Of a stretch of 35,601 nt of DNA, positions 1 to 35,601 are shown piece after piece. Where the stretch lies: NCBI GenBank assembly GCA_947442065.1, contig CANEUY010000006.1:1-35601 (forward strand), read 5' to 3'. The notes beneath the pieces are model-generated. The model had not been told where the DNA came from and did not search any database. It saw only the letters and a program-made list of their open reading frames with translations. This stretch comes from Verrucomicrobia subdivision 6 bacterium (lineage in GTDB: Bacteria > Verrucomicrobiota > Verrucomicrobiia > Methylacidiphilales > Verrucolacustridaceae). Numbering within the stretch: position 1 is the first letter of the stretch; each line of letters starts with the position of its first letter. Made by a program: the position numbers and the translations under genes.

Positions 1-391
1 CATTATCGCCACCTTGGGTCGAGTTAATGAATTCAAAGCCTTTGTAGGGGTCTCCACTATCGGCATAGAAGGCAGCCAAATGGTGGGAGATCGGGCAGGA
101 ATCCCCGTAGTTCCAGTAGGAGATCCAGGCGAGGGTTTTTTGCGTGGCAAAATCGACGGCGTGGGTTCCTCCGCCCAACTTTTGTGGGGTGAGGTAGATG
201 TATTTTCCGAGGGATTCACGGATCCCCTGGTAGACGGCATCCTCCATCAGGATCCCGTCTTCGTTTTTGGCGGCGTAGGAAGTGCCAGGAAGGTAGCGGG
301 TCAGACCGGCACCCGTGAGCCCGGCTAGACCAGCGAATCCGTAATAAAAGAAGCGGCGACGGCTGATTTTTTCGAGGTGGGGGTTCGACAT
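1..391 (-). CDS. N-terminal part of a Tat-exported protein, NosZ / thiocyanate dehydrogenase-like (truncated by window edge)
   Basis: Manual reverse translation from ATG at 391: MSNPHLEKISRRRFFYYGFAGLAGLTGAGLTRYLPGTSYA...KTLAWISYWNYGDSCPISHHLAAFYADSGDPYKGFEFINSTQGGDN. It has a twin-arginine signal (SRRRFF), is open to base 1, and has residues reminiscent of the NosZ-like copper beta-propeller family. Family assignment is from memory. Confidence 0.5.
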   Translation of the reverse strand, partial: MSNPHLEKISRRRFFYYGFAGLAGLTGAGLTRYLPGTSYAAKNEDGILMEDAVYQGIRESLGKYIYLTPQKLGGGTHAVDFATQKTLAWISYWNYGDSCPISHHLAAFYADSGDPYKGFEFINSTQGGDN

Positions 392-450
392 GGAACCAAT
401 TTGTGTTTTAGGTGGATAAGATCAAGAGCTAAAGGAGTCCAGCGAGTGTC

Positions 451-1461
451 TTAGCGGCGAAAGAAAAGGTGGTCGGAGAGGTAGTAGAGTTTTCCGGCTT
501 GGAGGTGAAAAGATTCGGGAACCAAGCTGACTTGGACTTTCGTATTCGTGTCCTGCTTCTGCCCCAGGAATCTAAAAAGTTTACTCAAATGAAAAGGGGC
601 GTTGTAACGAATCACCGGAGCGTCCTCGGGGAGTTTGGCGATTTGCCGGGCGTCGGCGATGGCGTCCTCTAGGTAACCGGTCGCATCAATTAATTTGAGA
701 TCGAGAGCCTGTTTACCGGAAACAATCCGGCCGTCGGAAACTTCGCCGGGGAGTTTGTGGTCGGGGAAGTTGCGTTCGGCGATGACGATGGATGAAAAAC
801 GATCAAACGTCTCTTGAATCATCCCTTGGACCAGTTTCTTTTCCGATTCGGAGGCGGGGCGGGCGGGGTTGAGAAGATCCTTGAGGGCGCCGCTTTTGAA
901 GGTGAGGGTCGAAAGGCCGAGAATCTTGGAAAGGCCCTCGTAGTTCAGGGATTGCATGATCACCCCGATACTGCCTGTGATGCAGAGTTCATGGGCCACG
1001 ATGTGGGATCCGCCCATGGCGGTGTAGTACCCGCCCGAAGCCCCGACAGAATCCAAATAGACGATTACGGGTTTGTCTTCCCGGACGAGGGTGAGTTCGT
1101 GATAGAGGTTGTCGCTCGCGGTGACTTCGCCGCCCGGGCTGTCGACATGAAGAAGGATGGCGGCTACGGAGTCGTCATCGGCCGCCTGACGGATCTGGAG
1201 GATGAGGTCGTCGACCATGCTGGATCCGACATCTCCTGGAATTTCCTGGGCGATGACTCCGAAGAGATCGATCTTAGCGATGCGTTTTTTCTGGGAATCA
1301 TCCCCTTCGACAAACTCTTCTTCAAACGATGGGGCCGAGTTGATGTGGGAGGATCCGGAGAAAAACTGGTGGTCTTTGGACAGGAAGAGGAGATTGGCGA
1401 GGAGGCTGCTTCCGAGCAGAATCAGGCCCATGACGATCAGGAATTTAGGGGAGCGGGACAT
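451..1461 (-). CDS. sppA: Signal peptide peptidase SppA, S49 family
   Basis: ORF 451..1542; likely start is internal Met at 1461 (MSRSPKFLIVMGLILLGSSLLANLLF, TM anchor). Motifs HVDSPGGEV, SVGASGGYY, TGSIGVI and the KSGALKD catalytic Lys region. Confidence 0.9.
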   Translation of the reverse strand: MSRSPKFLIVMGLILLGSSLLANLLFLSKDHQFFSGSSHINSAPSFEEEFVEGDDSQKKRIAKIDLFGVIAQEIPGDVGSSMVDDLILQIRQAADDDSVAAILLHVDSPGGEVTASDNLYHELTLVREDKPVIVYLDSVGASGGYYTAMGGSHIVAHELCITGSIGVIMQSLNYEGLSKILGLSTLTFKSGALKDLLNPARPASESEKKLVQGMIQETFDRFSSIVIAERNFPDHKLPGEVSDGRIVSGKQALDLKLIDATGYLEDAIADARQIAKLPEDAPVIRYNAPFHLSKLFRFLGQKQDTNTKVQVSLVPESFHLQAGKLYYLSDHLFFRR

Positions 1462-2446
1462 GCGTATCGAAAGGATGCGACAGAAAGGGCCCAAGGGCAA
1501 GGGTGCTTGGGAAAAGGTTTTTCGAGCGGTGGGGGAGGCCAAGCCCAGGCTGGGAAAAGTGGCGGTGGGGGTTTCGGGGGGTGCGGACAGTGTGGTTCTG
1601 GCCGAAGCGCTTTGGAGATGGGGGGCCCGACCGATGGTCTGGCATTTTGATCACCGGTGGCGGGGTCGGAAGGGAGCCGCAGATGCACGGTGGGTGAAGG
1701 CTTGGGCCAAGAAACGGGGGCTGAAGGTTGTTTTGGGCCGAGCGAAGAAGGAGGGGAGGACAGGGGAAGGGGAGGCGAGGGATTTGCGCTGGGATTTTTT
1801 TTCTCGGGCGGCGAAAAGTTCCGGAGTGAAACAGCTTTGGCTGGCCCATCAGGCGGATGATCAGGCGGAGACGGTTTTGATGCAGTTGCTTCGTGGGGCA
1901 GGTCCAGACGGGTTGGCGGGAATGTCGATGCGGGCGAGTCGGGGCAGGATCGAAGTGGTGCGGCCTTTGTTGGGGGTGGGGAGGGAGGAAGTACGGAAGG
2001 CGGCGACGGAGGCTGGATTGAGTTGGAGAGAAGACAAAACAAACATGGATCAGAAAGGATGGAGGTCCCGGATCAGGAACAGTGTTTTGCCCTATCTGGC
2101 GAAAAAGTATGGGCGTGATGTGCGGGGGGCTTTGTGTCGGGCAGCAGAGATTCTCGCTGGGGAAAAAGAATATTGGGAAAAGGAGGTTGGTCGTTTGGTT
2201 GGCCATCCCGATGTCCGGGATTGGAGACAAAAGCCGGTGGCATGGCAGAGGCGGGCGATTCGGGGTTGGCTGGTGCGTTTGGGGCAACGCGGGGCAAATC
2301 TTTTCGAAATTGAGGGAGTGAGAAAATTATTGGAGGGGGGCAAGACGGCGTGTTGGCAGTTCAAGGGAGGGAGGGTCGAACGATCAGGGAATAAACTGTT
2401 CTGGCGCAGGGAAATGGGTCGCATTGCTAAAGCCGGAAATCGGTGA
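1460..2446 (+). CDS. tilS: tRNA(Ile)-lysidine synthase TilS
   Basis: PP-loop VSGGADSVVLAEAL, HFDHRWRG, LAHQADDQAETVLMQLLRGAGPDGLAGM. Start ATG at 1460 has upstream AGGGGAG. Lies next to ftsH and folP, a common arrangement. Confidence 0.9.
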   Translation: MRIERMRQKGPKGKGAWEKVFRAVGEAKPRLGKVAVGVSGGADSVVLAEALWRWGARPMVWHFDHRWRGRKGAADARWVKAWAKKRGLKVVLGRAKKEGRTGEGEARDLRWDFFSRAAKSSGVKQLWLAHQADDQAETVLMQLLRGAGPDGLAGMSMRASRGRIEVVRPLLGVGREEVRKAATEAGLSWREDKTNMDQKGWRSRIRNSVLPYLAKKYGRDVRGALCRAAEILAGEKEYWEKEVGRLVGHPDVRDWRQKPVAWQRRAIRGWLVRLGQRGANLFEIEGVRKLLEGGKTACWQFKGGRVERSGNKLFWRREMGRIAKAGNR

Positions 2447-2466
2447 TACTTTCTATCTTTTCGATT

Positions 2467-4548
2467 ATGCCCAATCCCCGCAACCATTCACGCAAGCCGC
2501 CGAAGCTTCCCCGGCCTCCTTTGCGTCGTCAGGACCCCTCGAAAGGCGATGGCCCGAACTGGCGGGGTGTGGTTCTTTTCCTTGTGTGCGCATCGGTTCT
2601 TCTTTTGGCGTTTTATGCGCACCAAAGTCAGAACGCGGCCTCGGTGAGGGAGCTCTCCTTTGCGGAGTTCGAGGGATATTTGAAGGATGGCAAGGTCAAG
2701 GATGTGACTTTGAATGTGGAGCCGGCGGCGGGGATCCGCTGGCTTTCGGGAAAATTTGAGCCCTCGGAGGCTTTGAAGAAGAGTGTTCGGACGGATGCAC
2801 AGGGAAACACGGGTTACCGCGTGACGGTCGACTTGGAATTCAAACGGGATTTGGACAAGGTTTTGGCGGCGAACGGATTTCCGCAGGTCAGCCAGAAGGT
2901 GATCGACAATTCAACCTGGCAGGCGCTGGCCGGTACGTTGCCTTTCGTTCTTTTTGTTTTGATCATGTACTTTTTCTTCCGTCAGCAGATCCGGATGGCT
3001 GGAAAATCGGCCTTCAGTTTCGGCAAGAGCAAGGCCCGCATCCTCTCCAAGGACAAAAACAAGGTGACCTTTGCCGATGTGGCCGGCGTGGAGGAGGCGA
3101 AGGATGAGGTGAGTGAGATTGTGGAGTTTTTGCGGGATCCCAAAAAGTTCCAGAAATTGGGCGGACGGATCCCGAAAGGGATTTTGATGGTGGGACCTCC
3201 CGGAACAGGAAAAACCCTCTTGGCCAAGGCGATTGCCGGGGAGGCGGATGTTCCCTTCTATGGAATCAGCGGATCGGATTTTGTGGAAATGTTCGTCGGA
3301 GTCGGAGCCTCCCGGGTGCGGGACATGTTTGAGCAGGGAAAAAAGACGGCGCCTTGCCTGATTTTCATCGACGAAATTGATGCGGTGGGACGGAGCCGTG
3401 GCCATGGGTTGGGCGGGGGACATGATGAACGGGAACAGACCCTGAACGCGCTGCTCGTCGAGATGGATGGGATCGATACCGCCGAAGGAGTCATCATCAT
3501 TGCGGCGACCAACCGAAAAGATGTTTTGGATCCGGCTCTTCTCCGGCCCGGGCGTTTTGATCGGGAGGTGCACATCAATCTTCCGGACGTGAAGGGTCGC
3601 GAGGAGATTCTAAAAGTTCACGCCAAGAAGGTCAAAGCTGTGGAGACGGTTTCTTGGGCGACCTTGGCCCGGAGCACTCCGGGATTTTCAGGAGCCGAAC
3701 TTGCGAACGTGATCAATGAGGCAGCTTTGATGGCAGCCCGCCGGGATGCGGAGGCGATCACCCAGGCGGACCTGGAGGAGGCAAGGGACAAAGTGCGGTT
3801 TGGGCGGGAACGGCGGAGTTTGGCGATGAGTGATGAACAGAAAAAGCTCACAGCCTACCACGAGGCGGGACATGCAATGTTGAACATTGCGTTGGAGCAC
3901 ACCGATCCGTTGCACAAGGTTTCGATCATTCCACGGGGGCCGGCCTTGGGGGTGACCATGATGTTGCCGACGGAGGATCGCTACGGGTACGGGAAGAAGA
4001 AGGTGCTGGATGATCTTTGTGTGGCGATGGGGGGACGGGTGGCGGAAGAGATGTTTCTCGGAGATATTTCGAGCGGGGCGAGCGGGGACATCAAGATGGC
4101 CACCTGGTACGCGAAGAAGATGGTTTGTGAATGGGGAATGAGCGGAAAGATGGGGATGATCGAATACGGGGATCACGAGGATTATGTGTTTCTCGGCCGC
4201 GATATTGGTCGGTCCCGTGGTTACAGCGAAAACACCGCCCGGCAAATCGATGAGGAAGTGCACCTAATCGTCAACGGGGCATATGAGCGGGCCAAGAAGA
4301 TTCTCGAGGAGAACCGGGCAAAGGTGGAGTTGATTGCCGCAGCCCTGCTGGAATACGAGACGCTGGACGGGGCCCAGGTGGAAGAAATCGTGAAGCATGG
4401 ACGGATGATGAATCCTCCGCCGAAGGGGCTTTCGACTCCCAGTTCCCCTCTTCCCAGCGAGCCCCTGCCGGCGAACCGGCCGGTGGAGAAGATGAAGGAT
4501 AAGGGCGGAATCCTGCCCGGTCTCGAAGGTGCGCCCGCCGGGGCTTAA
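2467..4548 (+). CDS. ftsH: ATP-dependent zinc metalloprotease FtsH
   Basis: Walker A GPPGTGKT, Walker [36 protein letters not shown] zinc site, two N-terminal TM segments. ORF 2443..4548; ATG at 2467 preferred. Confidence 0.96.
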
Positions 4549-4566
4549 CGCATTTTCTCCGGAACG

Positions 4567-5406
4567 ATGACCTCCCCCGCCACGCAGACGTGGCTTTGCG
4601 GGAAAAAAAGTATCCGTATTTCCGTTTCTCGTCCCCTGATTTTGGGGATTCTGAATGTCACTCCGGATTCATTTTCGGATGGTGGAAAATTTGCTCAACC
4701 GGCAGATGCTGTCCGGCAAGGAATCCTGCTTTTTCAGGCAGCGGACGGAGTGGATGTGGGTGGGGAATCGACCCGGCCAGGTGCGGAGGGCATTTCGGCC
4801 AAAGAAGAGCGGGCGAGGGTGATTCCCGTCTTGAAGGAGTTAAGAAAAGAGATGCCCACGGCATTTTTGTCGGTGGATACCTACAAGGCCGAGGTGGCGA
4901 AGGCTGCGATCGGGGAGGCCGGAGTGGAGGTTGTGAATGATGTGGGGGGAGGGGCATGGGATCCCGGGATGTGGGAGGCGATTGCTTCCACGGGCGTGGG
5001 CTATGTCTGCATGCATGCAGGTGGAAAACCCAAGGAGATGCAGCAGAATCCAAGTTATCAAAATGTGGTGGCGGAAGTGGGGGATATTCTGCGCGAGAAA
5101 ATGGGGAAAATGGACGAGGTGGGGATTCACCAAGAGCATGTGGTGTTGGACGTGGGCATTGGATTCGGCAAGTCAACGGAGCATAACCGCGCGCTTTTGG
5201 AGGCGGATTGGACCGGATTGGGCCGTCCCCTTCTTTGGGGGCTTTCGCGAAAGTCATTTCTGGCAACGACCCAGCTAGAGAAAAAGCTCAAGGATCGGGA
5301 TGAGGCGTTGGACTGGTGGCACCGGGAATTGTTGAGAAAAGGCGGGGGGATGGTTTGGAGGGTGCACGATCCCGAACGAGTCCGAAAGGGGGCAGGATTG
5401 TGCTAA
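4567..5406 (+). CDS. folP: Dihydropteroate synthase (canonical)
   Basis: GILNVTPDSFSDGGKF, VDVGGESTRPGAEG, LSVDTYKAEVA, VVNDVGGG, DVGIGFGK, GLSRKSF, RVHD. Confidence 0.93.
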   Translation: MTSPATQTWLCGKKSIRISVSRPLILGILNVTPDSFSDGGKFAQPADAVRQGILLFQAADGVDVGGESTRPGAEGISAKEERARVIPVLKELRKEMPTAFLSVDTYKAEVAKAAIGEAGVEVVNDVGGGAWDPGMWEAIASTGVGYVCMHAGGKPKEMQQNPSYQNVVAEVGDILREKMGKMDEVGIHQEHVVLDVGIGFGKSTEHNRALLEADWTGLGRPLLWGLSRKSFLATTQLEKKLKDRDEALDWWHRELLRKGGGMVWRVHDPERVRKGAGLC

Positions 5407-5456
5407 ATTCAGGGTTTTTCGATTTGCCCGGGAGAGAAAACAGATAAGGTTCAAGG

Positions 5457-5996
5457 ATGAGCGAAGAGATCTTGTTGCGTAGAGAAGTGGAAGCAACGGC
5501 AATTCCGGCAGGAACCAAAAAGGTTCTGCCTTCGGGAACAGCCGTTGTGGTCACCCAGGATTTAGGGGGCACTTTCACCGTTCATGCGACGCATGACGGC
5601 GGATTATTCCGGGTGGAGGGGAAGGATGCCGATGCCTTGGGAAGAAAAGTCGTCGAAACACCGGCTCCGGCGGTGGGCAAGGAAGCGGGAGAGGATGAAG
5701 TATGGGCCGTGTTAAAGACGTGTTATGACCCGGAAATTCCGGTGAACATTGTGGATCTTGGCCTGATTTACAGCATGGAAATCAAGAAAACCGACGGAGG
5801 GGGGAAGCGGGCAGAAGTGAAGATGACGCTGACGGCCCAAGGATGCGGGATGGGACCTTCGATTGCGGCGGATGCCCGGCAGAAAATTCTTTCGTTACCC
5901 GGGGTCCAGGAGGCCCAGGTGGATGTCGTCTGGGATCCGCCCTGGGGACCCCAGATGATCACACCGGACGGGCGCAAGAAGCTGGGGATGGATTAA
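5457..5996 (+). CDS. sufT: SufT-type Fe-S assembly protein (DUF59/MIP18 domain)
   Basis: N-terminal REVEATAIPAGTKKVLPSGTAVVVTQDLGGTFTV followed by DUF59 core VWAVLKTCYDPEIPVNIVDLGLIY...TLTAQGCGMGP...VDVVWDPPW. Confidence 0.85.
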   Translation: MSEEILLRREVEATAIPAGTKKVLPSGTAVVVTQDLGGTFTVHATHDGGLFRVEGKDADALGRKVVETPAPAVGKEAGEDEVWAVLKTCYDPEIPVNIVDLGLIYSMEIKKTDGGGKRAEVKMTLTAQGCGMGPSIAADARQKILSLPGVQEAQVDVVWDPPWGPQMITPDGRKKLGMD

Positions 5997-6000
5997 TCAT

Positions 6001-6720
6001 ATGTTTGTCATTCCCTCGATTGATCTCATGGCGGGCGAAGTCGTTCGGTTGGCCCAGGGCAAAGCCACGGAGAAGAAGGTGTACAGCAAGGATCCGATGG
6101 CGATGGCGCGCCGGTGGGAAAAAGTGGATGGAAAGGTACTGCATTTGGTGGATCTGGAAGGGGCGTTTGAGGGCCAGATGCGAAATTTGGAGATGATCGG
6201 GCAGATTGCCCGTTCCGTGAAGATGCCGTGTCAGGTGGGCGGAGGAATCCGGGATCTGGCGGTGGCGGAAAAGATTCTGAAGGCGGGAGCACAACGGGTG
6301 ATTTTCGGCAGTGTGGCCTGCGATTCCCCGGAAACGATTGATGAGGCGGTGAAAAAATTCGGGCCCGAGAAGGTGGTGGTGGGAATCGATGCGCGGGACG
6401 GTGTGGTGGAGACAAGAGGTTGGACAAAGCCAAGTGGTTGGAAGGCGGTGGATCTGGCAGCAAGGATGGCGCAAGGGGGGGTGATCCGGATCATTTACAC
6501 CGATGTGGTGAGAGATGGGATGATGACCGGTCCTAATATTCCCGCTGTTCAGGAAATGATCCGGGCGTTTCCCGGAAACGTAATTTCCTCGGGGGGAATC
6601 AGTGGTCTCAAGGATCTTCAGGCTTTGGACAAGGCGGGGGGGGTCGAGGGGGTGATTGTGGGTCGCGCGCTTTATGAAGGTGCGATGGAGGATGAAGTGT
6701 GTCGGTTGAGTACGTTTTAA
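6001..6720 (+). CDS. hisA: Phosphoribosylformimino-5-aminoimidazole carboxamide ribotide isomerase
   Basis: FVIPSIDLMAGEVVRLAQG, HLVDLEGAFEGQ, QVGGGIRDL, SSGGISGLKDL, GVIVGRALYEG. Confidence 0.92.
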   Translation: MFVIPSIDLMAGEVVRLAQGKATEKKVYSKDPMAMARRWEKVDGKVLHLVDLEGAFEGQMRNLEMIGQIARSVKMPCQVGGGIRDLAVAEKILKAGAQRVIFGSVACDSPETIDEAVKKFGPEKVVVGIDARDGVVETRGWTKPSGWKAVDLAARMAQGGVIRIIYTDVVRDGMMTGPNIPAVQEMIRAFPGNVISSGGISGLKDLQALDKAGGVEGVIVGRALYEGAMEDEVCRLSTF

Positions 6721-8675
6721 GGGAAACAGCGAGGTCGGGGGACGGGCCGACGATTGATTACGCCAAGGAGCTGAATTCGGAGCAACTGGAGGCGGTAACC
6801 GCACCTCCGGGGCCTATGCTGGTCATTGCGGGCGCAGGCAGCGGGAAGACCCGTACCCTGACGTACCGGGTGGCGTGGTTGGTCGAGCATGGAGTGGCTC
6901 CCGAGAACATTCTTCTTCTGACCTTCACAAACAAGGCCTCCAAAGAAATGTTAAGCCGGGTGGCTTCTCTTCTACCCCATGATCTTTCGCGGCTTTGGGG
7001 AGGAACTTTTCATCATATCGGAAACCGGATTCTGCGGAGACATGCGGAACTGGTGGGATATGCAAAGGACTACACGATTCTGGACCGGGAAGACGCCGAA
7101 GATCTGATTTCGGCTAGTTTGGGAGAAGCGGGGGTGGATCCAAAAAACAAGGCCTTTCCCAAGCCCCAGGTTTTGGCGGAGATTTTCAGTCTGGCTGCGA
7201 ACCACCGGACGACCTGCGGATCGATTCTGAAGAATCAGTTCGGTTATTTCACCGAGTTTGAAAGTTGGATCACGAAAGTCGGGGAGATTTACCAACGCCG
7301 CAAAAAAGAAAGCGAAGCAATGGATTATGATGATCTTCTGACATTGCCGTTGCGGTTGTTGGAGCAGGAGGGGGAGTTACGGGAGCGTTATCGCGCGAGA
7401 TTTCAGCATGTTCTGGTGGACGAATACCAGGATACCAACCGGTTGCAGTCGGACTTTGTGGATGCCATCGGGGGTGGTCACCATCAGATCATGGCGGTGG
7501 GGGATGATGCCCAGAGCATCTATTCATGGCGGGGCGCCAAGGTGGAGCACATTCTCACTTTTCCGCAAAGGCATCCTGGAACCAAGATGGTGCGTCTCGA
7601 GACAAACTATCGGAGCATTCCGCAGATTCTCGATCTGGCCAACCACTCGATTTCTCACAACCCGAAACAGTTTCCAAAAAATCTGAAAGCGGTGCGGGAG
7701 GCGGGGGTCAAACCGGCGGTGGTGGCTTTGGAGGATGGCGGTCAGCAGGCAAACTTTGTGGCCCAGAGGATTCTGGAGTTGCATGAAGAGGGGGCCAATC
7801 TTTCCGATATCGCCATTCTTTATCGGGCGCACTTTCATGCCATGGAGATGCAGTTGGAACTGACGAGGAGGAACATTCCTTACACCATCACTTCAGGGCT
7901 GAGGTTTTTCGAGCAGGCTCATATCAAGGATGTCGCGGCCCATTTGCGGTTGGCCATCAACCCGAAGGATGAGGTGGCTTTTCATCGCATGGCCAAACTG
8001 TTGCCCGGGGTGGGGCCAAAATCTGCGACCAAAATGTGGAATGAGGTACAGGCGGGGAAGGGGTTGGGCCAGTTGAAAGTCCCTGAGAAGGGGGCCCAGG
8101 GATGGAGCCAGATGGTGCAAACCCTGGGTCAGTTGAACGGGAAAGAGCCGGCAGAACAGGTCAAAATCGTCATTGATGGGAGTTATGGGGACTATGTGAA
8201 GACACGGTATGCCAATGCGACAAACCGATTGGATGATCTGAGGCAGTTGGAGGATTACGCCAACGGTTTTACCGACACGGCAGAGTTCCTGGCCCAGTTG
8301 GCTCTTTTGGGAAACACGGAAACGGAAGTGGCGGGGCGATCCAGGGAAGAAGGGGGCGAGGCGGTGAAGTTGAGTACGATTCATCAGGCTAAAGGATTAG
8401 AATATGGAACGGTATTTGTGATCATGCTTTGCGAGGGAATGTTTCCCTCCGGGCGATCCATGGAAACGCAGGAGGGGGAGGAAGAGGAGAGGAGATTATT
8501 TTACGTCGCGGCAACCAGAGCGAAGGATGAGCTTTACCTGACTCATCCGAGGGTGCGGATGGGAAAAGGGGGGGATGCCTGGCAGACTCCTTCACGGTTT
8601 CTAAATGAGCTTTCGAAGGAACTGGTCAATGTGTGGCGGGTCAAAGGGGCGGCAGGGACGGGGGATTGGAGTTAG
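6699..8675 (+). CDS. pcrA: UvrD/PcrA family superfamily 1 DNA helicase
   Basis: LNSEQLEAVTAPPGPMLVIAGAGSGKTRTLTYR, LTFTNKA, VDEYQDTN, VGDDAQSIYSWRGA, LETNYRS, TIHQAKGLEY, RRLFYVAATRAKDEL. Confidence 0.93.
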   Translation: MSVEYVLRETARSGDGPTIDYAKELNSEQLEAVTAPPGPMLVIAGAGSGKTRTLTYRVAWLVEHGVAPENILLLTFTNKASKEMLSRVASLLPHDLSRLWGGTFHHIGNRILRRHAELVGYAKDYTILDREDAEDLISASLGEAGVDPKNKAFPKPQVLAEIFSLAANHRTTCGSILKNQFGYFTEFESWITKVGEIYQRRKKESEAMDYDDLLTLPLRLLEQEGELRERYRARFQHVLVDEYQDTNRLQSDFVDAIGGGHHQIMAVGDDAQSIYSWRGAKVEHILTFPQRHPGTKMVRLETNYRSIPQILDLANHSISHNPKQFPKNLKAVREAGVKPAVVALEDGGQQANFVAQRILELHEEGANLSDIAILYRAHFHAMEMQLELTRRNIPYTITSGLRFFEQAHIKDVAAHLRLAINPKDEVAFHRMAKLLPGVGPKSATKMWNEVQAGKGLGQLKVPEKGAQGWSQMVQTLGQLNGKEPAEQVKIVIDGSYGDYVKTRYANATNRLDDLRQLEDYANGFTDTAEFLAQLALLGNTETEVAGRSREEGGEAVKLSTIHQAKGLEYGTVFVIMLCEGMFPSGRSMETQEGEEEERRLFYVAATRAKDELYLTHPRVRMGKGGDAWQTPSRFLNELSKELVNVWRVKGAAGTGDWS

Positions 8676-9601
8676 ATTCGGGGGTGATTTTTCTCCTTGG
8701 ACCCACTGCGGCGGGGAAGTCGCGTTTGGCAATGACCCTAGCCGAAAAGACGGGGGCGGAGATCTGCTCGGTGGATGCGTTTCAGATCTACCGGGGATTG
8801 GACATCGGAACAGGAAAGGCCACAAAAGAGGACCAGGTTAGGGTTCCGCATCATCTGATTGATCTGGTTGAGCCGGAGGGGCAATTCACCGTGGCGAACT
8901 ATGTGAGGGAAGCAGAAAAAGTTTTGCAGAATCTCCAGAAAAGAAAGGCCTCCTCGATCTGGGTGGGTGGGACCGGCCTTTATCATCGGGCTTTAACGAA
9001 GGGACTTTCGCGTGCGCCAGGAACGGAAGAGGCGGTGGCGGGAAAACTGGAAAAAAGAACGACTGAAGAACTGGCCAAAGAGGTGAGGGAGGTGGATCCG
9101 GTTTGGGCGGCAACGGCCGATTTAAAAAATCGGAGAAGACTGATCCGGGCCTTGGCTGTGTGGCGTCAGACGGGGAAAACGATGTCCACATGGCATGCTC
9201 ACGAGACCGTGAAGGGACCCATGGCTGATGTGGAGGCGTGGTGTCTGTTTCCCAATTTGGATGTTCTGATTCATGTCATCCGCGATCGGGTGAAGGGGAT
9301 GTTCGATTCCGGATGGGTCGAGGAGGTCAGGGAGTTGATGAGTAGGCCGGCTTGGGCGGGATGTCCGGGTTCCAGAGCGATCGGGTACGCGGAGGTGGCG
9401 GAACTCGTGCAAGGGCGATCGGATCGGGAGGAAACGTGTGACAAAATTGTGTCGGCGACCCGGGCCTATGCGAAGCGTCAATTGACCTGGTTCCGGGGGA
9501 TTCCTAAGGTGCGAGCTATCGAGATTGATCCCCGAGAGCCCCTGCCCAAAGCCGGGGTGGAGATGCTGCTGCGATCGCTGCGCGCTGGGGGGATTTCCTG
9601 A
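8633..9601 (+). CDS. miaA: tRNA dimethylallyltransferase MiaA
   Basis: [53 protein letters not shown]. Start uncertain; TTG at 8666 is in frame and would shorten the overlap with the helicase gene. Confidence 0.92.
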
Positions 9602-11013
9602 TGATGATCACCACAGGGCGGGACAAGCCCATGGAGCGGGCGTTTCTCGTAGGGTTGGAAACCGCCAAAATGGGGCGATGGGATATGGGAGAGTCCTTGG
9701 ATGAATTGGCCTTGCTGGTGCACAGTGCGGGCGGGGAAGTGGCGGATCGGGCGACCCAGAAGCTGGATCATCCGGTGGCCCCGACCTACATCGGAAGCGG
9801 AAAAGCGGCAGAACTTGCGCGAACGGCGAAGGAAAAAAAGGCGGACACGATCATTTTTGACGATGAACTGAGTCCGGCCCAGGCCAGAAATCTCGAAGGG
9901 ATCTTTTCCTGCAAGGTCCTGGATCGGACCCAACTGATTTTAGACATTTTCGCGCAACGGGCGAAGTCGAAGGAAGGAAAGCTACAGATCGAACTGGCCC
10001 AGTTGGTGTATCTGCTGCCGAGGTTGACCCGGATGTGGACCCATCTTTCGCGTCAGTCCGGAGGCATCGGAATGCGGGGCCCCGGAGAAACCCAGTTGGA
10101 GGTGGATCGGCGTCGGGTTCAGGAACGGATCACGCGCCTGGAGAGGGATCTGGCCGAAGTGCGTAAGCACCGGACGATACAGAGGGAGGGGCGAATGCGG
10201 CAGCATTGGCCCGTGGCGGCGTTGGTGGGGTATACGAATGCAGGCAAGTCGACTCTGATGAATCGACTGACGCATGCGGAGGTGGTGGCGGAAGATCGTC
10301 TTTTTGCGACGTTGGATCCAACGATCCGGCAGTTCCGCATGCCGAATGGCGTGAGGGTTCTGTTAGGCGATACGGTGGGTTTTTTGAAAAAACTGCCAAC
10401 ACACCTAGTGGAATCTTTCCAGTCGACTCTGGAAGAAGTTGCTTTTGCCGATGTGTTGATTCATGTGGTGGATGCGAGCCATCCCCAGAGGGAGGAGCAA
10501 AGGAAGGCAGTGGATGAGGTGCTCAAACGGATCGGTGCGGGGGAGAAGCATACCCTGACGGTTTGGAACAAGGCCGACCGGTTGGAGAATTGGACAACCA
10601 TGGAATGGGAGGCGAGGCAGGTGCCGCATGGGGTGGTGATTTCAGCCAAGACAGGACAGGGGATGCCCTCTTTTTTCTCGGAATTGGCATCGATGTTGAG
10701 TGCCTGGAGCATGCAGGTGCGGGTTCGCGTCCCTCAAAGCGAGGGGGCCTTATTGGCGCTATTGTCCCGGGCGGGGCGTGTCTTGGAAAAAAAATATGAG
10801 GGGAATGATGTTGTGCTGGTGGCGCATATTCCTCCCTTCTTGAGGGGGAAGGTGGCTCCGTTTATGCTTCCTGAAGATGGGAAAAATCAGGGAATTACCA
10901 CAGGAGGAGAGACCCCGGGAAAGGTTGATGAACCAGGGTCCGGAAGCCTTGGGGGCATCGGAATTGTTGGGAATCCTCTTGGGGACGGGGTTGCCGGGCA
11001 AATCGGCGGTTGA
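9601..11013 (+). CDS. hflX: GTPase HflX
   Basis: HflX N-domain ([78 protein letters not shown]) and G-domain [20 protein letters not shown]. Confidence 0.93.
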
Positions 11014-11572
11014 GTTAGCGGCAGAAATTCTGGCTTCGAGAGAAGGAATGGGCGGACTGGCCCGCATTACGCCGCAAACCTTACAAAAGGAATTCAAAGG
11101 GCTGGGTGTGGCGAAGGCATGTCGGGTTGCGGCGGCCATCGAATTGGGGCGGAGGGTGGGAGTTGCCGAAATTTCCGGGGGGTTGATGGATAGTCCGGTA
11201 CGGGTGGAGGAATTGATGGGGCCCGAACTAAGAAAGAAGGACCGGGAGGAGGTCTGGGTGTTGATGTTAAACACAAAATTGCGTCTATTGAGGAAGGTTC
11301 AGGTCAGCCGCGGGTCCGTGAATGAAACGGCGGTCCAGCCTCAGGAGATTTTACGCGAGGCCCTGGGGGCAGAATCGGTCTATGCACTGGTGGTGGTGCA
11401 TAATCACCCTTCCGGGGATCCGGCGCCGAGTCCTGCCGACTTGGATTTTACGCGGAGGCTGAGGGATGGGGCAAAAACCGTCGGTGTGGTATTGCAGGAT
11501 CATGTGATTATCGGCGTAGCCCGGGGAGGCCGGGCAGGCTACTATAGTTTCAAGGAGGCCGGTTATTTGTGA
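10877..11572 (+). CDS. radC: RadC-like JAB domain protein (DNA repair protein RadC family)
   Basis: [36 protein letters not shown]-terminal and JAB motif [30 protein letters not shown]. Confidence 0.93.
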
Positions 11573-12384
11573 ACGAAACTCAAATTCATCCGACGGCGAT
11601 CGTGGAGAAGGGGGCCAAGTTGGGGGAGGGGTGTGTCGTGGGGCCGGGCGCGATTGTTGGGGCAGAAGTAGAGCTGGGGGCAGGATGTGTGGTCGGGCCC
11701 CGGGCTGTTTTGGATGGGCGGGTGAAGATGGGGTTGAAAAACAGAATTGGGGTGGGAGCGGTGATTGGAGGCGAGCCGCAGGATATTTCTTATGCAGGGG
11801 CGAAGACGGGAGTGGAGGTGGGAGACGGGAATATTTTCCGTGAATATGTGACGGTACACCGGGGCACGAAAGAAGGAACAAGCACGGTGATCGGAAACGG
11901 ATGTTTCCTAATGGTTGGAGCCCATGTGGCGCATAATTGTCGGCTGGCCGATGGTGTGGTTCTGGTGAACGGGGTCATGTTGGCGGGTCATGTGGAGGTG
12001 GAGGAAAAGGCATTTTTGGGTGGTGCGGTGGTGGTGCATCAGTTTGTACGGATTGGGAAGTTGGCGATGGTTCGCGGACAGACCAGGATCGGCATGGACC
12101 TTCCGCCTTACTGCATGGCTGTGGCGACGAATGCCGTTTGTGGCCTGAATCTGGTGGGAATCCGCCGCGCAGGGATCGGCGTGGAAGGAAGAAAGGCCCT
12201 GGAGAGGGTCTATGAGGAGTTTTTCTTTGGGGGCAAGAACCGGGTTCAGGCGCTGGGGGCGATCCGTCTAGGAAAGGACGCCCAATCTCCTCAAGTGAAG
12301 GAATTCTGCGATTTTATTGAAAAGACAAAGCGGGGAATCTGCCACGGGTTGCGGGCAGGGGATTTGCGGGAAGAGGAGAATTAG
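11569..12384 (+). CDS. lpxA: Acyl-ACP--UDP-N-acetylglucosamine O-acyltransferase LpxA
   Basis: Hexapeptide repeats, IHPTAIVEKGAKLGEGCVVGPGAIVG, GGEPQDISYAG, FREYVTVHRGT, MVGAHVAHNCRL; C-terminal helical domain. GTG start overlaps radC stop. Confidence 0.92.
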   Translation: MNETQIHPTAIVEKGAKLGEGCVVGPGAIVGAEVELGAGCVVGPRAVLDGRVKMGLKNRIGVGAVIGGEPQDISYAGAKTGVEVGDGNIFREYVTVHRGTKEGTSTVIGNGCFLMVGAHVAHNCRLADGVVLVNGVMLAGHVEVEEKAFLGGAVVVHQFVRIGKLAMVRGQTRIGMDLPPYCMAVATNAVCGLNLVGIRRAGIGVEGRKALERVYEEFFFGGKNRVQALGAIRLGKDAQSPQVKEFCDFIEKTKRGICHGLRAGDLREEEN

Positions 12385-13625
12385 AAGCGGGACTGGATAC
12401 CGACTTCGAGGGCGAAGTTGTAGCTGTTTTCAAAATCGTAGTTCCCAATTCGCGGGGTGAAGGCACCCAATAGTTTCAAGGCTCCATAGAAGTCGACACC
12501 CGGAGTTACGGTGTAATTGGCTCCGACCTGGAAGTTGTAGCCAAATTGAAAGGCGCTACGGCAGTAGTTGGCCTGAACATCCGTTGCGCCGGCGTAGTAA
12601 TTGTTTACATCCAACTGCTGCCAAATGGCTCCAATCCCGCCTCCGACAAAGGGCTTGAAGGCCATGGCTCCCGGCCAACGAAGAATTCCGTCAATTTGGA
12701 CGGGAACCTGAACGAGGTCGCCATCCGCAGAAAAATGGTAGGAACCGGCAGGCAAGCTGCCTGATGTGTTTGCAGTTGTGGTGGTGACATTGTACTGATT
12801 GATGCCGTTGTAAACGATGCCGGTCTGTACGCTGACTCCCAGCCAGTCATAGATGTTGTAGCCGAATTCAACATCAAACCGAAATCCCGGATTGAAGGTG
12901 AAATTTTCTGAGGAGACCTTTGCCCCGCTTAATACTCCGGAAGTATAGGTGTAGGGGTACGCCTGCATATTCGACCCGTTGGAGACGCGCCGGGCTGTGA
13001 GTTGCCCTTGAATCGCTCCTCCAATGGCAGCATTCATAAAGAAATCATCGAACGTCCCGAGTTCAGTCGTTGCGGTCGCATCGGAAATAGGGGCAGGTTT
13101 TCCCGAGATGGTTTCGAGTGGCGGAGCGTTGGGCGTGGCGGCTCCTGAAAGGGGATCGACGGGTGCGGTGTCACCGCCCATGGGATCGCCCGCCGAAGTG
13201 GACGTGGACGAAACCGTGGTTGAATCCGGGGAGGGTGGGGCAGGCGCGGTAAGTGAAGAGGGGGTACCGATGGTGCCGATCGGGGCAACGGAAAGTCTTT
13301 CGGGAGAACGGGATTTTTCGGGTTGAGCGGGATTCGAGTAAACCGAAAGCTGGGGAGGGCCTCCAAAGGCATCCCCGTCATCCCGAAAATTTAGAGCTGA
13401 AATCGGGACGATTTTCTTTGTTCCATCCGGGTAAGTTTTAAGAATCTGGGCCTGACCGGAACCTGTTGAAGCCAAGGACTGTACGGAAGTTGTTGAAGCA
13501 GTGGCGGCAGGGTTGGAGTCAGGTGGAAGCGTTAATCTCTGGGCAGGGAGATTGAATGGTAAAACGAAAAAAATCGCAAAAAAACTTACCCAAGATTTTC
13601 TTGGGTCGATGGATGAAGGAATCAT
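12381..13625 (-). CDS. Secreted outer-membrane beta-barrel family protein
   Basis: Signal peptide (SWVSFFAIFFVLPFNLPAQ), Ser/Thr/Pro-rich linker, C-terminal alternating strands FNPGFRFDVEFGYNIYDWLGVSVQTG... ending GIQSRF with terminal Phe typical of OMPs. Confidence 0.75.
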   Translation of the reverse strand: MIPSSIDPRKSWVSFFAIFFVLPFNLPAQRLTLPPDSNPAATASTTSVQSLASTGSGQAQILKTYPDGTKKIVPISALNFRDDGDAFGGPPQLSVYSNPAQPEKSRSPERLSVAPIGTIGTPSSLTAPAPPSPDSTTVSSTSTSAGDPMGGDTAPVDPLSGAATPNAPPLETISGKPAPISDATATTELGTFDDFFMNAAIGGAIQGQLTARRVSNGSNMQAYPYTYTSGVLSGAKVSSENFTFNPGFRFDVEFGYNIYDWLGVSVQTGIVYNGINQYNVTTTTANTSGSLPAGSYHFSADGDLVQVPVQIDGILRWPGAMAFKPFVGGGIGAIWQQLDVNNYYAGATDVQANYCRSAFQFGYNFQVGANYTVTPGVDFYGALKLLGAFTPRIGNYDFENSYNFALEVGIQSRF

Positions 13626-13725
13626 CGGTGTGAATAAAACTTTGGGTAGAATGAGAGAGGCTCACAAACCAAACAGACCCCCTTATGGGAAACTTATCCA
13701 CAAGGTTGTGAAAAACGGAGGGGGG

Positions 13726-14340
13726 TTAAATACCGGTTAGGTTGAAAGGATGAAGGGCGGTGGCCAGATCCGAACCTGGAGGGAGGTGGAGGGTGTGCCA
13801 TCCAGACTTTGACGGGGTTTCGAGATTTTCGGCGAGATCATCGATAAAGAGGGATGATTCGGGCTTTGCGCCGGTTGCCGAAAGGGCTTTGTCATAGATG
13901 TCGGGATGCGGTTTGCGGGCTCCCACCTCATGGGAATAGATGCGGTGGCGGAAGAGAGGAAAGAAATCGAAGGTGGATTCGAGATGGCGGATATGGGCGG
14001 CACAAGTGTTGGAAATGAGGGCGAGGGGATAGTGGGCAGCCAGACACCGAGCAAGAGCCACCCGCTCCGGCAGGGGATAGAAGATGTCACAGAAGGCGTC
14101 CCGAAGCTCTTTCCGGGCTTGGGTGAGGTCGAGATCCTCGGCCAAAAGGGAAAAGTATTCATCGCAGGTATGAAGACCCCGCTCGTAGTCATGAGCCCGT
14201 TGGTGGGACCATATTTTTTCACAAAAAGCATCGACGGTTTGACCGGAACGTGCCGCCAAGGTCTTCAGTTTTTCACCGGAACGAAGACCCACGAGAATAT
14301 TTCCCAGATCAAAAAAAACGTGGGTAATCCTTCTGCTCAT
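13726..14340 (-). CDS. HAD-superfamily hydrolase (HAD-IA / YihX-like)
   Basis: THVFFDLGNILV, LALISNTCAAH, GARKPHPDIYDKAL, SLFIDDLAENLETP. Confidence 0.88.
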   Translation of the reverse strand: MSRRITHVFFDLGNILVGLRSGEKLKTLAARSGQTVDAFCEKIWSHQRAHDYERGLHTCDEYFSLLAEDLDLTQARKELRDAFCDIFYPLPERVALARCLAAHYPLALISNTCAAHIRHLESTFDFFPLFRHRIYSHEVGARKPHPDIYDKALSATGAKPESSLFIDDLAENLETPSKSGWHTLHLPPGSDLATALHPFNLTGI

Positions 14341-14357
14341 ATCGGTTCCCGGGGTGA

Positions 14358-14381
14358 TTCAGACCTATTTGGAGGTCTGAA
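14358..14381. repeat. Perfect 8-bp inverted repeat (hairpin) TTCAGACC-TATTTGGA-GGTCTGAA
   Basis: Direct reading. It spans the stop codon of the minus-strand CHASE2 cyclase gene (stop at 14365). Confidence 0.8.
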
Positions 14382-16464
14382 TATATTCCCCTGCCCAGCC
14401 TGCGGGGGGAGGGGTTTTTAGGAATCCTTCACAGATCTTCTGATAGGTCTTCGAGGGGCCGTCGTGAGGATCGAGGGACAGGGCTTCCTGGAACTTGGTG
14501 ATCGCCTCCTTGAACTTTTTGGAAGCGTGCAATTTCCAACCCTCTTCAAAAATCTCGACCACCCGACGTTTTGTATCCGGTAATTCCCCTTTTTTGGCGA
14601 GGAGTTCGTAGCAGGGGACAGGTTCGGTTTTCCCTTTCACGATCATATTGGCGAGGAAACGGGCTTCGATTTTTTCTTTCGCCAGTTCATAGGTTTTGCC
14701 ACCGATCATGATATGCGTGTCGAATGGCTTGTTGGCAGGTTCGAATCGGGCGGCCTGATTCACCGCATCGCCCATCACGGTGTATTGAAACTTCTTGTCC
14801 GATCCCATGTTACCGGCAGCAACCTCCCCGGTGTTGATCCCCATTCGGGCATCGATTTCGCATCCATATTCGGCTTTTAACTCCTCTTTGAGGGTCTGGA
14901 GGCGCTCCTGTTGTTCGAGAGCCGACCAGCAGGCTTTCCACGCATGGGAGTTGGGATCCGGATCGGTCCAGACGGGGACGCCAAAATCGGCCATGATGGC
15001 GTCTCCTGCATACTTGTCGATGTAACCGCCATATTTGGTCACCAGATCACTCATGGGAGTGAGATAACGATTGAGAATCTTGGCCAAATCCTCCGCCGAG
15101 ACCGATTCCGAGATCGTCGTGAATCCGGCAAGATCGGAAAAAAAGATCGAGACTATTTTTTTCTCTCCGGTGAGGCGAAAGCGGTCCGGATCCGCCTGCA
15201 TATAGGTGAGGACTTCCGGACTCACCATGGTGGAGAACATTCCGCTGACGCGGCGCTTTTCGCGTTGTTCGAGAACAAATTCATAACTCAGGCATCCGAC
15301 TCCGCCCAAAAGCAGGGTGAGGGATGGACCGACCACGGGCAGAATGAGGCTAAGTTTGTCTTGGACGAAAAAGGTGAGAATGGCATATCCCAAGGCGAGT
15401 GCTCCCAAGAGAAAAAGCCGTGCGATGGGTTGTTTGGTCGAGAGGATCAGGAGGAGGGCCAATCCGGCCCCTCCTATAATGAGAAGCGGATTGATCCACA
15501 GAGGTGGAAGATGGAGGAAATTTCCCGAGAGGGCGGCTCCCAGAGCTGCGAGATGGAGTTCGGGTCCGGGCATGGGATTGGGATAGGGCGTACGGATGAC
15601 ATCTTTGGACCAATTTCCGTAGGGGCCGACGAGGACGATCTTTTCTTTGAGCATTTCGCCGTTTTTGAAGACTTTCTCCCATGTCGAGGGAACGAAAAGC
15701 TGGTAAACTGGGATCGCCTTATAATTGAAGTTTGGGGGGCCGGCAAAACGAAGGAGGCCTGAACCGCTGCTGGGAATGCGATTTTTGTATCCGGCTTTTT
15801 CGAGCATTCGCCCGGCAAGGGACACCGCGGGGATATTCTGGAACTGGCGATAATAGTCGGCCGTGCGGACGATTCCGTCCTTTTCCGGCCAGAGATTGAC
15901 GAAGCCGACTCGTCCTGCGGTGTTTTCCCTGCTGATCTCATTGGCCCCCAAGGAAGCCAATGCAGCTGGAAGGGTCAGTTGTACAGAAGTGCGGCCAGCA
16001 TTGCTTACCTCTTCGAATGTTCCACCCAAAACGGCATGGTCTCCTTTTTGTTGCATGAATTGGGCAAGTTCCGGATCCCCTTCTTTCGGGGTGGGGAACA
16101 TCAAATCGAGGCCCACGACCTTGGCCCCGGCATCCGTCACACGCTGCATCACGCTGGCCCATACCGAACGGCGCCACGGCCAGGAGCCGGTGGACATTTC
16201 GGCCAGCGCGGGATCGGCGGCAATTTCCTCTTCCGAAAGGATATCCTTGTAGGTGGCTTTATCGATCGCCAGAAAAACGATTTCCGGAGAGAGGGGGGCA
16301 GGTTGGCCAAAACGGATTCGAAGATCCCGGGTGTAAAGCTCGGCCTCGAGAAGTGGCTTGAATTGAATCAACTCCAGCAGGCCGAGGAAAAGAGCAGCAC
16401 CCAGACAGATCGCGGCAAGGATCAGTCGACGATGGAGGGCTTCTTTTTTTGCCGTCTTGGCCAT
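14365..16464 (-). CDS. CHASE2-domain membrane adenylate/guanylate cyclase with C-terminal TPR-like segment
   Basis: N-terminal TM, extracytoplasmic CHASE2-like region (LRIRFGQPAPLSPEIVFLAIDKATY...SWPWRRSVWASVM), TM bundle, class III cyclase core IFFSDLAGFTTISE, YAGDAIMADFG, GINTGEVAAGNMGS, VMGDAVNQAARFE. Confidence 0.92.
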   Translation of the reverse strand: MAKTAKKEALHRRLILAAICLGAALFLGLLELIQFKPLLEAELYTRDLRIRFGQPAPLSPEIVFLAIDKATYKDILSEEEIAADPALAEMSTGSWPWRRSVWASVMQRVTDAGAKVVGLDLMFPTPKEGDPELAQFMQQKGDHAVLGGTFEEVSNAGRTSVQLTLPAALASLGANEISRENTAGRVGFVNLWPEKDGIVRTADYYRQFQNIPAVSLAGRMLEKAGYKNRIPSSGSGLLRFAGPPNFNYKAIPVYQLFVPSTWEKVFKNGEMLKEKIVLVGPYGNWSKDVIRTPYPNPMPGPELHLAALGAALSGNFLHLPPLWINPLLIIGGAGLALLLILSTKQPIARLFLLGALALGYAILTFFVQDKLSLILPVVGPSLTLLLGGVGCLSYEFVLEQREKRRVSGMFSTMVSPEVLTYMQADPDRFRLTGEKKIVSIFFSDLAGFTTISESVSAEDLAKILNRYLTPMSDLVTKYGGYIDKYAGDAIMADFGVPVWTDPDPNSHAWKACWSALEQQERLQTLKEELKAEYGCEIDARMGINTGEVAAGNMGSDKKFQYTVMGDAVNQAARFEPANKPFDTHIMIGGKTYELAKEKIEARFLANMIVKGKTEPVPCYELLAKKGELPDTKRRVVEIFEEGWKLHASKKFKEAITKFQEALSLDPHDGPSKTYQKICEGFLKTPPPAGWAGEYIQTSK

Positions 16465-16472
16465 GAAGGAAG

Positions 16473-17798
16473 TTAGTTTGTCGAGGTGGGGCGAGCCAAG
16501 GTGGATTCCTGTCGCGTCCCTTCCTGGGTCAGTTCGTTTTCCAATTCCCGGATCAGCTTTCTTTCATATTCCGTGATTTCCCGTTCGATGGCTGCAATGG
16601 CACTTCGGCGGGCGGCTTTTTCCTGTTCGACCCGTTTTTCCTGTTCCGCATTGGCCACGATCGCCCCGATGAGCATCCCCGCCAGGGCCCCGGCTCCGGC
16701 TCCGATGGCGGCGCCATCGCCTCCGGCGATCGAGCCGAGACCTGCCCCGGTGGCGGCGCCGCCCACGGCTCCGATTCCGGCACTCGTGGGCACACCGCTT
16801 CCCGGGCCGAAGCCTTTGCTTTTCACGATGGCGGGAGCCGAAGCCATCATTTGAGAGCGATATTGCTTCACATCTTCGCGGATGGCGGTGAGACGATCTT
16901 CCAGACTCTGGGCGGCCGCCCGTCGTTTTGCTTCCCCGTTTTCCAATTCCCCGCGAGAGCGCAGAAGAGCAGGAGACGGATGGGTCGCCTCCCGAACGAA
17001 GATGGATTCCAACGCGGGGATCCGGGTGAAGGGAAGGAGATCGGCCTGACGGGCTTTCCAGCTCCCGGAGGTATGTTCAGCATGCCGGAGTGTCCATCCT
17101 CCCTGTTGCGTGCAACCTGCCGGGAAAATGTTTTTCGCCCCAGCGAGATCAAAGACTTTCCCCGGGGGAAGGTCATACGCATAGACAACCTTCGGAAGCA
17201 GACGATGGTGTTCGGTCGAAAGATGTTTTGGAATGCCCACGGGAATGACGGGGGTGAGAAGAATATCCTCTTTCGCCCTAAGCGTGATCGCGTAGTCCAC
17301 GGAGACACTATCTTCGGAGATGATCAATCTTCGGGGGGTGACTTGGGTGAGTTCAACCTGGGGAGGCAGGCGGCGGGCGAGAACAGAACGAGCCAAGCCT
17401 TCCGGGGGAAGATTCTGCCACCGATTCCACCAACCGAGGGTGGATTCGTCGGTCGGGATGGTTTGAGGAAGAACGGAAATAGGGGCAGGATTGCTTTCGG
17501 AACTGGCTTGGGTCAGCTCTCGCAGGGAGGAGCTCCAGCGGGCATAGTCCGCCTGCAGGATCTGGGGGGTGTGGACTTCGTCGTCATTTTTCGAGTAAAA
17601 GGATCCACGAAAAAGAAAAAAGAAAATCAGACCTCCCACGACAAACAGCAAGGTCGTTCCCACCATCCATCCGACCCGGGTTCGCCAAACATCTGCGGTC
17701 GGTGAATTAGGTTTTTCCCGTTGGGCCGGATTTTCCGGAGCGGGACGAGGGGGTTGGGGAAGAGGCTGAATTCGGCGGGGAGGGCCGGATCGGAACAT
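16473..17798 (-). CDS. Membrane-anchored protein with C-terminal glycine-zipper segment
   Basis: TM VGWMVGTTLLFVVGGLIFFFLF; Gly-zipper GIGAVGGAATGAGLGSIAGGDGAAIGAGAGALAGMLIGAIVA followed by charged coiled coil. 9 bp upstream of the cyclase gene. Confidence 0.7.
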   Translation of the reverse strand: MFRSGPPRRIQPLPQPPRPAPENPAQREKPNSPTADVWRTRVGWMVGTTLLFVVGGLIFFFLFRGSFYSKNDDEVHTPQILQADYARWSSSLRELTQASSESNPAPISVLPQTIPTDESTLGWWNRWQNLPPEGLARSVLARRLPPQVELTQVTPRRLIISEDSVSVDYAITLRAKEDILLTPVIPVGIPKHLSTEHHRLLPKVVYAYDLPPGKVFDLAGAKNIFPAGCTQQGGWTLRHAEHTSGSWKARQADLLPFTRIPALESIFVREATHPSPALLRSRGELENGEAKRRAAAQSLEDRLTAIREDVKQYRSQMMASAPAIVKSKGFGPGSGVPTSAGIGAVGGAATGAGLGSIAGGDGAAIGAGAGALAGMLIGAIVANAEQEKRVEQEKAARRSAIAAIEREITEYERKLIRELENELTQEGTRQESTLARPTSTN

Positions 17799-17893
17799 TT
17801 CCGGACTCTATCACTACCCGGGTGCGCGAGAAAGCAGCAGGGGTAAGCTGATTCGGACTTGGGTGCGGCAAGGTTTTACGGCAGGATTTCGGA

Positions 17894-18196
17894 ATGGCGG
17901 TGAAGTTAACAGGACATCAGATCGAAGTGGTTCTTTCCACGCTGGATGGTTGGTCCCAATCGTCCGGCAGGATCCGGAAGGAATACAAGTTTCCCGATTT
18001 TATTGCCGCGTCGATGTTTGTGACCGGAGCCAACCTCGAGGCGGAAAAGGCGAACCATCATCCCGAGCTTTTTCAACAACACACCATGGTAAGGATTGAG
18101 CTAACCACGCATGACGTGGGTGGAATCAGCGAGTTGGATCTTCGATTGGCAAAAAAAGTGGATGCCCGGGCTCTCCCGCTCATCGGGAAAAGTTGA
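17894..18196 (+). CDS. phhB: Pterin-4a-carbinolamine dehydratase
   Basis: KANHHPELFQQHTMVRIELTTHDVGGISELDLRLAKKVD matches the PCD motif. Confidence 0.85.
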   Translation: MAVKLTGHQIEVVLSTLDGWSQSSGRIRKEYKFPDFIAASMFVTGANLEAEKANHHPELFQQHTMVRIELTTHDVGGISELDLRLAKKVDARALPLIGKS

Positions 18197-18199
18197 TTT

Positions 18200-19210
18200 A
18201 TGGGAAAGAAAGCGCTCATCACAGGAATCACAGGTCAGGATGGCTCCTATCTGGCGGAGCTGCTCCTTTCCAAGGGATATGAGGTCCACGGAATCATCCG
18301 CCGTTCCTCCAGTTTTAACACCGAAAGGATTGATCCGATCTACAAGGATCGCCATGACAAGGGGGCCAGGCTTTTTCTTCACTATGGGGATTTGAGCGAC
18401 CCCAGTTCCCTCATCAAAATTCTGGGTGAGACACAACCGGAAGAGATTTACAACTTAGCGGCCCAGAGCCATGTCCGTGTCAGCTTCGACATCCCTGAAT
18501 TCACCGGCGATGTGACGGCAATCGGAACAGTAAGACTGCTGGATGCGATGCGGCATGTGGTGCCCAAGGCCCGTTTTTATCAAGCCTCCAGTTCCGAGAT
18601 GTATGGGCTTGTACAGGAAGTTCCCCAAAAGGAGACAACCCCATTTTATCCCCGCAGTCCCTATGCCGCCGCCAAGATGTATAGCCACTGGATTACGGTG
18701 AACTATCGGGAGAGCTATGGTCTCCATGCCACCAGTGGAATTTTGTTTAATCATGAGAGCCCCAGGCGGGGGGAGACTTTTGTCACCCGCAAGATCACAA
18801 GAGCCGTAGCCCGAATTAAGGCGGGGCTTCAGGAGAAGTTGTTTTTGGGGAATTTAGAGGCGAAGAGGGATTGGGGATATGCTCCTGAATATGTGGAGGC
18901 GATGTGGAGGATGTTGCAACAGGACAAAGCAGAGGACTATGTGGTGGCAACGGGGGAGACCCACACCGTGCAGGAGTTTCTCGATGTGGCTTTTGCCCGG
19001 GCGGGGTTGGATCCCAAGAAGCATGTGGCCTTTGACGAGCGCTACCTCCGTCCGGCCGAAGTTGATTTGCTGATCGGCGACGCCAGTAAAGCCAAGAAGA
19101 AGCTAGGTTGGGAGCCGAAGGTGAAATTCAAACAGCTGGCGGAGATTATGGTGGATGCGGATATCCGGCTTTTGGCCGAAGAGCGTGCGGGTCAACGGAT
19201 CCGCGATTAA
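18200..19210 (+). CDS. gmd: GDP-mannose 4,6-dehydratase
   Basis: [93 protein letters not shown]. Confidence 0.96.
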
Positions 19211-19213
19211 AAA

Positions 19214-20143
19214 ATGAAAATCTTTGTGGCCGGACATCGCGGGATGGTCGGTTCGGCGGTGGTCCGGGCCCTGCAGAGGCGGGGGGAGAATCAAGTTCTT
19301 ACCAGAACACGTCAGGAAATGGATCTGACCGATCCGGCAGCCGTGGAGAAGTGGTTTGCCGTTGAAAAACCGGAACAGGTGATTGATGCAGCGGCCCGGG
19401 TGGGGGGCATCTTGGAGAATTCCCGGCGCCCCGTGGAATTCCTGATCGAAAACACGCGGATTCAAAACAACCTGATGGAATCCGCCTTTCGGAACGGCTG
19501 TAAAAAGTTTCTCTTTCTCGGAAGCTCCTGCATTTATCCCAAGCACGCTCCACAACCCATCCGGGAGGATTCGCTTTTGACCGGCCCCTTGGAACCGACG
19601 AACGATGCCTATGCTCTGGCAAAAATTGCAGGGGTGCGGTTGGCCCAGGCGTTTCGGGATCAGTATGGGAAAAGCGCTATTTCAGCCATGCCGACGAACC
19701 TGTACGGCCCGGAAGATAATTTTGACCCGGAAAGTTCCCACGCCTTGCCCGGAATGATCACCAAGTTTCACCGTGCCAAGGTCAAAGGGGAAAAAGAGGT
19801 GGTGCTTTGGGGTACGGGATCGCCCCGTCGGGAGTGGTTGCATGTGGATGATTTGGCCGGCGGATTGCTGATGTTGATGGAAAAGTATGACGGGAGGGAG
19901 ATTGTGAATGTCGGGGTGGGGGAAGATCTGACCATTCTCGAATTGGCCGAGCAGGTCCAGAAGGTCGTTGGCTATTCCGGAAAGATCCGTTGGGATCACG
20001 GCAAGCCGGATGGAACACCCAGAAAGCTCCTGGATGTGAAAAAAATTCAGGCTTTGGGGTGGAAGGCCTCCATTGCGATCGAACAGGGGATTGCGGGGAC
20101 GTACGAGTGGTTTTTACGGAATGCTCCCGAGCGAAAGGTCTAA
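19214..20143 (+). CDS. fcl: GDP-L-fucose synthase
   Basis: IFVAGHRGMVGSAVVRAL, FLGSSCIYPKHAPQPIREDSLLTGPLEPTNDAYALAKIAG, PTNLYGPEDNFDPESSHALPGMI, REWLHVDDLA. Confidence 0.95.
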   Translation: MKIFVAGHRGMVGSAVVRALQRRGENQVLTRTRQEMDLTDPAAVEKWFAVEKPEQVIDAAARVGGILENSRRPVEFLIENTRIQNNLMESAFRNGCKKFLFLGSSCIYPKHAPQPIREDSLLTGPLEPTNDAYALAKIAGVRLAQAFRDQYGKSAISAMPTNLYGPEDNFDPESSHALPGMITKFHRAKVKGEKEVVLWGTGSPRREWLHVDDLAGGLLMLMEKYDGREIVNVGVGEDLTILELAEQVQKVVGYSGKIRWDHGKPDGTPRKLLDVKKIQALGWKASIAIEQGIAGTYEWFLRNAPERKV

Positions 20144-20218
20144 ATATATCCACGAACCTATTCGATCCGGTGAAGAAAGAGAGTTGCGGAATCGGATTTC
20201 CCTGCGGATCGTTTCGGA

Positions 20219-20917
20219 ATGTCGGAAGTCATCATCATCCAGCACCAGTTAGGGGAGGGCCCCGGGACCATCGAAGAGGAAATCCTGCGGGCGGGGCATA
20301 AGGTTCGGATGGTCCGCATTCACCAGGGGGACAAGGTTCCAAGTGAGGTTGGTTCGGTTGGTGGTTTGGTGGTGATGGGGGGATCGATGGGGGTTGCGGA
20401 TCAGGGAAAACTCAATCATCTGAAGGATGAGATTGCCCTGCTGAAGCAGTTCGTTCAGGCCGAAAAACCGGTTTTGGGGATTTGTTTGGGGGCACAGCTG
20501 TTGGCGGCAGCGTTGGGCTCGGAAGTGGTGGCGGGAGAAAAGGAAATCGGATGGTTCCCCGTGCGAAAACTACCGGACGCCTTTAAGGATCCTGTTTTGC
20601 GTAGGCTTCCGGAAAACTTTCCGGCGCTGATGTGGCATGGTGACCATTTTCCTTTACCCAAGGGTGCGGCTCAGCTTTTGAGCACTGAAAAGTGTTCCTG
20701 TGCGGGATTTCGTTATGGAAAAAAAGCGTATGGTCTGGTGGCCCACCTCGAGATGACGGCGGCCATGGTGGATGAAATGGTTGCTGGTTCGAGAAAGGAG
20801 CTGACCGCAATCGGGGTAGAGGCGGGACAAATTCTGGAGGAAACCTCGGAACATGCGGAGCCTGTGGAAGAGTTGGCCCGGGTCATGTGGCGGGCTTGGG
20901 TCGGATTGCTAATTTAG
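20219..20917 (+). CDS. Class I glutamine amidotransferase (GMP synthase-like subfamily)
   Basis: VVMGGSMGVAD, VLGICLGAQLLAAALG (nucleophile Cys), WHGDHFPLP, GLVAHLEMT. Confidence 0.88.
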   Translation: MSEVIIIQHQLGEGPGTIEEEILRAGHKVRMVRIHQGDKVPSEVGSVGGLVVMGGSMGVADQGKLNHLKDEIALLKQFVQAEKPVLGICLGAQLLAAALGSEVVAGEKEIGWFPVRKLPDAFKDPVLRRLPENFPALMWHGDHFPLPKGAAQLLSTEKCSCAGFRYGKKAYGLVAHLEMTAAMVDEMVAGSRKELTAIGVEAGQILEETSEHAEPVEELARVMWRAWVGLLI

Positions 20918-20955
20918 CTTCAGTCTCTAGTCCGGCCTATGGCGGCCCCGAAGCT

Positions 20956-22053
20956 TTAGGAATTAAGGGAGAGACAGAAGTCGGCCAGACGGAGGGAAGC
21001 ATCCGGCTTGGAGGCCGCGGCCAGTTTCGCCTTCCATTCCTTCCAGCCCTTTCCGTTTTCAGCCAAGGCATCCCGGATCAGGCGAACGGCGGTCTCTCCA
21101 TCCGGACTGAGACAGGCAACGCCGATTTCCTTGAGGAGGGAGAAATTTCCCTCTTCTTGTCCTGGAACCACCTGAGTGACAAGAAATGGAGTGCGGGAGG
21201 CAATGGTTTCTTGTGTGAGGGCTCCTCCCGCTTTGCCGATAACAAAGTGGTGTTTGGCCAAAATGGAGGGCATTTCATTGGTCCATCCCAGAAGCTCCAC
21301 TTTCGCCCGAAGCGGCCCCAGAGCCTCCTCCACCCGGCGGGCGATCGCGGGATCCCGTCCCGTGCCAACCGTGACGGTCCAACCGTCCTGCGAGGCGAGG
21401 GCAGCAGCCAGTCGGGGGCCACCGAGAAGACCGGAACTGAGCAGATAGAGAACACGGGGATTATCACCGGGGGGCTCGTCCCCCGGGTGAGCATCAGGAG
21501 AGGCGAACCTGGGATCCACGGGAAAACCGATGGGTTTAATTTTTTCCATCGGGACACCGAGCTGATTCAGGGAGCGTGCCGTAGGTTCATTCGGGACGAT
21601 CCAGAGATCGGCGGGGGCACTGCACCATAGCCTGTGGACGGAGATGGAGTCCGTGACGACGGTGACGAGTTGGAAGGTTTTTCGAAACTTCTCCGGCAAC
21701 CATCGGATGAGATGCGCATAGACGGGGAATGTCAGGACGATGACCTTCGGGCGATGAGATTCGATGAGTTGCCGGATCCGGAGGTAGGCGAGTTGGTGAA
21801 CAAAGACGGTTTTTTCGATCAGAGGGAAGTGATGGCAGATGACATAGAAGAGGTTCCAGGCTCGGGGATGACGGTTGATCAGGGTCAGATAGAAACGGCG
21901 AAAAAAATCATTGATCCGAGGTCTGGATTCCGCAAACGGGTCGGCCACCACGGCCCGGCCGCCACGACGTTGAATTGCCTCTGCCAGACCCCGGGCGGCG
22001 GCATTATGACCGTCCCCAAATGCCGCGGTGAGAATGAGAACGGGGGAGCTCAC
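20956..22053 (-). CDS. Glycosyltransferase, MGDG synthase / processive diacylglycerol glycosyltransferase-like
   Basis: VLILTAAFGDGHNAAARGLAEAI, VTDSISVHRLWCSAPADLWIVPNE, IKPIGFPVDPRF, FVIGKAGGALTQETIASRTP, PGQEEGN. Confidence 0.87.
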   Translation of the reverse strand: MSSPVLILTAAFGDGHNAAARGLAEAIQRRGGRAVVADPFAESRPRINDFFRRFYLTLINRHPRAWNLFYVICHHFPLIEKTVFVHQLAYLRIRQLIESHRPKVIVLTFPVYAHLIRWLPEKFRKTFQLVTVVTDSISVHRLWCSAPADLWIVPNEPTARSLNQLGVPMEKIKPIGFPVDPRFASPDAHPGDEPPGDNPRVLYLLSSGLLGGPRLAAALASQDGWTVTVGTGRDPAIARRVEEALGPLRAKVELLGWTNEMPSILAKHHFVIGKAGGALTQETIASRTPFLVTQVVPGQEEGNFSLLKEIGVACLSPDGETAVRLIRDALAENGKGWKEWKAKLAAASKPDASLRLADFCLSLNS

Positions 22054-22433
22054 ATCAATCCGTCCCGTTCGAGTTCATCGAGCCTGCGGTCATCCGACTG
22101 GTCGACGATTTCGGTGACGCCTTGGATTTCCAGAAGAATATCCAGGCAAAGGGCAATTTTTCCATGTGGCAAACCGGTCGTTTCAATGACCCGGCGCCCA
22201 CGGGTCAGGTAGGCCCAACTAAAGTCCTCTCCTTGGATCACACGGAATTGCAGGTGGTCGGAAGGCAGGAACTCCTTGGCCGAGGTTAGGGTCACGGTGC
22301 TATTACCCGCCTGCGCTCCGGGAACAACCTGTTCGACCCGGCTGAACCGTTCCAGCCAGGACTCCACAATGATGCGGATGGAGTCTTCCGAGTGGGGCTC
22401 GGAAAAAACAGCAACATATCCACGGGAAATCAT
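22050..22433 (-). CDS. Conserved hypothetical protein, coupled to downstream glycosyltransferase
   Basis: 127-aa ORF; stop overlaps the glycosyltransferase start by 4 nt (ATGA). Confidence 0.6.
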   Translation of the reverse strand: MISRGYVAVFSEPHSEDSIRIIVESWLERFSRVEQVVPGAQAGNSTVTLTSAKEFLPSDHLQFRVIQGEDFSWAYLTRGRRVIETTGLPHGKIALCLDILLEIQGVTEIVDQSDDRRLDELERDGLM

Positions 22434-22484
22434 GGCCGCAGTTTAACCGAGGAGAGGGAGGGGAGAAAGCCGAAGTGGAGGATT

Positions 22485-23963
22485 TTAGCGTGCTTCCCTC
22501 GGAAGTGAGTCGAAGCGGGTAAAGCGGGGTTGGAACAAAAGGCGCAAACGGTCGGTCGGACCGTTTCTCTGTTTGGCGATATTCAGACGGCAGGGGATGC
22601 CACGGACATTGGCGGCGATCGTTTGCTCTTCGCCCTCTTCGGTGGAAGCATGGCCTTCCGCGCTTTCGGTTGCCGATTCCCGGCTCAACAAGAGGACGAC
22701 ATCCGCATCCTGTTCAATGGAACCGGATTCGCGCAGGTGATGGAGAGCGGGCTCGGAATTGCTTTCCTCGGGTTTCCGGTTCAGCTGGGCGAGAACGACA
22801 ACCGGAATTTCGAGCTCCATGGCCAGGGCTTTGAGTCCCCGGGAAATTTCAGAAACCTCCACTTGGCGGTTTTCCTTGCCCCGACTCGTGCCGGAGGTGA
22901 GAAGCTGAAGGTAGTCGATGATCAGGATGTCGATGCCGTGCTGCTTTTTGATCCGGCGAGCCCGGGCCCGGAGTTGGCCGATAGTCAGGAGGCTGGATTC
23001 ATCCAGGAAAAGGGGGAGGTCGGAAATCTCCGCGGCAACACCGCGTAGGGCGGTGATCTGGCTTTCGTTGAGTTCACCCCGGCGGATCTGTTCCGAATCG
23101 AGGCTGGCGTGGGAGGAAAGGAGTCGGAACATCAGCTGCTGGGCCGACATTTCCAAAGTAAAGAAGGCCACATTGTACCCCGGCCGGACAAATTCATCTT
23201 TGTCCAGATCGTACCGCTGACGGAGCATGTGACGGGCCATGCTGAGGGCAAAGGCCGTTTTCCCGACCCCGGGTCGGGCGGCCAAGACGATCATCTCGCC
23301 CGCTTTGAAACCGGTTGTCATTTGATCCAGTTCATCGAAGCCGGAGGGAATGCCGCTGTAGTGGCCCTTGCCTTTGACGAGGCGTTCGATGAGAGCGATT
23401 GTCTTCGGTGTGACTTCCGATGCGCGGATGATTCCTTTCGTTTCCCGCCGGCCGCGGATTTCGAGAATATCCCGTTCGGCTTCGTCCAGAATGGTTTGGA
23501 CCTCGTGGGGGCGTTCGTGTGCACCGACCACGATCTGGGCGCAGGCTTGTTGGAGCTCACGCAGAAGACTTTTGTCCTGAACTTGGGAAAGATGGGTGTT
23601 GGCGGTGAAAACGCTAATGACTCCGGCCGCCAAGTCACTGATGAGGGCAGGGCCTCCGGCGGCGTCGGCCAATTTCCGGTCGGTCAACCAAGAGAGAAGA
23701 GTCGAGGGGTCAATGGCCAGACTGCTTTCCCGCATTTCAGTGATGCCGCGGAAGATGACCCGGTGAGCCGGATGAAAGAAGTCCTCCTCCCGAAGCCCCT
23801 GTTCCCGGGCCAAATCCACCACATGATCAGGATCGGCGAGCATGGCCCCGAGAAGGGAGCGTTCGGCCTCAAGATTATGATGGGCTGGAAGGCCCTCAAT
23901 CGTGATCGGGGCGGGGGTATCCCGCCGGCCACGGGGGCGAATCGGTTGAGCTTCGGCAATCAC
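22485..23963 (-). CDS. dnaB: Replicative DNA helicase DnaB
   Basis: HNLEAERSLLGAMLADPD, GEMIVLAARPGVGKTAFALSMA, FFTLEMSAQQLMFRLLS, LIIDYLQLL, SRGLKALAMELEIPVVVLAQLNR, LRESGSIEQDADVVLLLSR. ORF extends to 24098, but GTG at 23963 with upstream AAGGA is a plausible start. Confidence 0.94.
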   Translation of the reverse strand: MIAEAQPIRPRGRRDTPAPITIEGLPAHHNLEAERSLLGAMLADPDHVVDLAREQGLREEDFFHPAHRVIFRGITEMRESSLAIDPSTLLSWLTDRKLADAAGGPALISDLAAGVISVFTANTHLSQVQDKSLLRELQQACAQIVVGAHERPHEVQTILDEAERDILEIRGRRETKGIIRASEVTPKTIALIERLVKGKGHYSGIPSGFDELDQMTTGFKAGEMIVLAARPGVGKTAFALSMARHMLRQRYDLDKDEFVRPGYNVAFFTLEMSAQQLMFRLLSSHASLDSEQIRRGELNESQITALRGVAAEISDLPLFLDESSLLTIGQLRARARRIKKQHGIDILIIDYLQLLTSGTSRGKENRQVEVSEISRGLKALAMELEIPVVVLAQLNRKPEESNSEPALHHLRESGSIEQDADVVLLLSRESATESAEGHASTEEGEEQTIAANVRGIPCRLNIAKQRNGPTDRLRLLFQPRFTRFDSLPREAR

Positions 23964-24109
23964 AGTTCTGTATCCTTGCCTCCCGTGTTTATGTGACAAT
24001 TTTTTGACAAAAGTTGTTCGATCATAAGTTTGGGAAAACAGGGATAAAAATGAATAACTTCTCCAATCGAAGCGTGCCTTCGATGGAGGTTTGGGCAAGT
24101 TGCTGGGGA

Positions 24110-24691
24110 ATGCGGCTGATTTTGGCTTCCACTTCCCCCCGAAGGGCAGATCTTTTGCGGGAATCAGGAATTTCGTTCCAGGTGGAAAAACCGGAGGTGG
24201 AGGAGTGGGTGGCGGAGGATTTCCCTGAAGTCAGCCCGGGGGATCTGGCCCGGGTCAACGCCAGGCGAAAGGCCAAGGCAGTGGCGGAGCGACATCCGGA
24301 TCAACCGGTTTTGGCTGCCGACACTTTGGTGGTTTGTGAAGGTCGGGTTTTGGGAAAGCCGGCGGATGAAACGATGGCGGAAGAAATGTTGGGCTGGTTG
24401 AGTGGGCGCACCCATGAGGTGATCACTGCGTCTGTTTTGATTCTACCCGGGGGTAAGAAAACCCGGGAAGCTGTGGTCCGGACCCGGGTCAAGTTTCGGT
24501 CTTTGGAGGCAAGCGAAGTGCGTGCTTACATCCGGGAGGTCGAAGTGTTGGACAAGGCCGGAGCCTATGCCCTGCAGGATGGTGGAGACCGGCTTGTCGA
24601 GCAGGTGGAGGGCTCTCGGAGCAATGTGATCGGACTTCCGATGGAAACCGTCTTGCCCTGGTGCGAGGACCTGGCGGTGGGGGGTCGTTGA
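24110..24691 (+). CDS. maf: Maf-family nucleoside triphosphate pyrophosphatase
   Basis: MRLILASTSPRRADLLRESGISF, ARRKAKAV, VLAADTLVVCEGRVLGKP, SGRTHEVITAS, DKAGAYALQ, GSRSNVIGLPMETV. Confidence 0.9.
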   Translation: MRLILASTSPRRADLLRESGISFQVEKPEVEEWVAEDFPEVSPGDLARVNARRKAKAVAERHPDQPVLAADTLVVCEGRVLGKPADETMAEEMLGWLSGRTHEVITASVLILPGGKKTREAVVRTRVKFRSLEASEVRAYIREVEVLDKAGAYALQDGGDRLVEQVEGSRSNVIGLPMETVLPWCEDLAVGGR

Positions 24692-24692
24692 T

Positions 24693-25280
24693 TTAAAGAT
24701 TTTTCTCGATGGCGGCTCTGACTTCGGTGCTTTTGATCGGGCTACGGAAACGCCCGATCACCTTACCTTCGTTGTTGAGTAGAATTGTGTAAGGGATCGT
24801 CTCCACGGGTTCAACGAGATCGAGCATGAGGGGGCCCGGACGAACCAAGGGGTAGCGGATCCCATGCCGTTCGGCAAAGACGAGCAACCCGGCGGCGGGG
24901 GCATCGTCGAGACAGACTCCCAGAACGACGAGCCCTTTTTTGGAGTAATCTTCTTCCAGGGCGACCAACTCCGGCAGTTCTTTTGCACTGGCGGGGCTCC
25001 AGGCGGCCCAGAGATTGAGGAGGAGAATCTTTCCATGGAGCGAATTCATTTCAAGGGGTTGAGTTGTCGCCAAATCAGAAAAAGCCATTTCCGGGGGAAG
25101 ACGAAAAGGTTCGGAATGCGGGCGGCAGGATCCGAGAAGGATCAGTCCGAGCAGACCGGGCAGAAGACGGAATATGCGCACCCGAAAGAGTAGGTAGGAG
25201 CAGGGAGAGGGCTCAACGACCAACTTTCCGGAGCTTGCCTCCGCCTGACGATGGTTCCATTTTAAAGTCCGAATGAGCAC
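24693..25280 (-). CDS. TlpA-like thioredoxin-fold lipoprotein lacking the CxxC motif
   Basis: Lipobox-like LLGLILLGSC; thioredoxin-fold NLWAAWSPASAKELPELVALEEDYSKKGLVVLGVCLDD and VETIPYTILLNNEGKVIGRF (cis-Pro region). Start uncertain (GTG at 25181 possible). Confidence 0.8.
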   Translation of the reverse strand: MLIRTLKWNHRQAEASSGKLVVEPSPCSYLLFRVRIFRLLPGLLGLILLGSCRPHSEPFRLPPEMAFSDLATTQPLEMNSLHGKILLLNLWAAWSPASAKELPELVALEEDYSKKGLVVLGVCLDDAPAAGLLVFAERHGIRYPLVRPGPLMLDLVEPVETIPYTILLNNEGKVIGRFRSPIKSTEVRAAIEKNL

Positions 25281-26181
25281 GGCTGTTTTTCAACCAGGAC
25301 AGATGATTTTTCGTGAGGGGGAACTCAGCCAAGAGGCCTATCGGATTCTTCGGGGTCGGGTCGAGATCAGTATTACGGGAGAAGGGAAACCGGTCGTTTT
25401 GGCTCAACTGGGGGAAGGCGACATTTTTGGTGAGATGGCCATGGTGGACGAGCGTCCCCGGTCGGCCTCGGCCCAATGTATGGAGGTGACGGAGTGTGAG
25501 GTTCTTACTGCGGAAAACTTCAATGAAGCGGTTTTACAGCGTCCGGAAATCCTGATCCCGTATTTAGCGTCCTTTTTTGAGCGGTTACGAACCGCCAACG
25601 ACCGGTTGCGGTTGGAAATGCGCCTACGCGCTCAGGCCGAACAAAAGGCGCTTGCGGGAATTGAGCCGGCCCCAGTCGTCCGGGCCGTTCCGGTCGCAAC
25701 CCCGGGGTTGCCTCCCTCGCTGGAAAGAACCCGGACGATTCCATCGGTTCCTCCTTCGATCCCTGTTTCCGTGCCTACGGCTCCTGCTCCCCAAGGGGGC
25801 TATCAGTCCGTGGTCCTGACAGCCCTCAATGACCATGCCCGGGCCCGAATGCCCGAGGGAACGGTCACGATTCAGAAGTTTCCCTTCCGGGTTGGTAGAA
25901 AACATGATGCCCCGGGAAAAGGGGTCACGGTCTTTGCCGCCAATGACCTGCCGATTGCGGATGAGAAACCTTATCAGATTTCGAGGAATCACTGCTCCAT
26001 TGAGAGGGAGGGGGATCACTTCTTTGTCCGGGACCGCGGAAGTTCTTTGGGCACGTTGGTGAATGATGTTCCGATCGGTCTTGCTGAAAACACCCTGACT
26101 CAGGATTTACGTCCCGGGGTAAATGAGATTCTGCTCGGCTCGGATGACAGCCAGTTTCGTTTTCAGGTCACCTTAAGCTAG
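25273..26181 (+). CDS. Cyclic nucleotide-binding domain plus FHA domain fusion protein
   Basis: cNMP domain PGQMIFREGELSQEAYRILRGRVEI...GDIFGEMAMVDERPRSASAQCME; Pro-rich linker; FHA RVGRKHD...ISRNHCSIEREGDHFFVRDRGSSLGTLVND. Confidence 0.9.
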   Translation: MSTAVFQPGQMIFREGELSQEAYRILRGRVEISITGEGKPVVLAQLGEGDIFGEMAMVDERPRSASAQCMEVTECEVLTAENFNEAVLQRPEILIPYLASFFERLRTANDRLRLEMRLRAQAEQKALAGIEPAPVVRAVPVATPGLPPSLERTRTIPSVPPSIPVSVPTAPAPQGGYQSVVLTALNDHARARMPEGTVTIQKFPFRVGRKHDAPGKGVTVFAANDLPIADEKPYQISRNHCSIEREGDHFFVRDRGSSLGTLVNDVPIGLAENTLTQDLRPGVNEILLGSDDSQFRFQVTLS

Positions 26182-26220
26182 GCGTTGGCAAAAAACGGGA
26201 AACAAGGTAGAGATTATTCT

Positions 26221-26367
26221 ATGGATACGGCTGAAATCTCCTACGTGATCCGTTGTGTGACGGCGATTGCGGTGCTGCTGTCCGTGGCGGGGGCCGTTTT
26301 CACCTACAATATTCTCCTCGAACTGCCCTTCTTCACGAACCTGCTGACCCTTGCGGGTCTGAACTGA
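26221..26367 (+). CDS. Small single-TM protein, 48 aa
   Basis: MDTAEISYVIRCVTAIAVLLSVAGAVFTYNILLELPFFTNLLTLAGLN; followed at once by a terminator-like hairpin. Confidence 0.55.
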   Translation: MDTAEISYVIRCVTAIAVLLSVAGAVFTYNILLELPFFTNLLTLAGLN

Positions 26368-27201
26368 TCAGAACCCGGAACGGGTTTTTTCTTCTTCGAT
26401 TCCGGACCGCAGGCGGCGACTGAGCTTCGGCCGGATGAATCCATACATCAGGTAACCGCAAAACAAGATTGCCAGGGAGTATTGGTAGGTCTGCACAACC
26501 AGGGCCAGGGTGGCCACAATCAGGAGCATCCGAGGCACGGGCCTTTGGCTTCGCCAATCAATCGTTTTGAAGCTGGGGTAACTGACCTTGCTGAACATCA
26601 TGAAGCTCAAGAAAAGAAGGAGGGCGGCGAGCACATACTTAAAATTTCCGATGATGCGTTCGGATTCGTAGTATTTCAGGAGAAGAAGGGTGACAGAGGC
26701 CACCAGCCCGGCCGCTGCAGGGATGGGGAATCCGGAGAAATCTTTCGTTCGGTTGGCCGGCTCGGGATGAAGCGCCAAGGTGTTAAAGCGTGCGAGACGC
26801 ATCGCACCGCAGACAAGATAGACAAAGGCGATCATCCAACCTAACCGGGCAGGAAGTTCTGCAAGGACGATCTTAAACACCAGGAGTGCGGGGGCGATTC
26901 CGAAGGAAATCACATCGGCGAGAGAATCGAATTCCCGCCCGAATGCGCTTTCGTGTCCGCCCAAGCGGGCAACCCGGCCGTCCAGCATGTCGAAAATGAA
27001 TGCGCCGAGGATCCAAAGGAGGCTCGTCTGATAATGCTGGATCCAGGCACTGTCATCCGAGGCCTGAAGAAGGCTCCCCTGAATGATCTGGAGAACGGCC
27101 ATAAAGCCGCAGAAGAGGTTTCCCGCCGTCATCAGGCTGGGGAGAAGATAAGCAACGCCTTTGCGGGCGGTGGCGGGTGGACGATTTTTTACGCGGGCCA
27201 T
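26368..27201 (-). CDS. pssA: CDP-diacylglycerol--serine O-phosphatidyltransferase
   Basis: LLPSLMTAGNLFCGFMAV, CDP-alcohol phosphotransferase motif DMLDGRVARLGGHESAFGREFDSLADVISFGIAPA. Confidence 0.92.
   Translation of the reverse strand: MARVKNRPPATARKGVAYLLPSLMTAGNLFCGFMAVLQIIQGSLLQASDDSAWIQHYQTSLLWILGAFIFDMLDGRVARLGGHESAFGREFDSLADVISFGIAPALLVFKIVLAELPARLGWMIAFVYLVCGAMRLARFNTLALHPEPANRTKDFSGFPIPAAAGLVASVTLLLLKYYESERIIGNFKYVLAALLLFLSFMMFSKVSYPSFKTIDWRSQRPVPRMLLIVATLALVVQTYQYSLAILFCGYLMYGFIRPKLSRRLRSGIEEEKTRSGF
26371..26390 (+). terminator. Putative Rho-independent terminator
   Basis: GAACCCG-GAA-CGGGTTTTTT: six-pair AACCCG/CGGGTT stem with GAA loop and T-run, starting 4 nt after the 48-aa ORF. 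Confidence 0.6.
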
Positions 27202-27815
27202 AGAGCCAGGATGGTTTGGCCGCCTACGACACGTTGGCCGACTTGGACTTGAGGGGTGCAGGAGGAAGGAAAATAGAGGTCGGTTCTGGATCCGAACCGG
27301 ATCATCCCGATTCGCTCTCCGGTGGTGACGGTATCTCCGGGTTTCTTCCAGCCCACAATCCGCCGGGCGATAAGGCCGGCGATCTGGCGTACAAGGATGG
27401 GGCCACGGAGGGTTCGGAGAAGCCAGGTTTGATTTTCGTTCCGGATATCGACCTCGAGGTGTCGGGCGTCGAGAAATTCACCAGCCGAGTAGTGGGTTTT
27501 TTCGATGGTGCCCGAGAAGGGGCTGCGGTTGACGTGGACATCGAGGACGGAGAGGAAAATTCCGACGCGGCGAAACTTTCCGAGGCCGAACGCAGGGTCT
27601 TCCGCCTCGTCGACACATATCACCCTGCCGTCGGCGGGGCTGATGAGGGCGAGTGGATTGGCAGGAGGGGTGCGTTCCGGATCCCGGAAGAAGAGGAGCA
27701 GGCCAATCAGGAGGAGGGATCCTAAGAGGACTCCGATCATCCACCCCATCCACCAAGAGAGGCCAAGGAAAGCGGCGGCGCCGATGAGGAACGGTCTTGC
27801 TTCACGTAAAGCCAT
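27189..27815 (-). CDS. psd: Phosphatidylserine decarboxylase (short, archaetidylserine decarboxylase-like type)
   Basis: FFRDPERTPP, LISPADGRV, FLSVLDVHVNRSPFSGTIE, GERIGMIRFGSRTDLYFP (pyruvoyl-forming GS), overlaps pssA. Confidence 0.93.
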   Translation of the reverse strand: MALREARPFLIGAAAFLGLSWWMGWMIGVLLGSLLLIGLLLFFRDPERTPPANPLALISPADGRVICVDEAEDPAFGLGKFRRVGIFLSVLDVHVNRSPFSGTIEKTHYSAGEFLDARHLEVDIRNENQTWLLRTLRGPILVRQIAGLIARRIVGWKKPGDTVTTGERIGMIRFGSRTDLYFPSSCTPQVQVGQRVVGGQTILALWPA

Positions 27816-27821
27816 GCTAGA

Positions 27822-27827
27822 ATTTTA
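27822..27827 (-). promoter_or_regulatory. Putative -10 hexamer TAAAAT upstream of psd
   Basis: Minus strand TAAAAT-TCTAGC-ATG (start at 27815); 5/6 match to TATAAT, only 6 nt from the start codon. Confidence 0.35.
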
Positions 27828-27844
27828 ACTGGAAAATCCCCTGA

Positions 27845-28837
27845 TTGAAAGCCGTTTGCGAAGAGCCTGTTTTGTGGCGAAAGGATTTCAAATCCGGAAG
27901 GCCGGTGACTTATTCGCGCTCTATCACCCTTGTTCTGACCCATGACTGCCCCTGGCGTTGTCGCTATTGTGGATTCCGGTCGGACCACGAGGGGCTAATT
28001 TCGGAGGATAGGATCGACCGGATTGTGCGGGAGGCAAGTGAGGGAGGGGCCAAAGAAGCTCTGCTGATTTCGGGAGAGCGACCGGGAACCATGCCGCACA
28101 TCGGAAGCGAATTGGCGCAGAGGGGGTATCCAGATTTCTGGAGTTTTGCGGCGGTCGTGGCGGACCGATTCCGGGAGGCGGGGCTTTTTCCGCATGGGAA
28201 TTTCGGCCGAATGACGGAGCACGAACTTCGCAGGCTCCGTCCTCACTTTGTTTCCATGGGGATGATGCTGGAGAGTGCTGTGGATGACCCGGGATGTGCG
28301 CCTGAGAAAAAGGCGGTGGGGCGAAAAGCGGGAATTGAGGCGGCCGGTCAGGCCAAGGTTCCGTTTACGAGCGGGATTTTGGTGGGTTGGGGAGAGAGTC
28401 AAAAATCCCGACTGCAATCCTTGGAGGTGCTGTCAGGGATACATTCTCAGTACGGGCATCTGCAGGAAATTTTGATTCAACGGTATGTTCCAAATCAGGG
28501 CTCGAGTTGGCCGGCAGGTGCTCCACCGACTTTGGAGGAGTACCGGGAGATGATCGATTTTTGGCGTAAGCATGCTCCCGGGGTGGCGATCCAGATTCCT
28601 CCCAATCTGGAACCCCGTTGGTTTGAGTTGCTGGACGAACTGGATGACTTGGGCGGAATTTCATGGGCCAAGGATGAGGTCAATCCCAGTCGTCCCTGGG
28701 AACAGCTGGAACATTATCGAAATCTTTGCCGGAGGGCCGGGAGGGAGTTAAAGGAGAGGCTTCCAGTTTATCCAACGCATGCGACCGAGGAATGGTTGGA
28801 TCCCATCTGGCAAAACCGAGTGAGGGAAGAAGGATGA
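27845..28837 (+). CDS. cofG: FO synthase subunit CofG-like radical SAM enzyme
   Basis: CPWRCRYCGF (CX3CX2C), LLISGERPGTMP, GNFGRMTEHELRRLRPHFVSMGMMLES, VPFTSGILVGWGES, YGHLQEILIQRYVPNQG, IQIPPNLEP, GGISWAKDEVNPSRPWE. TTG start. Confidence 0.85.
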   Translation: MKAVCEEPVLWRKDFKSGRPVTYSRSITLVLTHDCPWRCRYCGFRSDHEGLISEDRIDRIVREASEGGAKEALLISGERPGTMPHIGSELAQRGYPDFWSFAAVVADRFREAGLFPHGNFGRMTEHELRRLRPHFVSMGMMLESAVDDPGCAPEKKAVGRKAGIEAAGQAKVPFTSGILVGWGESQKSRLQSLEVLSGIHSQYGHLQEILIQRYVPNQGSSWPAGAPPTLEEYREMIDFWRKHAPGVAIQIPPNLEPRWFELLDELDDLGGISWAKDEVNPSRPWEQLEHYRNLCRRAGRELKERLPVYPTHATEEWLDPIWQNRVREEG

Positions 28838-29937
28838 GGGATTACTGGAAAATGCCCTTGGATGAATTACGGGAAGAGGCCCGGGAAAAGACATTGCGCC
28901 AACATGGTCGTAAGGTGACTTATGTCGTCAATCGAAACGCCAATTTCACACGAGTCTGTAATGTGGGGTGTTCTTTTTGTGGTTTCGGACGCCGTCCGGG
29001 AACCAAGGGGGCGAACTCCGACCGGATTGATGAAGTGGTGGCTCGTGTGGCCAAGACCCCCTGGGTGACGGAAGTTTGCCTTCAGGGGGGGATCGATCCC
29101 GATTTGCCGCCAGAATATTATTTCGATTTGGTGCGTGCTCTACGAGAGGCATTTCCCTGGATGCATCTGCACGCCTTTTCGCCCATGGAGATTGATTCCC
29201 TTTGCGCCAAAGCGGATTGCGAACCGGAAGAGATCCTTTCCAAGATGCGGGCGGCCGGGGTGGGAACGATTCCCGGAACGGCGGCGGAAATTCTTGTCGA
29301 TGAAGTGAGGAGGAAAATCTCCCGAAACAAATTGCCGGTCGCCCGATGGGTGCAAATCGTCCGTGCGGCTCACCGAACAGGTTTAAAGTCGAGCGCCACC
29401 ATCCTGTTCGGCCATGTGGAAAGATGGGAGGATATCCGGGCACATTTCGATGTCTTGCGGTCTGTTCAGGAGTCGACGGGTGGATTCACCGAACTGGTTC
29501 CTTTGGCCTTTATCCCGTATCAAAATCGGCTCGGATCCATGCTGGCCCGCCGGGCGGGGAGTATGGGGGTGCTTGAGGAGAGGATTCGGAAGCGGGCGAT
29601 GCGGCTTTATCCTTTGGCACGAATGGTTTTAGGAGAGGTCATCCCGAATTTGCAAACGAGTTGGGTTAAGCTGGGGGTGGAGGGGGCGGTCGAATCCTTG
29701 GGGTGGGGATGTAATGATTTTGGAGGCACTCTCTATGAAGAATCGATCACCCGCTCGAGCGGAGGAAAACACGGGGAAAAAATGGAACCCGATGAAATTG
29801 AGGCGGCCATCCGAGGGGCGGGTTATCAGGCCTCTTTGCGTTCGACTGTGTACGGCCCGGTGAAAAATCGTTTTTCCCTCGTAAAAAAGAGTTGTCACCC
29901 TCCTGCGAGGGAGCATCTTGTCCCTCGTATCGCTTAA
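28834..29937 (+). CDS. cofH: FO synthase subunit CofH-like radical SAM enzyme
   Basis: CNVGCSFCGF (CX3CX2C), VCLQGGIDPDLPPEYY, HAFSPMEID, GTIPGTAAEILVDEVRRKIS, ATILFGHVE, TGGFTELVPLAFI, PNLQTSWVKLG, NDFGGTLYEESI. ATGA overlap with cofG. Confidence 0.85.
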   Translation: MRDYWKMPLDELREEAREKTLRQHGRKVTYVVNRNANFTRVCNVGCSFCGFGRRPGTKGANSDRIDEVVARVAKTPWVTEVCLQGGIDPDLPPEYYFDLVRALREAFPWMHLHAFSPMEIDSLCAKADCEPEEILSKMRAAGVGTIPGTAAEILVDEVRRKISRNKLPVARWVQIVRAAHRTGLKSSATILFGHVERWEDIRAHFDVLRSVQESTGGFTELVPLAFIPYQNRLGSMLARRAGSMGVLEERIRKRAMRLYPLARMVLGEVIPNLQTSWVKLGVEGAVESLGWGCNDFGGTLYEESITRSSGGKHGEKMEPDEIEAAIRGAGYQASLRSTVYGPVKNRFSLVKKSCHPPAREHLVPRIA

Positions 29938-29966
29938 CAAAACCCAAACCAAGGAGATTAAGTAAC

Positions 29967-30224
29967 ATGGCAAGAAAACCGAATGCAGCGTTTATGAAAC
30001 CCGTACAACCCGACGCCATCCTGGCGGCAATCGTTGGAAGCAAGCCGCTTCCCCGCACGGAAATGACCAAAAAGCTCTGGGCCTACATCAAGAAGAAAGG
30101 CCTCCAAGACAAGAAGAACAAGCGGATGATCCATGCGGACGAACTCTTCAAACCCCTTTTCGGTGGAAAGAGCTCGGCCAACATGTTTGAACTGACCAAG
30201 TACGCCAGCAAACACGTTAAATAA
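29967..30224 (+). CDS. SWIB/MDM2 domain protein
   Basis: FMKPVQPDAILAAIVGSKPLPRTEMTKKLWAYIKKKGLQDKKNKRMIHADELFKPLFGGKSSANMFELTKYASKHVK; AAGGAG SD upstream. Confidence 0.92.
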   Translation: MARKPNAAFMKPVQPDAILAAIVGSKPLPRTEMTKKLWAYIKKKGLQDKKNKRMIHADELFKPLFGGKSSANMFELTKYASKHVK

Positions 30225-30267
30225 GCTTTTCTCCTTGCTGGGAATTTTTTCCGGCAATTGAAAACAG

Positions 30268-30309
30268 AAATACCCCGTCGGGAAACAGCCCCGGCGGGGT
30301 ATTTTTTTT
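30268..30309 (+). terminator. Rho-independent terminator
   Basis: AAATACCCCGtcGGG-loop-CCCCggCGGGGTATTTTTTTT: long GC-rich stem plus T8, downstream of the SWIB gene. Confidence 0.9.
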
Positions 30310-30346
30310 GTTCGTCAGTTGTCAGATGAGTTGTTAGATTATCGTT

Positions 30347-30751
30347 ATGGATATAACCAAACTCACGGCGAAAGAATTCACCCGCATTATCAAACTATTG
30401 CGGAAAAAAGAGACTCTGGAAAAGAAACTGGGCGCCCTAGAGCGATCGGTGGCGAAAGTGGTGGGAGCAGGCGCATCTGTGGTGGCCCGCAAGGCGAATC
30501 GAATTGCCCGCAGCCGTGTGGCCCGTGGAGGGAAGCGTTCGACGGGTCAGAAATTCAACCGACGAGGCGGATTGCGAAAAGTGATTCTTGCCCAGTTGAA
30601 TCGGGCCGGAAAAACCGGATTAAAGATCAAGGATTTGGCGAAACAAATGAACATCCAGCGCCAGCGGTTGGATACATGGTTTTATCAGAATGTAAAAAAG
30701 ATCCGGGGGTTGCGCAAAATCGGTCCGGGTCATTATCACCTCCGCGGGTAA
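30347..30751 (+). CDS. Highly basic protein with predicted C-terminal HTH/winged-helix-like segment
   Basis: K/R-rich N-terminal half (ARKANRIARSRVARGGKRSTGQKFNRRG), then LRKVILAQLNRAGKTGLKIKDLAKQMNIQRQRLDTWFYQNVKKIRGLRKIGPGHYHLRG. Confidence 0.65.
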   Translation: MDITKLTAKEFTRIIKLLRKKETLEKKLGALERSVAKVVGAGASVVARKANRIARSRVARGGKRSTGQKFNRRGGLRKVILAQLNRAGKTGLKIKDLAKQMNIQRQRLDTWFYQNVKKIRGLRKIGPGHYHLRG

Positions 30752-30756
30752 AGCAG

Positions 30757-30843
30757 CGGACGAGGTAGGATTCGAACCTACGAATGCCTTTCGGCATCTG
30801 CGGTTTTCAAGACCGCCGCGTTCAACCGCTCCGCCACTCGTCC
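30757..30843 (-). tRNA. tRNA-Ser (anticodon TGA)
   Basis: Reverse complement GGACGAG TGGCGGAGCGGTTGAACGC GGCGGTCTTGAAAACCGC ... GTAGGTTCGAATCCTAC CTCGTCC G: paired acceptor, GGTTCGAATCC T-arm, long variable arm ATGCCGAAAGGCAT, anticodon loop CTTGAAA. CCA not encoded. Confidence 0.95.
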
Positions 30844-30868
30844 CTTGTCTTATGCTTAGACGGGTTTT

Positions 30869-31624
30869 GTGGTGAAAGCGAGTCCACCCCGACTCCTGAT
30901 CCTCGGTGCGGGTTTCCTCGGGAGGGAAGTCGCGCGGCAAGCAGTCGCAGGCGCATGGTCAGTTTTTCCGATCGTCCGAACCGAAGATTCCGCACAGGAA
31001 CTGAGGAATCTTTTCCCGTTTGCTCAAGCAGCGGACGGATTGGAGTCCGGTTTCTGGGATGAGTTGGCTGGAGAATGGGGAGGTTTAGTCTGGTCGATGA
31101 CTCCTTCCCGAAAAGTGGACGAGGGGAATTTTGAGGTTATGCATCGTCAGGGGGTTTTATTGGCTACCGAATGGGCGAAAAAAAACAGCGTTCCCTTCGT
31201 GTATCTGTCCTCGACTTCGGTGTATGCGGAATCCGGAGGCAGATGGGTCGATGAATCGTCTCCGGTAGCGGAGGATGATCCCCGTGCCCAAGCGATGGTG
31301 ACGGCCGAAAGGGCGACCCTCCGGATCGGGGGTTCGGTTTTACGCTGTGCCGGGCTTTATGGACAGGGACGGGAACTCAGAACGAATGCGACCGGACCGG
31401 AGAGATGGCTCAACGTGATTCATGTTGAGGATGCGGCGCGGGCTGTGGGGGTGGCTTTGCGAAAGTCGGGTGAAGTATTCAATGCATGTGAGGATTATCC
31501 TTTGGCCCGGGGAACTCCCGGGGGTGTCTGGGGTGAGAAATCGGTTCGAAGCCGGAGAAGCAAGAGAGTGCAAAATGGAAAACTTCGAGATGCCGGATGG
31601 ACACCGCTGCATCGGGCGAAATAA
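30869..31624 (+). CDS. NAD(P)-dependent epimerase/dehydratase-like SDR
   Basis: LLILGAGFLGREVARQA, PFVYLSSTSVYAESGGRWVDESSP, LRCAGLYGQGR, LNVIHVEDAARAV. Confidence 0.82.
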   Translation: MVKASPPRLLILGAGFLGREVARQAVAGAWSVFPIVRTEDSAQELRNLFPFAQAADGLESGFWDELAGEWGGLVWSMTPSRKVDEGNFEVMHRQGVLLATEWAKKNSVPFVYLSSTSVYAESGGRWVDESSPVAEDDPRAQAMVTAERATLRIGGSVLRCAGLYGQGRELRTNATGPERWLNVIHVEDAARAVGVALRKSGEVFNACEDYPLARGTPGGVWGEKSVRSRRSKRVQNGKLRDAGWTPLHRAK

Positions 31625-31660
31625 AAACAGAAAAAGTTACGAGAAATATTCGGGTTGCGG

Positions 31661-32386
31661 CTAGAGATTCCAACCCCCGGAGAGGATCAGATTTGTGCCG
31701 GAGACCTGGGAAGCTTCGGGCGAGAGAAGGTAACGCATCGCGGAAGCGACCTCCTCGAAGGAGACAGGTCGACCGGAAGGAAGGGAGCGAGACGGCGGAA
31801 GTCCGATGCTGTTCTCCAGATAACCCGGGGAGATGAGGTTCACGGTGATCTTGCGGCGGATCAGTTCCGCAGCAAAGGAGCGGGTGAGGAGCGTGACACC
31901 GGTTTTACCGACGTGATATCCGGGAGCCATCCGTCGGGCATGGAGTCGATCCCCAGCGGCATCCCCGAGATTGATGATCCGGCCTCCGGATTTTGGAAAA
32001 AGAGGAAGGGAGCCTTGGGTCGTGAGAAAAACCGCAGTTGCGGTGCTTTCCAGACCCGCCTGCCAATCCTCGAAACGAGTACGGAGGAGGGGGGTGGGGC
32101 GGTAGGTGCCTGCATTGTTGATCAAGACATCCAGTCGGCCGAATTTTTTGCGAATCTGCAGGATCATGCGGTTCACGTCCTTGGGGCGGGACAGATCGGC
32201 CCGGATGACTTCGGTTGGGGTTCCTCGGGCACGAAGCTGGCGGGCCAACCGGAGAGTCGCTTGCTTTCCACTTCGATGGTGAAGGACGAGGGAATAGCCC
32301 AGGTCGGCCAATTCCCGGGCGAGGAAAGCCCCCAGCCCCCCGGAAGCACCGGTGACCAGAGCAATGCCGGGTGGGAATTTTTTCAT
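31661..32386 (-). CDS. Short-chain dehydrogenase, FolM/PTR1 (pteridine reductase)-like
   Basis: ALVTGASGGLGAFLARELADLGYSLVLHHRSG, LDVLINNAGTYRPTPLLRT, INLGDAAGDRLHARRMAPGYHVGKTGVTLLTRSFAAELIRRKITVNLISPG. Start ATG at 32386 overlaps the upstream gene stop (ATGA). Confidence 0.82.
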   Translation of the reverse strand: MKKFPPGIALVTGASGGLGAFLARELADLGYSLVLHHRSGKQATLRLARQLRARGTPTEVIRADLSRPKDVNRMILQIRKKFGRLDVLINNAGTYRPTPLLRTRFEDWQAGLESTATAVFLTTQGSLPLFPKSGGRIINLGDAAGDRLHARRMAPGYHVGKTGVTLLTRSFAAELIRRKITVNLISPGYLENSIGLPPSRSLPSGRPVSFEEVASAMRYLLSPEASQVSGTNLILSGGWNL

Positions 32387-33273
32387 GAAAGAATGCCGAG
32401 AGTCCGGGCGACGGCGCGAACCTTGGGGATTTCGTGAGTGCGCAGAAGATCGGTTTTGCCGAGTAGGGCGAGGACGGCAAAGAGAGGTTCGGCCGAGCGA
32501 ACCTCGTCTTGGAAAAACTCGAAAGCATGGGGAAGGGCGTGACAAACGGGCCAACCCAGCTTCCGCAGGCGGAAACTATTTAAGAAAGTTTCCGCCTGAT
32601 AGCGGATTCGGGCCGAGCTGTCCTGAAGATTGCGATAATAAAACCCCAACCCCGGATCGATCCAGATGGCGTGGACACCGGCATGGACGGCACGATCAAT
32701 TTCAGACCGGAAATATTCGAGCAGGGTGTGGGTATGGTCGGCCGATGGGGTGAAGTCCCCGACTTCGCGCACATTTTTTCCCTGTACGTAGCAAAGAATC
32801 ACGCCGGCTCGGTGCTCGGCAACCATACGATAAACTTCATCGGAGGGGCGCGTTCCCGTGAGATTGAGAACAGCAGCACCGGCTTCAAGACAGCGGCGGG
32901 CAACTTCCGGTTGGTAGGTTTCCACTGAGATCAGGGCACCTGCACGGGAGAGGGGTTCAAGGATGGGGAGAAGGGTTTGGATTTGTTGTTGGGCGTCTGC
33001 CCGGGCGGCATGCGCGAGGCTGGACTCGGCGCCGAGATCAATGAGGTGGGCTCCTTCGGCCTGGAGGCGGTAGGCCCGGGCAAGGGCCGCGTCGGTTCCT
33101 GTGACCACACTTTCCCGGTACCAAGAGTCGGGACTGAGATTGATAACTCCCATGAGGTGGGGGCCGTTGGCGGATGAAAAAGAATGACCCCGGAGGGTAA
33201 ATTCCGCAGTGCGGGAAGTCAGGTCGGAGGCATATTTTTGTGCCAGTTCAGCCAAATGTTCCAAGGAAAGCAT
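32383..33273 (-). CDS. Divergent dihydropteroate synthase paralog (pterin-binding TIM-barrel domain)
   Basis: LMGVINLSPDSWYRESV, GAHLIDLGAESS, LISVETYQPEVARRCLEAGAAVLNLTG, IWIDPGLGFYYRN, LRTHEIPKVRAVART: recognisable DHPS framework with substituted active-site motifs. Confidence 0.82.
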   Translation of the reverse strand: MLSLEHLAELAQKYASDLTSRTAEFTLRGHSFSSANGPHLMGVINLSPDSWYRESVVTGTDAALARAYRLQAEGAHLIDLGAESSLAHAARADAQQQIQTLLPILEPLSRAGALISVETYQPEVARRCLEAGAAVLNLTGTRPSDEVYRMVAEHRAGVILCYVQGKNVREVGDFTPSADHTHTLLEYFRSEIDRAVHAGVHAIWIDPGLGFYYRNLQDSSARIRYQAETFLNSFRLRKLGWPVCHALPHAFEFFQDEVRSAEPLFAVLALLGKTDLLRTHEIPKVRAVARTLGILS

Positions 33274-33370
33274 GAAGGAATCAGCTTAGGGGGAAAATCG
33301 GCGCTGGGCGAGAGTGGGGATGGACGGGAGGGGAGGGCGAATCCAGAGTGGCTGGATGGACACGAAACCA

Positions 33371-33799
33371 ATGAGCCAGTCAGAGTTGATGGCTTGGGAG
33401 ATCAAGGCCCGCCGCTGGTTGGTGTTGGGGTTGGCGGGGTTGTTGACCGGAGTGTTTGGAGTGGGGCTACTGACCCTGCAGATGAGCTATGAGATGTTGA
33501 AAAAGACCGAGGTGATGCGGGAGGCAAAAGACCGGATTTTTCAGGATGAAAGAGTCTTGAGGGAGCTAGGAAGCCCACTCCGACTTGGGTGGGCGGTCGC
33601 AGGAGAAATCGAGGATCTTCCAGAGCGGGGAACCGCCCGGTTCAATTTCCATATTTGGGGCCCACGGGGTCGGGCAGCCGTCAATCTGCGTGCAGAAAAG
33701 AACTCCTTGGGAAAATGGAAGTATCTACTTCTTGAGGTGAAGGCGCCGGGTCATCCCGCGATTTCTTGTGCGGACGGATTGCTTCGTCCGGGGACTTAG
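33371..33799 (+). CDS. Coa1-like (cytochrome oxidase assembly factor 1 family) single-TM protein
   Basis: N-terminal TM RRWLVLGLAGLLTGVFGVGLLTLQ followed by LRELGSPLRLGWAVAGEIEDLPERGTARFNFHIWGPRGRAAVNLRAEKNSLGKWKYLLLEV, resembling the Coa1/Tim21-type fold. Confidence 0.55.
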   Translation: MSQSELMAWEIKARRWLVLGLAGLLTGVFGVGLLTLQMSYEMLKKTEVMREAKDRIFQDERVLRELGSPLRLGWAVAGEIEDLPERGTARFNFHIWGPRGRAAVNLRAEKNSLGKWKYLLLEVKAPGHPAISCADGLLRPGT

Positions 33800-34674
33800 T
33801 GGGCTCCGGCGGCAGTTTCCGTTTCGTCGACCGGTACGGACTTGGCGACGGCTTCCTTGTTATCCACGATATTTTCGAGAGCGGCATCCAATTGGTCTAG
33901 CCCGTGTTTCTGGATGATGTTGCGGATATGCGTCAGGTAGTCCGTATCCGGGCAATAGCCGGAGGAGAGGATTCCCGAGACAAACTTCACGCCGGACTTT
34001 TCCCCGACATATTTATGGTACCGGTCGTTCGAGAGAAGGAATTGGGCGTATCCTTGAAATCCAGCTCCCAGATTTGGGTAGGCTCGAAAATCAGCCGTGG
34101 TATCGACTCCGCTGTCGCGGGTCGGCATGTTGAGGGCGCGTGCACCAGTCCAGCTGTCGAACGCCTTCATTCCAAAATAATTGTTGTATTCCTTCGCCAG
34201 GATGCTGTTGCCATACCCGGATTCGAAGATGGCCATGGCGAGCACAGCCGAAGCGGGAATCTGGGTGCTGGTCTGGATGAGCATGGCTTCCGGGATTGCG
34301 CTTTCGAGAAAGCGCCGCTGCCGGCCGTTGGCAGAGTCGAGAATTTTTGAAATACGGGTGGCGAGTCCGAGTACATCGGTGGTATCGGAGGTATGCGAGG
34401 CGATTAACCGGGCGATCCGCATGTCCCGTTCTTCGATTTCTTTTTTCTGGGCCAGACGGTTTTGCAGGGAATTCCATTTTTCCTCAAGGTAGCTTTTCGA
34501 GAGAGCTGCGGAGAACTGGGTCACCCCGATCAGGGAGACAACGGCGATTCCGAACAGAATCAACCAGGCAAAATTTGAAAGGACCAGAGTTCCAAACAAA
34601 CCCAGACGGAATTTGGGTTTTTGGGCAAAGGTCTTTCGGGCAATCGCCGGAGTCAAATCAACGATTTGAGGCAT
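33796..34674 (-). CDS. Membrane-anchored glucosaminidase (Bax/FlgJ-like, GH73-type)
   Basis: N-terminal TM; IPASAVLAMAIFESGYGNSILAKEYNNYFGMKAF, FRAYPNLGAGFQGYAQFLLSNDRYHKY. Confidence 0.87.
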   Translation of the reverse strand: MPQIVDLTPAIARKTFAQKPKFRLGLFGTLVLSNFAWLILFGIAVVSLIGVTQFSAALSKSYLEEKWNSLQNRLAQKKEIEERDMRIARLIASHTSDTTDVLGLATRISKILDSANGRQRRFLESAIPEAMLIQTSTQIPASAVLAMAIFESGYGNSILAKEYNNYFGMKAFDSWTGARALNMPTRDSGVDTTADFRAYPNLGAGFQGYAQFLLSNDRYHKYVGEKSGVKFVSGILSSGYCPDTDYLTHIRNIIQKHGLDQLDAALENIVDNKEAVAKSVPVDETETAAGAH

Positions 34675-34687
34675 AGATATAATCTTA

Positions 34688-34709
34688 GGACGGAAGGGGG
34701 AATCGTCAA
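34688..34709 (-). promoter_or_regulatory. Putative sigma70-like promoter (core hexamers) of the glucosaminidase gene
   Basis: Minus strand: TTGACG - 16 bp - TAAGAT - 7 bp - ATG (34674). Eye-based match only. Confidence 0.4.
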
Positions 34710-34770
34710 CCCACAGACGAGATGCGTAAAATATTGATAATCAATGACCCGCTTATCTTTTTTTCAGGGC

Positions 34771-35601
34771 TTAACTATGTGATTTTTTTTGATCTTTGAG
34801 TATGGAGGCGACGATGGAAAGGGTCAGAACGCCGATGACAAAGCCAAGGGTCCAAGAGATCGGAAGGTGGACGTAGCCAGAAATGAGCATTTTGACTCCA
34901 ATAAAGGACAGAATGACCGCCAAGCCGACATTCAGGTAGGCAAACAGTTTAATCAGGCCTGCAATGGCAAAATAGAGTGCCCGGAGTCCGAGAACGGCAA
35001 AGGCATTCGAGGTTAGGACAAGGAACGGGTCTCGGGTGATCGCAAGGATGGCGGGGATCGAATCAATTGCGAAAACTAGGTCGGTGGTTCCGAGGGCAAT
35101 CAGGACCAGAAAAAGAGGGGTGCCGACCCACCGATGATTTTGGCGGACAAAGAAATGGCCTTCATGAAAATGAGGGGTGATCGGAATGAATTTCCGGGTC
35201 AGGCGGACGAGGAAATTCTGGTCGGGCTCCACCTTGGCGTCTCCTCCCTTGAGGAGTTTGATCCCCGTGTACACGAGGAGGGCGCCAAACACATAAATGA
35301 GCCAATGGAAGCGGTTGATCATCGCAATGCCGGTAAAAATAAAGAGAGCCCTGAGGAACAAGGCCCCGATGATGCCCCAGAAAAGAGCGGGGAATTGGGA
35401 TTTTTCCGGAACGGCGAAATACCGAAGGAGAACGGCAAAAACAAAAACATTGTCCACACTAAGGGAGAGTTCGACAACGTATCCGGTGAAGAATTCCATG
35501 GCCGGATGAACCCCCAGGGTGAGGGCGATCAGGGCCCCGAAGGCGCAGGCCAAGGCTACCCAACCCGCGGTCGCCTGGAGGGATCGGCGAAGGTCGACCG
35601 G
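34771..35601 (-). CDS. TerC family integral membrane protein (5' end beyond window)
   Basis: EFFTGYVVELSLSVDNVFVFAVLLRYFAVP, FVYVFGALLVYTGIKLL-like region, TTDLVFAIDSIPAILAITRDPFLVLTSNAFAVLGLRALYF. Frame stays open (PVDLRRSLQATAGWVAL) to base 35601. Confidence 0.92.
   Translation of the reverse strand, partial: PVDLRRSLQATAGWVALACAFGALIALTLGVHPAMEFFTGYVVELSLSVDNVFVFAVLLRYFAVPEKSQFPALFWGIIGALFLRALFIFTGIAMINRFHWLIYVFGALLVYTGIKLLKGGDAKVEPDQNFLVRLTRKFIPITPHFHEGHFFVRQNHRWVGTPLFLVLIALGTTDLVFAIDSIPAILAITRDPFLVLTSNAFAVLGLRALYFAIAGLIKLFAYLNVGLAVILSFIGVKMLISGYVHLPISWTLGFVIGVLTLSIVASILKDQKKSHS

Follow-up and report, generated by a model that had tools for sequence, protein, structure and literature searches.

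Why should a bacterium that already encodes a complete dihydropteroate synthase (DHPS) also carry a second, strongly diverged copy, and what might that copy do? The question is raised by a contig stretch of 35,601 nucleotides from a Verrucomicrobia subdivision 6 bacterium (the window), which encodes both a canonical FolP and a DHPS-like paralog (Table 1). A sequence-only reading had proposed that the paralog binds a pterin but no longer condenses it with p-aminobenzoic acid (pABA), and that it may perform different pterin or one-carbon chemistry. The explanation favoured here, to which we assign a probability of roughly 0.42, is that the paralog is a neofunctionalised DHPS that takes a different second substrate and works alongside a pterin reductase and an amino-acid-type N-methyltransferase in one module. 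Four observations go beyond the earlier reading: an EgtD-like third partner, restriction of the family to one order, a folate pathway that is otherwise present and the retention of R255 and H257.

Table 1. Positions of the genes and active-site segments in the window, with residue equivalences in E. coli DHPS numbering
Feature	Position	Strand	Remarks
Canonical FolP (DHPS)	4567..5406	+	279 aa; ESTRPG, SVDT, GLSRKS and RVHD all intact in the alignment
Pteridine-reductase-like SDR	31661..32386	-	241 aa; ATGA overlap with paralog stop
DHPS-like paralog	32383..33273	-	296 aa; ATG start, TGA stop at 32385-32383
RTHE (residues 278-281)	32431..32442	-	R255 = R278, H257 = H280, 81/81
CHALPHAF (residues 244-251)	32521..32544	-	Replaces GxSRKS segment; no Lys/Arg aligned with K221
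DPGLGFYY (residues 206-213)	32635..32658	-	D185 = D206, F190 = F211, then invariant YY
SVETY (residues 116-120)	32914..32928	-	D96 replaced by E118, invariant
Loop 2, ESSLAHAA (residues 83-90)	33004..33027	-	T62 to S/T, R63 to L/V/I, P64 to mostly A
Loop 1, NLSPDSWYRESV (residues 45-56)	33106..33141	-	N22 = N45, F28 replaced by W51, invariant (alignment)

A real gene with a DHPS fold

The open reading frame of the paralog is a real gene; the earlier reading had placed it correctly, without stating that it lies on the minus strand. Its description as a second DHPS-like protein is borne out by a match to the Pfam Pterin_bind profile (PF00809; 4.6e-33, 115.3 bits, above the gathering score of 25.5). 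Against the DHPS equivalog TIGR01496, which has a curated cut-off of 162.6 bits, the paralog scores 120.3 bits and two of its orthologs 120.0 and 123.6 bits, all under the threshold, whereas the canonical FolP, also recognised as such beforehand, clears it with 245 bits. The AlphaFold model of the paralog, a check that the earlier reading had suggested, is confident (pLDDT 92.3, pTM 0.92) and shows the DHPS TIM-barrel fold; the 50 PDB fold matches listed by Foldseek are all DHPS or Sul enzymes, the best being 7s2k with dihydropteroate, Mg and pyrophosphate (PPi). Decay into a pseudogene was ruled out by strong conservation and the absence of stops, and a recurrent family of antisense open reading frames opposite the paralog was regarded as artefactual, of the kind that coding DNA produces on its opposite strand.

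Around the paralog, a divergent open reading frame (33314-33799, plus strand) matches the cytochrome oxidase assembly protein Coa1 (2e-7), and cytochrome-oxidase-subunit-like genes are also found in the paralog neighbourhood of marine relatives. The genes upstream are ordinary, encoding a glucosaminidase-domain protein (33796-34674, minus) and a TerC/Alx-family membrane protein (34771-35601, minus).

A largely retained pterin side and a largely rebuilt pABA side

Residues were counted over an alignment of 81 paralog orthologs and numbered by an E. coli DHPS sequence that carries 17 of 17 landmark residues at their published positions. N22 (N45 in the paralog), D56 (D79), N115 (N137), D185 (D206) and F190 (F211) are invariant across all 81 sequences, as is the second basic pair conserved in DHPS, R255 (R278) and H257 (H280). 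The D96 position holds Glu118 throughout and never Asp, which is a conservative swap. Residue 85, at the T62 position, is Ser or Thr. Elsewhere the active site has changed: residue 86, at the R63 position, is Leu in 71 sequences, Val in nine and Ile in one; and residue 87, at the P64 position, is mostly Ala. GLSRKS has become C-x-A-L-P-H-A, with C244 and A246-A250 conserved in 81/81, and equivalents of K221 and S222 are absent; alignments of this segment shift by one to two residues, none of them puts Lys or Arg at K221, and the profile alignment pairs neither with it. A new set of invariant polar residues (again 81/81) comprises E118, R169, Y212, Y213, D218, R222, H249, E257, R259, R278 and H280.

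All of the motifs picked out by eye in the sequence-only reading proved correct, with the Asn of VINLSPDS being N45, that of VLNLTG N137 and the Asp of IDPGLGF D206, and with the alignment confirming the changes from SVDT to SVET, from ESTRPG to ESSLAHA and from GLSRKS to CHALPHAF. Its statement that the conserved Arg and Lys had been lost holds for K221, R63 and S222 but fails for R255 and H257; of the positions it had named for comparison with the E. coli enzyme, N115 and D185 are kept, D96 is exchanged for Glu, and R63 and K221 are gone.

In DHPS, N22, R255 and H257 lie on the pyrophosphate side of the active site. Published structures show the pterin ring contacted by the equivalents of N115, D185, D96 and K221 and by the stacking R255 (PMC3098144), the S. 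aureus pABA pocket comprising Phe17, Pro53, Phe172, Lys203 and Thr51, equivalent to F28, P64, F190, K221 and T62 (PMC6057106), and the pABA carboxylate bound at the S222 equivalent (PMC10328974). In the paralog, the Pro, Lys and Ser of the pABA pocket are changed or lost and the Phe17 equivalent has become Trp. Read against the published contacts, this residue pattern thus has most of the pterin and pyrophosphate sides preserved and most of the pABA side rebuilt. As R255 and H257 are invariant, chemistry on a pterin-CH2-pyrophosphate would still be possible; loss of K221, which contacts O4 and N5 of the pterin, may weaken pterin binding.

With FolP (TIGR01496; PDB 5u10, 3tyz) the paralog shares the TIM-barrel, the pterin-side Asp/Asn frame (D96 as Glu), the stacking Arg and the PPi-side His, at only about 25-30% identity and without equivalents of R63, P64, K221 and S222; the C-x-ALPHA segment, the SWYRESV loop 1 and the YY after GxGF are new. 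Among Sul1-3, Sul2 (7s2k) is the top fold match and Sul3 a top-ranked sequence match, and these enzymes too have an extra aromatic residue after DPGxGF, but they are active DHPS enzymes with the pterin/pABA Lys and Ser (Lys212/213, Ser214), both missing from the paralog. The stretch FYY after DPGLG (residues 211-213; 32635-32643, minus) resembles the extra Phe of the Sul enzymes, which is the source of their sulfonamide insensitivity (PMC10328974). Mycobacterial FolP2 (PDB 2vp8) is likewise a second, diverged DHPS alongside a working FolP, but it matches the paralog only moderately in sequence (56.6 bits) and is linked to cell-wall genes, whereas the neighbour of the paralog is a pterin reductase; in M. 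leprae, folP2 fails to complement an E. coli folP mutant (PMC1971073). DHPS-like as it is in fold and pterin side, the paralog should, on its sequence, not be filed as a DHPS, because it scores under the TIGR01496 cut-off and lacks K221, S222 and R63.

A conserved family found in one order

The paralog is a real and distinct family, found, among the genomes sampled, only in the window's own order of Verrucomicrobiota. Orthologs are present in 48 of the 60 genomes searched, and the 81 aligned have about 87 near-invariant residues in common. A scan of 84,980 species, one genome each, returned 125 confirmed relatives, of which 80 were kept, nearly all labelled Verrucomicrobia (a few species labels look misassigned); distant relatives may have been missed, since two strict peptide patterns served as the query. 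Within a phylum sample of 289 genomes, family members (400-543 bits) were confined to the window's order, and the other matches reached at most 133 bits, the range expected of ordinary DHPS; thirteen of these, placed in a tree, group with canonical FolP. The paralogs form a single clade in that tree (support 100/100), separated by about 4.3 changes per site from canonical FolP and with short tips. Identity to the window copy is 71-81% within the genus and 52-65% within the order, compared with 60-72% and 39-52% for FolP against the genome's own FolP, so that the paralog is under stronger constraint than FolP. Its carriers live in fresh water, soil and hot springs, and the order includes methane oxidisers. 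Searches of the open-access literature found no description of such a family.

The canonical FolP of the window sits on an unusually long tree branch (1.51 changes per site), and FolP conservation across the order is lower than that of the paralog. In one genome (G045) the canonical folP match (C191:3945-4718) has three in-frame stops, through pseudogenisation or sequencing error, and the paralog is kept.

A probable pterin reductase and the missing FolA

The start codon of the downstream short-chain dehydrogenase/reductase (SDR; ATG, 32386-32384) overlaps the paralog stop as ATGA, which makes translational coupling likely, as the sequence-only reading had held. The best NCBIfam match of this SDR is TmpR (NF012208; 196 bits, under the cut-off of 325), and the aligned SDRs share the Asp-Tyr-Lys arrangement of E. 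coli FolM within a GD...YHxGK pattern, Asp standing where SDRs usually have Ser. They differ from the TGxxxRxG motif described for PTR1/FolM (PMC1971073) in having TGxxxGxG; the window copy reads TGASGGLG, and Gly likewise replaces the Arg in the remaining SDRs displayed with an intact motif. A dihydropterin/dihydrofolate reductase is the probable identity of the SDR. A survey of the pair, as proposed earlier, covered 80 loci: in about 27 of them, some from families beyond the window's genus, the SDR lies directly downstream of the paralog, and in the remaining 53 or so it is not adjacent.

None of the 21 genomes of the window's genus encodes FolA (PF00186), and neither does any genome of a second family (f8), which is taken to be Methylacidiphilaceae partly from its missing folA; nearly all of these FolA-less genomes contain the SDR. 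Papers reporting that Methylacidiphilum lacks folA proposed FolP as its replacement, on the H. pylori model (PMC2474590, PMC3404531); a better and more direct candidate is the SDR. It also occurs in one lineage (g10) without paralog, methyltransferase or FolA, and hence need not share the pathway of the paralog. In three f8 genomes the SDR lies directly before riboflavin synthase (orthologs L157, L158 and L164). Strain SolV has both a folP1 and a folP2, both expressed (PMC3404531), one of which may correspond to the paralog.

An EgtD-like methyltransferase as a proposed third partner

A third gene recurs with the paralog, encoded outside the window: an EgtD-like methyltransferase, with PF10017 found in 12/12 members. 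It lies directly after the SDR on the same strand at six loci and converges with the paralog at seven; in about 15 further genomes SDR and methyltransferase are neighbours while the paralog lies elsewhere, in f8 within 10-35 kb of them. In the window's genome the methyltransferase, encoded on contigs C109 and C24, is unlinked and diverged, with only about 30% identity to the others. The two copies there (G000 C109:739-1614 and C24:6-644; L159, L160) are near-identical, the first on a short contig and the second cut at a contig end, and possibly represent strain variants or an assembly duplicate.

Among genomes outside the window's genus, sequence searches detected the methyltransferase in 26 of the 30 that carry the paralog and in none of the nine that lack it (Fisher 3e-6, shared ancestry being ignored; by genus, 10/12 against 0/2), and in a phylum sample of 195 genomes it occurred only in those carrying the paralog. 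Two genomes (G021 and G023) have the paralog and no methyltransferase. The partner shares PF10017 and equivalents of Y39, N166, Y206 and S284 with the histidine methyltransferase EgtD, but scores 29 bits against TIGR03438, far under the cut-off of 291, and has an invariant Phe at the aligned position of Glu282 in the histidine site. In EgtD, N166, Y206 and S284 hold the amino and carboxylate groups of the amino acid (PMC8593015); their retention, together with the Phe for E282, suggests an amino-acid-like substrate other than histidine.

Folate context and rejected roles

FolB was found in 27 and FolK in 28 of 28 good genomes, and canonical FolP is generally present too; the paralog therefore fills no obvious folate gap. 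Several roles could be set aside on these and related grounds. Substitution for FolB or FolK is rejected given the wide presence of both genes. Substitution for FolA is rejected because paralog occurrence is not associated with a lack of FolA (Fisher p 1.0 and 0.46) and because 296 aa is plain DHPS length, with no space for a fused reductase domain of the H. pylori type. Supply of tetrahydropterin to aromatic amino acid hydroxylases is excluded by the lack of any such hydroxylase in the 60 genomes, and HisB, RibE, cytochrome oxidase and phospholipid genes were dismissed as partners, being neighbours in some lineages only. In the neighbourhoods examined, neither corrinoid proteins nor one-carbon genes recur beside the paralog, and the earlier suggestion of one-carbon chemistry gained no specific support.

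A proposed pterin module and its alternatives

In the neofunctionalisation model, the old pocket of the paralog would most likely still accommodate a 6-substituted dihydropterin, probably in its pyrophosphate form, and the rebuilt second-substrate site would allow something other than pABA, or water, to attack the pterin-CH2 group. The PTR1/FolM-type SDR would reduce dihydropterin or dihydrofolate with NADPH, the EgtD-like, S-adenosylmethionine (SAM)-dependent methyltransferase would carry out N-methylation of an amino-acid-like substrate that is not histidine, and the three may constitute a small clade-specific pterin module. A more specific and decidedly speculative version, improbable as it stands, envisages an undescribed pterin conjugate in the order: the paralog would link dihydropterin-CH2 to a non-pABA amine, possibly an amino acid, the SDR would reduce the ring and the EgtD-like enzyme would N-methylate its amino-acid portion, and the product would be a new tetrahydropterin, serving as a cofactor or a metabolite.

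The alternative that survives best, while itself unlikely, is that the paralog binds a pterin or folate and performs unrelated chemistry, as a hydrolase, a lyase or a methyl- or methylene-folate-dependent transferase, like other PF00809 proteins. That family includes corrinoid methyltransferases besides DHPS, the genome's own third PF00809 match being a 1238-aa open frame, and the loss of K221, R63 and S222 with Asp and Asn retained, together with the associated methyltransferase, is compatible with such a change. However, the nearest relatives of the paralog by both sequence and fold are all DHPS or Sul enzymes, the invariant N22, R255 and H257 on the pyrophosphate side fit DHPS-type chemistry better, and the neighbourhoods lack a recurrent corrinoid or one-carbon gene.

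A non-catalytic role for the paralog, whether as pterin sensor or as scaffold or partner of canonical FolP or the SDR, on the model of mycobacterial FolP2, is rather improbable. The failure of M. leprae folP2 to complement (PMC1971073) and the missing catalytic-site Lys of the paralog would both accord with this idea, and the ATGA coupling would suit a stoichiometric partner of the SDR, but adjacency to the SDR is not general, and a new set of polar residues invariant in 81/81 sequences is unusual for a dead enzyme.

Only a small chance is given to loose coupling, in which the SDR is the dihydrofolate reductase of the clade and the paralog serves another process. This would account for the SDR in nearly all of the FolA-less genomes (21/21 of the genus and all of f8) and for g10, with its SDR and none of paralog, methyltransferase and FolA, but the pairing of paralog, SDR and methyltransferase in varying orientations across families points to a shared function. 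The least plausible alternative is an ordinary or sulfa-insensitive second DHPS still making dihydropteroate, which would explain the retained R255, H257, N22, N115 and D185, the closeness of Sul2 and Sul3 with their similar aromatic residues after GxGF and the expression of both SolV folP genes (PMC3404531), but which is opposed by the sub-threshold TIGR01496 score, the absence of K221, R63, P64 and S222 equivalents where the Sul enzymes retain at least Lys and Ser, the complete canonical FolP kept alongside and the slower evolution of the paralog than of that FolP.

Implications

If the paralog has a new reaction, as the neofunctionalisation model supposes, it would show how a sulfa-drug target can be remodelled in nature while its pterin pocket stays in place, and it could point the way to an unknown pterin metabolite in an order that includes methane oxidisers. 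Members of the family are expected to carry the annotation 'dihydropteroate synthase', which would be misleading. Independently of the paralog, the SDR offers a testable answer to the published folA gap of Methylacidiphilum.
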